64,000 nucleotides of DNA. It comes from Saprospiraceae bacterium (GTDB taxonomy: Bacteria; Bacteroidota; Bacteroidia; Chitinophagales; Saprospiraceae). Positions 1 to 64,000 of this stretch are shown piece by piece. A model generated the notes under the pieces. The model was given only the letters and a program-made list of their open reading frames with translations. It did no database searches and was not told the origin of the DNA. The stretch is taken from the NCBI GenBank assembly GCA_021604865.1, contig BQJU01000033.1, positions 1 to 64,000 of the forward strand, read 5' to 3'. Positions within the stretch are counted from its first letter, which is position 1. Every line of letters begins with the position of its first letter. The translations under genes and the position numbers were made by a program.

Positions 1-89
1 AAAAATATGAGCAATAGAAACGCAATATCAGCCATAGAGCCAGCATTGATCTCATTGGTCATTCTATCTTTTGCACTCTTTTTAGCCAT
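1..89 (-). CDS. ExbD/TolR family biopolymer transport protein, N-terminal fragment
   Basis: Only the first 29 codons lie in the window; the gene runs off the left edge. The reading starts at an ATG at 89-87. Residues 19-29 read MADIAFLLLIF, the hallmark start of the single N-terminal membrane helix of ExbD/TolR proteins. Members of this family form, with an ExbB/TolQ channel, a proton-driven motor in the inner membrane that energises TonB or similar systems. It lies 8 nt downstream of a four-helix membrane protein gene and in the same direction as an ExbB gene, so the three probably form one operon. The family assignment is strong despite the short fragment; the partner it powers cannot be told. 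Confidence 0.85.
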   Translation of the reverse strand, partial: MAKKSAKDRMTNEINAGSMADIAFLLLIF

Positions 90-97
90 AGCTGGAT

Positions 98-586
98 TTA
101 TTTAAAGAAGTTCCGGATTTCTGAAACAACAAAGGCGATGCCTGCGATAGCCAACAATGCCAATGAGGTTGTAATACCGCCACTAATAAATTTGAAATTA
201 CCAGTGGATAGCTGTGTGTTTTGAGAGTTTTCAAATTTTTCGACTGCCCCGGCAACTGCTCCCGTACCTTCCTCTGGGGAAGTTATGTAAGCAACTAGGA
301 AGATTGCAAGCAAAATTCCAACGCCAATAAGGCCTTTCATCGATGTTTTTAAATTACTCAGAACCTGAACAACCCCAAAAATTACCATTCCGGCCATTGC
401 TACAAATGTCAGGAATATGGCTCCATACAGGCCGAAATCAAACATGCCTGTTTTGTATTGTTCTTCTTTATCCAAGAGGTCGAGATCTCCTGACTTTGGT
501 AAAACCATAGCCAAAAAGATAACCGTGATCACTGCCCCCAAGATGAATGCGAAGGTCTGACCATTCTTCGTTAATGTTTTATACAT
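98..586 (-). CDS. Four-helix membrane protein in an ExbB/ExbD operon, function unknown
   Basis: A 162-residue protein with four hydrophobic stretches at about 11-30, 52-74, 85-102 and 136-155. A polar loop at 103-135 lies between helices 3 and 4. I recognise no catalytic motif. It sits between exbB (17 nt upstream) and exbD (8 nt downstream), all in the same direction. Small membrane proteins occur at this place in motor operons of Bacteroidota, so an accessory role in the ExbB-ExbD motor is the likely inference. Nothing in the sequence shows the role directly. Start is the ATG at 586-584. Confidence 0.75.
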   Translation of the reverse strand: MYKTLTKNGQTFAFILGAVITVIFLAMVLPKSGDLDLLDKEEQYKTGMFDFGLYGAIFLTFVAMAGMVIFGVVQVLSNLKTSMKGLIGVGILLAIFLVAYITSPEEGTGAVAGAVEKFENSQNTQLSTGNFKFISGGITTSLALLAIAGIAFVVSEIRNFFK

Positions 587-603
587 AGCAGTGTTGGTTT
601 CCC

Positions 604-1338
604 TTATTTTTTAAATACGTTATTTTCAGCCATGATGTCTACCAATGTGATAGATGCATCTTCCATTTTGTTCACAATACCGTCAATTTTGTTGACGATG
701 TAATTGTAAAAGATTTGAAGGATAATGGCTACAATCAGACCAAATACGGTCGTCAGTAGGGCTACCTTAATACCACCGGCAACAACTGAAGGAGAAAGGT
801 CACCTACAGCTTCGATTTTGTCGAATGCCTGGATCATACCGATTACCGTACCCATAAACCCGAGCATCGGGGCAATGGCGATAAACAGAGAAATCCAAAC
901 CAAGCCGCGTTCCAATAAGCCCATTTGAACGCTACCGTAAGCTACAATAGCTTTTTCAACGGCTTCGGGGCCGTCACCAGCAGTCTTGAGGCCTTCGAAA
1001 AGTACGCTGGCGGTTGGGCCAGGAGTAGATTTACAAACTTCCATGGCGCCGTTGATGTCTCCATTTTTGAGATTTTCGTCGATGCGCTCCAAAAGTTTGT
1101 CCGTATTGGTAGTGGCAATGTTGAGGGTGATGATCCGTTCAATACAGAAAGCCAATCCGAGAATCAGACAAATCAATACAAAGCTCATGAATCGCCAGTC
1201 ACCATCGATGAAATACTTCTTCAGCAATTGATAACCAGAGGTCGTTGCTTCACCGGCTGCTGCATCCTGCGCATGCAGGATATTTACGGTGAAAACTGCC
1301 AATACGAGAACAAGCAGTAATGCTAAACTTTTACGCAT
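604..1338 (-). CDS. exbB: MotA/TolQ/ExbB proton channel family protein
   Basis: A 244-residue inner-membrane protein. It opens with a signal-peptide-like stretch (1-23, ending LHAQ), as in many Bacteroidota ExbB proteins. Membrane helices follow at about 51-69, 147-170 and 190-213. The segment APMLGFMGTVIGMIQAF at 156-172 is the conserved ExbB/TolQ/MotA helix that lines the proton path. With ExbD it should convert proton-motive force into work on a periplasmic partner such as TonB. The large cytoplasmic loop (70-145) between helices 1 and 2 is typical. It is the first gene of the cluster and lies about 60 nt downstream of a tRNA-Ser gene on the same strand. The family is certain; whether it serves TonB, Tol or another system is not. 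Confidence 0.9.
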   Translation of the reverse strand: MRKSLALLLVLVLAVFTVNILHAQDAAAGEATTSGYQLLKKYFIDGDWRFMSFVLICLILGLAFCIERIITLNIATTNTDKLLERIDENLKNGDINGAMEVCKSTPGPTASVLFEGLKTAGDGPEAVEKAIVAYGSVQMGLLERGLVWISLFIAIAPMLGFMGTVIGMIQAFDKIEAVGDLSPSVVAGGIKVALLTTVFGLIVAIILQIFYNYIVNKIDGIVNKMEDASITLVDIMAENNVFKK

Positions 1339-1400
1339 AGTAAATTAGGTTTTACGATTGTTTGATTGATAACTAAAACCAGTTAAAGATTTTAATAAAG

Positions 1401-1487
1401 CGGAGAGAGAGGGATTCGAACCCTCGATACCGGTAAAGGTATACACGCTTTCCAGGCGTGCCTCTTCAGCCACTCGAGCACCTCTCC
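1401..1487 (-). tRNA. tRNA-Ser (anticodon GGA)
   Basis: An 87-nt cloverleaf on the minus strand. The 5' end GGAGAGG pairs with the 3' end before a discriminator G, with one G-U pair. The anticodon loop reads CTGGAAA, giving anticodon GGA for UCC/UCU serine codons. The T arm has GGGTTCGAATCCC, and the long variable arm of a class II tRNA is present. The 3' CCA is not encoded. The exbB cluster follows on the same strand about 60 nt downstream, so co-transcription is possible. Confidence 0.97.
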
Positions 1488-1813
1488 ATAGTTGGCTAGC
1501 CTTTATTAAGGCAAGCTGACTTTTCTTTTTTCACTTCCGGGCTAATTCCGGCTTATTCACCTTACTTTTGGTCTTTCCCAAAAGTTTTGGCTAAAATAAG
1601 AAATTTAAGCCACTCGAGTTTCCAGCTGGATTTTTAATTTTTCACATCAGCCTATCTTTTTAAGCCGATGCACAAACAAATATAGATATTAAGAACTTTT
1701 AAATCATACCAGCGGTCACAAAAATTGTAAAAAGATGTAACAAATCAAAATTTTTCGTGCCGATTACGCTGCAATATTCACTTTTTTTCTGTCATTGTCC
1801 TTACCCAGTCTTT
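1488..1813. other. Intergenic region between tRNA-Ser and tatD
   Basis: AT-rich spacer with no convincing gene. It holds two short inverted repeats: GCCTT/AAGGC near 1500 and ACTTTTGG/CCAAAAGT near 1565-1586. The second has no U-run of useful length. I see no clear promoter match for the tRNA. Confidence 0.5.
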
Positions 1814-2596
1814 TTAATTAGGCAACAAGATGCCTGCAAATATACGTTTGGCATTTTGAGTTGTAATCTTTGCAACCGCTTCAAGTTCAATACCTTTGAC
1901 CTCTGCCAGTTTTTCAGCCACAGTACGTACATAGGCACTTTCATTGCGTTTGCCCCTAAAAGGAACCGGTGCCAGATAAGGCGAATCTGTTTCCAAAACA
2001 ATATTTTTCAAATCTATATCTTTGAGTGCCTGGTCCAATCCACTGTTCTTATAAGTTAATACCCCTCCAATTCCCAACAAAAAACCCAGATCAATAATAG
2101 CATTGGCCTCTGCTTCCGTTCCTCCAAAACAATGGAAAATACCCCGGAGGCGGTCATCCTGTACTCCTTTTAATAGGTCAATAATGACTTCCGTGGAGTT
2201 TCTGGAATGAATCACAATCGGAATATCCAGCTCCATAGCCCATTCTATCTGGGTTAAAAAGGCGGTCTTCTGCTGTTCAAAAAACGTTTTATCCCAATAC
2301 AGGTCAATACCTATCTCTCCTACTGCACAAAATTTCCGTCGATCTAGCCATTGACGCATAATTGTTAACTCTTCCTCAAAATTTTCCTTTACGGAGCAAG
2401 GGTGCAATCCCATCATGGCAAAACAACGATCCGGATAGGCCGCTTCCAATTCCAACATACCTTCAATCGACTCGCTGTCAATATTGGGTAAAAAAAATTG
2501 TTCTACATTCTGGTCCAAAGCGCGTTGTATCATTGCCTCCCTATCATTGTTAAAAGCTTTCGCATAAAGGTGCGTATGGGTATCTACCAATCTCAT
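1814..2596 (-). CDS. TatD family metal-dependent hydrolase (DNase)
   Basis: A 260-residue TIM-barrel metallo-hydrolase of the TatD/YcfH group; characterised members are 3'-5' deoxyribonucleases. The metal ligands are in place: H7 and H9 in DTHTHL, E94 in VGEIGIDLYWD, H130 in PIVIHSR, H155 in FHCFGG and D204 in LETDSPYL. Length is normal for the family. It is divergent from rnhA, with about 115 nt between them. A TACTTTTG hexamer-like -7 element (2619-2612) lies just upstream of the ATG at 2596. Start chosen because MRLVDTHTHL is the usual N-terminus. Confidence 0.95.
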   Translation of the reverse strand: MRLVDTHTHLYAKAFNNDREAMIQRALDQNVEQFFLPNIDSESIEGMLELEAAYPDRCFAMMGLHPCSVKENFEEELTIMRQWLDRRKFCAVGEIGIDLYWDKTFFEQQKTAFLTQIEWAMELDIPIVIHSRNSTEVIIDLLKGVQDDRLRGIFHCFGGTEAEANAIIDLGFLLGIGGVLTYKNSGLDQALKDIDLKNIVLETDSPYLAPVPFRGKRNESAYVRTVAEKLAEVKGIELEAVAKITTQNAKRIFAGILLPN

Positions 2597-2611
2597 CTTT
2601 TATTTTTCCTA

Positions 2612-2619
2612 CAAAAGTA
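2612..2619 (-). promoter_or_regulatory. -7 element candidate for tatD
   Basis: On the minus strand this reads TACTTTTG, matching the Bacteroidota -7 consensus TAnnTTTG. It would start transcription about 10 nt before the tatD ATG. No well-spaced -33 TTTG is seen, so this is a weak call. Confidence 0.35.
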
Positions 2620-2664
2620 TTGATTAATTTTCAAACCGTTTTGGTGTGTGGGCGTTTCTATCAA

Positions 2665-2693
2665 TTGTTAATTCCGCAAGTTTACTACATTTG
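2665..2693 (+). promoter_or_regulatory. Promoter of rnhA
   Basis: TTG at 2665-2667, an 18-nt spacer, then TACATTTG at 2686-2693. This fits the Bacteroidota sigma-70-type promoter (TTTG/TTG, 17-23 nt, TAnnTTTG). The expected start near 2700 leaves a leader of about 10 nt before the ATG at 2711. Confidence 0.65.
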
Positions 2694-2710
2694 CAGACAA
2701 AGCAGAATTT

Positions 2711-3346
2711 ATGGCTAAAGGCAAAAAATATTATGTCGTCTGGGAAGGCAACAATCCGGGTATCTATAATTCTTGGACGGAATGTCAGTTACAAATCAAG
2801 GGTTATCCCAATGCCCGCTATAAATCTTTTAAGACCGAAGCAGAAGCCCAAGCTGCCTTTCAGGGAAATTATCAGGATGCCATCCAGAAATCCGATAAAT
2901 CGAAACCCAAGGTCAGCCATTTGCCTGATTCAGAAAGGGGGAAAATCGTCTGGAATAGCCTTGCAGTAGACGCTGCCTGCTCCGGCAATCCGGGTGTGAT
3001 GGAATATCAGGGAGTAAACACCAGTGATGGAAGTCAGATTTTTCATCAGAAATTTAGCCTAGGTACTAATAATATTGGTGAATTTCTCGCAATCGTACAC
3101 GCTCTGGCTATGCTCAAAAAACAGGGAAAGGACACCCCAATCTATACTGACTCCCGGACAGCTATGGCTTGGGTTCGCAAAAAGAAGGCCAATACCAACC
3201 TAAAAAAAACAGCCTCCACCGCTCAACTCTACCAGCTCATTACACGTGCTGAGGCCTGGCTAAAGAACAATACCTACACCAATAAAATATTAAAGTGGGA
3301 TACCGACAATTGGGGAGAAATACCGGCGGATTTCGGAAGAAAATAA
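2711..3346 (+). CDS. rnhA: Ribonuclease H with N-terminal hybrid-binding domain
   Basis: A 211-residue type 1 RNase H with two parts. Residues 5-52 form the RNA-DNA hybrid binding (viroplasmin-like) domain, recognisable from YYVVWEGNNPGIYNSW and the KSFKTEAEA segment. Residues 80-211 form the nuclease domain. Its acidic residues are present: D87 in VDAACSGNPG, E124 in NNIGEFLA, D147 in IYTDSRTA and D207 near the end. The enzyme cuts RNA in RNA-DNA hybrids, for example Okazaki primers and R-loops. A promoter with both boxes lies directly upstream. The gene converges on def with one nucleotide between the stop codons. Confidence 0.93.
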   Translation: MAKGKKYYVVWEGNNPGIYNSWTECQLQIKGYPNARYKSFKTEAEAQAAFQGNYQDAIQKSDKSKPKVSHLPDSERGKIVWNSLAVDAACSGNPGVMEYQGVNTSDGSQIFHQKFSLGTNNIGEFLAIVHALAMLKKQGKDTPIYTDSRTAMAWVRKKKANTNLKKTASTAQLYQLITRAEAWLKNNTYTNKILKWDTDNWGEIPADFGRK

Positions 3347-3347
3347 C

Positions 3348-3905
3348 CTACTTGCCAAAAAATTTCATCTTGTAATCCACGCTAACTTTTCCTTTGCGGA
3401 TATTCTCCAGTTTGCGTTTTACCAGCCTTCTTTTTATAGGCTTGAGGTGCTCTGTGAACAGAATACCTTCGATGTGGTCATACTCATGCTGGATAACCCG
3501 GGCATTCATGCCAGTGAACACCTTTTCGTGGGTCTCAAAATTTTCATCCTGATAACGCATGCGAATCTGGGTAGGGCGTTCTACATCTCCACGTACATCA
3601 GGAATACTCAGGCAGCCTTCTTCGTAAGCCCAAATTTCGCCACCATCTTCCAAAATATGTGCATTGATAAATGCTTGTTTGTAACCTTCTTCCTCTTTAC
3701 CTTCCTCCATCACCTGTTTGGTATCAATGACAAATAGCCGCAGAGAAAGTCCAATTTGGGGAGCTGCCAACCCAACGCCTGAAGCATTATACATGGTTTC
3801 CAACATATTTTCTATCAGCTCTTTGAGGTCCGGGTAATCCGGGCTTACCTCTTCGGTCATTTTTTTCAATACGGGATAACCATATCCCAAAATCGGTAAT
3901 AACAT
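3348..3905 (-). CDS. def: Peptide deformylase
   Basis: A 185-residue iron/zinc peptidase that removes the formyl group from the N-terminal methionine of new proteins. All three family motifs are present: GVGLAAPQIG (43-52), EGCLSIP (96-102, with metal ligand C98) and HEYDH (140-144, the HExxH metal and acid residues). The C-terminal tail rich in Lys/Arg (157-180) is normal for Bacteroidota. The gene begins 3 nt after the yqgF stop codon, so the two are almost surely co-transcribed. It converges with rnhA. Confidence 0.97.
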   Translation of the reverse strand: MLLPILGYGYPVLKKMTEEVSPDYPDLKELIENMLETMYNASGVGLAAPQIGLSLRLFVIDTKQVMEEGKEEEGYKQAFINAHILEDGGEIWAYEEGCLSIPDVRGDVERPTQIRMRYQDENFETHEKVFTGMNARVIQHEYDHIEGILFTEHLKPIKRRLVKRKLENIRKGKVSVDYKMKFFGK

Positions 3906-3908
3906 CGA

Positions 3909-4325
3909 TCAGTAACGATTTTGTTCTAAATAATCTTGTAAAATTAACACTGCAGCTATTTTATCTACCAACCCCTTTTCGCGACGCTTCTTTCTTTTTG
4001 CCCCACTTTGAAGAATGATGGCTTTGGCATCCACGGAAGTAAACCGCTCATCCCAGGTAACAACCTCTACTGCGGGATAAAGCTTTTTAAGTTTTCGAAC
4101 CAAACCGACCACCTGATGGTGCAATTGCGCCGGATTACCATCAGGATAAAAAGGTTCTCCTACTACAATCGTAGATACTTCTTCCATGCCGAGATAGTTT
4201 TCCAGAAAGGAAAATAATTCTCCTGTAGGAATGGTATCTAATCCATTCGCAATAATTTGCAAAGGATCGGTAACTGCAAGACCGGTGCGTTTGGTGCCGT
4301 AGTCTATAGATAAAACTCTTGCCAC
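3909..4325 (-). CDS. yqgF: Holliday junction resolvase-like / pre-16S rRNA nuclease YqgF (RuvX)
   Basis: Starting at the GTG at 4325-4323 gives 138 residues, the normal length of the family. The protein begins VARVLSIDYGTKRTGLAVTD, the RNase H-fold strand with catalytic Asp. The later WDERFTSVDA and the Asp in GLVDKIAAVLILQDYL complete the fold. In E. coli the enzyme trims the 5' end of 16S rRNA. An in-frame TTG at 4391 would add 22 residues, but those are encoded partly by a dispersed repeat and lie upstream of a TATCTTTG -7 element (4337-4330), so I reject them. Its stop is 3 nt from def. Confidence 0.9.
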   Translation of the reverse strand: MARVLSIDYGTKRTGLAVTDPLQIIANGLDTIPTGELFSFLENYLGMEEVSTIVVGEPFYPDGNPAQLHHQVVGLVRKLKKLYPAVEVVTWDERFTSVDAKAIILQSGAKRKKRREKGLVDKIAAVLILQDYLEQNRY

Positions 4326-4329
4326 GGCG

Positions 4330-4337
4330 CAAAGATA
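4330..4337 (-). promoter_or_regulatory. -7 element candidate for yqgF-def
   Basis: Minus-strand TATCTTTG matches TAnnTTTG exactly. If used, transcription would begin at or next to the GTG start codon, giving a leaderless or nearly leaderless message. Only a poor -33 (TTTT) lies upstream. Confidence 0.35.
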
Positions 4338-4370
4338 AGATTTTGTAATAAAAAGCGAATCAGACTTTTT

Positions 4371-4509
4371 TAGTTCATGTTTAGAGGCCAACTATATGCT
4401 TGCGCCGAAGCTTTCTCCGGCGGCCGTAGCCTTGGGCGAAGGACTCAGCGCCTTGCTTCGCCGTAGCTTCGCGAAGGCAGCGTAGGAGCATGGGTTGCAA
4501 AGGATCGTC
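4371..4509. repeat. Dispersed GC-rich repeat, family A, copy 1
   Basis: Starts with TAGTTCATGTTTAGAGGCC and continues through GAAGCTTTCTCCGG, a GGCGAAGGACTCAGCGCC block and CTTCGCCGTAGCTTCGCGAAG, ending near GGATCGTC. A reverse-complement copy of nearly the whole element lies at 29245-29400, with long near-identical stretches. Shorter relatives sharing CATGTTTGGAGG and GCTTTCTCC lie at 9882-9983, 12504-12557 and 46220-46396. It is GC-rich against an AT-rich genome. No coding potential is seen. Confidence 0.8.
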
Positions 4510-4875
4510 AAAAAATGACACTCGCCTCCTATCGGCCTGAATGGGCGTAAGTGGTTTTTGGCGTTTCGGTTTGCCGCTAGAGGGGTTGCAAAAGTAATAG
4601 ATTAAAGATCGGCATTATGCAGTCAAGGTTTTTGTTTGATCTTTGGAGGTAGGTTTAAGCTTTGGAGCTTTAAATAATCTTTCGTCCATTTTTTCCACGA
4701 TGCTCCAAGGCCGAAATCCGCCTTCGCCTTGGCGTAGCCGCTATGGCAGAGCGAGGCCGCGCTGTGTGCATGTTTAGTGACTGATTAGGCGGTAGGAGAC
4801 TGGTGGGGTGTTTGATAACAGCAAAAAACTGTCCCAATGGTCATGTTTAGACAATTTGAAGTTAGCACCTACAAG
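4510..4875. other. Intergenic region with a second GC-rich repeat segment
   Basis: No gene is seen. The block at about 4690-4775 (CCGCCTTCGCCTTGGCGTAGCCG, interrupted, then a GTGCATGTTTAGTGAC end) resembles the segment at 46105-46180, which has CCTTCGCCTTCGCGTAGCCG and CGTGTTTAGGGAC. They appear to be another half or relative of the family A repeat. Confidence 0.5.
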
Positions 4876-4906
4876 ATTTAGGAGGCAATTCCATTGCCTC
4901 CTAAAT
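4876..4906. repeat. AGGAGGC hairpin 1
   Basis: Near-perfect inverted repeat TTTAGGAGGCAAT / ATTGCCTCCTAAA with a 3-nt loop (TCC). It shares its core AGGAGGC/GCCTCCT with a second hairpin about 85 nt away. Both lie downstream of the large T9SS cargo gene on the minus strand and could mark its transcript end, although the U-run is short. Confidence 0.6.
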
Positions 4907-4973
4907 TTGAGGTGACTTTCAGCAAAATTACCTGATCTCTATAACCATAATAAAATTTGGGATGATGACTCAA

Positions 4974-5002
4974 GTTTGTAGGAGGCCCTGCCTCCTACAA
5001 AA
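4974..5002 (-). terminator. AGGAGGC hairpin 2, possible terminator of the 5016-7817 gene
   Basis: Perfect inverted repeat TTTGTAGGAGGC / GCCTCCTACAAA (12 bp, loop CCT), 14 nt beyond the stop codon of the cargo gene. On the minus strand the stem is followed by only a few U residues, so it may stabilise or end the transcript. Related in core sequence to the hairpin at 4876-4906. Confidence 0.4.
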
Positions 5003-5015
5003 CAACACTATTATG

Positions 5016-7817
5016 CTATTGTATGAGAAGCATTCTTCTGCTCAAACGCTGATCCTCCGTTTCGAGCAGATAGAAAAGTACGCCAGATTGAAGTTCCTCA
5101 GCCCGAATTGGAATTTCATTATATCCACGGGGAAAAACCTGATTAACTTCCTTCAGCAATCGCCCGTATTGATCATAGATACTTAACCTGGCCTTTGACA
5201 TGCTCGGCAGGCTAAATCCAATAATGGTTTCTTCCTTGAATGGATTGGGCCGGTTTTGAAGCAGGTCAAAGGTCGAATCTGTTGCGCCTGTTGCCATAAA
5301 ACTAATGGCTAGGGGCTTGATGTTTCCCTCCAATCCGTATGCTTCAGCCCGCGTAAGGCCGGAAGCCAATTGCATAATTTCACTTAAACGACTGTACCCG
5401 TTGCTTTCAATAATCAACCGGAAAACCAATCGGTCATTTTCCTGATATGGTAAGCCATCCAATTGATTCCAGCTACTGGTAATGATGCCATCTGACAACC
5501 TATTTGTTCCAAAGCTTTCTACTCCAGCCGCTCCGCCTTCAATCCCGACAATGTTTGCTACTTCTGGGTTCAACCTCAATGTAAATTGGAAACCGGAAGT
5601 TATCGGCAAATCCGTGCTATTGAAGTCTAAAACATAGGTAGTGCCTGGCTGCAATTCAATATCCTCTACCGTAAGTGCAAAGGTGGGTGCTCCATTTCTA
5701 AGGGCCAATTCTTCATCCTGCTGAGGGATAACATCCATATTGAGATCGCCAATTTTAATAGCCATGAAAGCCAGACTGTCCATATCTTCGGCTACTGCTT
5801 CCAGAGAAATATAATCGGGTATGGTATCAACAAATGGATTTTCCGCGTCAGAAAATTCGTAATCCATCGGTACAAAACGCCAACTAGTGTTGTGCATAAA
5901 GGAAGTATCCTGATGGGTAACCAACCGTCGCAATTGATTATAATCTTCCTGATCCACTACTCCTGAGCTGTCAATATCAGCAGCAATCAACAAATAGGGA
6001 CTGTCTAAGGTATCAATGTGCAAAATATGGCGCAGTAATTTTATCAAATCCTGGGTTGTCACGCCATTGCCATCATCTCCATCACGAACAGGTCGAAGCT
6101 GATAATCTTCTCCTCCAGGTAAATCCAAAAATTCATAGGTTCCTGCTTCAGTGGTTAACATCATCGTATCCATTCCACCCCTCAGCCATATTTCAGCATC
6201 GGCCATGGTGGTATCCGAAAGGGTATGTACATAACCAGATACATTGACTGGTTCAGGCGGTACCGTTTCGCAGAGTTCATCTACATTATGGAAAGAAATA
6301 AAGGTCAGGCAATAATCATAATTTGGGCCTCCAACTGATCCATCCGGCTGTACGGAATATGGATTGTCCGCACTATCCCACGCGTAGACCTCTACGACTA
6401 CCAAATCGCCATCATCACAGGTAAGTACCAGACCAGTCTGAGACATGTCGGGTGTTTCCCCCTGAATATTGATGGATAAATTTACGGGTCCTGAGCAATC
6501 CCCCAATCCGCTGGTCACAAAATCACTGGCCCAGATAGCTTTTGAGCCCAAATCTATATCTCCATCTCCGTCAGCATCCGTATTAGGTGGCAATGGCGAA
6601 TAGGCCGATGAAAGACTCACAATGCACACAGGGGAAGGAGCATGGCAATCTACCACCTCAAAAGGAATGGCTATTGAGTTGGAATTACCACAACCATCTT
6701 TCACATGAATATCAAAGCTATGCTGCCCAAGTGGGTAACTGCCCTGTATCAAATAATTGGGATAACTACCACTCAATACCGATCCTGCTATATTATTGTC
6801 TGGAATAAGCGGTACAGGTTCGTTAAAAGCAAAAAAGAAAACTTTCACCTCCACCTGATCAGAACATTCTTCTGTGACACTAAATGGAATATCTACGGCA
6901 CCAGGACATCCGACCAATTGATTGTTACTATGGCTACAGAATGGATCTGGAGCAGTATAGGTTATCAGCGGTTTAATATTATCTTTTACTTTGATGTGTT
7001 GAACGTATTTATAATAACCGCGATTACTAAAATAGGTATTTGAATGCCCTACCGAAACTGAACGCCAATAACCAATATTGCCGTCATGTCCACAAGAGGG
7101 GTTTATTTCTCCCGCACCTGGGTTGTAATTAAATGGGTTATAATCCCGGTCAATGTAAAGGGTACCGTTGGGTTTACGGTTGAGAATAACGTCTTCATCT
7201 CCTGGCAGGCCATCGCAGTCTTCATCACGGCTGATGACCATCGCAGGTGAAATGCCATCGTATTCACACCAATTGACAACGGTATAGGTCCGAAAAATCT
7301 TATAACACGCGCTACTACCGGTGTTAAAAACCATATCACTACTACCTACAGCCAATAAATCACACCCCTCTTCATCGTATTCTACACCATCGATATCGGG
7401 CAATTCACAAATACCCATGGCATCCATAGGAAACTTAATCTGGTAATCGTGGGTGCCTAAAACCCAAATTACTTGCTGGCAATAATAGGTGCCACCACCC
7501 CATCCACCTGAAGTGCCTTGAAAATTACGAATAATGGTGCCTACATCACAACTGTTAAGGTTGACTTCGGGCTCAAGCTCAGTCCAGTAATAGGACGGGC
7601 ATCCCCACCCTCCGCCTGGCGAACCAAATAAACTGGCCAGCTGATAAGTATTATTGGGGTTAAAATTCCAGGGTAGATCCGAGCACCAGATTTCCGTATC
7701 ATGAGGAATACTACAGCAGGGATCGTCTTGCTGGCTTCCCTCAGCAGATAAGCTAAGAGAAAAAAGTGTGAGTACAAAAATTAAAAGAGGTACAAAAAAG
7801 GTAAATCTTGTCTTCAT
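5016..7817 (-). CDS. Secreted modular protein with dockerin-like and cohesin-like parts and T9SS sorting domain
   Basis: About 933 residues from the ATG at 7817, chosen because a clear signal peptide (MKTRFTFFVPLLIFVLTLF...) follows; a longer frame begins at 7862. The N-terminal 500 residues are Cys- and Trp-rich beta-sandwich material of the kind used in adhesins. Next comes a carboxypeptidase-regulatory-like fold (GYVHTLSDTTMADAEIWLRG). Then a dockerin-like pair of calcium loops: DGDDGNGVTTQDLIKLLRHI, and DIDSSGVVDQEDYNQLRRLV 33 residues on. A cohesin-like segment follows (LQPGTTYVLDF ... GFQFTLRLNPEVANIVGIE). The last 80 residues are a type A T9SS sorting domain (LLQNRPNPFKEETIIGFSLP ... 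LSIYDQYGRLL). It is probably exported by the Por/Gld system and anchored at the surface. Its ligand is unknown. Confidence 0.85.
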   Translation of the reverse strand: MKTRFTFFVPLLIFVLTLFSLSLSAEGSQQDDPCCSIPHDTEIWCSDLPWNFNPNNTYQLASLFGSPGGGWGCPSYYWTELEPEVNLNSCDVGTIIRNFQGTSGGWGGGTYYCQQVIWVLGTHDYQIKFPMDAMGICELPDIDGVEYDEEGCDLLAVGSSDMVFNTGSSACYKIFRTYTVVNWCEYDGISPAMVISRDEDCDGLPGDEDVILNRKPNGTLYIDRDYNPFNYNPGAGEINPSCGHDGNIGYWRSVSVGHSNTYFSNRGYYKYVQHIKVKDNIKPLITYTAPDPFCSHSNNQLVGCPGAVDIPFSVTEECSDQVEVKVFFFAFNEPVPLIPDNNIAGSVLSGSYPNYLIQGSYPLGQHSFDIHVKDGCGNSNSIAIPFEVVDCHAPSPVCIVSLSSAYSPLPPNTDADGDGDIDLGSKAIWASDFVTSGLGDCSGPVNLSINIQGETPDMSQTGLVLTCDDGDLVVVEVYAWDSADNPYSVQPDGSVGGPNYDYCLTFISFHNVDELCETVPPEPVNVSGYVHTLSDTTMADAEIWLRGGMDTMMLTTEAGTYEFLDLPGGEDYQLRPVRDGDDGNGVTTQDLIKLLRHILHIDTLDSPYLLIAADIDSSGVVDQEDYNQLRRLVTHQDTSFMHNTSWRFVPMDYEFSDAENPFVDTIPDYISLEAVAEDMDSLAFMAIKIGDLNMDVIPQQDEELALRNGAPTFALTVEDIELQPGTTYVLDFNSTDLPITSGFQFTLRLNPEVANIVGIEGGAAGVESFGTNRLSDGIITSSWNQLDGLPYQENDRLVFRLIIESNGYSRLSEIMQLASGLTRAEAYGLEGNIKPLAISFMATGATDSTFDLLQNRPNPFKEETIIGFSLPSMSKARLSIYDQYGRLLKEVNQVFPRGYNEIPIRAEELQSGVLFYLLETEDQRLSRRMLLIQ

Positions 7818-8181
7818 AGGAGATGTATTAGTGATTGATCCATTTGGATAATTAACAACCAAATTCAGCAGACAAATGAAAATATCGTACGAATTATCAG
7901 GTGGGGGGATAAATAGGTATAGCCTACCTTTGTTCAGTTAGGATGGCCAGTTGTAACTAACCGGATATTGCACAAAAAAACAAAGTAGTGGATTGATTGT
8001 ATGTGTAGAAACAGAAATAGAAATCTCTGCACCTCCACAAATTTAAAATATCCAGAACGCAATACCAATTATTCAGGAAAGAATTTAGGAAATGGCAGGA
8101 TAAGTGTAAGGATACGGTAGTTATTACGACTGTAAAGTACCGTCTAAGTAGGAAATTAGGGGTCAGAAAATGTGTGGTTGC
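7818..8181. other. Long 5' region of the cargo gene, no gene seen
   Basis: AT-rich spacer between the ncRNA candidate terminator and the cargo gene. A TACCTTTG element occurs on the plus strand near 7925, but no plus-strand gene follows. The reading frames here are short or start with rare codons, and I do not support any. Confidence 0.4.
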
Positions 8182-8233
8182 AAAAAAAAAGTTGCCAGAC
8201 TCCGGAATAGTTACCCATTCCTTCCCTGACAAC
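8182..8233 (-). terminator. Strong Rho-independent terminator ending the RNA candidate
   Basis: Minus strand: GTTGTCAG pairs with CTGGCAAC (one G-U), an inner GGAAT/ATTCC helix encloses an 8-nt loop, and nine U residues follow (8190-8182). It lies well beyond the separate htrA terminator at 8521-8560, so it must end a different transcript. Confidence 0.8.
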
Positions 8234-8423
8234 CGTTCCCCCTTACTTATAGTCTTGATGCTTATTCTAGTAAGCAAATCTTGTCAGCTCTGTTGCCCAA
8301 TTAATTAATCAATTACAACCGCTTTATTCAAAACGCCTTTCTGGTAATGACACCCTAACAGGAGCGATTTGCCAGAAAGAAACATGATGTTATTGTTAGA
8401 AGCGGCTTTACCAATTTCAGACA
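8182..8423 (-). ncRNA. Candidate structured RNA with competing terminator helix
   Basis: About 240 nt on the minus strand, bounded by a promoter-like pair (8464-8430) and a strong terminator (8233-8182). It can form stacked helices: CCGCTT (8405-8400) with AAGCGG (8324-8319), CTTTCTGG (8379-8372) with CCAGAAAG (8344-8337), and TGCTTA (8276-8271) with TAAGCA (8264-8259). CTGACAA (8287-8281) can pair with TTGTCAG (8232-8226), which is also the 5' arm of the terminator, so two structures exclude each other. That is the layout of an attenuator or riboswitch leader, or of an independent RNA. I do not recognise it as tmRNA, RNase P RNA or SRP RNA. The gene downstream on this strand is the cargo gene at 7817. 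Confidence 0.5.
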
Positions 8424-8429
8424 ATTGAA

Positions 8430-8464
8430 CAAAAGTTATTCTTTTGACTTAAAATAATTACAAA
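8430..8464 (-). promoter_or_regulatory. Promoter candidate for the structured RNA
   Basis: Minus strand TTTG at 8464-8461, a 22-nt spacer, then TAACTTTTG at 8438-8430. The -7 box has one extra T relative to TAnnTTTG. It would start an RNA near 8423, just before the first helix. Confidence 0.4.
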
Positions 8465-8520
8465 GTCACAATTTTGGGTAGTTTTTTTTATTTTTTGCTT
8501 AGAAGTTGTATTCTGAAAAT

Positions 8521-8560
8521 AAAAACAGCCAATCAAAATTGCTCTTAATTGGCTGTTTTA
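8521..8560 (-). terminator. Terminator of htrA
   Basis: Minus strand AAAACAGCCAAT pairs with ATTGGCTGTTTT around a 14-nt loop, and the 3' arm runs into U residues. It lies about 20 nt after the htrA stop codon. Confidence 0.85.
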
Positions 8561-8581
8561 TAAAGACTCTTTATTTATTTA

Positions 8582-9703
8582 CTATTGGTCACCAGAAGGA
8601 ATGACACTCTCCAAGCTTTTCAAACGGATATTTTCTTTGCGAATTTTTCTTCCGGAGCGAATAAAGTCCACCGAAATGCTATCCCCAGGGCGAAACAAAG
8701 CAACTTGTTCCTGCAATTCCGGTACAGAGGGGGTCGTGATTCCATTGATCCCAATAATCACATCACCCACTTTCAGACCTGCATTATCGGCGCTGCTATT
8801 TTGACTCACTTTATTGATATATACGCCAGAGACAGCCGGCAAGTCCAGAGCATCAGCCAGTTCACCAGTAACATCTTCAATAATGACCCCTAGGACGGCA
8901 CGCCTAACTTCACCATATTCCCTCAAGTCAGCAATCACTTTCCGCACCAGATTGGAAGGAATAGCAAAAGAATAACCTTCATAACCACCTGACTCACTGA
9001 TTATTGCCGTATTAATTCCAATTAATTCACCATTGGTATTAACCAAAGCACCGCCACTATTTCCCGGGTTAACAACAGCATCGGTTTGAATAAAGGATTC
9101 AATAGAATAGGAAGAGCGAAGAATCCGGATATTCCTGGCTTTTGCACTAACAATTCCCGCTGTAACGGTAGAGGTCAGGTTAAAGGGATTACCTACTGCA
9201 AGCACCCATTCTCCAATATCTACCTGGTCGGAATTACCAAAGCTGATTGGACTCAGGCCCCTGGTATCAATTTGAATTACCGCCAAATCAGTACTGGGAT
9301 CTCTTCCTATAACTTTAGCATTCAGCTGCCGTTTATCAGGAAGGGCAACCTCCAATCGAGATCCGTCTTCTACGACGTGATTATTGGTCACAATGAAACC
9401 ATCAGAAGAAATGATGACGCCCGAACCACTCGCGACACGGTAGCCCGTAGCACTAAAAACAGTAATGTTGACCACAGAATTGGTCGCTTTTTTTGAAACT
9501 TCCCGAAAATCCGGCAACACGATTTCAGATTTATGCAAAGGCCGGGTATTTACCAGGGGCTGGTTGTCCTGTTTTACAAATTGCACCGGTAAATCTTCTT
9601 TGAAGGATTCAGGAGGAATAGGCTGATAATATTGAGTAAATAGATAAAAAGAGCATATTGTACTCAATAAACCAACCAAAATATTAGTTGCCAGATTTTT
9701 CAT
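8582..9703 (-). CDS. htrA: HtrA/DegP-type periplasmic serine protease
   Basis: A 373-residue trypsin-fold quality-control protease. An N-terminal membrane segment (about 7-24) anchors it facing the periplasm or acts as signal peptide. The catalytic triad is H109 (VTNNHVVED), D139 (STDLAVIQID) and S216 (NPGNSGGAL). One PDZ domain covers about 268-360 (YINKVSQNSSADNAGLKVGDVI). A single PDZ makes it DegS-like in layout, but DegS and DegQ-type roles cannot be told apart here. A terminator follows the gene. It stands alone, with repeat DNA upstream. Confidence 0.93.
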   Translation of the reverse strand: MKNLATNILVGLLSTICSFYLFTQYYQPIPPESFKEDLPVQFVKQDNQPLVNTRPLHKSEIVLPDFREVSKKATNSVVNITVFSATGYRVASGSGVIISSDGFIVTNNHVVEDGSRLEVALPDKRQLNAKVIGRDPSTDLAVIQIDTRGLSPISFGNSDQVDIGEWVLAVGNPFNLTSTVTAGIVSAKARNIRILRSSYSIESFIQTDAVVNPGNSGGALVNTNGELIGINTAIISESGGYEGYSFAIPSNLVRKVIADLREYGEVRRAVLGVIIEDVTGELADALDLPAVSGVYINKVSQNSSADNAGLKVGDVIIGINGITTPSVPELQEQVALFRPGDSISVDFIRSGRKIRKENIRLKSLESVIPSGDQ

Positions 9704-9881
9704 AGGAATTAAAGATTTTCAATTCTTTGACAAATCCTGTGATTGGTCAAGGAAATGGGTTTGCTATACACTTATTTTAACCTGTTGTTAGAGGTCTTTT
9801 TCCTAAGTATGCCTCTGGACAACAATTCTAAAGACAAAATGAATGCCTTAAGGTTGCGAATTGGCCCTACCCTACCCAAGG

Positions 9882-9983
9882 CTTAGTTCATGTTTGGAGG
9901 TCAACTCCGATACAAGATCGAGGTAAGCTACTTTGGTTGCAAAAGATCACTTTTCACTACAGAACCTGACCTCCAAACAAGCT
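9882..9983. repeat. Dispersed repeat family A, foldback copy 2
   Basis: TGTTTGGAGGTCA at 9891-9903 is the exact reverse complement of TGACCTCCAAACA at 9967-9979, enclosing 63 nt. The left end TTAGTTCATGTTTGGAGG matches the left ends at 4371 and 55381. No coding potential; it lies between two minus-strand genes. Confidence 0.8.
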
Positions 9984-9996
9984 TTTAACCTGGCTT

Positions 9997-12339
9997 TTAT
10001 TCGGGTAAAATATATTCTGGACCCACAATAATTTCTGCTGCCAGAAGCTCATCCGGAATGGCAAAAGCTTCAACCAGAGCAGTAGCATCCTGGCGGAGGT
10101 CAAGACAAAGTTCATCAACCAGCTTTCTGATCGCTTTGGTTTTCACGCCAGCCAGATAATCTTTCTCAAGATACCACCCTTTATGCAATTCAATGCTGTG
10201 AAGGGCATATAAACTACTTAATTTGTTCAAAATGGGTCGCAAATCATCATTCTCAATATGAGCAATTGATATTTGGAATTGTTCCAGCACGATTCGTTCT
10301 ATAAAAGCCTCTGCCAGAGCAAGCATGTGGGTCTGGCAAGTTAATGCGGCATCAAATGCATTCATCCCACCTTTGACCAAACCTCGGATACGTTGAGAGA
10401 GAGAATACAACAACTGTTTCTCCCGGAATTGAAAAGCACTGAGTTGAAATTCCGGACTGAGCAAATGATCCTTATCCGTATTTCGAATGGCAATGGGATT
10501 AAGTTCACTAATGGCCGTACTGACCCGATCTCCTACATAACGCAACATGGCCCAGGTTCCTTCTTCGTGAAACTCTTTGCGAAATTCAGATAAAACGCCA
10601 CGAGCCACCAATTGCATCAGTACGGTGTTATCGCCTTCAAAAGTGGTAAATATATCGGAATCGGCCTTAAGGTCTGCAAAGCGGTTTTCAAATAGATATC
10701 CTTTCCCGCCACAAGCTTCACGGCATTCCTGAATAGCGGCAGTGGTAAACCAGGTAGCATAAGCTTTCATGCCCGCAGCCAACGTCTCAATTTCCCGAAT
10801 GTCTTTATCCGAACGATTAGTGTAGCGCTTGGTCAGGTAGGTCAAGGCGAAATCCAGGGCATAGGCTTTAGCGAGATAAGGCATTAGTCGCCGTTGATGA
10901 CTTTGGTAATCAAGCAATAACATCTCTTGTCCACCAACGTTACTGCCGGAAAACTGCCGACGTTTAAGGGCATATTTCACAGCAATGGTCAATGCTGATT
11001 TGGCCGCACTCAAACCGGTGCGAGGGACACAAACTCTCCCTCCTACCAAGGTGCCCAACATCGTAAAAAACCGACGTGAAGGACTTTCTATTGGGCTTTG
11101 ATACGTTCCATTTTCGTCAAGATCTCCAAAGCGGTTCAACAAATTTTCTTTTGGCACCCGCACTTGATGAAACCAGATTCGTCCATTATCAACCCCATTC
11201 AGTCCCAGTTTGTAACCACAATCTTCCACTTCTATTCCCGGCAACAAATTTCCATTTTCACCACGTAAGGGAACTAAAATGGCATGAACGCCCTGGCTTT
11301 CTCCGCCAACAATTAATTGGGCAAATACTGTTGCCATTTGGCCGTGCAGCGCATTGCCTATATATTCTTTACCTGCTTCCCGGTTGGGTGTATTAACAAT
11401 GAATTCTCTGGAATCATGATTGTAAATAGCCGTGGTTTCCAATCCGCGCACATTGGACCCGTGACCGGTTTCCGTCATGGCAAAACAGCCCGCCAATTCC
11501 AGGGTACCTGTTTTAGCCAGGTATTTTTTGTGGTGTCTTTCTGTGCCCAACCAAAGGACACTTCCTCCAAAAAGCCCAAATTGAACGCCAAATTTAATTG
11601 CAAGGCTGAGATCGTGATAGCCTAGTGTTTCGAATACTGCCGCATATAACCCCATATCATCCTTGCCACCATAAGCCTGCGGATAGGAAAGGTTTCCCAA
11701 TCCTTGTTCTGCCAGCAATTTACACCACGCCAATACCTGGGCACGGTATTCCGATTTTTTGCGCATGGTTCGAAAACGAAAAATCGGGTCTTTGAGGATT
11801 GTCCTAACCTTGTCTCTGATTTCGACATAGTCATCATCCAATGCCCGTCGCATTTCCGCTACGGGAAAGCTAGCTTTGGAGCGTTCCTCTGCCAAGACTA
11901 TCGCTTCCGTCTTTTCGGGAAAAATTGCCCGGTAGGTGTCGGAATTAACCAGTTTCAATGCTGCCTCTAGCTGCGCCAATTGGCCTCTTACCACGGCTTC
12001 ATCCCACTGGCTCTTTTCTTCAACAACTTCGGTCGCCATTTTAAGCCCCAGGTCAACCAACGTGTACTTGGCATTATCCCCCAACAGATTGGCAGCTTCT
12101 CGCAATTCTATTTCCCAAAACTTAAAAAGTTGCCGTGGCGGGGGATGCATCGGATTACTCCACCCCAAAAGCATTTTTTTATCATCAGAACTTAGAAAAG
12201 TCAGCTTTCCTGCTTTTTGTCGAAGGGCATTTACTTCAGTAGGTGTCAATACACGATCCGACCACGCTGCATATAAAAGGGGAAGAAGGGCTCGTATTCC
12301 CGGAGAATATACGGAATGAACTTGGGTATTGGCATTCAT
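9997..12339 (-). CDS. Acyl-CoA dehydrogenase/oxidase, long form
   Basis: A 780-residue FAD enzyme that desaturates the alpha-beta bond of acyl-CoA, the first step of fatty-acid beta-oxidation. The FAD/substrate region has CFAMTETGHGSNVRGLETTA, which is closer to acyl-CoA oxidases than to short dehydrogenases. ALKRRQF and the segment EACGGKGYLFENRFADLKAD lie in the helical domain. The acid in TFEGDNTVLMQLVARG is the expected catalytic base of the oxidase branch. The extra N-terminal (1-100) and C-terminal (620-780) helical parts make it twice the usual dehydrogenase length, as in oxidases and FadE-like enzymes. Electron acceptor (oxygen or ETF) cannot be decided from sequence. Confidence 0.85.
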   Translation of the reverse strand: MNANTQVHSVYSPGIRALLPLLYAAWSDRVLTPTEVNALRQKAGKLTFLSSDDKKMLLGWSNPMHPPPRQLFKFWEIELREAANLLGDNAKYTLVDLGLKMATEVVEEKSQWDEAVVRGQLAQLEAALKLVNSDTYRAIFPEKTEAIVLAEERSKASFPVAEMRRALDDDYVEIRDKVRTILKDPIFRFRTMRKKSEYRAQVLAWCKLLAEQGLGNLSYPQAYGGKDDMGLYAAVFETLGYHDLSLAIKFGVQFGLFGGSVLWLGTERHHKKYLAKTGTLELAGCFAMTETGHGSNVRGLETTAIYNHDSREFIVNTPNREAGKEYIGNALHGQMATVFAQLIVGGESQGVHAILVPLRGENGNLLPGIEVEDCGYKLGLNGVDNGRIWFHQVRVPKENLLNRFGDLDENGTYQSPIESPSRRFFTMLGTLVGGRVCVPRTGLSAAKSALTIAVKYALKRRQFSGSNVGGQEMLLLDYQSHQRRLMPYLAKAYALDFALTYLTKRYTNRSDKDIREIETLAAGMKAYATWFTTAAIQECREACGGKGYLFENRFADLKADSDIFTTFEGDNTVLMQLVARGVLSEFRKEFHEEGTWAMLRYVGDRVSTAISELNPIAIRNTDKDHLLSPEFQLSAFQFREKQLLYSLSQRIRGLVKGGMNAFDAALTCQTHMLALAEAFIERIVLEQFQISIAHIENDDLRPILNKLSSLYALHSIELHKGWYLEKDYLAGVKTKAIRKLVDELCLDLRQDATALVEAFAIPDELLAAEIIVGPEYILPE

Positions 12340-12430
12340 AGTTGACCAGTTGATTGATTATGGATGTATCGTATTCCACAATTTAACAAATCACAATACA
12401 CTTTGTTGGTTGCCAAATTTTCTTCTTCAT

Positions 12431-12462
12431 AAAAAAGGCCACCCTGGGAAACAAGATGGCCT
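12431..12462 (-). terminator. Terminator downstream of the glucosaminidase gene
   Basis: Minus strand AGGCCATC pairs with GGTGGCCT (one G-U) around an 11-nt loop, followed by six U residues. It lies about 160 nt beyond the stop codon of the gene at 12619, with a family A mini-repeat in between. Confidence 0.7.
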
Positions 12463-12503
12463 AATGACATGAGAAACTATATTTTCATCCAACTAAAGCT
12501 GAA

Positions 12504-12557
12504 AGCATGTTTGGAGGCCAACCATATCGTTGCGCTGAAGCTTTCTCCAAACATGCT
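12504..12557. repeat. Dispersed repeat family A, minimal foldback copy 3
   Basis: AGCATGTTTGGAG (12504-12516) and CTCCAAACATGCT (12545-12557) are exact reverse complements. The 28 nt between them include TTGCGCTGAAGCTTTCTCC, shared with the copies at 4371, 29245 and 46220. This 54-nt copy looks like the smallest complete unit of the family. It is flanked by CTGAAA on the left and CTGAAAA on the right. Confidence 0.85.
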
Positions 12558-12618
12558 CTGAAAATGGCTCTTTGACAAATCCTGGAATTTTGTATCAATC
12601 GAAAATGTACATCAAAAG

Positions 12619-13443
12619 CTAAAGTGTCTCATCCAGGTTGTACAATTGAAATTTTTCAATGATATCAATAAGCCGTTGATCATAATTTTTCCCTTGTCCT
12701 AATCCAGCTTTTACCAGCCCTTTTGCCCATTTTTTATAGGACTGTCCAAGCTCAAGTAATTCATTGTGTTCCTGTACAATAAGCAAGCTGTGTGCCCGCC
12801 AGTTAGCCCATGCACTATCAAAGGCCTTCCCTCCAAGAGGGGCTCCAAAGTGATTGTTATGATCTCTGGCTGATGGACTTTTACCGGCACGGCTCTCTAA
12901 AATAGCTTGTCCTATTTGAATACTGGCAGGGATACCAAATTTCTCCATTTCAGCACGGGCTACCCGGTCAAACCGATTGATATAACCTTTTATAATTTCA
13001 TCATCCGGTAAATGGATTGCTTTTGGAACAGCACTTGATTCTTTAAAACTAATTGTTTGAGCTACGCCTAGTTGATCTACACTTGCATCGTTAGCATTTT
13101 CATTGCCGCCCATAAATCCAGCCAAAGGGGCTTTCATATTGATGGAAAACTGAACATCCTTTTTTGTAAGAATAAATAAAGTCAATACCGCCAATCCTAT
13201 TCTGAACCAGGGCAGTCTATAACCACCTCTCGAACCAAAAACAAATTGGTGGATATGAAATTTAAGGGCAACAAATAAACGCCACAGGCCAGCTAATAGC
13301 CTGCGTATTATCAAGGCAATATCCAGATCCGGAAAGGAGCTATATTCTCCGCGGTATTGCATTTTGTTACCCTTACCTGTCATAGGATTATTGCCTTGCC
13401 CACGACTTCCCATTTGACGATTGTTTGAATATTCTGGTTTCAT
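12619..13443 (-). CDS. Membrane-anchored glucosaminidase (peptidoglycan hydrolase)
   Basis: A 274-residue protein. Residues 1-78 are a polar, basic cytoplasmic part, about 79-93 a membrane helix (WFRIGLAVLTLFILT), and 155-270 a glucosaminidase domain of the FlgJ/LytF type. The catalytic Glu is E183 in QAILESRAGKS. The SARDHNNHFGAP segment is typical of the fold. It should cut the glycan strands of peptidoglycan in the periplasm. The long basic N-terminal tail is unusual for the family. It is divergent from the S24 regulator gene, 137 nt away, and ends at a terminator. Confidence 0.87.
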   Translation of the reverse strand: MKPEYSNNRQMGSRGQGNNPMTGKGNKMQYRGEYSSFPDLDIALIIRRLLAGLWRLFVALKFHIHQFVFGSRGGYRLPWFRIGLAVLTLFILTKKDVQFSINMKAPLAGFMGGNENANDASVDQLGVAQTISFKESSAVPKAIHLPDDEIIKGYINRFDRVARAEMEKFGIPASIQIGQAILESRAGKSPSARDHNNHFGAPLGGKAFDSAWANWRAHSLLIVQEHNELLELGQSYKKWAKGLVKAGLGQGKNYDQRLIDIIEKFQLYNLDETL

Positions 13444-13559
13444 ACTTACTGATTTTGGGCAACTTTTTGTATCTTTACGGACTAAGTTGCAATGTTACGA
13501 TTGATTTGATAAGTTGACACAACAAATTTAAAACAATAAGTTTTTAAAACCAAACTTTT

Positions 13560-13573
13560 AAACAAATTTGTTT
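13560..13573. promoter_or_regulatory. Perfect 14-bp palindrome before the S24 regulator start
   Basis: AAACAAATTTGTTT is its own reverse complement and ends 7 nt before the ATG at 13581. A related half, ACAAATTTAAAAC, lies at about 13519-13531. This is where an autoregulatory operator would be expected, but function is only inferred. Confidence 0.3.
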
Positions 13574-13580
13574 TCATTAA

Positions 13581-14300
13581 ATGAGTGATTTTTCCAACAA
13601 TATTGTAAATCAACGATTTAAGGTCGTTTATTCTACACTCGAAGCACACAATCTGATTCGTGGGAAATCGGATATTGCCAAAAAACTCGGCACTTACAAC
13701 CACGTCATTAATAGTATTCTCAAAGGCCAGCGCAACATAACTGTTGATCAGCTCTCGTCTTTGTTTGAACATTATGGTGTCAATGCCAACTATCTTTTTG
13801 GCAATAGTGAAGAAATGTTTTTAGAATCATCCGGTATTCCGGTTGGTATCCCTACCCGATCCATGGAGGAGAAGAAAATGGGCCGCCGGGAAAATATCAC
13901 CCTGGTACCTGCCAGAGCGGTGGCTGGGTATGCTTTGGAACATAACGATGGTGACTATCTTCAAAATTTGCAGAAATTTTCCATTCCAAATATGGACGGC
14001 AGCTTAATCGCTTTTGAGATCAGTGGAGATAGTATGATGCCCACTATTACCAATGGCGACATTGTGGTATGTGAAGATGTAGAACGTGGTACTCCTTTAC
14101 GCGATAATCACGTCTATGTCATCGTTACTGATGTTGTTGTTGCCAAACGCATCCAACAAATACGCGAGGGAAATGAAGTAAATTCTCTGCGTCTGATCTC
14201 AGACAATGATGTCGTTTACAAACCTTATGAAGTGGAAGTAGAAGAAATCCGCCAAATCCTGAAAGTAAAATGCCGATTGACGGCTTACGCGATTAGCTAG
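13581..14300 (+). CDS. HTH / S24 peptidase-like (LexA/CI-type) transcriptional regulator
   Basis: A 239-residue protein with an N-terminal helix-turn-helix region (about 9-70; DIAKKLGTYNHVINSILKGQ) and a C-terminal S24 domain. The self-cleavage dyad is present: S151 in ISGDSMMPTITNGD and K189 in VVVAKRIQQ. The usual Ala-Gly cleavage site may be AVAGYA at 113-118. Such proteins act as repressors that cut themselves when RecA filaments form, or as general phage-repressor-like regulators. No phage genes lie nearby. It may control itself and the divergent glucosaminidase gene through the palindrome at 13560. Confidence 0.87.
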   Translation: MSDFSNNIVNQRFKVVYSTLEAHNLIRGKSDIAKKLGTYNHVINSILKGQRNITVDQLSSLFEHYGVNANYLFGNSEEMFLESSGIPVGIPTRSMEEKKMGRRENITLVPARAVAGYALEHNDGDYLQNLQKFSIPNMDGSLIAFEISGDSMMPTITNGDIVVCEDVERGTPLRDNHVYVIVTDVVVAKRIQQIREGNEVNSLRLISDNDVVYKPYEVEVEEIRQILKVKCRLTAYAIS

Positions 14301-14415
14301 CCCAGGTTTTAGTGGATGAAAATATTGGTTTTCAGAACTTAATTCCTACCTCGGCGTTGTATTCAAAAGATATCCGTCACTGGATTTTCTCCCATAACTT
14401 TCTTCAACTTCGCCT

Positions 14416-16464
14416 ATGAATCGCCTTCAATTCGAAAGTAGTCCTTATCTATTACAACACGCCAACAATCCGGTCAATTGGTTCGCCTGGAAGCCAGAAG
14501 CTTTTGAAAAAGCTAAACAGGAAGACAAACCCATTCTGGTCAGTATTGGCTATTCTACCTGCCATTGGTGTCATGTAATGGAACGGGAATCTTTTGAAAA
14601 TGAACAGACAGCGGCTTTCATGAACAAACATTTTATCAACATCAAGGTGGATCGGGAAGAACGGCCAGATGTAGATCAAATTTACATGGAAGCCTGTCAG
14701 ATCATTTCCGGGGCAGGTGGCTGGCCTTTGAATTGTTTTCTCACACCCGATGGGCGGCCGTTTTATGCAGGTACCTATTACCCACCTGAGGCGGCCTACA
14801 ACCGGCCTTCCTGGCCACAGGTGTTACAAAATATGGCAGGTGCATTTCAGCAAAAGCGAGAGGTCATTGAGGAACAAGCAGATAAATTGGTAAACATCAT
14901 TAGAGGTTCTGATGAGACCTTTGTAAATACCGTAGTTGGTTCTGAAGCAACAAATACTTCGTTCACTCCTGTCGAAATGCAGGCAATTTTTAAAAATATG
15001 CAATCCCGATTTGACCGTCGGGAAGGTGGATTTGGAGGAGCTCCGAAATTTCCTTCCAGCATGACCTTACAATTTTTGCTTGATTTTCATGCCCTTACCG
15101 GCAATCAGGAAGCATTAGAACATTTGGAGTTTTCTCTAAAAAAAATGATTCGGGGCGGTATTTACGATCAGATCGGAGGAGGTTTTGCGCGTTATGCAAC
15201 GGATGATGCCTGGTTGGTTCCGCATTTTGAGAAAATGCTGTACGATAATGCGCTCCTTATCAGTCTTATGGCCAATACTTATAAACTGACCAAAGATCCT
15301 TTATATAAAAGAACCATCGAAGAAACGTTGGCATTTATCGCCCGGGAAATGACAAGTCCGGAAGGTGGCTTTTATGCTGCTTTAGACGCGGATTCTGAAG
15401 GAGTGGAGGGCAAGTTTTATGTTTGGGATAAAGCAGAAATCGACGAAATACTCAGTGGTGATGCCGATTTATTTAATTCCTTTTATCAGGTGACGGAACA
15501 GGGCAATTGGGAGGGAAAAAATATTTTGTGGCGTCCTCAGAGTGAAGAGGCTTTTGCGCTGTCGGAGGGAGACATAGGGCTTTCCAAATTATTGGAGCGT
15601 TTTACCCGAAATAAAAAAAGGTTGCTTGAGGCAAGGAGCAAACGCATCCGGCCAGGCTTAGATGATAAAATTTTGCTCAATTGGAATGCACTACAGTGTT
15701 CGGCCTATGCTCAGGCTGCTTCCGCATTAGGAAATAAGGATTATCAAAAAATTGCGCAGCACAACCTGCAATTTATACTCGATAAGTTTCGGAAAGGGGA
15801 AAATTTGTACTTCTACCATACTTATAAAGAAGGTCATGCACAGTACGATGCTTTTCTAGATGACTATGCTTTTCTTATTGCTGCCATTTTGGACGTATAT
15901 GAACTAGATTTTGATCCAGCTCGTATAAAAATTGCCGTGCAGCTGACAAATCACGTTTTAGCACAATTCTTCGATGAGCAGAGTCAGCTCTTCTATTTTA
16001 CCGGTCAAGCCCAAAGTGACATCATTCTCCGTCGGAAGGATTTATACGATTCAGCTTTACCCTCTGGCAACTCAACCATGGTATACAATCTGTTCCGTCT
16101 TGGGATACTTACGGACCAGGAATCCTATCGGCAACTCGCGCATAGCATGTTGACTGGCCTAAAAGGTGCTGTAGAGAAATACCCCACTTCCTTTTCCCGC
16201 TGGGCTGGTGCGATGTTAATGGAGGCCTTTCCTCCCGAAGAGCTGGCCGTATTAGGCGAGCAGGCCCTTCCTTTTGCTGCACAACTTAATGCTCATTACC
16301 TACCCAACCGTGTAATCATGGCCTCAATGCAGGCATCTGATGAATACCCGCTTTTGGCTGGCCGTTATCAGGAAAATGATACCTTGATATATATCTGTAA
16401 AAACTACGCCTGCCAATTGCCGGTAAAAACTGTTGAAGCAGCATTAGACACAATTAGAACCTGA
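14416..16464 (+). CDS. DUF255 thioredoxin-fold protein (SSP411/YyaL family)
   Basis: A 682-residue protein of the spermatogenesis-associated-20/YyaL family. The N-terminal thioredoxin-like domain (1-165) carries CHWCH (C49, C52) in the signature [15 protein letters not shown]. The rest is a helical (alpha/alpha) barrel resembling cellobiose epimerases, with repeated segments such as [15 protein letters not shown] and [11 protein letters not shown]. Length and start [19 protein letters not shown] are normal. The biochemical role in bacteria is not established. No neighbour clarifies it. The ATG at 14416 is the only start that keeps the conserved N-terminus. Confidence 0.93.
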
Positions 16465-16663
16465 CAATTTTGCCAAAAAGCGATATTTGCAGGCAACAAT
16501 TTCTATTGTTTTACAGTCTTTTAATTAGGGCGTTATTTTCCGAAGAGATGTTTACGCCCCATGCTCCTATGCATCTTGCTTTAATGAAGGCTGAGCGACA
16601 AAAAATGCTATTGGGTATTTTCTTTTTGCCCGGAAACACTTATTTTACTAAAAATTCAGGTTT
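16465..16663. other. Spacer before porP/sprF
   Basis: A 65-codon frame here has no conserved look and I do not call it a gene. ACTTATTTTACT near 16635-16650 is a weak -7-like sequence for porP. No repeat is seen. Confidence 0.35.
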
Positions 16664-17629
16664 ATGAGATACTACTACCTAATCGCGCTGACTTTGACAA
16701 CCACCCTAGTGATGGCACAACAGCCCTCTCATTATAGCATGTATATGCTGAATCATTTCAGCTGGAACCCGGCATACGCAGGATTGGATAACTCCCTAAG
16801 CATTACTGGTGTATACCGCAGTCAGTGGGTTGGTCTGGAGGGAAGTCCTGTCACCCAAAACATCAATGCCCATTTACCTTTGTATGTAGCAAGCAGCGGC
16901 ATTGGTATCAACCTGGAAAATGATCAGTTGGGTGCTCAGCGGTTAACATCAATTAATCTTTCCTATAATTTTCAAAGAGAACTAGGTGCTGGAATTCTTT
17001 CTTTAGGAGCCAGGGCCGGCATTGTCCAGCGTTCGTTGGATGGCAGTAAAATATTAACTCCGGACGGAGAATATGGTGAACCAGGTGTGCCTCCCCTACA
17101 CAATGATGATTTATTACCTACGGAAGAAGTCAATGGGAGTGTTACCACGTTTGGTGTGGGCCTATATTACCAATCTGAAAAATTGGAGAGTGGCCTTTCC
17201 ATTAGTAACATTACTGAGCCCAGTGCGGATTTAGGGAAGCTAAAATTAAAGATGACCAGAAATTACTTTTTTACCTTGGGCATGCACTTTGATCTCAATT
17301 CCAGTGTATCCATACATCCCTCTATTCTGGTTCGTTCAGACCTCATTCAAACACAAACAGATTTTTCCACAATTGTTCGGTACAACGACAATATATTTTT
17401 TGGGGCATCGTTTAGAGGTTATAATTCCAACAGTATCGATGCTCTCGTCCTGTTGGCAGGACTTAAACTGAGTGAAAATATAACACTAGCATACGCATAC
17501 GACTTGACTTTATCAGGTTTGCGTACAGTAAATAGCGGTTCCCACGAAGTCATGTTGAATTACAACCTTAACAAGATCTTCGGAGCCGGACGGCCGCCAA
17601 AGATTATCTACAATCCTCGGTCGCTCTAG
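16664..17629 (+). CDS. PorP/SprF family type IX secretion outer-membrane protein
   Basis: A 321-residue beta-barrel protein. A signal peptide (1-18, ending VMAQ) is followed by QPSHYSMYMLNHFSWNPAYAGLDNSL, the classic PorP/SprF opening with its NPAYAG motif (written here in parts). Alternating strands run to the end (ITLAYAYDLTLSGL ... HEVMLNYNL). SprF-type proteins work with particular large T9SS adhesins such as SprB and help to place them on the surface. It stands directly upstream of gldKLMN, as in many Bacteroidota, which supports a general PorP-like role. About 285 nt and a promoter separate it from gldK. Confidence 0.92.
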   Translation: MRYYYLIALTLTTTLVMAQQPSHYSMYMLNHFSWNPAYAGLDNSLSITGVYRSQWVGLEGSPVTQNINAHLPLYVASSGIGINLENDQLGAQRLTSINLSYNFQRELGAGILSLGARAGIVQRSLDGSKILTPDGEYGEPGVPPLHNDDLLPTEEVNGSVTTFGVGLYYQSEKLESGLSISNITEPSADLGKLKLKMTRNYFFTLGMHFDLNSSVSIHPSILVRSDLIQTQTDFSTIVRYNDNIFFGASFRGYNSNSIDALVLLAGLKLSENITLAYAYDLTLSGLRTVNSGSHEVMLNYNLNKIFGAGRPPKIIYNPRSL

Positions 17630-17833
17630 CAAACTACTCCTACACCATTATGAGAAGGCTGTTGTGAAGATTCCTAGATGGAATTTGATCGATGAAAATC
17701 GTGAAACCTGCACTTTTGAAATGTCAATCGGCGGGCTTTAAAACTATTATATTAGAAGGTTAGACAAATAGTGCTTAATAAGCGTAGGTATGTTAAACTT
17801 TGGCACCTTTCCTACAAAAATGAAAAATTAATT

Positions 17834-17863
17834 TTTGTAAAACTGTTAAACGGCCTATATTTA
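17834..17863 (+). promoter_or_regulatory. Promoter of gldK
   Basis: TTTG at 17834-17837, an 18-nt spacer, then TATATTTA at 17856-17863 (seven of eight matches to TAnnTTTG). Transcription would start near 17870, about 45 nt before the gldK ATG. It implies that gldK does not depend only on read-through from porP. Confidence 0.55.
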
Positions 17864-17915
17864 CGAGCGCTAAAAAAGATCATACTTTATTCTGAAGGAA
17901 AACTCGGGTGTTAAC

Positions 17916-19157
17916 ATGAAAAAATTATCAAAGATTGCACTGGTATTACTGGTGCTTGTGATCGCTTCGTGCGGCAGACGTGAGAACGGCCAATTGGTTG
18001 GAGTGTTGGATCGTCCTGCATGGAAAGGCATTAATCCCTATGGCATGGTGTATGTTCCCTCCGGAACGTTACACATTGGTCCCAGCGACCAGGACATTAG
18101 CAACACCTTCGTTCAGCGACAGAAATCAATTTCTATCCAGGGCTTTTACATGGACGAGACGGAAATCACTAATAATGAGTACCGTCAGTTTGTAAATTGG
18201 GTAAGAGACTCCATCGCACACACCTATCTCGACCATTACCTCGAGACAGAGTCAGGCGAAGAAATCATTGATTGGGAGTACGAAATTGACTGGACTGACG
18301 AAACCCTGGAAGATATGTACTATCAGGGTGACGACCGTTTCGCGGGTAAGCGAGAACTGGACGTTAGTAAGTTGGTATATGAGTACGAATGGTACGACTG
18401 GAAGAAAGCCGCTGCCGACCGGGGTAACTCTCCTCGAAGCGCATTTATCCAGCGAAAGAAAGTAAACATTTATCCGGACACCTTAGTTTGGATTCGTGAT
18501 TTCTCTTATTCCTACAACGAGCCGATGGCCCGTAACTATTTTTGGCACCCTGCCTTTGACGACTACCCAGTTGTGGGTATCGACTGGCATACTGCCAACG
18601 CCTTTAGTTACTGGCGTACAAAGCTTTGGAATACTTATCAGCAAACCCGTGGTGACGGGGTAAATTCGGAAGACTTCCGTTTACCTACCGAGCACGAATG
18701 GGAATATGCTGCCCGCGGAGGCCATGATCTGGCCCCATTCCCTTGGGGTGGTTATTATATCCGCAATGCCAAAGGTTGTTTGCTGGCAAACTTCAAACCG
18801 GGTCGTGGTAATTATCCGGAAGATGGTGGTCAGTACACCGTAAGAGCAGACGCCTATTATCCCAATGACTATGGCCTGTACAATATGTCAGGTAATGTTT
18901 CCGAGTGGACCAGTTCTGCCTTCTATGAAAATGCTTACTCTTTCATCCACGATTTGAATCCTGATATTCGCTATGATGCAAAGGATGATGATCCTGAAGC
19001 TTACAAGCGCAAAGTAATCAGAGGTGGATCTTGGAAAGATATTATGCACTACCTGCAAACCGGTGTTCGTCACTGGGAATATCAGGATACAACCAAATCT
19101 TATGTAGGTTTCCGTTGTGCCCTTACCTTCCTTGGACGTTCTATCAACGACTTCTAA
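17916..19157 (+). CDS. gldK: Gliding motility / T9SS lipoprotein GldK
   Basis: A 413-residue lipoprotein. The signal peptide ends in the lipobox VIASC, with lipid-modified C19. The rest is a formylglycine-generating-enzyme-like (SUMF) fold: GMVYVPSGTLHIGPSD, TEITNNEYRQFVNW, LPTEHEWEYAARGG, NMSGNVSEWTSSA and RGGSWKD. In GldK/PorK the fold is structural, not catalytic. GldK and GldN form the periplasmic ring of the T9SS attached to the outer membrane. Position before gldL-gldM-gldN confirms the name. A strong terminator follows it. Confidence 0.96.
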   Translation: MKKLSKIALVLLVLVIASCGRRENGQLVGVLDRPAWKGINPYGMVYVPSGTLHIGPSDQDISNTFVQRQKSISIQGFYMDETEITNNEYRQFVNWVRDSIAHTYLDHYLETESGEEIIDWEYEIDWTDETLEDMYYQGDDRFAGKRELDVSKLVYEYEWYDWKKAAADRGNSPRSAFIQRKKVNIYPDTLVWIRDFSYSYNEPMARNYFWHPAFDDYPVVGIDWHTANAFSYWRTKLWNTYQQTRGDGVNSEDFRLPTEHEWEYAARGGHDLAPFPWGGYYIRNAKGCLLANFKPGRGNYPEDGGQYTVRADAYYPNDYGLYNMSGNVSEWTSSAFYENAYSFIHDLNPDIRYDAKDDDPEAYKRKVIRGGSWKDIMHYLQTGVRHWEYQDTTKSYVGFRCALTFLGRSINDF

Positions 19158-19173
19158 AACAATCTACATAATA

Positions 19174-19207
19174 AAAGAAGGATACTGTTTAGGCAGTATC
19201 CTTCTTT
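19174..19207 (+). terminator. Terminator between gldK and gldL
   Basis: AAAGAAGGATACTG (19174-19187) pairs perfectly with CAGTATCCTTCTTT (19194-19207) with a 6-nt loop, then TGTTATTTT. It lies 16 nt after the gldK stop. It should separate gldK from gldLMN or lower their expression relative to gldK. Confidence 0.8.
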
Positions 19208-19513
19208 GTTATTTTACTCCTCTCCTATCTGTGTTATCTGTTTCCTCTTATAGTTGGTTGTAATCATCAGATTGTTTCGACAATGTCGATACCTATAAAT
19301 CCTTGATTTTCAAATCGAAATTAGGCCAGACAGGCAGAATGTAGCAAGGAGGAATTTTTTTTTATTTTTTTTTATCGGGAAGTGTTACTTTTTTTTGCCC
19401 ACGCATTATATAGGTGGGTTAAACGCCCGAGAAGTTCTTCGCAGCATTTCCAAAAAGGAAAAACCTGCTTTATTTAAAAATAGATTAGCTAACCACTAAA
19501 AAGATTTAGCAAA
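19208..19513. other. gldK-gldL intergenic region
   Basis: Contains long poly-T tracts at about 19358-19372 and 19389-19397. I see no exact TAnnTTTG promoter, though gldL needs one if the upstream terminator is efficient. No gene is seen. Confidence 0.4.
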
Positions 19514-20122
19514 ATGAGTTTTTTAAAATCAAAAGGATTCAAGTACTTAAAAAACCTACTTATTGGTGTTGGTGCTTCCATAGTATTGATGGGCGCCCTT
19601 TTCAAACTTGAAAGCTGGGAAGGTGCGAGTACCATGCTGATTATTGGGTTGTCTGTTGAAGCCCTTATTTTCTTATTCCTTGGTGTAATCGGACCAGAAA
19701 AGGATTACTACTGGGAAAAGTTGTATCCAGGATTGGACGATTACAGCTCTAACATTGCACCATTAACAGCAGGTGAAGTAAGTGCAGGTCCTCCAGCACT
19801 TAATGGCGAAGTAGTAGAACAGCAACTGGGTGGAATGCTCAACGAACTACAGACGATGTCAAAAAGCTTGTCCTCACTCAAAGCCTTGCAGGAAGTGGAT
19901 TTCTCCGGAACCAGCGACCAGATCAAGACGATGAGTAACTTTTATTCCAAGTTGAATCAGGCTATGGCCGATTTGAGTGATTCTTTGGAAGATACAAAAG
20001 AGTACAAAGAAAATCTGACGGCATTGAACCAAAACATTGGTCAATTGAATAATGCTTATAGTACGTTGAACAACGTTTACGGAAACGTCATTTCCGCTAT
20101 GGGTAATGCCAACAGAAGCTAA
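19514..20122 (+). CDS. gldL: T9SS motor protein GldL
   Basis: A 202-residue inner-membrane protein with two helices (about 14-30 and 38-58) and a long cytoplasmic part predicted as coiled coil (95-200, heptad-rich, MSKSLSSLKALQEV). KLESWEGAST between the helices carries the conserved Glu thought to take part in proton conduction. GldL pentamers surround a GldM dimer and form the rotary motor that drives T9SS export and gliding. The start MSFLKSKGFKYLKNL fits the family. It is followed by gldM 47 nt on. Confidence 0.96.
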   Translation: MSFLKSKGFKYLKNLLIGVGASIVLMGALFKLESWEGASTMLIIGLSVEALIFLFLGVIGPEKDYYWEKLYPGLDDYSSNIAPLTAGEVSAGPPALNGEVVEQQLGGMLNELQTMSKSLSSLKALQEVDFSGTSDQIKTMSNFYSKLNQAMADLSDSLEDTKEYKENLTALNQNIGQLNNAYSTLNNVYGNVISAMGNANRS

Positions 20123-20169
20123 GTTCCTTTTTTAGGTAATTATATTTTTTAAAGCAAAAATTCAAAATC

Positions 20170-21798
20170 ATGTCAATACCTAAGGAACCGCGGCAGTTGA
20201 TGATTAACCTGATGTACCTCGTACTGACGGCCCTTTTGGCCCTGAACGTATCTGCCGAGGTAATGAATGCTTTCTTTACCCTTGATGAAGGGAATAAAGC
20301 AAGTATTGCAACTGTTGAGTCACAGCTGGATCAGACCGTTTCAGGACTGAAAAAACTGCTAAGTGACGAATCCAAAGCAAAATACAAACCCATTGAGCCC
20401 GCTGTAGATCAGGTTCGTGGTGTCGTAGCATCATTTGACAGCTACGTCAATGATGTACGTGATAAATTAATCGACGCCGCCGGTAACAAAAATGGCGAAG
20501 TGGATGAAGGAGATTACATCATGAGTCATGGCAAAAAAGTGGCAAAAGGTAAAAAGAATAAAGATGTAACCACCCGTATGCTGGTCATGGATGGCGAAGG
20601 TGGAAAATTGAAGGAAGAGATCCTCAAGACCAAGGATGAATTGGTTAAAGTCTATACCGAGTTGTTGAACCAACATGGTAAAACTTTCGGCTTGCAGGAA
20701 AAAGAAATCGAAAATCGGACCCAGAATATTGGTAACAACCTGCCTTTTGGAATTGATGACGAGACCTGGAAGGGAAGTAAAGACAAGACTAGTTGGGAGG
20801 ATTTCAAATTCCGTCAAATGCCCCTTGCAGCTGTACTGCCTTTGTTGAGCCAGATGCAATCGGATGCCAAGAGTTCTGAAGCAACCCTGATCAATAACAT
20901 GGCAGAATTGGCCGGTGGTCGTGTGGTTGAGTTTGATGCCTTCTTCCCTGTAGTACAGGCTGAAAAAGCCTACGTAATTAAAGGAGAGCCTTTCAAAGCT
21001 CAGATTTCTATCGGTACCTACAGTACTCAGATCAATCCTGATGATATCAGTATCTCTGTTAATGGTAGCAACCTGACTGTTGGCGAAGATGGAAAAGCAG
21101 AATATACAACCAATACTACATCTACCGGTAAACAATCACTGAAACTGGCCGTTAAGGTTCGCAACCCATTAACCGGAGAGGTTACTGATGGGGAAGACAC
21201 CTACGAATACGAGGTAGGAACACGTTCTGCCACAGTATCAGCCGATAAGATGAATGTATTCTATATTGGTGTTGAAAACCCTGTGTCTGTTTCTGTGGCT
21301 GGTGCTTCCAGTAACGATATCAATGTTAGTGGCTCTGGAATAAGCATCAAAGCTACTAATAGAGCTTCTGGTAAATACTCGGTTACGGCTTCAAAGCCAG
21401 GAGATGCTAAGATCACCATTAGTGGTGGTGGATTGCCAACAACCAATTTTGATTTCCGTGTCAAGCGTATCCCTGATCCAACTGCCCGTTTGGGTAATAA
21501 AGAAGACGGATCAATGGGTAACGGAGAATTTAAAGCTCAACAAGGTTTGATTGCCTGGTTGGACAACTTTGACTTCGATGCAAGATGCGATATTCAGGGT
21601 TTCACGTTGGTACGTGTACCTAAGCGCGATGACCCAATCGAGAGTGTTAACTCCGGTGGTAAATATAACTCTAAATCAAACAGGTTAGCTGACGCGGCTA
21701 AGCCAGGTGATACTTATTACTTCGAAAACGTAAAGGCAAAATGCCCCGGTGACGTAGCCGGACGGAAGATTAATTCCCTGGTATTTAAAATACGCTAA
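20170..21798 (+). CDS. gldM: T9SS motor/shaft protein GldM
   Basis: A 542-residue protein. The N-terminal segment PREPRQ-like start (SIPKEPRQLMINLMYLVLTA) leads into one membrane helix (about 10-31) that sits in the GldL ring. A helical periplasmic part (32-230) and several immunoglobulin-like domains (from about 235: VQAEKAYVIKGEPFKA ...) follow. The dimer spans the periplasm and transmits motor torque to the GldK-GldN ring. Length is close to the known 515-540 residues. The gene is followed by a long hairpin and gldN. Confidence 0.96.
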   Translation: MSIPKEPRQLMINLMYLVLTALLALNVSAEVMNAFFTLDEGNKASIATVESQLDQTVSGLKKLLSDESKAKYKPIEPAVDQVRGVVASFDSYVNDVRDKLIDAAGNKNGEVDEGDYIMSHGKKVAKGKKNKDVTTRMLVMDGEGGKLKEEILKTKDELVKVYTELLNQHGKTFGLQEKEIENRTQNIGNNLPFGIDDETWKGSKDKTSWEDFKFRQMPLAAVLPLLSQMQSDAKSSEATLINNMAELAGGRVVEFDAFFPVVQAEKAYVIKGEPFKAQISIGTYSTQINPDDISISVNGSNLTVGEDGKAEYTTNTTSTGKQSLKLAVKVRNPLTGEVTDGEDTYEYEVGTRSATVSADKMNVFYIGVENPVSVSVAGASSNDINVSGSGISIKATNRASGKYSVTASKPGDAKITISGGGLPTTNFDFRVKRIPDPTARLGNKEDGSMGNGEFKAQQGLIAWLDNFDFDARCDIQGFTLVRVPKRDDPIESVNSGGKYNSKSNRLADAAKPGDTYYFENVKAKCPGDVAGRKINSLVFKIR

Positions 21799-21809
21799 AT
21801 TTTTTCTGT

Positions 21810-21865
21810 TAAAGTGTAATAGTGCGCTTGGTAAATTCGTTTAATGGGTGCACTTTTACACTTTA
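21810..21865 (+). promoter_or_regulatory. Long hairpin between gldM and gldN
   Basis: TAAAGTGTAATAGTGCGC (21810-21827) pairs with GTGCACTTTTACACTTTA (21848-21865), 16 of 18 positions, loop 20 nt. It begins 12 nt after the gldM stop and ends 18 nt before the gldN ATG. No U-run follows, so it is more likely a processing or stability element than a terminator. Confidence 0.6.
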
Positions 21866-21883
21866 ATAAACAAAAGTCCAATC

Positions 21884-22753
21884 ATGAAGATCACTTTGAA
21901 ACTGCTAGGATTAAGCTTATTGATCTTGTTCTTTGCAGCCCCATCTAATGCTCAGGGTCCTGATAATATCATCTTAACCGAAGCCGAGGATTTAGATAAC
22001 TCGGATCAACCTTTAGATGATATCGTTGAAAAAAGAACGATCGTTGAAAAGCGTATCCTCCCCTATGACCATGTACGCGAAGCAGACATCTTCTGGGAAA
22101 AAAGAATTTGGAGGGTTATCGATGTACGCGAGAAGATGAATCTCCCCTTTGCCTATGAAGACCGCCCCTTCTTCACCATCTTAATGGATGCAGCAGAAAA
22201 TGACGAGATTACTGTATACAGTACAGAAGATGATAAATTTACAGCTAAACTTCAACCGGACGAAGTATCGGCAATGGGTGCTACCATTGATACCGTTATT
22301 ACTTTTGACCCGGAAACATACGAAGAGCAAATCCAAATTGTACGGAACGAACTCAATCCTGAGGATGTAAAGCGTTTTCGTATCAAGGAGGTCTGGTTTT
22401 TTGATGAGGAAACTTCTACTTTGCAGGTGCGCATTCTGGGAATTGCTCCATTGATCGACGTTAAAGACGACAATGGTAATTTCAAGTATGAAAAACCAAT
22501 GTTTTGGGTTTATTATCCCGAAGCAAGGAAAGTATTGGCTCGCGAAAGAGTATTTAATTTTGGCAATGATGCCTCCCCTATTACCTGGGAAGACTTATTG
22601 GAAATGCGCTTCTTCGCCAGCTATGTTTATAAAGAGTCTAACGTCTTTGACCGCCGACTCCAGGAATACTTATCAGGTGTAGATCTTCTATTGGAATCTG
22701 AAAAAATCGAACAGCAAATCTTTAACTTTGAACATGACCTCTGGTCGTACTAA
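21884..22753 (+). CDS. gldN: Gliding motility / T9SS protein GldN
   Basis: 289 residues from the ATG at 21884, chosen because a signal peptide follows (MKITLKLLGLSLLILFFAA, ending SNAQ). A GTG at 21848 would add residues encoded by the hairpin arm and is unlikely. The mature part has the GldN/PorN hallmarks: VEKRILPYDHVREADIFWEKR, RVIDVREKMNLPFAYE and VWFFDEETSTLQVRILGIAP. GldN binds GldK to form the periplasmic ring of the T9SS. It ends the gld block and is followed by a strong bidirectional terminator. Confidence 0.95.
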   Translation: MKITLKLLGLSLLILFFAAPSNAQGPDNIILTEAEDLDNSDQPLDDIVEKRTIVEKRILPYDHVREADIFWEKRIWRVIDVREKMNLPFAYEDRPFFTILMDAAENDEITVYSTEDDKFTAKLQPDEVSAMGATIDTVITFDPETYEEQIQIVRNELNPEDVKRFRIKEVWFFDEETSTLQVRILGIAPLIDVKDDNGNFKYEKPMFWVYYPEARKVLARERVFNFGNDASPITWEDLLEMRFFASYVYKESNVFDRRLQEYLSGVDLLLESEKIEQQIFNFEHDLWSY

Positions 22754-22770
22754 GATAATTGTTGCTGATC

Positions 22771-22806
22771 AAAAAAGGCCCTTTCGCATTGCGGAAGGGC
22801 CTTTTT
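22771..22806 (+). terminator. Bidirectional terminator after gldN
   Basis: AAAAAGGCCCTTTCGC pairs with GCGGAAGGGCCTTTTT (one G-U) around ATT; U-runs occur in both directions. It ends the gld operon and may also serve the convergent T9SS cargo gene at 22954. Confidence 0.9.
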
Positions 22807-22953
22807 GTTTGGGGGAAAGTGGTGGAATGGATGGAAGAAATTTTTGAACGGGCCACCATTTCTCTCTTCACTACATTTATAATTTATCGGTCAACTCCGC
22901 CAGAGGTTTCGTTGCTGCCCAAAAAGAAAAACTTTTCATTTAGTTTCCCGATT

Positions 22954-24537
22954 TTAATAATCAATGACTACAAGTTTTTGAATACAAACGTTTTGGGACG
23001 TAGTCAATTGAAGAAAATAAGTTCCGGAGGCCAATTGTCTGGGAAGGTCAATTTCTGGATTTTGGCCGATTAATTCAGCCTGCTGGGTAGCTCCAATTTT
23101 TTTGCCCATCGTATCAAAGTAATCCAACTGAACGGGAAGGGAAACAGCCTCCGGAAAGTGAAATTGTAAGGACTGATCAAGTGTTATAGGATTTGGGGCC
23201 AGAATGAAATCATTACAACTATTGGCCAACGTATCCGGAAAAATGGAGGTTAAACCTACCAGCCAAATATTTTTATTGTAGGGTATATTTGGTGTGAGAG
23301 GTAGGTCTCCGTCTTTGGATTCTGATTCTCCTAGTAATAGGATTTCACCAAGTTCAGTAATCAATAAATCCCTGCCCGATTCTCCTTCAGAACCGCCTAA
23401 TGTTTTTTCCCAGATAATATTTCCGTTTCTATCCAATAATAAAAGCCAAAAACTCCCACTTAATCCCGTTAGATAACTAATATCTCCATCATTGGAAATT
23501 GTATTGCCAAAAAGAATTATTTGATCATTAAAATATTCGATTTTACTAGTATATTCTAACTTCGAACCGCCATAAAGTTTACTCCAAACCTTACTTCTAA
23601 AGTCATTTAATTTCAGGAGCCATACATTGCTATTGGATAATTCGGAATTACTCGGCATACCTGCATTTTCGGAATAGGAGGTTCCGCCGATGATGAAACC
23701 GTCGGTTGCTATCTCAACTGAAGATAAGAAATCAACTTTTGAGCCTCCGTAAGTTCTTGAAGTAATAACATTCCAATCTTCATCCAATTCCAACACCCAG
23801 CCGTCAGTTTCCCCCGAATTTTGAGGTACATCTAAATCGTTACTGGCTGAGCCACCTACCAGTATCAAATTTCCGTTGTCGAGTAACAAGGCATCACTCA
23901 GATGATCATTATTCGAGCCACCAAAATTTTTTGATCTCAAGATTTCACCCATATCATCTATCTCAAACAACCAAGTGTCACCTCCCCCATAAAGGTTTTG
24001 GATGTCATGGTCAATCGAATTTGTATTTGCTACTACGATAAAATGCTGTTCAGAGGTTGCGATTACTCTCTGGGGAGAATCATGGCCCGAACCGCCATAG
24101 TTTTTTTTCCATAATAAGTCTCCAGTACTTGTTAATTTTAGAATCCAGATATCATTTAAACCGTAGTTCTCCGAAAAATCCAGATCAGAAGAATTAGAAT
24201 AGGCGACTACCAAAAAACCATCCTCCGTCTGACATGCATCGATAGGTTTTTCCGTATTGTGGCCACGCCATACTTTTGACCACTCTACCTTCCGGTCTTT
24301 ATCTAGCTTGTATAATTTGATATCCCCGCCATCAAAGCCGTGAAGCGTATCGGTAAGTGGTACTGTAGAAGAAAGGATCAGTAGACCTTTATCCTTAGTA
24401 GTAATCATTTTAAAGGCAAAATCATCAAAGGTATCTCCCAAGGACAATTGCCAGGCAATTTCCGGGGGTTGTGCTGAAATATTATTGATTAAGAGTAGAG
24501 AAAATAGGTATATTATTATTTTAATGAAACGTTTCAT
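22954..24537 (-). CDS. Secreted beta-propeller-like repeat protein with T9SS sorting domain
   Basis: 527 residues from the ATG at 24537 (MKRFIKIIIYLFSLLLI..., signal peptide ending NISAQ); a longer frame from 24603 adds residues encoded by a repeat and is rejected. The body has at least five repeats of about 55-60 residues built around YGGS-x2-D (GGSGHDSPQRV, GGSNNDHLSDA, GGSKVDFLSSV, GGSKLEYTSKI, GGSEGESGRDL), each with GxTxSxDGD and WLLxLD strands. This is a propeller-like fold of unknown ligand. The last 85 residues are a T9SS type A sorting domain (ILAPNPITLDQSLQFHFPE ... GTYFLQLT). It lies next to the gld block and converges with it. Confidence 0.87.
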   Translation of the reverse strand: MKRFIKIIIYLFSLLLINNISAQPPEIAWQLSLGDTFDDFAFKMITTKDKGLLILSSTVPLTDTLHGFDGGDIKLYKLDKDRKVEWSKVWRGHNTEKPIDACQTEDGFLVVAYSNSSDLDFSENYGLNDIWILKLTSTGDLLWKKNYGGSGHDSPQRVIATSEQHFIVVANTNSIDHDIQNLYGGGDTWLFEIDDMGEILRSKNFGGSNNDHLSDALLLDNGNLILVGGSASNDLDVPQNSGETDGWVLELDEDWNVITSRTYGGSKVDFLSSVEIATDGFIIGGTSYSENAGMPSNSELSNSNVWLLKLNDFRSKVWSKLYGGSKLEYTSKIEYFNDQIILFGNTISNDGDISYLTGLSGSFWLLLLDRNGNIIWEKTLGGSEGESGRDLLITELGEILLLGESESKDGDLPLTPNIPYNKNIWLVGLTSIFPDTLANSCNDFILAPNPITLDQSLQFHFPEAVSLPVQLDYFDTMGKKIGATQQAELIGQNPEIDLPRQLASGTYFLQLTTSQNVCIQKLVVIDY

Positions 24538-24560
24538 AGTATTTTGATGTATATAAAAGA

Positions 24561-24607
24561 ATGTTTGAAGAGGTCCCATTGTAAGGTCAAGGCCTCTCTT
24601 CAAACAT
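24561..24607. repeat. Foldback element, diverged relative of family A
   Basis: ATGTTTGAAGAG (24561-24572) is the reverse complement of CTCTTCAAACAT (24596-24607). The arms resemble the CATGTTTGGAGG arms of family A with a G to A change. It lies 19 nt before the stop of the metalloprotease remnant. Confidence 0.6.
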
Positions 24608-26138
24608 ATTTTGAATGCGATGATATTACTCTAGTACTACTTTTTGTAAAGAAATCCCTTCCGTAGTTTGAATTCTTAGCCAGTAAACTCCTGATATATT
24701 GGGTGTTTTAATCCGGACAGATGGTTTATTGGAGGTTCCTGATGCAACTTTTTGGCCTTTTACATTAAATAATTCATAAGCTTCCACAAATTGTTGGCCA
24801 GGTGCCTGTATGGTAAGCCATCCGGAAGTTGGGTTAGGGTATACAACCAATTTTTCTACAGGCTTCGCTTTTGGAGATTGATAATTTCTTTTTGTGGCCT
24901 CGCTATTTTCTGCTGCACTAAGTGGAATCACTCCGGAATAACCGGGCGGGCAAATGGTCAATAGTGAATTTTGACTGGAAAGCCCACAATCATTCCCTGC
25001 CCGTATAATTACCTTCACACAGATGTCATTGGGTATAGTATAAAAAGGGCTCAAATCTGTAGTCGTACCTGTTTCTGAAAAAATCGCTTGCCCCAATTGA
25101 TTAAATCCATCAACTTTATAAGTATAAATAGAAGCATAAGGCACTTCGTAATAGAAAATATCCCAGTAAACCGGCGAAACGTTTGGTGTAATTTGTATGC
25201 CATAAGGGCCCATTAATGCTGTAGGGGGGCCAATATGGAATAGTCTTTCATAGGTTACTGTTTGTCCCTGATAATCAAAAGTGACACTGATATAGGCATC
25301 ACCGGCAGCTCCTGTTTGAAATTCTTTAATATTGGCTGCTGGATTATTGATCAGCGTTAGGTTACTACTATAGCTCCAGCTTATGTTTGTATATGGATCA
25401 AATTGATTGTAAAAAGAAGCTGTTATCGTTTCGCCTGAACAAATTATTTCTCCAAAATTGCCAATGATAACCTCATCGGACTCTAAAATCAGATTAAAGG
25501 TATAATCTACCGGAGGAGGTTCTACAAGACATACATCATTAGGCCGGTTATAAGGGCCATTTAACACATTTAGGTATTTACACATAAGCTTATCTGCTTC
25601 TCCGGAAAATAATGTAAGTGTAGCTTCCCCGCAATTAGCGCTACAATCCGCCCCACTATCCATGATGCCACATTGGCAGATATGGTAAAGATCAAATAGG
25701 TGGCCAATTTCATGAGCAGCTGACCGCCAGTGAGGTTTACCTATCGATTGCTTTTCTGATGATACTGAATAGGAATAACGCCACCATTCTCCATTATCAT
25801 GAGTAGCAAGAACAACATCATGTGATCCACATATGCTACCTTTTCCTTTGCTATTTACTACTCCGTAAGCATCAATCGGGTTGCCTTTTCCTGTGAAAAA
25901 ATGGACAAGATCTCTATGAACAAAACTCATATTGGCATTCCAATAATTGAACACCTGGTCCCAAAGTGTATCCACGCTGAATGATGAATAAGGATCATCC
26001 GTTTCAGCGGGCACATCCCAAAGTTGTACAAACACTAAAATAACATGCAAATCATATTGAGCATATAAACCTTCGATATTATTAACTCGTTTTTCTATTT
26101 CATCAATAACCCCTTGTGTTTTTTCTTCTTGACTAAGG

Positions 26139-26232
26139 GTGTCACTTCCTGCATAGGTTTCAAAAAACCGGTTTTTGCGGTTGGTTTTCGGTAGATGCCC
26201 TACGTGTCACTTCCTGCATAGGTTTCAAAAAA
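26139..26232. repeat. 29-bp direct repeat with 36-bp spacer inside the metalloprotease gene
   Basis: Positions 26139-26167 and 26204-26232 are identical (start GTGTCACTTCCTGCATAGG). The 36 bp between them contain the stop codon. Period 65 bp, not a multiple of three. Loss of one copy plus the spacer restores the reading frame. Confidence 0.95.
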
Positions 26233-26882
26233 CTCCCAATCGGTTTCAATCGCCAATTCAAGATACCGGGGATTATTATTCCAGCTTAAATCTGTTAGCG
26301 CGGCACAGTCAGTTCGCCAATCTAAATTTTCATTAAAAGGCCCTGAACCTATAATCGTATCAATATCAGTTAAACAGATAAAATCAGATGTGTCAGTACG
26401 GTTAATATTCTCAAAAACAATGTATGTTTCCTGTAAACTAGGGTCAATAGGTTCTTGTAAATATTTTTGTGCTGGATCGATTTCAAATTGTTTCCCGTGA
26501 CTAAAAAAATAACCACTCACTAACTTTTCATTAATAAATAAACGAGCTATTTGGTTAGTGTCTCCATTTACTGTTCCCTTATAGGTATTGCATACCCCTT
26601 TTTGTTGTATAAAATCTCCGGAGGATGTTGACCGCATAATCAACATATCGCTGGAACGAATTTCATTTTCTTCCAACTCTATTTGCCAGGTACTATCACC
26701 GGCTATCAGAACGATATCTGCAGGAGAGGTTTGATTCTTTAAGTAGCCATTTAGGTCTTTCGTAACAAGATTTATAACGGAATAATCATTGAAGTAAGCA
26801 GACAATTTGGTCTGCTGGGCTGAAGTTAAGGGTATTTCATTGCTCCCAACGTTATATTGAGCGTTGAGTATTTGTGGCATCA

Positions 26883-26907
26883 GACAAGACAAGACAAGAC
26901 AAGACAA
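26883..26907. repeat. Pentanucleotide tract (GACAA)5 in the signal-peptide region
   Basis: Five perfect units of GACAA on the plus strand (TTGTC on the coding strand), starting 8 nt inside the ATG at 26917. The unit is not a multiple of three, so each gain or loss shifts frame. Six units give MKKLVLSCLVLSCLMPQI, followed by LNAQ, a good signal peptide. Confidence 0.95.
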
Positions 26908-27045
26908 GTTTTTTCATGTGAAGAGCGTTTTTTAGTTAACTAACGATAGTCAAGATATTCTAATGTTATTGTTTATGCAAATAATAGTAGTTAAACTTTA
27001 AAATTAATATTAATACACTTTTATATTATTTCTTCCCCTCTCTAA

Positions 27046-28941
27046 TCACTGCATATACTCCCAAGCCGTCTTATACTCGCCATGATTTTCGCAATATTCT
27101 AAAAAGTCAGCATAAAAGGTATGATTGCCAATGGTGGCGCTATCTCCTACTACGATGAGTTGTTTGCGGGCACGGGTCATGGCTACATTCATGCGGCGCT
27201 GATCCTTGAGAAAGCCAATTTCTCCTTTGCTATTGGAGCGCACCAGAGAAATATAGACGATTTCTCGCTCCTGCCCTTGAAAACCGTCAATGGTGTTGAT
27301 GGTGATGGGTAGTTCTTTAAGTCTTTCCTCTGTTTCTATAAATTGTTTCATTAAAACCACCTGTTCCCGATAAGGAGAAATAATGGCAATCGAGGGAGGT
27401 ATTGTATCCCCATAAGCTTCCACCAGCAGGTATAAATGTTCACAAAGCATCTGGAATTCATCGGGATTATATCGGCTTTGGAATGCTTCCCGAATTTTCT
27501 CTTCAAATCCACAACCAGCTGTGTCGATAAATACCACTGGAATATTGTCAGGAATAGGGAGTCTTTGGTCTTTTACCAGATCCGCAGCCTGTAGTTTTCC
27601 TTCATAAAATTGCTGGTTGGAAAAACCCATGATCACTTCGTGCATTCGGTATTGAATATTCAATAAGGAGGTAACGTCAAAACGTTCCAGCGTCTTTTCA
27701 ATGAGGCTTACGCCAAATCCTCCGCGCTGGGCCTCATTGGATTTAACCGTTGGCGGCAATTGAAATGGATCACCGGTCAGGACTACACGTGAGGCTCTAA
27801 GTATGGGAATCCAGGTGGCGGGTTCCAAGGCTTGTGCCGCTTCATCGATGACAACGGTGCGAAATTTGCGTTTGTTCAAAATTTTATTGGCCGCTCCTAC
27901 AAGCGTACAGGTTATCACCTGCGCGCCATCAAGTATCTGATCAATCAGGCGGTCTTCCAATTGATTGGCCCAAGCCATCAATTCTGAGGCTTCTTTAAAC
28001 AGGCGTCTTCTTTCCTGGTAACCTTCCGGGCCAAATTTGCGTTTAAAGCGTTGCGCCTTGCGACGCGTATCCGCAGCATCAATCTTTACTTTTTTGATGT
28101 TTTTGCTATCTGGATGAGCCGATAATCGCATATCCAGCGTATGTGGAATGATGAATTCATCTACTCTGGAAAGGTTGCCTATACGCACCACATTGAGGCC
28201 TTGTTCCGCCAGCTTTTCCGTCAATAAATCCACTGCGGTATTGCTGGGCGCGCAAACTAATACGGTGCTTTCGGTTTCACACAACAACTTTACTGCTTGT
28301 ACCAGTGTAGTCGTTTTTCCGGTACCTGGAGGTCCGTGTACAATGGCCGCATCATCAGCTCCCAGAATATGGCGGATTGCCTCTTGTTGGGAAGTGTTGA
28401 GTTGGGGTAAATCAACGGGAGGTAGATCGCCAAAACGAGCCGGGCTTTTGCCAAGCAAAATGGACCTCAAATCTGCCAGCCGGTCGCCCTGGGCCTTGGA
28501 AACTTTATGCAGGGCTTTTTCCATTTCCAGGTAGGTAGTTTCATCAAACATCAAGTCAACGCCTAACTGCCCAAGGTCCAACCAATCGGGTAAATCCTTG
28601 GAATTTAGGATAATTTTCATGCGGTTTTTGTTCACATAGTGAATGACCCCGCTGCGTTCGGGTTTAGATACATTGGCCTGCTGGGTAAAAAAATTGACTG
28701 CCTTACCGGAGCGGAAATGGTGTTCCTGTTCCTCATTGCTTTTTTCTACGATAACAAAAGCCCGCTCTCCCAGGGCGTAACCTGATTTTACCACCTGAAC
28801 GGCATACCAGGTATATCCTTTGTTGACTCTTTCGTGTAGCGGCAATTGCTGCACCAACTTTTTGTGTTGTTCAAAGTCTTCTTCTTTTTCTAACTTTAAT
28901 AGCGCCAATAACTGTTGTAATTCCTCTTGTTCGGTTGCCAT
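27046..28941 (-). CDS. SF1B DNA/RNA helicase, IGHMBP2/UPF1-like
   Basis: 631 residues from the ATG at 28941. A beta-barrel N-terminal region (40-170) precedes two RecA-like domains. Motif I is GPPGTGKTT (205-213), motif Ia CAPSNTAVDLL, motif II VIDEAAQALEP, motif III TGDPFQLPPTV, motif IV QYRMHEVIMGF, motif V INTIDGFQGQEREIV and motif VI NVAMTRARKQLIVVG. This order is that of UPF1/IGHMBP2-like 5'-3' helicases. Bacterial members are common and their substrates are mostly unstudied. The gene stands alone with a repeat-rich region upstream. Confidence 0.93.
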   Translation of the reverse strand: MATEQEELQQLLALLKLEKEEDFEQHKKLVQQLPLHERVNKGYTWYAVQVVKSGYALGERAFVIVEKSNEEQEHHFRSGKAVNFFTQQANVSKPERSGVIHYVNKNRMKIILNSKDLPDWLDLGQLGVDLMFDETTYLEMEKALHKVSKAQGDRLADLRSILLGKSPARFGDLPPVDLPQLNTSQQEAIRHILGADDAAIVHGPPGTGKTTTLVQAVKLLCETESTVLVCAPSNTAVDLLTEKLAEQGLNVVRIGNLSRVDEFIIPHTLDMRLSAHPDSKNIKKVKIDAADTRRKAQRFKRKFGPEGYQERRRLFKEASELMAWANQLEDRLIDQILDGAQVITCTLVGAANKILNKRKFRTVVIDEAAQALEPATWIPILRASRVVLTGDPFQLPPTVKSNEAQRGGFGVSLIEKTLERFDVTSLLNIQYRMHEVIMGFSNQQFYEGKLQAADLVKDQRLPIPDNIPVVFIDTAGCGFEEKIREAFQSRYNPDEFQMLCEHLYLLVEAYGDTIPPSIAIISPYREQVVLMKQFIETEERLKELPITINTIDGFQGQEREIVYISLVRSNSKGEIGFLKDQRRMNVAMTRARKQLIVVGDSATIGNHTFYADFLEYCENHGEYKTAWEYMQ

Positions 28942-29244
28942 GTTCAACTTTCAGGTAGTGGTAATTGTATTCTTACAGAAAAGTTGTAAGCTAAGGATAT
29001 TTTGGAAAGAATGGAAAGTGCGACTACGCAAAGCTTCGTCGCCCGAAGGAAAGAATGGAAAGAATGGAAAGATGGAAAATGCATGGGCTGGAAGAAATGG
29101 AAAGCGCCATAGGTAATCGGCGAGGATTCCCTTTTCACTTCTCTCTTTTTGAAGTTCATCTAGGCTCAGCCAAGACGGACAAGAAAAATAACAGCCTGTC
29201 CCGCCGAAGGGAAACCGCTAGGTCGGGAAAGTATCATCGAAAAA
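28942..29244. other. Intergenic region with GGAAAGAATGGAAAG repeats
   Basis: About 28997-29105 is built from imperfect GGAAAGAAT units and an inserted GC-rich stretch (CGCAAAGCTTCGTCGCCCG). No gene or promoter is supported. Confidence 0.5.
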
Positions 29245-29400
29245 GGATGCTTTGCAGCCCATGCTCCTACTCTGCCTTCGCGAAGCTACGGCGAAGCAAG
29301 GCGCTGAGTCCTTCGCCAAAGGCTACGTCCGCGCGCCTTTGGCGCAGACGCCCGGAGAAAGCTTCAGCGCAAGCGTATGGTTGGCTTCCAAACATGCTCT
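29245..29400. repeat. Dispersed repeat family A, long copy 5 (reverse orientation)
   Basis: Reverse complement of the element at 4371-4509. Shared blocks include the GCATGTTTGGAAGCC end, GCTTGCGCTGAAGCTTTCTCC, GGCGAAGGACTCAGCGCC and CTTCGCCGTAGCTTCGCG, in the same order. It carries about 18 extra nt in the middle (GTCTGCGCCAAAGGCGCG region). Confidence 0.85.
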
Positions 29401-29472
29401 AAAACCTAATTTTTTTTCATACTTTAAATTCCTCGTAAACAACTTAAAAGGGTATCCTAATTATTAAAATAT

Positions 29473-31296
29473 ATGAGTCAAAGGAACGGAAAGCCACAAA
29501 AATCTTTTAAAGAACAGTTTTCAGCCTTGGGAAATCTTCTTCCATTTTTCAAATTAATTTGGGAAACGAATTGGAAAATGGCTTTGGGTAATGTGTTGCT
29601 GCGGATTGTCAAATCGGCAATTCCACTGACTATGCTGTATATTGGAAAACTGATTATTGACGAAGTGATCAGGCTGAGTGATACGGCGGAGAAAGATTTG
29701 AATTATGTCTGGTTACTGCTGGGGTTGGAGTTGGGGTTGGCCGTAATTTCCGAGTTGATCAATCGGAGCATCAATTTGCTGGATAGTTTATTGGGGGATT
29801 TGGTAGCCAACCGGACTTCAGTGGATTTGATCCGGCATGCTTCCCGCTTGGATTTATATCAGTTTGAAGATCCGGAATTCTATGATAAACTAGAACGCGC
29901 CAGGCGGCAGACTACAGGCAGAACAGTATTGATGTCGCAAGTTTTATCTCAGCTACAAAACTTTATCACCTTACTATTTTTGGGTGCCGGATTGGTTGCG
30001 TTTAATCCCTGGTTGATTTTGATTCTCGTTTTGGCAGTCATTCCCTCATTTATTGGAGAAACCTATTTTAACCGGCAAAATTATTCGCTGACCCGTAGTT
30101 GGACGCCAGAACGACGGGAGCTGGACTATCTACGATTTATCGGTGCCAGTGACCAAACGGCCAAAGAAGTCAAAATTTTCAACCTCTCGGATTTCATTAC
30201 CGAACGGTTTGACCATCTTTCGATGAAATATTACCGGGCCAACCGGTCCTTATCTATCCGACATGCGAGTTGGGGAAGTCTGTTGTCAATCCTGGGAACC
30301 CTCTCCTATTATGGAGCTTATATTTTTATCATTATACAAGCTGTAACCGGTGTCATCACTGTAGGTACGCTGACCTTTCTTTCGGGGTCTTTTAGTCGAA
30401 TGCAGGGTTTGTTGCAATCCATGATGACTAATTTTTCCCGGATTGCAGAGAGTGCCTTGTATTTGCAGGATTTATTCGATTTTTTTGCCATTGAACCCTT
30501 GATTAAGACCAAAAAGAATGCCCTTGCCTTTCCTGATAAAGTAAAAGAAGGTTTTGTATTTAATAAGGTCAGTTTCAAGTATCCTGGTAGTGAGCGCTGG
30601 GCGATTCGAAACCTGACTTTTACCCTGAATAAAGGAGATAAAATGGCTTTGGTGGGTGAAAATGGAGCCGGCAAGACCACTTTGGTCAAATTGTTAGCCC
30701 GCCTATATGAACCCACGGAGGGGCAAATTTTGTTGGATGGGATAGACTTAAGGGAATATAGCCTGAAGGAATTGCGGGATAATATTGGCATTATCTTCCA
30801 GGATTACATCCGTTTCCAGTTGACTGCCAGTGAAAATATTGCCATTGGAAATATTCAGCAAGTTGGGGAAATGCCCATTATTGAAAATGCTGCCCAAAAG
30901 AGTCTGGCCGATACGGTGGTGGATCAACTTCCAGAGGGATTTGCTACCCGGCTGGGTAAACGTTTCTCTGGTGGGGTGGATTTGTCTGGTGGGCAATGGC
31001 AAAAAATTGCGCTGGCCCGTGCTTATATGCGGGATGCCCAATTGTTGATCCTGGATGAGCCTACTTCTGCATTGGATGCCAGGGCGGAACACGAAGTATT
31101 TCTGCGCTTTTCAGAACTGATTGAAGATAAGTCAGCGGTATTGATTTCTCACCGTTTTTCTACGGTACGGATGGCCGACCGAATTTTATTTCTGGAAAAT
31201 GGCCAATTATTGGAACTGGGTAGCCATGAAGAGCTATTGGCTATGAATGGGAAGTATGCGGAGTTGTTTCATTTGCAGGCCCAGGGGTATGTTTGA
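29473..31296 (+). CDS. ABC exporter half-transporter (permease fused to ATPase)
   Basis: A 607-residue MsbA-like half-transporter. Residues 1-335 hold about six membrane helices (for example MALGNVLLRIVKSAIPLTML and FITLLFLGAGLVAFNPWLIL). The ATPase domain follows: Walker A GENGAGKTT (about 394), Q-loop GIIFQDYIRFQLTA, signature DLSGGQWQK (about 502), Walker B LLILDEPTSALD (about 524) and the H-loop ISHRFSTV. It would work as a homodimer exporting lipid, peptide or drug. No neighbour tells the substrate. The QDY rather than QD after the Q-loop and the DLSGGQ form are common in Bacteroidota members. Confidence 0.93.
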   Translation: MSQRNGKPQKSFKEQFSALGNLLPFFKLIWETNWKMALGNVLLRIVKSAIPLTMLYIGKLIIDEVIRLSDTAEKDLNYVWLLLGLELGLAVISELINRSINLLDSLLGDLVANRTSVDLIRHASRLDLYQFEDPEFYDKLERARRQTTGRTVLMSQVLSQLQNFITLLFLGAGLVAFNPWLILILVLAVIPSFIGETYFNRQNYSLTRSWTPERRELDYLRFIGASDQTAKEVKIFNLSDFITERFDHLSMKYYRANRSLSIRHASWGSLLSILGTLSYYGAYIFIIIQAVTGVITVGTLTFLSGSFSRMQGLLQSMMTNFSRIAESALYLQDLFDFFAIEPLIKTKKNALAFPDKVKEGFVFNKVSFKYPGSERWAIRNLTFTLNKGDKMALVGENGAGKTTLVKLLARLYEPTEGQILLDGIDLREYSLKELRDNIGIIFQDYIRFQLTASENIAIGNIQQVGEMPIIENAAQKSLADTVVDQLPEGFATRLGKRFSGGVDLSGGQWQKIALARAYMRDAQLLILDEPTSALDARAEHEVFLRFSELIEDKSAVLISHRFSTVRMADRILFLENGQLLELGSHEELLAMNGKYAELFHLQAQGYV

Positions 31297-31416
31297 TTAT
31301 ATATAGTGAGAGGTGGGGGTTCGTTTGAATTTTTTTCTATTTTCAAAAAGTGAAAAGTGCATCCCACTATTTAGCTGTAGCTCCATCCAATTTTCCAGTT
31401 CTTCCAACACCTCCTT

Positions 31417-32976
31417 CTAATAATTCCAAAGCAACTCCAGCTGATTTTTCAAATAGGGATCATCGGGTTGAAGGGCAAGGCCTCGCTGTATCATGACACG
31501 AGCGTTGTAATAATCTTTGGCCCGGAAATAATAATAGGAAGCGGAGGTATAAGCCGTTGTCACCCATAAACCGGCTTTGGGGAGATGACCATAAATTGCC
31601 AGCAATTGCTCAAAATCGTTTAGATATTTGAGGCCTTTGGCTTCATCCTCCATATCAAAATAATGGCGGATACGTTCAGCATTGTAAAACAGGTTTCTGT
31701 CTTGCAAAAAGGGGTGGTTACGCAAAAAGGGGTATTGTTTGATGTACGAATCTAATCCATCGAGTCCCTGTTCAAAATCCCTTTGGTCGCTAATTGATTC
31801 AATCAGCAATCCGGCCAAAGCATCCTGTACCTTTTTATTCCGCTGATAGTCATGGTTGATACTATCCATACATTCCAACACTTTAATCGTTTCATTTTTG
31901 CGGGCGTAAAAGCGGGCTAGTTGGGTGAAATATATTTCCCGGATTTGTTCCGTCATAGAAGTTTCCTTACTCAGATTCCGGAGGTACATCTGGTAAATTC
32001 CGGCCAGTTTTTCGGGTTGATTTTTTTCGTGGAGCTGGTAATCCGTCAGTCGGTAAAAAGAAGAAACGATCTCTTTACTTACTGCTGGAAGGGGGTATTG
32101 TTCGTATAACCGAAAAATGCCCGTTGCATCTCCGGTATAGATAATATCTTTTGATTTGGCTAGTTGAAATAAGCAAGTATAGCGAAAAGTCTCGTGGCGA
32201 GGCAGGGGAAAAAGTGCATGGGCTTTGTCAATCAGTTGAAGAGCAGGAAGGTATTTTTTGTCATGATACTCTTTTAGTGCCTGCTGGTAATACAGGATTC
32301 CGCCCAACTGATTCAGACTGATCTGCGCTTCTTTGGGTGCATAATATTGGTAAAAAAGGCTCTCTTCTGAAGCCGTTTCTTTACCGGTAAGCAGGCGAAG
32401 TTCACGCAATAGCTGTACATAGTCTTTGGCAAATTTACTTTTTCTCTTTTTCTTAAGCTGAGATGGGCTTTCGGTATTGAGGGCGATAGGTGTCCGATCA
32501 GGGTCCACTATCGGAAATATGTTTTGCGGTTCCATCTGGATATAAAACGGCAGATCAAAATGTTGCAATACCAAAGCGTAAAGCGCCGATGCGGTTGCCG
32601 TATTGTAATTGGCATTTTTAAATAACTGCTCAAAACCTGCATATTCATTGTACTGTTTGAAGAATTTTTTCCGCAGGTAGGATGCTATAATTTCAGCGGC
32701 TTTGCTAGTTGACTTTCGATCTACTTTTTCCTTTTCAAGATCGCGGTACACTTGCCTTAGTTCTACTTCGATATAGCGGTAATCATGTTCATTGTTATCT
32801 GGAGAAGCGGCCAAAAGCAGGCGAATCTGATCACTAGGTGTTTTAGGAGGAGGAGCCTTCAATACTGTTTCTTCAAAGGCGGAATGAAAGTCTGTTGACT
32901 GTGCAGTTTTCACTGCATATTGGGCACATACATAATTGCAACATACTAATGCCAAGAGGGTTATACCTTGTTTCAT
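31417..32976 (-). CDS. Secreted protein with transglutaminase-like and TPR-like regions
   Basis: 519 residues with a signal peptide (1-18, ending YVCAQ). Residues 110-165 resemble the core of Bacteroidota transglutaminase-like domains (NYNTATASALYALVLQHFDLPFYIQ, given here only as the family cue in two parts: NTATASALYALVL and HFDLPFYIQM), but the catalytic Cys position appears to be Asn/Thr, so activity is doubtful. From about 230 the protein is a string of helical TPR-like repeats (YHDKKYLPALQLIDKAHALF; YYNARVMIQRGLALQPDD). It may be a periplasmic scaffold. A TATCTTTG -7 element lies at 33001-32994. Family not recognised with certainty. Confidence 0.65.
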   Translation of the reverse strand: MKQGITLLALVCCNYVCAQYAVKTAQSTDFHSAFEETVLKAPPPKTPSDQIRLLLAASPDNNEHDYRYIEVELRQVYRDLEKEKVDRKSTSKAAEIIASYLRKKFFKQYNEYAGFEQLFKNANYNTATASALYALVLQHFDLPFYIQMEPQNIFPIVDPDRTPIALNTESPSQLKKKRKSKFAKDYVQLLRELRLLTGKETASEESLFYQYYAPKEAQISLNQLGGILYYQQALKEYHDKKYLPALQLIDKAHALFPLPRHETFRYTCLFQLAKSKDIIYTGDATGIFRLYEQYPLPAVSKEIVSSFYRLTDYQLHEKNQPEKLAGIYQMYLRNLSKETSMTEQIREIYFTQLARFYARKNETIKVLECMDSINHDYQRNKKVQDALAGLLIESISDQRDFEQGLDGLDSYIKQYPFLRNHPFLQDRNLFYNAERIRHYFDMEDEAKGLKYLNDFEQLLAIYGHLPKAGLWVTTAYTSASYYYFRAKDYYNARVMIQRGLALQPDDPYLKNQLELLWNY

Positions 32977-32993
32977 GGAATTTTAATTTCCGC

Positions 32994-33001
32994 CAAAGAT
33001 A
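32994..33001 (-). promoter_or_regulatory. -7 element candidate for the 31417-32976 gene
   Basis: Minus-strand TATCTTTG, an exact TAnnTTTG match, 17 nt before the ATG. No clear -33 box. Confidence 0.4.
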
Positions 33002-33088
33002 AGCTTTCTTTGTCAGGGTTCATATTAGAATTTTATTGAAATGATGAAAAAAAGGGGATTTGTCAACGCCACTTTTAATGAAATGCTA

Positions 33089-33248
33089 AGGGTGCGGCGA
33101 ATAATAACTTCCCCATCTGGAGTTGCTCTTATGCTGCTACCCTTCGTTGCTCATCACTTGGGTAGCTTTGGCTAGCCGCGATCTTCGCGCCTCGCTTAGC
33201 AGCACAATAGCTGCCTTGAAATGATGACCTTATTATTTGCCGCACCCT
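33089..33248. repeat. Foldback element family C, copy 1
   Basis: Terminal inverted repeats AGGGTGCGGCGAATAATAA (left) and its near-complement TTATTATTTGCCGCACCCT (right), one mismatch, about 160 bp in total. The interior shares GTTGCTCA, CGCGATCTTCGCGCCT-like and AGCACAATAGCT segments with the reverse complement of the element at 39798. No protein is encoded, so it would depend on a transposase elsewhere if mobile. Confidence 0.8.
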
Positions 33249-33284
33249 AAGGATCAAACGAGAGGCTGTAATTGGGGGGTAGAG

Positions 33285-33394
33285 ATCGTTACAAATGTAA
33301 TCGTTACTTTTATAATGATAACTTTTGTAATCGTTATAAATATAATCATTACTTTTGTAACGATAACTTTTGTAATCATTATTTTTGTAACGAC
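33285..33394. repeat. 15-bp tandem repeat array 1
   Basis: About 7 units of 15 bp, consensus TAATCGTTACTTTTG, with changes at few positions: TAATGATAACTTTTG, TAATCGTTATAAATA, TAATCATTACTTTTG, TAACGATAACTTTTG, TAATCATTATTTTTG. Single units contain TAATCGTTA-type half palindromes. It lies between gene ends. A second array of the same unit is at 57631. Confidence 0.9.
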
Positions 33395-33500
33395 TAGCTA
33401 GCTTATAAGACTCCACCAAGCCGTCTTTGAATAAGTGAAGGTAGTGGTCTCCACGGCGCCCCCTTGGTGATTGGGTGTGATGGAAAGTAGGGCGAGTCAG

Positions 33501-34850
33501 TCAGCGTTTCTCCCGAAAATCGAAAACCCGGTTTATCCATTCATATCCCAAATAATCCAATATAATCACTACAAAAATCACCAAATATTCAATAGCCACC
33601 ACCCACAAATTCTCAAAATACCCAGGATAACTATAATTGACATAAGTCAGCATAATCAGTCCAGTCCACATTATTGGAAAACGAAAGCGGGTAAAGATGC
33701 AGAGCACCAGTGGCATGACGGTGTACCAGGGATGGACCGTCGTAGTGAAAAACAAATAAAGGGTAATGGCAAAAAGCATAGCGGTAGGCCAATTGCGCAA
33801 ATTGGGCTGCCGTTCAAAAAGGGTAAAAAATAAGATTCCCGTGAGGGTACCGATAGCCAAACCGGGTCCAATATAGGCGATTAGGTTATAGCCAACCTGC
33901 TGATAACCAACCCATCGCAGCAAATAATAGATACTGGCATTAAATTCAAATTTCCGAAAATAGAGATCGAGGCTATTGCTAAAATTTTGTACAAAAGTCT
34001 GACTCAGTAAGGGTGCAAAAAGTAGGATCGACGCCATTCCCAATACAACAAAGTAGCCAAGGCTCCGCTTCCATCCCAGGCGTCGGATCAGTAGCGGCAA
34101 AAACATCAAGGGCAATAATTTAGTAGCTATAGACAGAGCCAGGGCGATGGCAGACCAGGTCCACCGGCCACAAATAAGTAACCACCATGCTAGTAGAAGA
34201 AAAAATATCATGCCGCCTTCAAAGTGCACATTGCCACTGATTTCCAGGATGATCAGGGGATTAAGGGCATAAATCAGGACAAGATGAGGCGGTAAATCGT
34301 AATGACGGAGCAAACGCACGATAAGCCATAAACTACCTAATTCAAAAGCCAACAAAACTGACTTCATCACCAGGGCACTGGCCACAATACTATTGGGAAA
34401 CAACCAGCAGGCAATGGCAAAAGTAGCCTGCGCTACCGGTGGATAAATGGTAAAATATTCCGGAGAATTAAGCTTGCTGAAAAGCTCAGGGGTAAGTCCC
34501 GGCACCTGGAGGTTGCCGCCAACAAAATAAGTGGGCAATTGCTCAAATGGGTTATAGCCCTGATTCCACAACCTGCCATCCCAGATAAACCGGTAAATGT
34601 CATCGGATAATTGAGGAAATGCAAAAACCATGATGAGCCGCATGACTACGGCTAGTCCCAGATAAAAAGGAACAGCACTAATGGAAGTGCAATTGATGGC
34701 CAGTAGATACAATCCAAAAAATACCGCATAGAGGGAAATGAGTGGTCCAAAATCAGACTGACCGGGCAGGTAACCGATGGCTACAGTCACCGCTAATAAA
34801 CCAATGGCAAAAAGCCAATCTTTAGGAGAAGTCTGTATCGCTAGTGCCAT
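33501..34850 (-). CDS. Membrane glycosyltransferase (GT87/PMT-like, DUF2029)
   Basis: 449 residues with about ten to twelve membrane helices. The first external loop has LSDDIYRFIWDGRLWNQGYNPF, which carries the acidic pair typical of GT-C enzymes that use polyprenyl-phosphate sugars. FWNP-like loops (HPWYTVMP near residue 375) fit the fold. It should transfer a sugar on the periplasmic side of the inner membrane from a lipid-linked donor. It is the last gene of a three-gene unit with two GT2 enzymes; the upstream dolichol-phosphate-mannose-like enzyme could make its donor. Acceptor unknown. Confidence 0.8.
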   Translation of the reverse strand: MALAIQTSPKDWLFAIGLLAVTVAIGYLPGQSDFGPLISLYAVFFGLYLLAINCTSISAVPFYLGLAVVMRLIMVFAFPQLSDDIYRFIWDGRLWNQGYNPFEQLPTYFVGGNLQVPGLTPELFSKLNSPEYFTIYPPVAQATFAIACWLFPNSIVASALVMKSVLLAFELGSLWLIVRLLRHYDLPPHLVLIYALNPLIILEISGNVHFEGGMIFFLLLAWWLLICGRWTWSAIALALSIATKLLPLMFLPLLIRRLGWKRSLGYFVVLGMASILLFAPLLSQTFVQNFSNSLDLYFRKFEFNASIYYLLRWVGYQQVGYNLIAYIGPGLAIGTLTGILFFTLFERQPNLRNWPTAMLFAITLYLFFTTTVHPWYTVMPLVLCIFTRFRFPIMWTGLIMLTYVNYSYPGYFENLWVVAIEYLVIFVVIILDYLGYEWINRVFDFREKR

Positions 34851-34864
34851 AAGTCAGTCGGCTA

Positions 34865-36442
34865 TCAGCTACGCAGGCTGAAGTCCCGCAAAGTAAAAAA
34901 GAAAATGGCCCCATAACCTAGGCACAACATACCGTGAAAGACGATAAAGGTGGTGTTTTGCAAATAGATGCCTCCCAAGACCGCTCCCAAAAAATAAAGT
35001 GCCAGAAAGCCCTCCATAATGGTGGACCAGGTCAATTTTTGATTGAGGTATTTCTTGCTGGTGATCGAATCACGCAAAGTCTTGATGTTGAATTTTGGGG
35101 TCCGTACAAATGGAGACTTCTTCCCACGGAATCCTTCGATAACGGCCACTGTATTGTGAAGAGAAAGCCCCATAGAGAGTGCCAGAAACAGGGGAAAAAG
35201 AGTAATAAACTTATAGACTGACTTCGTGAAATCCGCTGATTTTTCGGGCACGGCCTGCACATTTGCCACATAATATACTGCCACGATCGACAATAACCCC
35301 ACCAGGAAATACGCAAAGAAATGTTTACTAAAACCCAATTCAATCAGGTCACCCAAAAAGAACAAAAGCGGAACACTGATGACACCGGTAATAAAAACAA
35401 AAACAAAGATGGAACTAGCCAGCAGATGCGAGGTCGTAAAGATTTTCTGAGTCAGGCTCAGATCAGACTTCCAAACGGTTGGCAGCATTTTTTTGGCCGT
35501 TTCGGCACCGCCTTTCATCCATCTGAACTGCTGAGATTTTAGGCTATTCATTTCTACGGGGAGCTCTGCTGGTGAGCCTACTTCTTCCAGGAAGTTGATC
35601 TTCCAGCCTTTTAACTGAGCACGGATGCTAAGGTCCAGGTCTTCGGTCAAGGTGTCGGCTTCCCAACCACCGGCATCCTCTATAGCTTTGCGACGCCAAA
35701 CGCCAGCAGTGCCATTAAATTGAAGCATGTGATTGCCATTCATGCGGCCGGTTTGTTCTACCGTAAAATGCACATTCAACTGCAACGCCTGCAAGCGGGT
35801 GATGAGGGAATAATCCTCATTGATGTGCTCCCATCGGGTTTGCACCACACCCACCTTTTCATCTTGGAAAAAGGGGATGGTTTTTTTGAGAAAATCGCGA
35901 CGCGGCAAAAAATCGGCATCAAAAATGGCCAGGAATTCTCCTTTGGCATATTTCATACCTTCTTTTAAGGCTCCGGCTTTGAAGCCCTGTCGTTTTTCGC
36001 GACAGATTTGCTCGATCTGAAATCCTTGTGCCTGGTATTCTTTTACTTTGGCCTGGGTAACCGCTACCGTTTCGTCAATGGAATCATCGAGAATATGTAC
36101 TTCAAAACGATCTTTGGGATAGTCAAACTGCATGACACTATCGATCAGTCGCTCGATCACGTACATTTCATTAAAAATGGGTAATTGTACGGTAACAAAA
36201 GGATATTCCTGTTCCTCATCCACATTTGTCAATGGGGGATCGACAAAATCACCAGGCTCATTACCAGCATAGGCCAACTGAGGGCTTTTTACGCCTTTAC
36301 GAACCGGAGCATTGGCTTCAGCATTGTTTCGTTTGCCCCTTTTGTAATAATACAGCAAATTGAATTGCATTAGGCAATACACCGTGATATAGCTCAAAGC
36401 TATGGTGTAAATTCCCAATACGATATACGCGATCACAGTCAT
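34865..36442 (-). CDS. GT2 glycosyltransferase, cellulose-synthase/ceramide-glucosyltransferase-like
   Basis: 525 residues. One N-terminal membrane helix (3-25), a GT2 catalytic domain (75-310), then four or five helices (330-525). Catalytic motifs: VTVQLPIFNEMYVIERLID, DDSIDE, FDADFLPRRDFL (the DxD), a TEDLDLSIRA acid, and QQFRWMKGG (the QxxRW motif at about 309). Processive enzymes of the BcsA/HasA/CsLA type and glucosylceramide-type enzymes share these. It probably builds or exports a glycan or glycolipid. 14 nt separate it from the downstream GT-C gene, so they are co-transcribed. Confidence 0.88.
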   Translation of the reverse strand: MTVIAYIVLGIYTIALSYITVYCLMQFNLLYYYKRGKRNNAEANAPVRKGVKSPQLAYAGNEPGDFVDPPLTNVDEEQEYPFVTVQLPIFNEMYVIERLIDSVMQFDYPKDRFEVHILDDSIDETVAVTQAKVKEYQAQGFQIEQICREKRQGFKAGALKEGMKYAKGEFLAIFDADFLPRRDFLKKTIPFFQDEKVGVVQTRWEHINEDYSLITRLQALQLNVHFTVEQTGRMNGNHMLQFNGTAGVWRRKAIEDAGGWEADTLTEDLDLSIRAQLKGWKINFLEEVGSPAELPVEMNSLKSQQFRWMKGGAETAKKMLPTVWKSDLSLTQKIFTTSHLLASSIFVFVFITGVISVPLLFFLGDLIELGFSKHFFAYFLVGLLSIVAVYYVANVQAVPEKSADFTKSVYKFITLFPLFLALSMGLSLHNTVAVIEGFRGKKSPFVRTPKFNIKTLRDSITSKKYLNQKLTWSTIMEGFLALYFLGAVLGGIYLQNTTFIVFHGMLCLGYGAIFFFTLRDFSLRS

Positions 36443-36481
36443 CCTGTTACTGTTTTAGAGCTTGTCTAAAAATTTAGTTGG

Positions 36482-37180
36482 CTATAATAATTTAAAAATT
36501 GTCCATAATATCTTATACCCGGCAAGTATGGTTCCTCTAATCGTTCCCGATACTTTCGAAACCCCTACCCTACGCCGGTATTGTACTGGAACTTCGGTAC
36601 ATTTTAGCTTGTATTTTGCCGCTTTAACCTGCATTTCTACCGTCCATCCAAAATCAGGATCCGCCATTTTCAACTCCACTAACTTTTGCCATTTGATGGC
36701 CCGGAAAGGTCCCAGGTCAGTAAATTGATAATTATAGAACAACTTGATCAGGTTGGTGGCCAGCCAATTACCAAACACCTGCTGGGGCATCATTGCCCCC
36801 CTTTCCATATCTCCTTGAGACCTCGAACCAATAACCAGGTCACAATTGTCTTTGATGATAGGGCGAATTAGCTGGGGCATTTCTTCGGGGTGGTCAGAAT
36901 AATCCCCGTCAATAAAAACGACGATATGAGGCTGTTCGGCTACCGGTTTTTCATTTATATAAGCAATACCTTTCAAACAAGCACTTCCATATCCTTTTCT
37001 TGGCTGCGAAACCACTTTAGCTCCTGCAGCACTTGCAACAGCAGCAGTTTGATCAGTACTGGCATTATCACAAACAATAATATCTCTGACCAAATCTTTA
37101 GGAATATCCTTTACTACCAGCCCAATTGATTGCTCTTCGTTATATGCCGGTATGATTACGTCAATGACTGGTTTTTCCAA
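36482..37180 (-). CDS. GT2 glycosyltransferase, dolichyl-phosphate mannosyltransferase-like
   Basis: 232 residues, all soluble or peripheral apart from a weak hydrophobic C-terminus. Motifs: IDVIIPAYNEEQSIGLVV, CDNASTDQTAAVA, HIVVFIDGDYSDHPEEM (the DxD) and VIGSRSQGDMERGAM with ATNLIKLFYNYQFTDLGPFRA following. These are typical of DPM1/ArnC-like enzymes that put a sugar on polyprenyl phosphate. The start is probably TTG at 37180, since the frame is closed upstream by TAG without an ATG. A promoter with both boxes lies at 37282-37254. First gene of the glycosyltransferase unit. Confidence 0.87.
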   Translation of the reverse strand: MEKPVIDVIIPAYNEEQSIGLVVKDIPKDLVRDIIVCDNASTDQTAAVASAAGAKVVSQPRKGYGSACLKGIAYINEKPVAEQPHIVVFIDGDYSDHPEEMPQLIRPIIKDNCDLVIGSRSQGDMERGAMMPQQVFGNWLATNLIKLFYNYQFTDLGPFRAIKWQKLVELKMADPDFGWTVEMQVKAAKYKLKCTEVPVQYRRRVGVSKVSGTIRGTILAGYKILWTIFKLL

Positions 37181-37253
37181 GTTGGTGTATTTAAAACTGG
37201 TTATTCCCTGAGGTTTGGTCTAATTTTTAAGCTCCGAATAAAACGTATTTCTG

Positions 37254-37282
37254 CAAAGTTAGTAGTTTTCATGGCATTGCAA
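37254..37282 (-). promoter_or_regulatory. Promoter of the glycosyltransferase operon
   Basis: Minus strand TTG (37282-37280), 18-nt spacer, TAACTTTG (37261-37254), an exact TAnnTTTG match. The start would be near 37247, giving a leader of about 67 nt. Confidence 0.65.
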
Positions 37283-37407
37283 CTGTCCGGAAGGTAACTT
37301 TTGAGGAACCTCGAACTAGGCGAAAGTATAAAAATCCTATAATAGTTACCGTATAAAGGAGGAAACATTGAAGCCCGCCGGATATACGACACACGCTCAA
37401 TCTACCG

Positions 37408-37438
37408 TTTAGAGCTCATCATATTATTACTATCTTTG
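37408..37438 (+). promoter_or_regulatory. Promoter of the beta-helix lipoprotein gene
   Basis: TTTA (37408-37411), 19-nt spacer, TATCTTTG (37431-37438). The -7 box covers the alternative GTG start at 37438, which supports the ATG at 37459 as the real start. Confidence 0.6.
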
Positions 37439-37458
37439 TGCGCAATAATCAATTTTTG

Positions 37459-38958
37459 ATGAAAAAAGTAATCTTCCCGCTAGTCTTTATGGCTATGCTG
37501 ATCTGGTCATTGGCCAGTTGTGACAAACAAGAATCCTTTACCACGGATAGCAATGCCAAATTGGAATTTTCTTTGGATACCCTGCATTTTGATACCGTTT
37601 TCACGGAATTGGGTTCTGCTACCCGAACGATTAAGGTTTACAACCGGAATGACAAACCCTTGCGTATTTCCAAAGTACGTATCGAGGGTAATGATGGGGC
37701 TTTCTTCCGTATGAATGTGGATGGAAGGTCTGGCAATATGGTGGAAGATATCGAAGTTTGGGCCAAAGACAGTATCTATGTTTTTGTGGAAGTTACCATT
37801 AATCCCGATCAACCGGAATCGATAAGTCCTTTTGTCATTGAAGACAAAGTCATTTTTGAAACCAATGGCAATACCCAGGAAGTACGGCTGGAAGCCTGGG
37901 GGCAAAATGCCAATTACCTGCCCGGCCGCTTCAACAAAGGCGTCCCGGTAGTGTATACCTGCAACGATGAAGAATGGGTATGGGATGACGCCAAACCCTA
38001 TGTAATCTATGGAGAGGTATTGATCGACAGCTGCTTGTTGCGTATTACGGAAGGTACCCATGTGTATGTACATGGGGGGGTAGCTCAGAATGATTTGTTT
38101 GGCATTTTCAACGATGGAATTTTGTATTTTTTACAAAACGGACGACTGAAAGTTGAAGGGACCCTGGAAAATCCAGTTATTTTTGAGGGCGACCGTTTGG
38201 AGGAACCTTTCCAGGACGTGGCCGGGCAGTGGTACGGCATTATCCTCAATAAAGGCAGTAAGGGTAATGATATCGAACACGCTATTATCAAAAATGCGGC
38301 TTTTGGCATTTATGTAGATTCCACAGCGGAATTGAATATACGAAACAGTCAGTTTTACAATACAACCGGCGGCGGCATTATCGGATTCCATGGCACCATC
38401 GATGCTTCTAACTGTTTGATATACAACAACAATTCGACCTCGCTACAACTGATCCTTGGCGGGAATTACAATTTTACGCAGTGTACTTTTGCCAGTTATG
38501 GAGTAGATGCTTCCGCCGTAAGTCTGGGCAATTCTTTTTGTTATAAAGGCTCACCCGTTTCTTGCGAGATCGGAGAGGTTTTGCCTCTAAAGGCGCGCTT
38601 TCAAAATTGTATCTTTTTTGGTTCCCGAAGAGATGAGATTGATTTTGGCGATGCCACAGGAAGACAGGATCCCAGTTTTTTTGATGTGCAATTTGATCAT
38701 TGCCTGGTCAAGGTTGATGAATTGCTGACCAGAGAAATGGGCCTCTATGCCGATTTTTTTGAAAGTTATTGTAACAATTGTGTCAATGGCTCCAGAACAG
38801 ACGAATTATTTATCGATCCGGATGAGGATGATTATCACCTGGATACCATGTCTATTGCTATTGATATAGGATTGCCGCTTCCCGCCTTCCCTACTGATCT
38901 GGAAGGCAAAACGCGGGATGAAAATCCGGATGTGGGTTGTTTTGAATTTCCTAAATAG
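37459..38958 (+). CDS. Lipoprotein with right-handed beta-helix fold
   Basis: 499 residues from the ATG at 37459. The lipoprotein signal ends in SLASC (C21). After a beta-sandwich region (FDTVFTELGSATRTIKVYNRN, cited as FDTVFTELGS), residues 170-480 show right-handed parallel beta-helix turns (IENAIIKNAAFGIYV-like, GGGIIGFHGTIDASNCLIYNN, cited in parts) typical of pectin-lyase-fold proteins. The end DLEGKTRDENPDVGCFEF matches choice-of-anchor proteins of Bacteroidota. No catalytic residues are evident. It is followed after 18 nt by an NAD-binding protein gene, likely the same operon. Function unknown; surface or periplasmic. Confidence 0.82.
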   Translation: MKKVIFPLVFMAMLIWSLASCDKQESFTTDSNAKLEFSLDTLHFDTVFTELGSATRTIKVYNRNDKPLRISKVRIEGNDGAFFRMNVDGRSGNMVEDIEVWAKDSIYVFVEVTINPDQPESISPFVIEDKVIFETNGNTQEVRLEAWGQNANYLPGRFNKGVPVVYTCNDEEWVWDDAKPYVIYGEVLIDSCLLRITEGTHVYVHGGVAQNDLFGIFNDGILYFLQNGRLKVEGTLENPVIFEGDRLEEPFQDVAGQWYGIILNKGSKGNDIEHAIIKNAAFGIYVDSTAELNIRNSQFYNTTGGGIIGFHGTIDASNCLIYNNNSTSLQLILGGNYNFTQCTFASYGVDASAVSLGNSFCYKGSPVSCEIGEVLPLKARFQNCIFFGSRRDEIDFGDATGRQDPSFFDVQFDHCLVKVDELLTREMGLYADFFESYCNNCVNGSRTDELFIDPDEDDYHLDTMSIAIDIGLPLPAFPTDLEGKTRDENPDVGCFEFPK

Positions 38959-38976
38959 GATAAGAAACCGCATTTT

Positions 38977-39798
38977 ATGAGTAGCAAATATACGATTTCC
39001 ATTATGGGTTGCGGTTGGCTGGGACTCCCCCTTGGCATCTATCTGGCAGCGCAAGGACATCGGGTAAAGGGGTCTACCACCAGCAAAAGTAAATTAGCCA
39101 AAATCGCTGAAGCAGGCATTGAGCCCCACCTGATTGAGGTCGGTGAATCTCTGGACATTGAGGAGGATAGCGACTTTTTTGACAGTGATCTACTGATTCT
39201 CAATATTCCGCCGGGACGTAGGCGGGAAGGGGTGGAAATAAAATACCCGCAGGAGATGGAAACCGTGTTATGGGCAGCGGTAGAGGGAGGTATCCGAAAG
39301 ATGATTTTTGTGAGTTCGACTAGTGTTTATGGAGAATTGACTGGCGAAGTCACAGAAGCAACGGAACCACTACCCAGCACCTCTTCTGGCCGTGGGCTGA
39401 CCATCGCTGAAAACTTGCTACTGGATGAAGATGAAATAGCTCTTACTATCTTGCGGTTTGCTGGATTGGCTGGTGGAGATCGCAAAGCCGGACGCTTTCT
39501 GGCTGGAAAACAAAACCTCCCTAATGGCCTGGCACCGGTAAATTTGGTGCATCGGGACGATTGTATTCGCATCATAGCAGCCATTATCCAACAAGAAAAA
39601 TGGGGAGAAATCTATCAGGTGGCGGCTGATGAACATCCTCCCAAGGTTCAATTTTATCCTTTTATGGCTAAAAAAATGGGCATAGAGCCTCCGTCTTTCC
39701 AAATGAATGGGGAAGATGGGAAGGTGGTTAGCAATGCGAAAGTGAAACGGGATTTAAAGTATACTTTTCTGCATCCCGATCCGATGTTATTTTCTTAG
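38977..39798 (+). CDS. NAD(P)-binding epimerase/dehydratase-like protein (YeeZ-like)
   Basis: 273 residues with a Rossmann fold. The nucleotide loop is SIMGCGWLGLPLG (about 8-20). FVSSTSVYGELTGEV carries the SDR Ser/Tyr region in atypical form, and LTILRFAGLAGGDRKAGRFL is shared with YeeZ-type proteins. The substrate is unknown. It follows the beta-helix lipoprotein gene by 18 nt. A family C foldback element starts on the last base of its TAG stop codon, so the element sits hard against the gene. Confidence 0.83.
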   Translation: MSSKYTISIMGCGWLGLPLGIYLAAQGHRVKGSTTSKSKLAKIAEAGIEPHLIEVGESLDIEEDSDFFDSDLLILNIPPGRRREGVEIKYPQEMETVLWAAVEGGIRKMIFVSSTSVYGELTGEVTEATEPLPSTSSGRGLTIAENLLLDEDEIALTILRFAGLAGGDRKAGRFLAGKQNLPNGLAPVNLVHRDDCIRIIAAIIQQEKWGEIYQVAADEHPPKVQFYPFMAKKMGIEPPSFQMNGEDGKVVSNAKVKRDLKYTFLHPDPMLFS

Positions 39799-39956
39799 GG
39801 GTCAGCGAAGAATAAGTTGTCTGTTTCAGGCGAGCTATTTTGTCACCAGCCTAGGCGCGAAAACCGCGCTTGGCCACCACTAAGCAAGGATTTGAGCAAC
39901 AACGGCTGGTGGCAAAATAGCCGTATTAAATGGGTAAGTTATTCTTCGCTGACCCC
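39798..39956. repeat. Foldback element family C, copy 2
   Basis: 159 bp. The ends GGGGTCAGCGAAGAATAA and TTATTCTTCGCTGACCCC are exact reverse complements (18 bp). A second inner pair, GCTATTTTGTCACCAGCC and GGCTGGTGGCAAAATAGC, matches at 17 of 18. Interior resembles the element at 33089. Non-coding. Confidence 0.9.
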
Positions 39957-39974
39957 TTGGAGTTGTTTTTTTTT

Positions 39975-40035
39975 CACCACTGAGGCGCAGAGGACGCGGA
40001 GAAAATATTAGGATTTTTACTCCGCGTCCACTCCT
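39975..40035. repeat. CACTGAGGCGCAGAGGACGC-type palindromic element
   Basis: Contains CACCACTGAGGCGCAGAGG (translating as TTEAQRTRR in one frame) and a 10-bp inverted repeat GGACGCGGAG (39992-40001) / CTCCGCGTCC (40020-40029). From general knowledge, near-identical TEAQR-coding sequences recur between genes in many bacteria. It may also act as a terminator of the convergent MFS gene. Confidence 0.6.
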
Positions 40036-40045
40036 TTGAGGATAA

Positions 40046-41272
40046 TCAATCAAACACTGTTTCCAAAACCTCTACCTTTTTCTTTTTCTGTTTAGGCACA
40101 ACAGCCCTCGGGCGCCCTTGGCGGAAACTGAGTAAGGCCATTGCTACAAACAAGACCAGTACCAATAACAGCGCCAAACGTAGGCCCTGCCAATCTGCGA
40201 GAAAACCAATCAGCGGTGGTCCGAAGAGGAAACCGGAATAGCCGATGGTAGTGACCATGCTAATACCTACTCCGGGAGCCAGTCCGGGCATAGCACCTGC
40301 CGTACTATAGGCTATGGGCACAATCGTCGCCAGCCCCAAACCGACAATAAACAAACCCGCAATAACCACCAGTGGCTGAGCGACCAGAATGGCCAATAAC
40401 ATGCCCAAAAATGCCGTCAAACTACTCAACATCAATAGGCGGGAATCACCTAGCGCAATACGCATACGATCGCCCATAAAGCGGCCCAACATCATGGCAA
40501 ATGAAAAAGCGGCCAACCCCATAGGTGCCAAGCTTTTATCTGCCTTTGCAACATTGCGCATATAATTGGTGCTCCAATCGGCCATGGCACCTTCACCCAG
40601 CATACAACAAAAGGCAATAAATCCAATGCCTACCAAAGCTTTAGTTGGCCAGCGGAAACCAGGTTTTTCATTGCTAATGGTTGCACTTACCGGATCGGGA
40701 AGTAAATAACGGATGCCCCATATAGCCAGGGCTAAACTAAAAACACTTATTATAATCAAATGCTGGAATAAGGTAACATTCAAACTGGTAAATAATGCCC
40801 CGGTACCGGCTCCAATCATCATACCTGCGCTAAAAATGGCGTGAAAGGAAGACATAATCGGCTTTTTTCGGCTGCTTTCCACCACCACAGCCTGAGCATT
40901 CATCGCTACATCCAAAATACCGGTTGTGATGCCCATACAGAAAAACAGGGCTACCAGGAAAAGTGGCCCCGGCATAAGCGGAATAAAGGGAATAACCCCG
41001 CAAAACAGAAGTGCACCAATACTGGTAATTTGTCGGGTACCTTTGCTGCTGATCACCCATCCGGCAAATGGCATGGCCACCAATGCCCCCAGGGCTACAG
41101 CCAGTAAGATCATCCCCAGGCTCCCGTTGTCAAGTCCATATATTTCTTGTATGCGCGGTAGGCGCGATACCCAGTTGGCATACAGAAAACCATTATTAAA
41201 AAAGATGATGCTCACGGCAAATCGTGCCCATTGCACCTGTTTAATTTCGATTGCTTTTTGATTCAATTTCAT
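40046..41272 (-). CDS. MFS transporter
   Basis: 408 residues with twelve hydrophobic helices. Start at the ATG at 41272; a TTG at 41293 overlaps the -7 box of the promoter. Helix 1 (FAVSIIFFNNGFLYANWVSRLP), cited as NNGFLYANWVSRLP, and the loop 2-3 region GWVISSKGTRQ fit the FucP/YbjJ-like branch of the major facilitator superfamily, which includes sugar and drug porters. Pfam-like motif A is degenerate. The C-terminal tail is Lys-rich and cytoplasmic. Substrate not known; no sugar or drug genes lie next to it. Confidence 0.87.
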   Translation of the reverse strand: MKLNQKAIEIKQVQWARFAVSIIFFNNGFLYANWVSRLPRIQEIYGLDNGSLGMILLAVALGALVAMPFAGWVISSKGTRQITSIGALLFCGVIPFIPLMPGPLFLVALFFCMGITTGILDVAMNAQAVVVESSRKKPIMSSFHAIFSAGMMIGAGTGALFTSLNVTLFQHLIIISVFSLALAIWGIRYLLPDPVSATISNEKPGFRWPTKALVGIGFIAFCCMLGEGAMADWSTNYMRNVAKADKSLAPMGLAAFSFAMMLGRFMGDRMRIALGDSRLLMLSSLTAFLGMLLAILVAQPLVVIAGLFIVGLGLATIVPIAYSTAGAMPGLAPGVGISMVTTIGYSGFLFGPPLIGFLADWQGLRLALLLVLVLFVAMALLSFRQGRPRAVVPKQKKKKVEVLETVFD

Positions 41273-41290
41273 GATTTTAAAATTCTGCCA

Positions 41291-41318
41291 CAAATTTAGG
41301 GGGATTTAGCATCAGCAA
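41291..41318 (-). promoter_or_regulatory. Promoter of the MFS gene
   Basis: Minus strand TTG (41318-41316), 17-nt spacer, TAAATTTG (41298-41291), an exact TAnnTTTG match. It predicts a very short leader (about 12 nt) before the ATG at 41272. Confidence 0.6.
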
Positions 41319-41467
41319 TTGACAGCACATATACCAATTCAGATGCTATATTAACCAAATCTAGTAAGACCATCTATTTTAAAGGTAATTACCTGTCAAT
41401 ACGCTAAAGACAGGAGTTATAATATCGAACTTTTAGCCTGAATCTCAAGTTTAGAACATGTTTAATG

Positions 41468-41497
41468 TTTACAATAAAAAATTGAGGAATACATTTA
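41468..41497 (+). promoter_or_regulatory. Promoter candidate of the DUF3298-like lipoprotein gene
   Basis: TTTA (41468-41471), 18-nt spacer, TACATTTA (41490-41497), seven of eight -7 matches. It supports an ATG start at 41534 or 41543 over the TTG at 41519. Confidence 0.4.
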
Positions 41498-41542
41498 ATA
41501 CATTGTGCGATTAAAATATTGGTTCCCAATAAAATGCTCCCT

Positions 41543-42724
41543 ATGAAAATCAAGAATCTTCTATTTTTCCTATTCCTGGCCTTTGTTTCTTGTCAATCAG
41601 ATGCGCCGTCTTCAGATACCACTCAGGATAATGCTCAGGAAGAGACAGATCAACAAGATCAATCACCGCCAAGCGAGGGTGAAAGATACTTGAAACTTCA
41701 AGGTAATATAGGCGACTACCCCATCACCATGAACTTACAAATCAACCCTACGGCGACCAACCAGGGGTGGGACTATTCGGGTACTTATTATTATGACAAT
41801 ATTGGCCAACCGCTCAGTGTGCAGGGTACCACAAAGAAAGGTGGCATCATTGAATTGGAGGAATATGACCAGCCCGGAAATGTGAGTGGTAAATTTGTGG
41901 GCAAAATCAATGGCCAAAACGAATTTTCGGGAAGCTGGCGAAGCGGTGACAATAAGCGGGAGCTGGATTTTTTACTCAAACCTCCCCTGAAGATGATTTT
42001 CCAAATGCTGGCTTTTAGTGATTCGCTGGAATGGAAGGCCGAGGGGACAGAAGGCGCTACCGCCTATTATGATGAAACCTGGCTATGGCCTGCCGATTAT
42101 GTTCAGGCAGACCACCGGAATTTTCTCCGCCAGCAAATTTTGATTCAAATGGCAGGTGATTCAATGGCAGCACTTCACAAAGATCCAAAAACATTGTATG
42201 CGATACAAAAAGATCAATTTTTTGAAGACTTTGCCGCAGAAATGCAGCTTGTGCTCGACAACAATGATGGAGAAGATCCCTCCTGGCTACCCCCGGGTTA
42301 CGCCATTTCTACTTCTATGGAAATCACCTACGATAGCCCTGAATTACTGACCATTGCCTACCTCAACTACTCCTACCTGGGTGGTGCCCACGGCAATTAT
42401 GGCACAACATTTAAGGTGTATGATCTAGCCCAACAAAAAGTATTAACCCTGGATGATATCTTTCAGCCCGACTACAAAACCAAACTAAACCTGGCTCTCA
42501 GTAAGGCCATGCGGAAAGCCTATGATATAGAGGAAAGTCAAGATCTAACCGAAGTGTTATTTGAGAACACCATTGAAGCCAATGACAATTTCGGCCTGAC
42601 CAGCCAAGGCATCCTATTTAATTATGTTCCCTATGAAATTTCAGCCTATGCAGTCGGAGAAATCCGCTTGTTTGTGCCTTTTGAGGAACTTAAGGAGGTG
42701 TTGAAGCCGGATTTTGTGAAATAG
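41543..42724 (+). CDS. Lipoprotein with DUF4163/DUF3298-like (RsiV/PdaC-type) domain
   Basis: 393 residues from the ATG at 41543. The lipobox is AFVSC (C17), followed by a Ser/Gln/Asp-rich linker (18-45). Residues 165-393 carry the cues of the DUF3298/DUF4163 module: ITYDSPELLTIAYLNYSYLGGAHGN and VLTLDDIFQPDYKTKLN (first cited in part: NYSYLGGAHGNYGTTF), ending LFVPFEELKEVLK. In other bacteria this module is found in RsiV, which senses lysozyme, and PdaC. The N-terminal beta part (48-150) is unknown. Convergent with the next gene, 6 nt apart. Confidence 0.8.
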   Translation: MKIKNLLFFLFLAFVSCQSDAPSSDTTQDNAQEETDQQDQSPPSEGERYLKLQGNIGDYPITMNLQINPTATNQGWDYSGTYYYDNIGQPLSVQGTTKKGGIIELEEYDQPGNVSGKFVGKINGQNEFSGSWRSGDNKRELDFLLKPPLKMIFQMLAFSDSLEWKAEGTEGATAYYDETWLWPADYVQADHRNFLRQQILIQMAGDSMAALHKDPKTLYAIQKDQFFEDFAAEMQLVLDNNDGEDPSWLPPGYAISTSMEITYDSPELLTIAYLNYSYLGGAHGNYGTTFKVYDLAQQKVLTLDDIFQPDYKTKLNLALSKAMRKAYDIEESQDLTEVLFENTIEANDNFGLTSQGILFNYVPYEISAYAVGEIRLFVPFEELKEVLKPDFVK

Positions 42725-42730
42725 CTCCTT

Positions 42731-43603
42731 CTAAATTCGAATAAACCTCCTGCTCAACACCATCCTGCCATCAACAAACAAAGTCACAAAATACAAGCCA
42801 GCCGGATAAGCCGGTAAGATCAACGAACCACTTGATAAGGATAGAGACAATTGCGAAAGCCTTTTTCCGGAGCGATCAAAAATAAAGACTTCTCCTTGTA
42901 CACCAATGGGAAGCTCATATTGCAAGGTACTTTCCTGCTGGGCGGGGTTTGGGAAAATAGTCAACGCTACATCGGGAAGGTCGGGTTGTTTTGTATCCGT
43001 GTTAACACAACTTCCAATACTATAAATCAAACCTTCTACCGGGTCTTCGTAACAAAGCAATTCATCTGTGCAGGGAGGTTTAGAATTAATCGGTTCTGGT
43101 AATAGCAATTTTCCACTTGAAAATTCCGTTCCGTAACCTTCTCCAAATCGAATGTTATTATATAAGACGGTACTGTCCGAATGGAGTATTTTTGCTCTTC
43201 TATGAATGCCATCTACTTCATTGATGATTACTATAAGCGTGTCAGTTGCATAGGCTGCAGTACATACTTTTACCTTCCATGATTCTCCAACCTGCTTGGA
43301 AAAATCGTAGATCAGTTGAAACTCCTGATCATATTCATTAAAGATAAATACCTCATACCCATCCTGATGAACATAAATGTCACCATGAAAATTTGCAAAA
43401 CAAGACCAGGTATGAATTAATGTACAGTATTTACTCTGTATAATGCTATCTTCTGTGACCGTGAACTGGGCGTAAGAAGTTTGGGGAATTGCCGGGCAAT
43501 GTGACCGGGTATACCATTTCGCACCCAGGGGCGCAAAATCAAGTTGACTATACCCTATGCAAGTACAGGAAATGGCAATGAGTAAAGAAATAAGCTTTTT
43601 CAT
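42731..43603 (-). CDS. Secreted protein with T9SS sorting domain
   Basis: 290 residues: signal peptide (1-19, ending GYSQ), a middle part (20-205) without a known fold but with six Cys, and a type A sorting domain (206-290; LTIFPNPAQQESTLQYELP, YPAGLYFVTLFVDG). The CTD predicts export by the T9SS and attachment or release at the surface. It is followed 9 nt upstream by another T9SS cargo gene in the same direction, so the two may be one operon. Function of the body is not recognised. Confidence 0.82.
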   Translation of the reverse strand: MKKLISLLIAISCTCIGYSQLDFAPLGAKWYTRSHCPAIPQTSYAQFTVTEDSIIQSKYCTLIHTWSCFANFHGDIYVHQDGYEVFIFNEYDQEFQLIYDFSKQVGESWKVKVCTAAYATDTLIVIINEVDGIHRRAKILHSDSTVLYNNIRFGEGYGTEFSSGKLLLPEPINSKPPCTDELLCYEDPVEGLIYSIGSCVNTDTKQPDLPDVALTIFPNPAQQESTLQYELPIGVQGEVFIFDRSGKRLSQLSLSLSSGSLILPAYPAGLYFVTLFVDGRMVLSRRFIRI

Positions 43604-43612
43604 GATTTTTTT

Positions 43613-45172
43613 TTACTGTTTGATAAATCTTTTTACGCTTCGAATTTTTCCATCCTCCAAATACTGCAAGAAATAAATCCCTGGTGTCCAATTCCAGACC
43701 GGCAAAATAAAAGTCAGATCTGATCGCTGATTTTGAAAGGTTTTTATGACCCGTCCCTTGGCGTCAGTGATACGAAAACTAACCTGCCTTTCATGCTGTG
43801 AGGAACGAAAGTAGATGTTGAGGTAATCGGTTGTGGGATTGGGAAAAATATCCAGGCGAAATCTGTCTATTCCCTCTTCAAAAACAGCAGTAACACCACA
43901 ACCGGGTACTAAACAGCCAAATTCGTCAAGTTTTAGTAACCAGGCTTGCTGTGGAATGGTATCTTCATAGGTCCAGTCTTTAGCTTCTCCACATAAAATA
44001 AAACCACCATCAGGGGTTTCCTTCAGGTCAATGATATCATGAGTATAGATATCAGCAGTCAGGATTTTGTATTCCCTTGTCCAAATGCTATCCCCTTCAA
44101 GAGAGACTTTTCCAACCCAACCAGAGCTGCCGTACATTTCATCATCTGGATTATCATCCGGAGCCGGAGTCGTTCCGGCTGCTACAAATCCGCTACCATC
44201 ATTTAATTTTATTATATTGGTTAAATCGGTAAAAACAAAGGGCCGGTCGCCCATAAATGTGGTTTCCCATTCCAGCTCATGAGCCGGGTTCAACTTAAAC
44301 AACATTTTTTCAAACCAGACCACGTTGACCGAAGACCGTTCGTATTCTGTACCTACCCCTGAAGCAACTACAAGGCTGCCATCCTCCAGTAAAACCATAT
44401 CATTGGCAGCATCCCGCAAACTTCCCAATGTGGGGGAAAAGTACTCCCATTCCATGTTCCCAAAACTATCTACCTGGAAAATATGGGTTTGGTAAGTATA
44501 ATGTTGGGCAGCTGTATTAATATTTGTTCGGATAGCCCCTATCATAATTTTATTCTCGGGTGTTATAAGAATTGATAATGGCTTATCCCACATTGTATTA
44601 CCATACACTTTTCCCCATTCTTTATTACCCAAAATATTCGTCTTTATGAGGTATATATCCCCGTTTGCTATGGTTTTCTCTATCCAGCATGCAATAACAA
44701 AGCCTCCATCAGGCATTGGAGCCATTGCTAAGGGATGAATGAATTCTTGTTCCGGATAAAAAGGATTCAGATATTCTTTTGTCCAGATGGTATCTCCATA
44801 CTGATTGTATTTAAGGAGCATGCCCTTCATCACAGGATCATAGGTTAATCCTGTAACTGCAAAATTACCGTCTTGCAAAGTAGTTAAAGTATGTGTCCAG
44901 GTATAATAAGGTTGGACCGGGCTAATCAGCTTTTTTATAAATATCGGCTGCCCATCTAAATCCAATTTAACAAATAAACTTCCTCCTTGTAGAAAGGGAA
45001 CAGTGTCAGCGTAAATCCCGGTGGTATAATAACAGCTATCCGTAGCAATTATACTGGTTAAATATGTGGCGAGGGTGTTAAAACTACATCTCTTATTAAA
45101 AGTAGTTTGTCCCTTTACAATAAGGGAAAAACAAATAAATAGGAAAATCAATAAATAGCCTGTCTTTTTCAT
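43613..45172 (-). CDS. Secreted propeller-like protein with T9SS sorting domain
   Basis: 519 residues with signal peptide (1-21, ending VKGQ). The body has repeated segments of about 50-60 residues (TTLQDGNFAVTGLTYDPV; PMPDGGFVIACWIEK; LEDGSLVVASGVG; ETPDGGFILCGEAKD), each followed by WLLKLDEFG-like strands, as in the protein at 22954. The last 85 residues are a T9SS type A sorting domain (LDIFPNPTTDYLNIYFRSS; TPGIYFLQYLEDG). It may bind ligands at the cell surface. It precedes the 42731 gene by 9 nt. Confidence 0.85.
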   Translation of the reverse strand: MKKTGYLLIFLFICFSLIVKGQTTFNKRCSFNTLATYLTSIIATDSCYYTTGIYADTVPFLQGGSLFVKLDLDGQPIFIKKLISPVQPYYTWTHTLTTLQDGNFAVTGLTYDPVMKGMLLKYNQYGDTIWTKEYLNPFYPEQEFIHPLAMAPMPDGGFVIACWIEKTIANGDIYLIKTNILGNKEWGKVYGNTMWDKPLSILITPENKIMIGAIRTNINTAAQHYTYQTHIFQVDSFGNMEWEYFSPTLGSLRDAANDMVLLEDGSLVVASGVGTEYERSSVNVVWFEKMLFKLNPAHELEWETTFMGDRPFVFTDLTNIIKLNDGSGFVAAGTTPAPDDNPDDEMYGSSGWVGKVSLEGDSIWTREYKILTADIYTHDIIDLKETPDGGFILCGEAKDWTYEDTIPQQAWLLKLDEFGCLVPGCGVTAVFEEGIDRFRLDIFPNPTTDYLNIYFRSSQHERQVSFRITDAKGRVIKTFQNQRSDLTFILPVWNWTPGIYFLQYLEDGKIRSVKRFIKQ

Positions 45173-45507
45173 GATTATAATATTTAAAAAGCGGCTGGGA
45201 CATTTCGTTAGTAATATTAGGTATTTCTAATAGTAAGGAAGTTTCAATATTCTCCAAACATGCACTAAAGGTTATGGTTTTTGAAGCCGCTAAACAAGGA
45301 AGAGAAAGAGCAAAAAGGCACTTAGCAGTTTTAGTTGTAGGTTGTAGGTTAGTATAAGGTTTTTTCATGGTTTAGGGATAATGCGGTTGGGTTTCCGCGA
45401 GCATCAGGAGAAAGCGCCAACCCGATTAATGGATTCCCTAATATAAGGTTTTTTATTTAAATACCACTTTTTAATGTTAATTTTATGCTCATCACAAAGT
45501 AAATTCT
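45173..45507. other. Intergenic region with foldback insert and family A half-site
   Basis: Holds a family A arm TCTCCAAACATGCACTAA (45251-45268) and the 76-bp foldback insert at 45366-45441. A 90-codon minus-strand frame begins with a signal-like MKKPYTNLQP but runs through the repeat arm; it may be a broken leader of a former gene and I do not call it. Confidence 0.5.
45353..45454. repeat. 76-bp foldback insert flanked by 13-bp direct repeats
   Basis: TATAAGGTTTTTT occurs at 45353-45365 and 45442-45454. Between them 76 bp end in TTAGGGA (45372-45378) and TCCCTAA (45435-45441), with an inner GGTTGG/CCAACC pair. The direct repeats look like a target-site duplication of a small non-autonomous element. 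Confidence 0.7.
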
Positions 45508-46002
45508 TCACAACTTCACCCGCACATGTTCCCGCATTCGACTATGATGATCAAAGTCGTCAGAAACGCTATAGGCACATATCAACCAGACTTGGGAACC
45601 GGCGGATAAGTTTTTGTGGAAACCATCGTTGCTAACTTTAGGAATACTAAAGCCCACCGTGGTGCGTCCTGTGGCCTCTTTCCCCCAAAGGCCGTAAATG
45701 GCAGCAGTGCCACCCAATGTTTCTATCATTGGATGTAGGCCAGCCCCGACGACGTATTGATCTTCAAAAACAACTTCTCCATTTTTCATAGCCCCCATGA
45801 TAAGGTTGGCATGTACAATATTATTTTGCTCGTTAAAACCCAGGGCAACCCAGCCATCTGTTGGTGCGGTAAGTGTAAATATCCAGGCATCGGCTGTTTC
45901 CTGCCAATCAATACTCATGCCGCCCACTTCAATGGATCGGATTTCCTGGCTCGGCGACCAGAGTGCTGCTAATAATAATCCGGAAAAATAGTAGGGTATC
46001 AT
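45508..46002 (-). CDS. DOMON-domain secreted protein
   Basis: 164 residues: a short signal peptide (1-17) and one DOMON domain. Cues are MSIDWQETADAWIFTLTAP, TDGWVALGFNEQNNIVHANLI (cited as DGWVALGFNEQN) and the closing VWLICAYSVSDDFDHHSRMREHV. DOMON domains bind heme or sugar in extracytoplasmic redox proteins. The His/Met-rich C-terminal part (FDHHSRM) could offer heme ligands, but this is inference. No redox partner lies next to it. Confidence 0.85.
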   Translation of the reverse strand: MIPYYFSGLLLAALWSPSQEIRSIEVGGMSIDWQETADAWIFTLTAPTDGWVALGFNEQNNIVHANLIMGAMKNGEVVFEDQYVVGAGLHPMIETLGGTAAIYGLWGKEATGRTTVGFSIPKVSNDGFHKNLSAGSQVWLICAYSVSDDFDHHSRMREHVRVKL

Positions 46003-46219
46003 CTTTTTTCACGTAAGGTAAGGGTATTGGAGGAATTTTGCTTAAGTAGTGGTGTGAATGGAGGGTGGGTGTTGTGAAAGAGATTATGTAATCATTGGAA
46101 AGCACCTAGGCCGGAGCCCTCCTTCGCCTTCGCGTAGCCGCGCAGTGTGCTACCGTAGTAACTAATCGTGTTTAGGGACCTGGAAGGTATCTGATACCAG
46201 AGAGAATTTTGCCCTTTAC
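46003..46219. other. Intergenic region with GC-rich repeat segment
   Basis: Spacer upstream of the DOMON gene. The stretch 46105-46180 (CCTTCGCCTTCGCGTAGCCG ... CGTGTTTAGGGAC) resembles the block at 4690-4775. No gene. Confidence 0.5.
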
Positions 46220-46396
46220 GTGCTTGTTTGGAAGTCGCTTTTGCATCGCCGTTCCCCGGAGGTCGAAGCCTTCTGACGAAGAACCTCGGCAAGCCTTACG
46301 CTTGCGCTCGAAGCTTTCTCCGGCGGCCGTAGCCTTTGGCGCAGATACCCGGAGAAAGCTTCAGCGCAAGCGTAAGGGTGACCTCCAAACATGCAC
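46220..46396. repeat. Dispersed repeat family A, double foldback copy 6
   Basis: Outer arms GTGCTTGTTTGGAAGTC (46220-46236) and GACCTCCAAACATGCAC (46380-46396) match at 15 of 17. An inner long palindrome has CTTACGCTTGCGCTCGAAGC and TTTCTCCGG on one side and CCGGAGAAAGCTTCAGCGC with AAGCGTAAG on the other. This copy has two nested inverted repeats. Confidence 0.85.
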
Positions 46397-46682
46397 TAAT
46401 TATCAATATCGCATTTAACACTTTCAAAATCAGGTAAAAGATATTGGTGTCATTAGAATGAGAAATTGCCACTTGAAATTGGATCCATCGCAAAGATTAA
46501 CGACATTGGATGAAAAATCATCTCCCAAGAAGACTTCTCAGAGTGTAATTTTCCATTGTTCTTGGGGATCGGTTGCTTTATCGCAACTTGAATTAATTAC
46601 TTACCTTTGCTGTTGGTTAGATCATATTAGGAAGTGATATCAATTTATCACAAATAACTGGCTATCATGCACTTAACTCAAA
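46397..46682 (+). promoter_or_regulatory. Upstream region of higA with promoter and operator candidates
   Basis: TTTA (46577-46580), 21-nt spacer, TACCTTTG (46602-46609) gives a promoter. GTGATA (46634-46639) and TATCAC (46646-46651) form an inverted repeat just after the start site, where HigA-type antitoxins usually bind. No higB frame is found upstream or downstream. Confidence 0.45.
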
Positions 46683-46979
46683 ATGGAAAAATCATCAAAT
46701 ATACATCCCGGTGAGGTTTTACTGGAAGAATTCTTAATTCCTATGGGAATAAGCCAATATCGATTAGCCAAAGATTTAAATATTCCACAAACCAGGGTAA
46801 GTGAAATTGTTAAACAAAACAGAAGGGTTACAGCAGATACAGCCTTAAGGCTTGGCAAATATTTTGGGACTTCTGCCAAATTCTGGCTAGGTCTTCAGGA
46901 TGATTATGACTTGGAAGCGTTTAATAATAAATTGGGGGAAGAATTGAGGAAAATACCGAGTGCGGGCGAACTAAAATAA
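46683..46979 (+). CDS. higA: HigA-family antitoxin/transcriptional regulator, without HigB
   Basis: 98 residues, a complete HigA-type helix-turn-helix protein: HPGEVLLEEFLIPMGISQYR, then LAKDLNIPQTRVSEIVKQNR and DTALRLGKYFGTSAKFWLGLQ. HigA normally neutralises the RelE-like toxin HigB, whose gene usually lies just upstream. Here the 280 nt upstream hold only a repeat and a promoter, so it is an orphan antitoxin or stand-alone regulator. The DEAD-box helicase gene follows after 30 nt and may be co-transcribed. The inverted repeat GTGATA/TATCAC may be its operator. Confidence 0.9.
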   Translation: MEKSSNIHPGEVLLEEFLIPMGISQYRLAKDLNIPQTRVSEIVKQNRRVTADTALRLGKYFGTSAKFWLGLQDDYDLEAFNNKLGEELRKIPSAGELK

Positions 46980-47009
46980 GGACAATATGCCTGCTTCAAA
47001 AAATACAGT

Positions 47010-48368
47010 ATGAATACTTTTGAAAATTTAAATCTATCCAAACAACTGGGTTATGCCATTGCTGACCTGGGGTTTGATCGTCCAACACCGATACAAAGTG
47101 AGGCTTTTTCTGTTATCCGTTCTGGTAAGAATATAGTTGGCATTTCGCAAACCGGTACCGGGAAAACCCTGGCCTATATGCTGCCAATATTGCAGGATCT
47201 AAAGTTTTCAAAACAGGTAAATCCAAGGGTTTTGATATTGGTACCTACGCGGGAATTGGTCTTGCAGGTGGTGGAGCAAATTGAAACTTTTGCCAAGTAT
47301 ATTAGTATTCGGGTAATAGGAGTGTATGGCGGCACAAATATAAATACACAAAAGAAAGCAGTTAGTAAAGGCTGCGATATTCTGGTGGCCACCCCCGGCC
47401 GGTTGTATGATTTGACCTTAAGTGGAGCATTAAAACTAAAGGCCATTAATAAACTGGTAGTAGACGAGGTCGATGTTATGCTGGATCTAGGATTCCGTTT
47501 TCAATTGACCAATATCTTCGAGTTGTTGCCGGAAAGCAGGCAAAACATCATGTTCTCTGCCACTATGACTGAGGATATTGATGTACTGATAGAAGATTTT
47601 TTTATTGCGCCAGCCAAAATCTCCATTGCAGTTAGTGGTACTCCTTTGGATAATATCGCACAACAGTGTTATCCGGTTCCCAATTTTTATACCAAAGTGA
47701 ATTTGCTATCCTATCTATTAAAGGATAAAACCGAATACAGCAAAGTCTTGGTGTTTGCACCCAGCAAGAAGAATGCGGATAGAATATTCGAAGCCTTAGA
47801 GCCTAGTTATGGATCTGAAATGGGCGTCATCCATTCTAATAAATCGCAAAATTACAGGATAAGGTCAATAGAACAATTTGATAATGGCACCAACAGAATC
47901 TTAATCGCTACGGACGTTATGGCTCGCGGATTGGACCTGGAACAGATTACCCATGTGATCAATATTGATACGCCTAGTTTCCCGGAAAACTATATGCACC
48001 GCATCGGCAGGACGGGTAGAGCAGAAAAAGAGGGTAAATCCATCCTGTTTTATACCGAAAAGGAAGTAGCTGCCAAAGAAGCTATAGAAACCTTGATGGC
48101 TTATCAAATTCCAGTGGTTGAGTTTCCTCCTGAAGTTGAGGTTTCAACGGAATTAATCCCCGAGGAACGCACTGATAATTATAAACATAAAAACCATAAC
48201 CGCAATGACGGAAAAAGTACCGCAGGTCCTAGTTTTCATGAAAAGAAAGACAAAAACAAGAAAGTTAATTTAGGAGGAAAGTATAGGAGGGAATTGGCAA
48301 AAAAATATAAAAAGGCCAAAACGAGAGGAGATAAAATTCAAAATAACCGCAAGAAGAAACGAAAATGA
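47010..48368 (+). CDS. DEAD-box-type ATP-dependent RNA helicase (DEVD variant)
   Basis: 452 residues. Q motif FDRPTPIQ, motif I SQTGTGKT, Ia PTRELVLQ, GG (YGGTN), TPGRLYDL, motif II VDEVD in place of DEAD, motif III SAT, then motif IV VLVFAPSKK, V ATDVMARGLDLE and VI HRIGRTGRA. The C-terminal 60 residues are Lys/Arg/Asn-rich, as in RhlE-like proteins that act on ribosomes or mRNA. The DEVD change keeps the metal-binding acids. It follows orphan higA. Confidence 0.93.
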   Translation: MNTFENLNLSKQLGYAIADLGFDRPTPIQSEAFSVIRSGKNIVGISQTGTGKTLAYMLPILQDLKFSKQVNPRVLILVPTRELVLQVVEQIETFAKYISIRVIGVYGGTNINTQKKAVSKGCDILVATPGRLYDLTLSGALKLKAINKLVVDEVDVMLDLGFRFQLTNIFELLPESRQNIMFSATMTEDIDVLIEDFFIAPAKISIAVSGTPLDNIAQQCYPVPNFYTKVNLLSYLLKDKTEYSKVLVFAPSKKNADRIFEALEPSYGSEMGVIHSNKSQNYRIRSIEQFDNGTNRILIATDVMARGLDLEQITHVINIDTPSFPENYMHRIGRTGRAEKEGKSILFYTEKEVAAKEAIETLMAYQIPVVEFPPEVEVSTELIPEERTDNYKHKNHNRNDGKSTAGPSFHEKKDKNKKVNLGGKYRRELAKKYKKAKTRGDKIQNNRKKKRK

Positions 48369-48476
48369 GGTCCTGAAGGTAATCACCAAATAATTCTACC
48401 GGAAGAATGTTTACACAATTTCCTAGTGTAATTCCGTTCCCAATATGCCCTTTCCCTCAACCTCTGGTGAAAATCG

Positions 48477-48641
48477 CTAGTCGCGGTGTGGTTTATTAAC
48501 CATTTCCGTTTTCTCTGTAGTATCCACAATTGGCATACCCAATTTCTCCATAACGACAGATGCCAGAATCGCAAAAACGACAACCAACCATATAACATCC
48601 CAGCGGGAAAGTATTCTCTTTTTACCTGTTTCTTCACTCAT
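48477..48641 (-). CDS. Small single-helix membrane protein, 54 residues
   Basis: ATG at 48641, TAG ending at 48477. The protein begins MSEETGKKRILSRWD, has one membrane helix (about 16-32; VIWLVVVFAILASVVM) and a short polar tail with two Thr-Glu rich segments. Positive residues before the helix predict N-in topology. I recognise no family. It converges with the DEAD-box gene. The codon pattern and clean helix support it as real, but it rests on a short frame only. Confidence 0.6.
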   Translation of the reverse strand: MSEETGKKRILSRWDVIWLVVVFAILASVVMEKLGMPIVDTTEKTEMVNKPHRD

Positions 48642-48880
48642 TGCCAGAATTATTTCAGTGTTTTACGCATTTATTTAATAAATATATGACAGAAAAGTAG
48701 TTTGACAAACTATTCGCGTCATTATTTTAATCAAAAACTCAAATAGTGTAACAAATGGGCAGTTGATGTAGTTGCATGGGTGTGGTTATGATTACGTGGT
48801 CTATTATTTCCCAAAGGTTTTAGTGCTGCGCCTTTCCTCTTCACAGTTTTCCCAACAAGCTCTTACATTGTCGAAAACCC
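48642..48880. other. Intergenic region
   Basis: AT-rich spacer of about 240 bp between the small membrane protein gene and the TonB-dependent receptor gene. No repeat, promoter or terminator is evident. Confidence 0.4.
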
Positions 48881-51415
48881 TTAAAACTCCATCCGCATAC
48901 GAAGATTAATACGTCGGGAGGTGAGGTAGGTCGGAATAGCATATTGCTGATTCAGGATGGTTTTGATCCAGGTATTGCCTGCTTGATTTTGGACTTGTAA
49001 TAAGTTGAACACCTCCAGACTTAGCCAGGTACTACGCGAAAAACGCAATGGGTGTCGTGGTTTCTTACTGCGGTTTTCTTCATTCCAGAGGGCTACAGAA
49101 AAGCCGATATCTACCCGGTGGTAGGGTGAAAAGCGATAGGTATTGCGATACACCTCATTATTGCCTAACAATCCGAAGGGCAACCCTGTGCCTACGGTAA
49201 AATTGAGGTGCATTTTAAAATCTTTGTTGCGCCGCAGGTAGTCTTGAAAAAACATGGACATAGTCATGAACTGATCGGTAGGCCGGGAAACGTAATCCAC
49301 TGGAGTGGCTTCCGATTGGCCCACTTCGCGTTTTAGATGTTGCACACCATCCAGCTTTTCTTTGGCTTTCAAAAAGGACAAGTTGATCCAGGATTCTGCT
49401 CCTGGCACAAATTCTCCATTGATCCTGAAATCCACACCCGCCACATAACCAGTGGCGTCATTTTGTCCAGAATAGCGGATACGCACGTTCTCAATTTCAT
49501 AGGAAACCAAATCCCATAAACGTTTGTAATAAGCCTCGGCGATAAAGCGAAATTTCTTAGGATTGCTTTTGCCAATATTGAAATCAAAAGTCATGCCCCC
49601 CACGATGTGAAAGGACTTCTGTGATTTCAGATTGGTATTAACCGTGCCATCAAATGCCCGCATTTCACGATAAAAAGGAGGTTGGAAATACAAGCCACCG
49701 GCCAGACGGTATGACACATCCCGCTTGCTGGCTAAAGGTTTGAAGAGTAACTGTGCCCTTGGCGAAATAATCAATTCCTCATTCAGATCCCAATAAGAGG
49801 CCCTGACACCTGCAGATAATTTTATTTCGGCAACGCTTTCCTTACGCCAGGTATAGGTATCCTGAAGATATGCAGAAAAGCGGTTAGAGCTTGCATCATT
49901 TCTAGTCTTCAGCACATTGAACAGTCGCACTTCATTGGTGTCATAAGGTAGAGAATAACCAGCTGAATCCAGGCGTTCCCATTCGTTGATGCGATCGTCA
50001 AAATTTTCCTGTTGGTATTTTACACTCCATTGCAGGAAGTGACTAGCAGACGTTTCATCATTACTGGGGTCGAGTTGCAACTCAACACCTCCTTTATGTT
50101 CGATATTAGTGATACGGATATCCAGGAAATTGCGCACGTATTGGTGTTGCGTACCCGTGCCCAGTTCCGAAAGGACTTCACCAAATTCTTCACTTCCCAA
50201 GCTAGTTTCTATTTCGCGCAAGCTATAGTCACCAATGATATCGATGCGTTCATTTTCATCACTTCGAAAGGTAGACCCCAGAAATTTTAAATAATAGGGA
50301 TTGCGGTCGCGGTCAGGGATATAGGTGAGAGACAAGCCACCCATGCTGGTCGTAAAGTCATCCACTTCCTGCCCTTCGAAGACACTAAAAAGCTGTAGGG
50401 CAAAATTGATCAGTCCCAGTGCGGTACTACGTGTCTCTGGTTTAAAGCGATAGACACTGCTATTGTAATTGCCCATCAAGCCTAGCTGCCAGCTATGACT
50501 CAGGTCGTAAGTAACATAGGCCTGAACGTCGGCAAAATTGGGTACATATTCCCCTTGAACATCCAGTGTGCCCAGCAGGTAACGCGTGGTTTTGTAACGG
50601 GCTCCCAGCAGATAACGCAACTTGCGGTAACCATCTTTTCCAGCATTCATACTGCCTTCAATATGTGCCGATCCACCCAAAAAGCTCATGCCCACAGAAG
50701 CTCTGGTGCTGTCTGGACGTTTGTATTTCACATCCAGTACGGAGGACAATTTATCCCCGTATTTGGCATCAAAGCCACCAGAAGAAAAAGAAAGATCACG
50801 GATCAGGTCAATATTTGGAAAGGTAAGCCCTTCTTGCTGGCCTGCCCGAATCAATTGTGGGCGGTATATTTCAAAATCGTTGACGTATACGAGGTTTTCA
50901 TCGTAATTGCCCCCGCGTACATTATACTGAGAGCTCAATTCTCCACCGGAACCACTGCTGACGCCGAGAGCAATATGTGGCAGCGCACTTTCCAGGTTAC
51001 CGGTCGTAGTTGGCAGGAGTTTTAGCTGTGAGACATCTTCTCGAACCATGCCGGCATCTTCAATTTTGCTTTCACGGACAACCACCTCTATATCGGAGTC
51101 CACTGGTGCCAGGGAGACATCCACCTGTCGGGTGCTCTGGGCAGGCATGGCGCTCAACTTCGTGGAAGTTTCCTTATAACCAATCCGGGTAAAAGCAATG
51201 GTAACCTCCTGATTGGCAGGTACTTCAATACGATACCGGCCATTGGCTGCCGACTCCACTGCCGTATTGGTTCCTTCTATATATATGGTGACTAATTCTA
51301 CCGGAGCTTTGGACTCAATATCTAAGATCAATCCCGTCACAACTGCCTTACCCGCCTGCGCATACATCGCTACGGAAAACAACACCCCTACCAGGAGGGT
51401 AAAAAAACGCTGCAT
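48881..51415 (-). CDS. TonB-dependent outer-membrane receptor with carboxypeptidase-regulatory-like N-domain
   Basis: 844 residues. Signal peptide (1-19, ending MYAQ), then a CarboxypepD_reg-like domain (24-110; VTGLILDIESKAPVELVTIY), a plug (about 125-235; SSQYNVRGGNYDENLVYVND) and a beta-barrel ending in NLRMRMEF with terminal Phe, as for barrel proteins. It imports a ligand driven by TonB-ExbB-ExbD. No SusD-like gene is adjacent, so a siderophore, vitamin or peptide substrate is more likely than a polysaccharide, but this is open. An inverted repeat lies between it and rpe. Confidence 0.93.
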   Translation of the reverse strand: MQRFFTLLVGVLFSVAMYAQAGKAVVTGLILDIESKAPVELVTIYIEGTNTAVESAANGRYRIEVPANQEVTIAFTRIGYKETSTKLSAMPAQSTRQVDVSLAPVDSDIEVVVRESKIEDAGMVREDVSQLKLLPTTTGNLESALPHIALGVSSGSGGELSSQYNVRGGNYDENLVYVNDFEIYRPQLIRAGQQEGLTFPNIDLIRDLSFSSGGFDAKYGDKLSSVLDVKYKRPDSTRASVGMSFLGGSAHIEGSMNAGKDGYRKLRYLLGARYKTTRYLLGTLDVQGEYVPNFADVQAYVTYDLSHSWQLGLMGNYNSSVYRFKPETRSTALGLINFALQLFSVFEGQEVDDFTTSMGGLSLTYIPDRDRNPYYLKFLGSTFRSDENERIDIIGDYSLREIETSLGSEEFGEVLSELGTGTQHQYVRNFLDIRITNIEHKGGVELQLDPSNDETSASHFLQWSVKYQQENFDDRINEWERLDSAGYSLPYDTNEVRLFNVLKTRNDASSNRFSAYLQDTYTWRKESVAEIKLSAGVRASYWDLNEELIISPRAQLLFKPLASKRDVSYRLAGGLYFQPPFYREMRAFDGTVNTNLKSQKSFHIVGGMTFDFNIGKSNPKKFRFIAEAYYKRLWDLVSYEIENVRIRYSGQNDATGYVAGVDFRINGEFVPGAESWINLSFLKAKEKLDGVQHLKREVGQSEATPVDYVSRPTDQFMTMSMFFQDYLRRNKDFKMHLNFTVGTGLPFGLLGNNEVYRNTYRFSPYHRVDIGFSVALWNEENRSKKPRHPLRFSRSTWLSLEVFNLLQVQNQAGNTWIKTILNQQYAIPTYLTSRRINLRMRMEF

Positions 51416-51425
51416 AATTATCTTT

Positions 51426-51480
51426 TTTAGGAGTCAGGGGGCAGGTCGAACGATCTGGTTCCTGAATCCTGATTCCTCAT
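51426..51480. repeat. Imperfect inverted repeat between rpe and the TonB receptor
   Basis: AGGAGTCAGG and CCTGATTCCT pair at nine of ten positions, with AGGTCGAACGATCTGGTTCCT between. It may attenuate read-through from rpe. Not clearly a terminator. Confidence 0.4.
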
Positions 51481-51481
51481 T

Positions 51482-52159
51482 TCATACAAACTTCGCTACC
51501 TCATGCCCAAGATTTTTCAATTTGGCAATGGCCTGTTTTGGGTCTTCTGCTTTAAAAACACTACTTCCTGCTACCAATACATCCACTCCGGCTTCCAACA
51601 ATTTTTGGGCATTTTGCAGCCCTACCCCGCCATCTACTTCAATCAGGGTTTTAGCATTGCGCATGCTAATCAATTCCTTCAGTTTCCGGATTTTGGGAAT
51701 GGATTGGTATATAAATTTTTGTCCACCGAATCCCGGATTGACCGACATAATCAAAACCAGGTCGATGTCTTCAATTAAATCTTCCAATAAATGTATCGGC
51801 GTATGAGGATTGAGGGCGACACCTGCGCGGGCGCCACTTTCTTTGATTTGACCAACCACTCTATGCAGGTGCGGGCAGGCTTCGTAGTGCACGGTAATAA
51901 TATCTGCACCTGCTTTCCGAAAGGCATCTACATAACGCTCCGGTTCAACGATCATCAGGTGTACATCCAAGGGCTTTTTAGCCTCTCGTTTGATCGCCTC
52001 AATAATGAACATGCCATAGGAAATATTGGGTACAAAACGGCCGTCCATTACGTCACAGTGAAACCAATCTGCTTCACTTTCGTTGACCAAAGAGATGGCT
52101 TTACCAAGTTGTGTAAAATCTGCGGCAAGAAGCGAAGGCGCTACCAAATGTTTTTTCAT
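51482..52159 (-). CDS. rpe: Ribulose-phosphate 3-epimerase
   Basis: 225 residues from the ATG at 52159 (MKKHLVAPSLLAADFTQLGK). A frame start at 52204 lies upstream of a TACCTTTG -7 element (52190-52183), so the shorter protein is preferred. The TIM barrel has the family signatures LLAADFTQL, WFHCDVMDGRFVPNISYG, PLDVHLMI, MSVNPGFGGQKFI and IEVDGGV. It interconverts ribulose 5-phosphate and xylulose 5-phosphate in the pentose phosphate pathway. Metal ligands H and D are in place in HCDVMDG, VHLMI and EVDGG. Confidence 0.96.
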   Translation of the reverse strand: MKKHLVAPSLLAADFTQLGKAISLVNESEADWFHCDVMDGRFVPNISYGMFIIEAIKREAKKPLDVHLMIVEPERYVDAFRKAGADIITVHYEACPHLHRVVGQIKESGARAGVALNPHTPIHLLEDLIEDIDLVLIMSVNPGFGGQKFIYQSIPKIRKLKELISMRNAKTLIEVDGGVGLQNAQKLLEAGVDVLVAGSSVFKAEDPKQAIAKLKNLGHEVAKFV

Positions 52160-52182
52160 TTCTAAAGAAATTGTATCTTGGG

Positions 52183-52190
52183 CAAAGGTA
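52183..52190 (-). promoter_or_regulatory. -7 element of rpe
   Basis: Minus-strand TACCTTTG, exact TAnnTTTG. Start near 52176, 17 nt before the ATG at 52159. The -33 box is not clear. Confidence 0.5.
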
Positions 52191-52225
52191 GACACATTCC
52201 GCAAAAATCCGGGTGAATCCCAAAA

Positions 52226-52257
52226 TAAAAAAACCGATCAGGTTATCTAATCGGTTG
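52226..52257 (-). terminator. Terminator upstream of rpe
   Basis: Minus strand AACCGAT pairs with ATCGGTT around an 11-nt loop, followed by seven U residues. It ends a transcript that comes from the right, not rpe itself. Confidence 0.75.
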
Positions 52258-52288
52258 GAAAAGAGCTTTGAGAGGCTATCTACATACC

Positions 52289-52316
52289 AAAAAAAAGGAT
52301 ATCCTTCGATATCCTT
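52289..52316 (-). terminator. Strong terminator, second of a tandem pair
   Basis: Minus strand AAGGATATC pairs perfectly with GATATCCTT with a GAAG loop and a run of at least seven U residues. Together with the terminator at 52226 it ends minus-strand transcription from the region beyond 52320. Confidence 0.85.
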
Positions 52317-52892
52317 CGAAACTTCATGAGATTATAACTTGCATTCGTGGGATTATGTCCTTGTTAGTCGTAAGTCGTAAAATACGTTCAGTATAATTTG
52401 TTAGTAGTAAGTCGCGTCAACTTTTTTTTGGTCGTCTTATTAATTTCTGTTTTGTTGACAATACAAAGATGAAACATTTCCAAGCCGAAAATAAGTACAA
52501 TTTCGGCATTCACTGTACTCACTTGCAAATCAACAATGCCACTAATCTATTGAACTTCAATCAATTATCACAAAAAACAAGATTCACTTCTGTAATAAAG
52601 CAACCTTTTTCAATGAGAAATCAGCTGGTTTTTACTGAAAAAAAGATTCATTTTTATTAAAAAAAGATTTGTCAGATAGAAAAAATTAGAATTTTTGTCT
52701 GGAAGCAAGACAAAAATAAGTTCTTCTCAGAACCGTTTATCTGCTGAAAAATATCGGACTTATGTGGCGTTGGAGGTAATGATTGATTCAATAGTACTTC
52801 AATTATCTTTCAATGTATAGGAATCTCATTTTTTCAGATTGGACGGCAACAGGATGTTAAGTAGACCTCTGAGAACTCCTCTGCAACATGTA
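52317..52892. other. 575-bp intergenic region, possible cysM 3' region or ncRNA
   Basis: Contains two related 18-bp stretches, TTGTTAGTCGTAAGTCGT (52361) and TTGTTAGTAGTAAGTCGC (52398), a CATCTTTG -7-like element on the minus strand near 52464-52471, and a hairpin TTTTTGTCT/AGACAAAAA (52692-52716). A 63-codon plus-strand frame at 52469 looks like chance. It is transcribed on the minus strand if the tandem terminators are real. Confidence 0.4.
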
Positions 52893-53783
52893 CTAAAGCA
52901 CTTTTCCGAAGATTCCAGAAGACAGGTATCGATCTCCCCGGTCACAAATAATACAGACAATCAGTCCTTGCTGCAATTCTTCAGCAAGTCGCAAAGATGC
53001 AGCAACTGCTCCTCCGCTACTCATGCCTGCGAAGATAGCCTCCTCTTGTGCCATACGTTGCATAGTCCGGGTAGCTTCATCTTGCCCTACGTCGATAATG
53101 CGATCGACCCGCTCAGGCTCATAGATTTTAGGAACAAATTCTGGTGACCAGCGACGGATACCAGGAATACTGGAACCATCGGTAGGTTGTACCCCAACAA
53201 TCTGTACGGATGGATTTTGGGACTTGAGGTAGCGGGACACTCCCATAATCGTACCAGTAGTGCCCATAGAAGAAACAAAATGAGTGATTTCCCCTCCAGT
53301 ATCTTTCCAGATCTCCGGGCCTGTGGTGCGGAAGTGCATGCCCCAATTATCGGGATTTGCAAATTGATTCAGCATAAAAAAGCCTCCTTCTCCCACCAGT
53401 CCATCCGCGTATTCCCGCGAGTACTCAATTCCTTTCTCATCGGGAGTCAAGATGACTTCAGCTCCGTGTGCCTTCATCGTTTGCACCCGTTCTTTGGTGG
53501 CATTCTCTGGCATCACCAGTGTAATACCAATGCCAAATAGCCGCGCAATCATGGCCAGGGCGATGCCCGTATTACCACTAGTTGCTTCCACCAGGCGGAT
53601 GCCGGGTTTCAGATCCCCTCGATCCAAAGCACCTTTGATCATGCCATAGGCCGCACGGTCCTTTACGCTACCTCCGGGGTTTTGCCCTTCCAGTTTTCCG
53701 AATATCTGTACGCCAGGCCGGTCAAAAAGATGGGTAATTTCAACCAGTGGAGTATTGCCTACTAAGTCTATTATACTTGCCAT
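52893..53783 (-). CDS. cysM: Cysteine synthase B-like O-acetylserine sulfhydrylase
   Basis: 296 residues, fold type II PLP enzyme. VGNTPLVEI opens the protein, K41 in NPGGSVKDRAA binds PLP, EATSGNTGIALA (68-73 core) is the substrate loop and SSMGTTGTIMGVS the phosphate-binding loop. The end DRGDRYLSSGIF is closer to CysM than to CysK. It combines O-acetylserine with sulfide (or thiosulfate) to make cysteine. cysE lies just upstream with 3 nt between, and the pair should be translated together. Confidence 0.95.
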   Translation of the reverse strand: MASIIDLVGNTPLVEITHLFDRPGVQIFGKLEGQNPGGSVKDRAAYGMIKGALDRGDLKPGIRLVEATSGNTGIALAMIARLFGIGITLVMPENATKERVQTMKAHGAEVILTPDEKGIEYSREYADGLVGEGGFFMLNQFANPDNWGMHFRTTGPEIWKDTGGEITHFVSSMGTTGTIMGVSRYLKSQNPSVQIVGVQPTDGSSIPGIRRWSPEFVPKIYEPERVDRIIDVGQDEATRTMQRMAQEEAIFAGMSSGGAVAASLRLAEELQQGLIVCIICDRGDRYLSSGIFGKVL

Positions 53784-53786
53784 GTA

Positions 53787-54608
53787 TTACAATTGTGGAG
53801 TTTCAGTTTCTTCGCGTTGCATCACCTGACCTTGGTAATAAATGCGGGAATTAGGTGGTACTGAACGGGTAATCCAAACATTACCGCCGATTATACTATC
53901 GTGGCCAATGATCGTATCACCTCCCAGGATGGTCGCCCCGGAATAAATGACCACATTATCCTCTATCGTCGGATGCCTTTTCGTTTTGGCCATTTCCTTA
54001 CGTACACTCAAGGCTCCCAGTGTTACGCCCTGGTATACCTTGACATGATTTCCAATAACCACCGTTTCACCAATAACCACGCCGGTACCATGGTCGATGC
54101 AAAAACGCGGGCCTATGCTTGCCCCCGGATGGATGTCAATGCCAGTTTGACTATGAGCATGTTCCGACAGTATTCTAGGAATCAAGGGCACTTTCATGCA
54201 ATAAAATTCGTGTGCCAACCGGTGTACAGCAATCGCAAAAAAACCGGGATAACTCCGAATGACTTCTGTCTTACTAGGTGCAGCAGGGTCTCCCGCCAAA
54301 ATAGCTTCTGCATCAATGAGCAGGGCTTTTCGTAAGGCAGGCAATTGGTCCAGAAAGCGTTTTTCCAATACTTCAGGTGCCAGCTCAAGCCTGTGAGGTC
54401 CTATTTTATCCAGAATGGTATACAATTCCAGCCGTAAGGCATCGTAGTGTTGTTGAAAACTGCGGTAATTGTCGTAATAACGATCCGTCAGTTCAGGGAA
54501 CAACAGTTTGAGTACCCCATTCAGCCAGCTGCAAACCAAATCCGGTGAAGGGATGGGCTCTGCATTTCTGTGGGCATTATATAAGGCCTCAATAAATTTC
54601 TCGTCCAT
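53787..54608 (-). CDS. cysE: Serine O-acetyltransferase (EpsC-type)
   Basis: 273 residues. A helical N-domain (1-140) precedes left-handed beta-helix hexapeptide repeats (about 155-250; SQTGIDIHPGASIGPRFCID, HGTGVVIGETVVIGNHVKVY, GATILGGDTIIG). The catalytic His of HGTGVVIGE and the Asp in FCIDHG are in place. It acetylates serine with acetyl-CoA, the first committed step to cysteine, and its product feeds the adjacent cysM. Such EpsC-type proteins are longer at the N-terminus than E. coli CysE in part. The C-terminal tail that binds CysK is not conserved (ends TPQL). Confidence 0.95.
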   Translation of the reverse strand: MDEKFIEALYNAHRNAEPIPSPDLVCSWLNGVLKLLFPELTDRYYDNYRSFQQHYDALRLELYTILDKIGPHRLELAPEVLEKRFLDQLPALRKALLIDAEAILAGDPAAPSKTEVIRSYPGFFAIAVHRLAHEFYCMKVPLIPRILSEHAHSQTGIDIHPGASIGPRFCIDHGTGVVIGETVVIGNHVKVYQGVTLGALSVRKEMAKTKRHPTIEDNVVIYSGATILGGDTIIGHDSIIGGNVWITRSVPPNSRIYYQGQVMQREETETPQL

Positions 54609-54961
54609 GACGGAGGTTTCTGTTTAAATAAAATCTTCGATCTAATATAAGTACTGATTTTCAGGCATAAAGTTTTGGTTTCGTGTATTTTTTTCTTTTT
54701 GGGGAGGCTGGGCTAGGGGTATTACGCTGGTGTTTTTTGGGGGACGAACTCCATATTGTGAGGTAGTGAGATGGTGAGATGAGCAATTAGCAGTGAACGC
54801 TAGGTCAAAAACAGAATACGTTATTCTTTCAATTGAAATCAGAAAAGCTTCATGGAAACTTGTTTTTGGCAGGATTATGGGGATTAACAGGATTTGAAGT
54901 ACTGTAAGATACACAGAAGAAATAGGTACATAGAATCAAGTTGATCAATCTAAAACTTACC
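54609..54961. other. Intergenic region
   Basis: 353 bp, AT-rich with short purine runs (GAGGTAGTGAGATGGTGAGATGAG near 54758, cited as GTGAGATGGTGAGATGAG). The 90-codon minus-strand frame here shows no conserved features. No terminator is seen for the genes on either side. Confidence 0.4.
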
Positions 54962-55327
54962 TCACTCCACCACAAACCCCTCAATATAGCGTTTTTCGGC
55001 TTTGCGTTGGCCGCTGAAGTACACCTTAATCCATTTACGGAAATAGCCTAGATCTCGGGCATCGTATTCTATACCGATTTGGCCGGTGGAATCAGGCAAT
55101 ATAGGGTCGACGCCCCAATCTGCTACGGTACATCCACAAGAAGTTCGGACGTTGTCGATCACTAGAGGTACACCACTGGTATTTTTGAATTCAAATTGGT
55201 AAGACACCATCTGATGGTGAAGAATATCCCCAAAGTCATGGGTTTCCTCAGTAAGCCATTCCACTTTTGTGGTATCTGCAGAAAGCATCAGGAAAGAAGA
55301 TAAAACTGCGATCAAAAAAAACTTCAT
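54962..55327 (-). CDS. Small secreted DUF1573 protein
   Basis: 121 residues: signal peptide (1-18, LMLSADT) and one immunoglobulin-like DUF1573 domain (25-121). The domain cues are EETHDFGDILHHQMVSYQFE, KNTSGVPLVIDNVRTSCGCT and PDSTGQIGIEYDARDLGYFRK (cited partly: GQIGIEYDARDLGYFRKW). DUF1573 proteins are abundant in the periplasm or on the surface of Bacteroidota and their role is unknown. The Cys pair in TSCGCT is usual. It stands alone. Confidence 0.88.
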   Translation of the reverse strand: MKFFLIAVLSSFLMLSADTTKVEWLTEETHDFGDILHHQMVSYQFEFKNTSGVPLVIDNVRTSCGCTVADWGVDPILPDSTGQIGIEYDARDLGYFRKWIKVYFSGQRKAEKRYIEGFVVE

Positions 55328-55475
55328 AAAATGTACTTATTCGTTGTTTTCAACTAAACGATGAAATTGTGGAAATGTTTTAGTTCATGTTTGGAGGCGA
55401 AGTGCCACCAATTAAAATTGGGGGATACGTAAACTGACAAGTGCCACCAATTAAAATTGGTGGGTACGTAAACAG
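55328..55475. repeat. Family A half-site and direct duplication with CCACCAATT palindromes
   Basis: TAGTTCATGTTTGGAGGCG (55381-55399) is a family A left arm without its partner. Next, a unit GTGCCACCAATTAAAATTGG with TACGTAAAC following occurs twice, at about 55401 and 55441; the second copy contains a CCACCAATT/AATTGGTGG palindrome. It lies downstream of the coiled-coil gene's terminator. Confidence 0.7.
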
Positions 55476-55509
55476 AAAACCGGTACCAAATTGCTTTGAT
55501 ACCGGTTTA
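55476..55509 (-). terminator. Terminator of the coiled-coil protein gene
   Basis: Minus strand AAACCGGTATCAAA pairs with TTTGGTACCGGTTT (one G-U) around a GCAA tetraloop, followed by U residues. It lies about 70 nt after the stop codon of the gene at 55577. Confidence 0.8.
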
Positions 55510-55576
55510 CCGTTTGTAGAAAGACATCTTTCTGCCCTCTCTCCTGAGCATCAGGATGTCCTATAAAATGATTCTA

Positions 55577-56611
55577 CTATTTCAAGGTAATTGAAGTACT
55601 TCCTGCCAGGTAACCTTTGTTATAAATTTCTACATCATAGGTTCCTTTGGCGAAAGCCTGACCAGGTGTCCAATCCAGGCATACGTTGCCTTCTTTTTGG
55701 TCGTATTCCACTTCTTTTGCTTTGGTATAGCGGACATCTTCTCCGGTAGCATTATTGGTGAATACACCAGATCCAAGGTTGTCAATAGCCAGTGTTTCGC
55801 CTAGCGGATTGATAATTCTAACATAGAAAATTTCCGTACCTTCTTCTGCAACTACATTGGAGGTAGTATTGAAGCAAATGTTGAGTTGTTCAACATTTTT
55901 GGCGAATTTTTTCTTTACCGCTTTACCGCTTTTTCTACTCTTCAGACCATTTACATCTAATTCTTCCACCTTGATGACGGAAGCGATGTTTACTTTTTTA
56001 GACAATCTAGCCCGTTCTGATTCCAGTGATTCTTTTTCACTTACCAGCATAGCCTTTTCAGAACTCAATGAAGCATTTGTCATGAGCTGTGAGTCCAGCG
56101 CCCCTGTCAGATTTTGATTTCGCTCTGTCAGCTGAGTGTTGGAGCTGCTAAGCATTTCATTTTCTTCTCGTAGTTGGTTAATCTCAGCCAGGTATTGTTC
56201 CACCTTAGCATTAAGGCCGGCCAATTCTTTTCTGGCTTTGTCCAGACTACTCTTGTTGCGGAGTAATCCTTCAATCTTTTCCTTTTGTGCTTTCAGCTCT
56301 ACTTTTTGTGACTCAATTAAAGCATTGAGTTCTTCGTTGCTTCCTCTCATCTCTTCCAATTCAGAAAGAGCTTCGTAATACTGCTTTTCGAGTTCAGCTT
56401 TGAGCTGTTCGCTTTCATCGAAATTAGCAGCTAGAGAGGTGTTTGTGTTCCCAAGTTGATAGTTTCTAACAACAAGAAATGTACAAAGTCCCAGAAGAGC
56501 GACTATGACAACAGCAGCAATAGCTGTGTTACGTTGTTGGTTGCTCTTATTAGGAGTCGTCACAGGACCCTGTTGAGGGTTAGGACTTGGACTTGAACTG
56601 TTGGTACTCAT
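55577..56611 (-). CDS. Membrane-anchored coiled-coil protein with C-terminal beta domain
   Basis: 344 residues. A short polar head (1-28), one membrane helix (29-48; TAIAAVVIVALLGLCTFLVV), a long coiled coil (60-215; SEQLKAELEKQYYEALSELE and following heptads) and a C-terminal beta domain (230-344; NICFNTTSNVVAEEGTEIFY ... AKGTYDVEIYNKGYLAGSTS). The topology places the beta domain in the periplasm. I do not recognise a family; a spacer or envelope-linking role is inference. Ends at a strong terminator. Confidence 0.75.
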   Translation of the reverse strand: MSTNSSSPSPNPQQGPVTTPNKSNQQRNTAIAAVVIVALLGLCTFLVVRNYQLGNTNTSLAANFDESEQLKAELEKQYYEALSELEEMRGSNEELNALIESQKVELKAQKEKIEGLLRNKSSLDKARKELAGLNAKVEQYLAEINQLREENEMLSSSNTQLTERNQNLTGALDSQLMTNASLSSEKAMLVSEKESLESERARLSKKVNIASVIKVEELDVNGLKSRKSGKAVKKKFAKNVEQLNICFNTTSNVVAEEGTEIFYVRIINPLGETLAIDNLGSGVFTNNATGEDVRYTKAKEVEYDQKEGNVCLDWTPGQAFAKGTYDVEIYNKGYLAGSTSITLK

Positions 56612-56848
56612 GTTAAAAATTTTGGTTTACCAATTAACTTTGAAGCGTGTGTTTTAAACTGGCAATTAAACGGGCTTCAAATTCTTAAAATTGTGTTGTC
56701 GTGATACAAATTTAATATTTTTTGAGATGCCATGCATGAATTATTCAATATTTACGCGGCCTCAGGGATATAGAAAAAATTATTAATTTATGCTTACTTT
56801 TAGTGCTAAATTCACGAAAACACACCTACCATGCTGGAAGCATTTGAT

Positions 56849-57598
56849 ATGGACAAAGTATTGTTCCTGGATATTGAGACCGTATCTTCTAAACCGACCT
56901 TTGCGGAACTAGATGAAGATTTGCAGCCCCTTTGGCGATCTAAAGCCAGGCAGCTACTACGCAAACCCGAAGAAGAACTCGAAGCGGAGGAGGTCGCTGA
57001 TTATTATAAGGAGAGAGCGGCCATTTATGCCGAGTTTGGCAAAATCATTTGTATCTCTGTTGGAGTTGTCTACCGAAACAAGGATAAACGACTAAAGGTG
57101 CGCTTGAAATCGTTTGCCAGTGATGATGAGGCACAATTGCTAACTGAATTTAGTCAATTGCTCAACCAACACTATAAAGACCTCTATAATTATGCACTCT
57201 GTGGTCACAATATCCGCGAATTTGATATCCCCTATGTCTGTCGCAGAATGATCATTAACCAATTGCCACTGCCTGCAGCCTTACAAATAGCGGGTAAAAA
57301 ACCCTGGGAAACCAAACACCTTCTGGATACCATGGAATTCTGGAAATTTGGGGACTATAAAAATTATACCTCGCTAAAATTATTGGCCGCCGTATTGGGC
57401 TTTCCTTCTCCTAAAGACGATATTGATGGAAGCAATGTGGGGCGGGTCTATTGGGAGGAAAATGACCTCGACCGCATCGCAGTATATTGTGAGAAAGATG
57501 TATTGGCAACCGTTCAACTGTATTGCCGCTATCGGCGCATGCCTTTGCTGGAAGAGGATCAGGTGGATTATGTTAGGAATGAAGAGAAGGAGGAATGA
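56849..57598 (+). CDS. PolB-like 3'-5' exonuclease
   Basis: 249 residues from the ATG at 56849, chosen because MDKVLFLDIETV places the strand with exonuclease motif I at the start; an ATG at 56831 adds only six residues. RNase H-fold with Exo I DIET (D8, E10), Exo II CGHNIREFDIPYVCRRM and Exo III YCEKDVLATVQLYCR. It belongs to a group of stand-alone proofreading-like exonucleases found in bacteria, whose substrate is not known. It is followed by the 15-bp repeat array 2. Confidence 0.88.
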   Translation: MDKVLFLDIETVSSKPTFAELDEDLQPLWRSKARQLLRKPEEELEAEEVADYYKERAAIYAEFGKIICISVGVVYRNKDKRLKVRLKSFASDDEAQLLTEFSQLLNQHYKDLYNYALCGHNIREFDIPYVCRRMIINQLPLPAALQIAGKKPWETKHLLDTMEFWKFGDYKNYTSLKLLAAVLGFPSPKDDIDGSNVGRVYWEENDLDRIAVYCEKDVLATVQLYCRYRRMPLLEEDQVDYVRNEEKEE

Positions 57599-57630
57599 GA
57601 GATGGGGAATTTTGAAAAGGTCATGGGCTA

Positions 57631-57742
57631 AGTCGTTATAAATATAATGATAACAAATGTAATCCTTATAAAAGTAATGATTACAAATATAATGATTATA
57701 AAAGTAATGATTACTTTTGTAACGATTATAAATATTACGATC
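57631..57742. repeat. 15-bp tandem repeat array 2
   Basis: Seven or so units of 15 bp: TAATGATAACAAATG, TAATCCTTATAAAAG, TAATGATTACAAATA, TAATGATTATAAAAG, TAATGATTACTTTTG, TAACGATTATAAATA. Same length and core as the array at 33285, with GATTAC/GTAATC halves in both strands. It lies 32 nt downstream of the exonuclease stop codon. Confidence 0.9.
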
Positions 57743-57848
57743 TACCTCAACTCCAAAGCCCACGTCCTTTCAACCCATGCATTGTTCCCGAAATGATTTG
57801 TTCTCCCTCACCTCTCCCCACGCTTCATTTATTACTTTCCACATTTAA

Positions 57849-59453
57849 TCACCTAACCCGCTTTACCCCATTTTCCGTCTTTAGTATCCTACGTATGACA
57901 CTGGGTTGGCTTTCGGAATGCTGGCGGTTGACTGCTTTCACCACATAGGTATAGAATTTGCCAGGCTCAGCGGATTTGTCCAGATAGGTATATTTCTTTT
58001 GTATATCATTTAAAGAGGTAACTGCCAAAAGATTGGCCCCATCCTCATAATTCAGACCAGCACGGTTGCCTTCAAAGCGATAAATAGCATAATAAAAAGG
58101 CAGGTTTTCTGCATCTGATTTATCGGGACGCCATTTGAGGAAAACTTCGCCACTTTTGCTGCGTACATTTTTTAAATCCGGTGCAGCCTGATCTCGCAAA
58201 CCCAGATTTTCCATTTCCGGTAGCAGGGCCGGATGTTCATAATATACACGTAGGGAATCTTTCAGGCCCAATAAATTGCGCATGATAGATCTGGAGCTGT
58301 AATAAGCACTCCCATCAATATCAAGATTCTGGCGATTGAACTTTATCTGCCGTGGAATTTCATCAGGTTCGTGCCAGGCAAGTTCTTGATTCTCCCCTAC
58401 TTTATAAGCTCCGTGACCAATAATCAGTTGACATTCTCTGGCTTGACGGCTCCACCAATCGGCCAGAATGGCAAAATCCGCAGGCGGAAACCCCAGGTTC
58501 CAATATAGTTGTGGAATGATATAATCGATCCAGCCATTGCGCATCCATTTCAATACATCAGCATAGAGGTCATCATAACAGGTCACCCCGGCCCGGGTGT
58601 CTGAACCGTAAGGATCTTGTGCCTTATTACGCCACACTCCAAATGGGCTTATCCCAAATTTGACGTGTGGTTTTATTTCTTTGATTCTGGTGGATACCTT
58701 TTCAATCAATGCGTCCACATTATTGCGTCGCCAATCTCCTATATCCTTATAACCTCGGCCATAGAAAGCAAAATCGAGGCTGTCTGGAAAAATTTCTCCA
58801 TTTTCTTTATAAGGATAAAAATAGTCGTCGAAATGTATGGCATCCACATCGTAATTTTCCACTACCTCTGTGACGACATCCGTCAGGTATTGGCGTACTT
58901 CCGGCATAGCAGGGTTTAAATAATACCGCCGACCATAAGGTACCATCCAATTGCGATGACGGTTAAACACATGCCTCAGTGATAATTTAAGGGTATCCTT
59001 ATCCACTGTTGCCCGATAAGGATTGAGCCAGGCATGAAATTCCATGCCGCGCCGGTGAGTCTCTTCAATCATAAATTCCAGTGGATTGTAATCCGGTTCC
59101 GGGCCTGTATCTTCGCGCCCGGTGAGGTATTTTGACCAAGGCGCATATTCTGAGGGATATAAAGCATCAGAAGCTGGTCTGATCTGAACAATCACCGCAT
59201 TTAGCCCCATCGATTGATACTGATCCAGCAGGTTTTTATATTCTTCTTTATGGGCAACACGTGACAATGTAGGGCGTCGAGGATAATCGATGTTGGCCAC
59301 CGTAGCAATCCAGACGGCCCTGAATTCACGTTTTGGAACCTTCGTATTGTATCTCTGTGCGCTCACTGTTTGTGGCCACAAAATGGCTAACGAAAGGAAT
59401 AGAAAACACCCAAGGGCAAATTGCCTGGGCCAGGTGGTATTCGTTTGAATCAT
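57849..59453 (-). CDS. GHL10 (DUF187) family 10-like glycosyl hydrolase
   Basis: 534 residues. Signal peptide (1-32, ending SAQ), then a GHL10/YngK-like TIM barrel (40-390): FRAVWIATVANIDYPRR, NAVIVQIRPASDALYPSEYAPWS (cited as VQIRPASDALYPSEY), GMEFHAWLNPYR, VDAIHFDDYFYP, KFGISPFGVWRN. A C-terminal fibronectin-like domain (415-525) starts near APDLKNVRSKSGEVFLKW. The barrel acids D and E match those of GHL10 proteins, which bind muropeptide-like or poly-glucosaminidic substrates in known cases. Secreted or periplasmic. Stand-alone. Confidence 0.87.
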   Translation of the reverse strand: MIQTNTTWPRQFALGCFLFLSLAILWPQTVSAQRYNTKVPKREFRAVWIATVANIDYPRRPTLSRVAHKEEYKNLLDQYQSMGLNAVIVQIRPASDALYPSEYAPWSKYLTGREDTGPEPDYNPLEFMIEETHRRGMEFHAWLNPYRATVDKDTLKLSLRHVFNRHRNWMVPYGRRYYLNPAMPEVRQYLTDVVTEVVENYDVDAIHFDDYFYPYKENGEIFPDSLDFAFYGRGYKDIGDWRRNNVDALIEKVSTRIKEIKPHVKFGISPFGVWRNKAQDPYGSDTRAGVTCYDDLYADVLKWMRNGWIDYIIPQLYWNLGFPPADFAILADWWSRQARECQLIIGHGAYKVGENQELAWHEPDEIPRQIKFNRQNLDIDGSAYYSSRSIMRNLLGLKDSLRVYYEHPALLPEMENLGLRDQAAPDLKNVRSKSGEVFLKWRPDKSDAENLPFYYAIYRFEGNRAGLNYEDGANLLAVTSLNDIQKKYTYLDKSAEPGKFYTYVVKAVNRQHSESQPSVIRRILKTENGVKRVR

Positions 59454-59515
59454 AGGAATGGGTTTAATATTTTAGCATTTGTTAAAGGGGTTATTGGCCA
59501 TCAATTGGAAACCGG

Positions 59516-60955
59516 TCAGGCTCTGCATTCTTCCAACAACCAATAACGGTTGATCACGTTGTTTGTTTGTTCAATCTTGTTCGCCAAAACTTCCAGTTTT
59601 GTATGGAGGTTATTCTTAGAATAGGTATGCGCCTGGTGTTTTAGCAAAACAAGTTTTTTGGCAAAACGCAGGAAATTGGTATATCCGCGTTTTTGATCCG
59701 TTGTGGTTTGCTGGTTGCGAATCACATATATTCTGAAGGTTTCAATCAAAGAAAGCAAGGCTTCGGTATCCCGTAATGCATAATAAGTCCGCAACAACAA
59801 GAAAGTAGTGTTGAGGTGATATTTTACATCGGTAAATTGCACCAGTAGCAATGCTGAAAGTGCATCCTGATACATCTGTGTGCTGTAATAAAAATGGGCC
59901 AGGTTGTAATTGTAAGCATTTTCCCGCCGATGCGGGATCAACAAACTTTTGTACTCCTGAATAAAATTTTCCGTCCACTCAAATTCCTTGAGGCTACACC
60001 CCAACGCAGTAATATTCTTATAAATGAATTCGTTCAGTGTCCCATTATCCAGGATTAAACCAGTCTTTAACCCTTGTTTGTAGAGTTGGAAAAGTTCTCG
60101 CTGATAATCACTATGTCCCTGATTAATCTTGAGCACACAGTAATTATTCGCAAAGGTGTATAAATTCCTTTGCTCTTCTTCTGTCAGTTCCTCAAAATGC
60201 TGAACCAGGATTTCTTTCAACTTGAGAAAATGCTCAGGATCATTGTCCTCACGCAAGCTCATCAAAATGGTATAATAAAGTACGATGGTTGTATCCTGTT
60301 CGTATTCCGACCAATTGTTCTTTATGTAATGAAGCAATTCGTCTAAGAAGTGGAAAGTATAACGTGTGTTTAAGGCCATCATATTGGCCGTCAGCTGGGA
60401 ACAATTGCGCAATTTTTCTATGATATAATATCGGTCAAGATTGTCAAGCATCCGCTGTAAGCCCATAGATTGCGAACGGTCTTCATAAACCGCAAAATAG
60501 AACCCCATGATGTTATTTAAGCGATAATTGGCATAAAAATAATCGCTGCCCTGATATGGGTATTTGGCCAGTTCCTTTTCAAATTGTTTGCCCCGATTTT
60601 TCAATAGGCCAAATTGATTGTTGGAAAAGGCGGCTTCAAGGGTCATTAGTGGTTCTTGAAAATCCTGTTTTTCGAAATGCTGAATAGAAATAAAACGGAA
60701 AAACAATTTTTTCAAATAGGACATGACGTTGTGTAACTTCTGTTCATCATATTCTATTTTTGGAAATAGCTTTTTGAACACTTTGGGTTTTTCAAGTCCA
60801 CTCTTTTTATTACCAAGTCCTTTAAGGATAATGTCCAACAACTCCATCGTCTTTTGATGTTGGTTAAAAAACGGAGATTGAACAAATAATCGAAACTGAT
60901 CCCGTTCTTTCGACGACAGGGTTTTAATAAATTTCACTAATCTACTTTCTTCCAT
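59516..60955 (-). CDS. Large helical protein, function unknown
   Basis: 479 residues, almost wholly alpha-helical by eye, no signal peptide and no membrane helix. Leu/Lys/Glu-rich with repeated Tyr and Phe (SSKERDQFRLFVQSPFFNQ; KLFPKIEYDEQKLHNVMSYL; HYIKNNWSEYEQDTTIVLYY). Periodic helices of about 35-40 residues resemble TPR-like arrays. I recognise no family. Similar long helical proteins occur in Saprospiria but I cannot name one. It is the last gene on the minus strand before an ncRNA candidate. Confidence 0.6.
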   Translation of the reverse strand: MEESRLVKFIKTLSSKERDQFRLFVQSPFFNQHQKTMELLDIILKGLGNKKSGLEKPKVFKKLFPKIEYDEQKLHNVMSYLKKLFFRFISIQHFEKQDFQEPLMTLEAAFSNNQFGLLKNRGKQFEKELAKYPYQGSDYFYANYRLNNIMGFYFAVYEDRSQSMGLQRMLDNLDRYYIIEKLRNCSQLTANMMALNTRYTFHFLDELLHYIKNNWSEYEQDTTIVLYYTILMSLREDNDPEHFLKLKEILVQHFEELTEEEQRNLYTFANNYCVLKINQGHSDYQRELFQLYKQGLKTGLILDNGTLNEFIYKNITALGCSLKEFEWTENFIQEYKSLLIPHRRENAYNYNLAHFYYSTQMYQDALSALLLVQFTDVKYHLNTTFLLLRTYYALRDTEALLSLIETFRIYVIRNQQTTTDQKRGYTNFLRFAKKLVLLKHQAHTYSKNNLHTKLEVLANKIEQTNNVINRYWLLEECRA

Positions 60956-61170
60956 AATTTAGAAGCTGAATGTTTAAAATTTATCACAGAAAACAGATTC
61001 TTTTTTAAGAACAACAAACTGTTTAACAATGTTTTATGGAATTTAAAAAAGAAAATTTTAGCGCAGTAAGTTAGCAAAATGTACTTAAACAGAAAAATAT
61101 TTTAACCGACTTTTGTATCATCGATCGCAATGAAACACTATTTATTATTTTCAATCATTAATTACTTTGA
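60956..61170. other. Intergenic region
   Basis: AT-rich leader of the helical-protein gene, with TTTA (61141) and TTACTTTG (61162-61169) forming a possible plus-strand promoter for the RNA candidate (17-nt spacer; one mismatch in the -7 box). No gene. Confidence 0.4.
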
Positions 61171-61273
61171 GTAATTACGCTCAGTCCGTAATTGTAGCAA
61201 CTTTCTACGAAGATAAGTATTAATGAGTGTTTAGGTTACAAAGGTATCACATCATGATGTGATACCTTTTTTT
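61171..61273 (+). ncRNA. Candidate small RNA of about 100 nt
   Basis: A plus-strand transcript would start near 61176 (promoter TTTA - 17 nt - TTACTTTG) and end in the terminator at 61240-61273. Predicted hairpins: AATTACG (61173-61179) with CGTAATT (61187-61193); GTAG with CTAC (61194-61210 region); and the terminator. No reading frame of useful length lies inside, and no plus-strand gene ends here, so the terminator needs another explanation. Confidence 0.4.
61240..61273 (+). terminator. Strong terminator without an upstream gene
   Basis: AAAGGTATCACATCA and TGATGTGATACCTTT form a perfect 15-bp palindrome ending in seven T residues on the plus strand. The next plus-strand gene upstream ends at 57598. 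Confidence 0.85.
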
Positions 61274-61350
61274 ATGATATACGAATAAATGCGGCCAATG
61301 TTACTTTCTAACACAAATTTGGTGTTTAATTCCACACCGATCCGACTGCA

Positions 61351-62316
61351 TTATCCAATCATTTTACCTGCCGATTCCAATAAAGCTTTGGTTGCTTTAA
61401 TGCCCTCTACTTCACTTAAACCGGAACCTTCATACTCGATTCCAATAAAGCCGGAATATCCAGCGTCTTTGACAATTTTCAGCATTTTGGCATAATCTGT
61501 ATGGATTTCCTGACCATTTTCACCAAAATCATGGGATTTGGCGCTTACCGCTTTTGCAAAAGGCATTAATTCGGTTACACCCTTATACCGGTCATATTCT
61601 TCAATACATTTATCCGCTTCTTTCTGTATGCAGAAATTTCCGAAATCGGGCAGTGTTCCGCAATTGGGTTTGCCTACGGCTTTCATGACACCTGCAAGCC
61701 ATTCTCCATTAGAGGAGTAGCCGCCATGGTTTTCAACAATCACATTGAGGCCTGCCTTGCTAGCATAATCGCTTATTTCACCCAAACTTTGAGCAGCAGC
61801 TTTGGCTACCTCCGGCATTGTGCCAGCGCCACCGGCATTTACCCGTATGGAATGGCATCCCAGGAAATGGGCTGCATCTACCCATTTGAAGTGATTTTCT
61901 ACTGATATTTTCCGCTTGGCATCATCCATCTCGCCTAAATTCCCCTCACCATCCACCATAATCAACAAACTTTCCACACCATTATCTTCTGCCCGCTTTT
62001 TCATTTCAGCGAGGTATTCCATATCTTTAGCTTTGTCCTTGAAGAATTGGTTCACGTATTCTATGCCTTCAATGCCAAAGTCATTGCGGGCTGTAGCCGC
62101 AAAGTCGAGGTTTTGCAATTGGCCATTACGAAGTGTACGGTGCAAAGACCATTGAGCCAGTGATATTTTAAAAAATAATTCTTGAGGCATTTCAGTTTCA
62201 TTTACAGTAGTCTTTGTAGTTTTGTTATCAGCAGCATTTGCACATGCTCCCAAATATAACAAACTGGCACCTGCTACGATTTGTCCACTCTGGTGAATGA
62301 AGGTTCTTCTTTTCAT
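61351..62316 (-). CDS. Periplasmic sugar-phosphate-isomerase/epimerase-like TIM barrel (Tat lipoprotein)
   Basis: 321 residues. The N-terminus [20 protein letters not shown] has a twin-Arg start and a lipobox (YLGAC), suggesting Tat export and lipid anchoring. The rest is an AP-endonuclease-2 / hydroxypyruvate-isomerase-like barrel: [20 protein letters not shown]-like strands, [47 protein letters not shown] and [11 protein letters not shown]. Glu, Asp and His metal positions appear to be present (VENHGG, PDFGNF, IEYEG). Such secreted isomerase-like proteins are common in Bacteroidota sugar use. The substrate is unknown. Confidence 0.85.
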
Positions 62317-62398
62317 GTTTAATGTTGATTGTTTGATAAAAAATCATATCTAAAAAAAGGATTTTTTTGCCAAAATAGGATTATCTGAGCGTTATGTC

Positions 62399-62406
62399 TA
62401 TATTTG
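62399..62406 (+). promoter_or_regulatory. -7 element of the amidase gene
   Basis: TATATTTG, exact TAnnTTTG, about 38 nt before the ATG at 62444. No clear -33 box. Confidence 0.45.
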
Positions 62407-62443
62407 ATTTGAACTAATATCACCAACTAAAACCTTAAGCTAG

Positions 62444-63388
62444 ATGTTGAAAAAGATCTTAGATGCGATAAAGGGTATTTTTTCCAATTTGTTTGGGGGG
62501 TCAAAAAAATCTGAAACCCCTAGCAAGCCAGTCAAACCCTCTCCCATTGAGGAAACGCCACAAGATGCATCAGAAATCACACCTGATACTGTGGTTATTG
62601 TAGCCAATGAGATGGAGGAAATCGTCATTTTACCCAACACCCCAGACCAAGATTTTGATGAGGACATTTTTGATAATGAAGATACACCTGTCGAAGTAGT
62701 GGAACCCGTGGTTGTACCTGAACCCGTTCCGGAAACGCCTGTAGTGGTTACACCTTCTCCAGGCACATCCAGTCATAATGCTCGTTACCTATGGTGTTTG
62801 GACAATGGTCACGGTAGCCTTACCTCGGGCAAAAGATCACCTAAGTTTGATGATGGCGTCACCCAATTTATGGAATACGAATTCAACCGGGACATTGTCA
62901 GTCGGGTGGCCAAACAATTGGACAAAAAAGGGGTGAAATATTTCAATGTTGTGCCGGAAATTGAAATCGACAATTTTTTACAAGGACGTGTCGATCGGGC
63001 CAATAATAAAAGTTCGGACTTGCCCAAGATATACCTTTCCATCCATTCCAATGCTGCGCCAGCCAGATCGTCCAATGACTGGGCAGCTGACAGTATTAGT
63101 GGTATTGAAACCTGGTTTTATCACGGCAGCAAAAAAGGCCAGAAACTTGCCAGCATTTTCCAAAAACACCTGCTTGAAAAAACGGGCTTGAAAAACCGTC
63201 ACTTAAAATCGAGACCGGAAAGCCAGTTTTATGTATTGCGTAAAACCAAAATGGTTTCTGTCCTGACCGAGAACGGCTTTTACAACAATAAAAGTGAATG
63301 TGAAAAGCTGATCAATCCTGAATTTCGCCAGAAAGTTGCAGACGCTCATGTTGCAGCTATAATGGAGATCGAAGAAACTGGAATTTAA
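62444..63388 (+). CDS. N-acetylmuramoyl-L-alanine amidase (amidase_3) with amphipathic N-terminus
   Basis: 314 residues. Start MLKKILDAIKGIFSNLFGG is amphipathic, with no signal peptide. A Pro/Val/Glu-rich linker (30-105) leads to a zinc amidase domain (about 108-310). Zinc ligands and catalytic Glu are recognisable: LDNGHG (His), EYEFNRDI (Glu), YLSIHSNA (His) and SVLTENGFYNN (catalytic Glu). It cuts the bond between muramic acid and the stem peptide. Without a signal it could be membrane-attached from inside, use the T9SS-independent route, or act as a lysis-type enzyme. No phage genes are adjacent. Confidence 0.87.
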   Translation: MLKKILDAIKGIFSNLFGGSKKSETPSKPVKPSPIEETPQDASEITPDTVVIVANEMEEIVILPNTPDQDFDEDIFDNEDTPVEVVEPVVVPEPVPETPVVVTPSPGTSSHNARYLWCLDNGHGSLTSGKRSPKFDDGVTQFMEYEFNRDIVSRVAKQLDKKGVKYFNVVPEIEIDNFLQGRVDRANNKSSDLPKIYLSIHSNAAPARSSNDWAADSISGIETWFYHGSKKGQKLASIFQKHLLEKTGLKNRHLKSRPESQFYVLRKTKMVSVLTENGFYNNKSECEKLINPEFRQKVADAHVAAIMEIEETGI

Positions 63389-63542
63389 GAAAACCTTAAA
63401 TTTTTCATAACAGTTGGGCTAAACACACTTGTGTAACTTGTGGGGGATAATCCGATTGTGTTGATTTTTTGGGAATGTAGAAGATAAGTATGCCCACTTG
63501 TGGGATGGTTACGTGTTTTCGCATTCCACAAAACCCATCATT

Positions 63543-63992
63543 ATGAAAAAATTTGGCTTCCTTTTTGCTTTCTTATTTGGGATCGGTATGCCCCCCAATT
63601 ATGCTCAATCCTGTTTAAACCACTGCACTAAGTCAAAGGCTTCAGCCTGTTCCAAAGTGACAGGTAGTACAGAAACTGCTGATCAGGAAAGCGTTGTAAT
63701 AGAAAGAATTTGTCCAGAGACCGGAGTGGTATTCTATGCTCAAAAATCCAGGAATCCCAATACAGGGAAAGTTACCTATGCGGAAATAAATTATAGCCCT
63801 GAAAGCACTCAATTTATGACTGTTGCCAACTTTCAGGATTCAGAAGATAAATCATCTACTCCCGATCCCAAAACTGAAGAGACCCAAAACTGCACCAATA
63901 AAAAACCAACTACCGATTGTAGCAAATCCAAAACCAAAGCTGCCAAACCCACTCCGCGCAAGTCTGCCCATGTTAAAATGGTGAAATGGTGA
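63543..63992 (+). CDS. Small secreted Cys-containing protein, unknown
   Basis: 149 residues from the ATG at 63543. Signal peptide (1-22, ending NYAQ), then SCLNHCTKSKASACSKVTG with three Cys, a middle beta-like part (VVIERICPETGVVFYAQKS), and a tail rich in Lys, Ser, Thr and Pro with two further Cys (CTNKKPTTDCSKS). No family recognised. The short Cys-rich N-terminal and basic tail suggest a secreted or cell-wall-binding factor. It ends 8 nt before the window edge. Confidence 0.65.
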   Translation: MKKFGFLFAFLFGIGMPPNYAQSCLNHCTKSKASACSKVTGSTETADQESVVIERICPETGVVFYAQKSRNPNTGKVTYAEINYSPESTQFMTVANFQDSEDKSSTPDPKTEETQNCTNKKPTTDCSKSKTKAAKPTPRKSAHVKMVKW

Positions 63993-64000
63993 AAGGGGTT

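Follow-up and report, generated by a model that had tools for sequence, protein, structure and literature searches.

Trans-acting small RNAs (sRNAs) that are encoded between bacterial genes and end in a terminator are a known kind of RNA. The element described here lies in a window of 64 kb, by which we mean the whole stretch of DNA that was analyzed, and it can be compared with these sRNAs and with other described systems. It shares with this kind an intergenic position, a single locus and a short conserved segment next to a terminator hairpin; sRNAs of Bacteroides are the subject of PMC7366714. It differs from trans-acting sRNAs in being known from sequence alone, with no target match and no enrichment of promoters upstream. 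The element also has the shape of an intrinsic (Rho-independent) terminator, namely a GC-containing hairpin that runs straight into a U-tract in 22 of the 29 distinct copies, termination itself being predicted. Unlike such terminators, it carries a near-invariant, purine-rich box of 15 nt that precedes the stem throughout the genera, and in five upstream tandem copies the box and stem are retained in the absence of a U-run. As do riboswitches and attenuators, it ends in a terminator, but it lacks a conserved alternative helix and a constant downstream gene, and appears to lack a sequence-conserved aptamer region. With 6S RNA (RF00013) and 6S-Flavo (RF01685), neither of which matches at the element, it has in common only a long hairpin upstream of the box, seen in one genome. 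We tentatively read the box, together with the terminator hairpin and U-tract, as the candidate 3' end of an sRNA that usually lies beside ruvX, htrA or both in a subset of the Saprospirales, and consider the chances of this reading to be slightly short of even.

The locus lies on the minus strand, between a protease gene and a gene for a large secreted-type protein. Its features, from upstream to downstream on that strand, are the following:

8582 to 9703, minus strand: HtrA/Do-type serine protease gene (htrA), the upstream neighbour, with Trypsin_2 and PDZ domains
8522 to 8559, minus strand: htrA terminator, from a pattern scan
8430 to 8464, minus strand: promoter-like TTTG-N22-TAACTTTTG of the first-pass annotation, one base off the consensus
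8290 to 8432, minus strand: possible hairpin region of 143 nt, long and interrupted (z -2.4; 4 of 150 shuffles as stable)
8281 to 8287, minus strand: CTGACAA, the proposed antiterminator strand, exact in the window only
8178 to 8252, minus strand: whole element, as matched by covariance models R1 (69.8 bits) and R2 (68.5 bits), the window copy being among the sequences used to build both
8234 to 8248, minus strand: AAGTAAGGGGGAACG, the near-invariant box, which adjoins the terminator stem on its 5' side
8225 to 8233, minus strand: 5' arm of the terminator stem, GTTGTCAGG, whose partner is 8199-8191
8200 to 8224, minus strand: variable inner part, with a 7-bp inner hairpin of 8221-8215 with 8210-8204 (fold of 8248-8178)
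8191 to 8199, minus strand: 3' arm of the terminator stem, TCTGGCAAC, from alignment, pairing and fold
8182 to 8190, minus strand: U-tract of nine U, read from the sequence
8038 to 8045, minus strand: TAAATTTG, which lies downstream of the element and is possibly the -7 box for the cargo gene; as a single box it could be chance
5016 to 7862, minus strand: gene for a large secreted-type protein with a C-terminal sorting domain (Por_Secre_tail, E 0.00044), the T9SS cargo gene of the first-pass annotation
3909 to 4391, minus strand: ruvX (yqgF), the commonest downstream neighbour in relatives (RuvX E 1.1e-33; synteny)

Two of these gene assignments should be considered with their scores: the htrA product matches degP_htrA_DO at 1e-107, which is below the cut-off of that model, and the Por_Secre_tail match of the cargo gene is below its gathering score, with no NCBIfam match. 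The cargo gene has its ATG at 7817 and an in-frame TTG further upstream at 7862, and the distance from the U-tract to the ATG is 365 nt, as had been annotated. The separate terminator that had been assigned to htrA was likewise recovered, with a stem at 8559-8522, so that htrA transcription should end before the unit to which the element belongs. The element's own terminator is missing from this simple pattern scan because the scan takes only loops of 3-8. When folded, the terminator segment reaches z -6.8, with none of 150 shuffles as stable, and the whole unit of 251 nt reaches z -2.8 (2 of 200 shuffles as stable). In the conserved element of about 70 nt (8252-8178, minus strand) the box takes the near-invariant form AAGUAAGGGGGAACG.

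The first-pass annotation had described a stand-alone structured RNA in which a terminator and an antiterminator helix exclude each other. The letters on which this rests are real: several stem-loops are followed by nine U at 8190-8182, and CTGACAA at 8287-8281 is complementary to TTGTCAG at 8232-8226. The switch reading nonetheless fails, and the part under selection is the adjacent terminator element. Searching about 190 nt upstream of the element, we found the exact CTGACAA complement in the window only (1 of 21 loci) and in none of the 20 relatives. Partners that allow G-U pairs were found in 8 of the 21 loci, which is near the 6.4 expected from shuffles; indeed, 42% of 200 shuffled window leaders offer a G-U-tolerant 7-mer partner for the terminator arm. 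Forcing the antiterminator fold in the window gives -63.8 kcal/mol as compared with -71.5 kcal/mol, i.e., a fold that is less stable by 7.7 kcal/mol. On these three grounds, absence from all 20 relatives, near-chance G-U partners and the energetic cost, we reject the switch as described. Of the stand-alone structured RNA, the strong terminator, its covariation and the lack of an Rfam family stood, while the mutually exclusive helices did not. A terminator/antiterminator pair found by eye can thus be chance while the terminator beside it is under selection.

A more general attenuator or riboswitch, with alternative helices that control the cargo gene or ruvX, is also very improbable. In its favour, CTGACAA is able to pair with the terminator arm in the window, and in 6 of the 20 relatives (L148, L151, L152, L154, L158 and L165) the 177 nt before the element fold more stably than shuffles, with a z of -2.5 or below, so that some leaders may be structured without being alike. 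The leaders of the other 14 relatives, however, do not fold as low as this, the leaders are unlike each other (flank identity of 26-35%), and the antiterminator strand is not conserved. Furthermore, the gene downstream, which is expected to be constant in a riboswitch or attenuator, is ruvX in 12 of the 21 loci and elsewhere another gene or one on the opposite strand (L154). The same variation of the next gene speaks against the suggestion that the cargo gene is under the control of the element.

That no known RNA family fits was confirmed, as Rfam at gathering score gives only a tRNA in the whole window and no match, to a housekeeping RNA or otherwise, at the element. When matches with E up to 10 were allowed in 7860-8585, none fell between 8182 and 8422. 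The sub-threshold matches overlap the A+T-rich 8423-8585, are all far below gathering scores and look like chance. These searches bear on a further explanation, namely that the whole unit of 250 nt, and with it the long upstream hairpin, represents a diverged form of a housekeeping RNA, for example 6S. The interrupted hairpin of about 143 nt (z -2.4) would suit such an RNA, and no 6S-type RNA is found above cut-off elsewhere in this genome. Against it, RF00013 has only two weak matches, on other contigs of the same genome, RF01685 has none, Rfam gives nothing over 8182-8422 even at E up to 10, and the hairpin sequence has no significant match in 60 relatives (the best being 21 nt, E 0.002). 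We regard a 6S-like identity as extremely improbable. No other copy of the 8290-8432 hairpin was found in its own genome, and the 177 nt upstream of the element fold at z -1.3 (17 of 150 shuffles as stable). In the window, the 8290-8432 hairpin on the minus strand sits where several relatives have a LytTR gene.

The promoter that had been proposed for this unit, TTTG at 8464-8461 followed after 22 nt by TAACTTTTG at 8438-8430 (minus strand), is present in the sequence. The -7 box consensus that we used is TAnnTTTG, as given in PMC9723704; the candidate in the window is TAnnnTTTG, which has one base too many. The pattern TTTG-N17-23-TAnnnTTTG has only 6 occurrences on both strands of the 64 kb.

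The extent of the conserved unit was determined from mean pairwise identity, taken over one copy per genus in 13 genera and anchored at the stem. In the 16 nt that precede the stem, identity is 0.83, and in the stem arm it is 0.92, as compared with 0.35 (-30 to -16), 0.26 (-45 to -30) and 0.29 (-60 to -45) further upstream. Conservation thus covers about the last 70 nt, and not the leader of 250 nt. A DNA search of 60 relatives returned exact 25-mers from two other genera, each of which falls in the box and 5' arm, and exact-pattern matches to the box occur in 7 other genomes of 100.

Our first alignment, of 11 copies from 9 genomes, presents a constant order: the AAGTAAGGGGGAACG box and GTTGTCAGG come first, the inner part that follows is variable, and after it stand CCTGGCAAC and, in most copies, a T-run. 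Each of the 99 cells in its 9-bp stem is a standard pair, and 3 of the 9 pairs are changed on both sides, a count that 7 of 500 shuffles also attain; covariation scores 0.374 as compared with 0.192 in shuffles, none of the 500 being as high. A larger alignment, with more loci, was fitted to the model and holds 35 matches in 29 distinct rows, where it should be noted that some rows are the same genomes present in two collections. There, pairing is kept in 99.6% of the 260 cells, and none of 500 shuffles comes up to the covariation score, while the count of pairs changed on both sides was reached by 129 of 500. The pairing of the stem is thus kept through compensatory changes, and the check proposed in the first-pass annotation, a covariance search in relatives, returned homologues and upheld the hairpin. 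The part between the arms varies among relatives in both sequence and length.

The box itself has variants: one genus has AAATAAAGGGG, others begin with TAGTAAG, and further copies lack one G or one A or read AT in place of AC, while genome G517 differs inside the box (GGGTATATC). Among the 29 distinct copies, the first nine bases of the tail contain a T-run of 6 or more in 22, a run of 4 in two and a run of 2-3 in the five upstream tandem copies (G014, G218, G143, L144 and G023); the remaining exceptions are the interrupted tails of L157 and L158. A pairing of AAGUAAG in the box with the U-tract, as an extra stem, is reached by 329 of 2000 arm-tail shuffles; as it is not above shuffles, this pairing is a mere observation in the copies without a U-run. 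RNAalifold instead pairs the G-run with the U's. In predicted folds of 21 rows, in which the 3' arm is misplaced in the window row and probably in L165, accessibility of the box was mixed and is not relied on here. A short protein that would start from the TTG after the box was considered and rejected, as inspection by eye revealed that the frame between the arms differs among copies and that one copy has an immediate stop.

Distribution was assessed with strict filters on samples of genomes. Model R1 gave 37 bits or more in 21 of 199 genomes of the same family, the next best being 29 bits, and in 295 genomes of the class only the genome of the window exceeded 31 bits. With R2, 24 of 398 family genomes, from 13 genera, scored 44 bits or more, each with one locus that is single or tandem. 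Four more family genomes, below E 5e-4, scored 30-32 bits and look like terminators without the full box. Among 248 genomes of the order, 8 reached 44 bits or more, all of the same family; three genomes of other families scored 29-35 bits (two were inspected and have no box), and no sampled genome of another family was above 35 bits. A pattern scan of a collection of named genomes yielded 16 stretches, 15 of which are titled Saprospiraceae, Saprospirales, Chitinophagales, Lewinella, Flavilitoribacter, Bacteroidia or Bacteroidetes, where Flavilitoribacter is placed in Lewinellaceae, Saprospirales, in NCBI taxonomy; viral contigs gave none. The 16th is a 5-kb contig, NZ_RCBY01000369.1 (L144), which is titled as the cyanobacterium Okeania hirsuta and presents the tandem arrangement of G014; it is probably contaminating Saprospirales DNA. 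On a poorly resolved RuvX tree of 40 rows, of which 15 have the element and 25 lack it, presence changes 7 times as compared with 12.3 in shuffles (none of 500 as low), and the element may have a single origin.

The neighbours of the element change while certain genes recur. At 12 of 21 loci ruvX follows on the same strand and starts no more than about 220 nt away, at 8 htrA precedes the element on its strand by at most 7 kb, and at 16 one or both of these genes are beside the element on its strand. As several contigs end close by, a missing ruvX or htrA neighbour says little. The next gene is a large T9SS-type gene in the window and in the group of G014, G218 and G143, where it lies about 280-365 bp from the element, a LytTR gene in G077, a rhodanese-like gene in G115 and G202 (by eye) and another gene in G030. 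As to the proposed check of whether the same RNA precedes other genes in relatives, the element is followed there by ruvX, a T9SS-type, LytTR or rhodanese-like gene, or, in G073, by a gene on the opposite strand. In that genome (L154) both flanks, manA upstream and the gene downstream, run opposite to the element, the 3' end of the opposite ORF overlaps it by about 50 nt, and its own strand is free of ATG ORFs of at least 60 codons from 600 nt upstream to 1.3 kb downstream. The element is thus a genomic unit independent of its neighbours. At six loci a small LytTR-domain gene lies upstream (Pfam on the G014 protein), and at L159 and L163 the upstream gene is divergent and starts about 130 nt away.

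The most serious alternative to an sRNA is a plain intrinsic terminator, set between upstream transcription and the next promoter, the box being inherited with a terminator that overlaps a promoter and having no function as RNA; we consider this possible but not probable. A hairpin with a T-run of 6 or more in 22 of the 29 distinct copies is what such a terminator would present. An exact TAnnTTTG occurs at or after the end of the element in 13 of 21 loci, with promoter scores at p <= 0.06 in 10 of the 21, and the next gene can therefore have its own promoter, while promoters upstream of the element are not enriched as compared with shuffles (1 of 21 at p <= 0.10; exact TAnnTTTG in 3 of 21). 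The U-tract of L155 and L156 seems also to supply a perfect -33 TTTG of the ruvX promoter, which continues, after about 20 nt, with TATCTTTG or TACCTTTG. In the window a single TAnnTTTG lies between the element and the cargo gene, but such boxes are common, with 83 on both strands of the window. A plain terminator, however, has no need for a 15-nt G-rich box that is near-invariant in 13 genera while the inner hairpin varies, and the element persists where both flanking genes are opposite (L154). As the upstream tandem copies keep the box without a U-run, the box is not kept for termination alone.

The proximity of downstream promoters also allows for an explanation at the level of DNA, in which the inverted repeat acts not as RNA but as a site, operator or architectural, that a protein reads ahead of the next promoter. 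At 8 of 21 loci the element ends 10-25 bp before an exact TAnnTTTG, two of these being before the rhodanese-like gene (G115 and G202). The spacing of the arms is free, however, which a dimer operator would not tolerate, and the arms change letters together. The T-run kept in 22 of 29 copies and the distance of the next gene in the window and the G014 group (about 280-365 bp) also argue against such a site, and we therefore regard it as unlikely.

To return to the sRNA, we infer its transcription, start site and action in trans, as well as the box as its contact site. From a start not far upstream, RNA polymerase would transcribe the box and come to a halt at the hairpin, and the released RNA would act through the box on a protein or on a partner RNA. 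This reading is supported because the box and stem are conserved, the stem covaries, each genome has a single locus, the element shares the strand of ruvX or htrA where these lie nearby, the neighbours change, the next gene can have its own promoter and the copies without a U-run keep the box. It is weakened because promoters are not enriched upstream, complements of the box are not in excess and the box is not strictly invariant, as well as because 129 of 500 shuffles reach the number of pairs changed on both sides in the larger alignment, an ORF on the other strand overlaps the element in G073 and accessibility of the box is mixed. For the complements, 15-mers with up to 2 mismatches in 13 genomes gave 134, including the element itself, as compared with 187 for the reversed control. 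A single-locus element with a near-invariant box and covariation nonetheless makes a testable candidate, which is present in a named isolate, Flavilitoribacter nigricans.

A more specific form of the sRNA reading would be an undescribed, lineage-specific sRNA family of the Saprospirales in which the G-rich box fused to the terminator is the contact site and the tandem copies without a U-run are extra binding modules. We hold this to be doubtful, at about the level of the plain terminator. If true, the extra modules would suggest that the RNA serves to titrate or carry a protein. A narrow literature search returned, among the matches listed, no work on a conserved small RNA of the Saprospirales, and for the 10-mer GGGGGAACGG all of the matches listed concern other subjects. 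Tandem copies lie about 240-270 nt apart in L149, L150, L152 and L144, and are also found in L161 at 6393-6533. The upstream copy, which has no U-run, carries CTTACTT or TTTACTT, which is complementary to AAGTAAG in its own box.

Partial look-alikes were also observed. A search for a degenerate element before ruvX at 24 loci, 22 from genomes without a strong model match together with the ruvX loci of G014 and G030, yielded only the ruvX leader of G014, at a weak 15.9 bits. This leader (L187, 1288-1363) holds a divergent relative of the stem, GTTGTCGG..TCGGCAA with a U-run, directly before ruvX; it has no G-box, and the boxed copies of G014 are located elsewhere. In G315, from another family of the class, a weak match of 30.5 bits (L103, 1501-1569, minus strand) has AAAGTAAAGGGGAAAGGTTACAGG before a terminator-like arm and could be chance or a distant relative. 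Finally, G605 contains a perfect palindrome (L171, 1501-1554) with GGAACGGTTGTCGGG between A- and T-runs, which has the form of a two-way terminator and shares part of the box, probably by chance.
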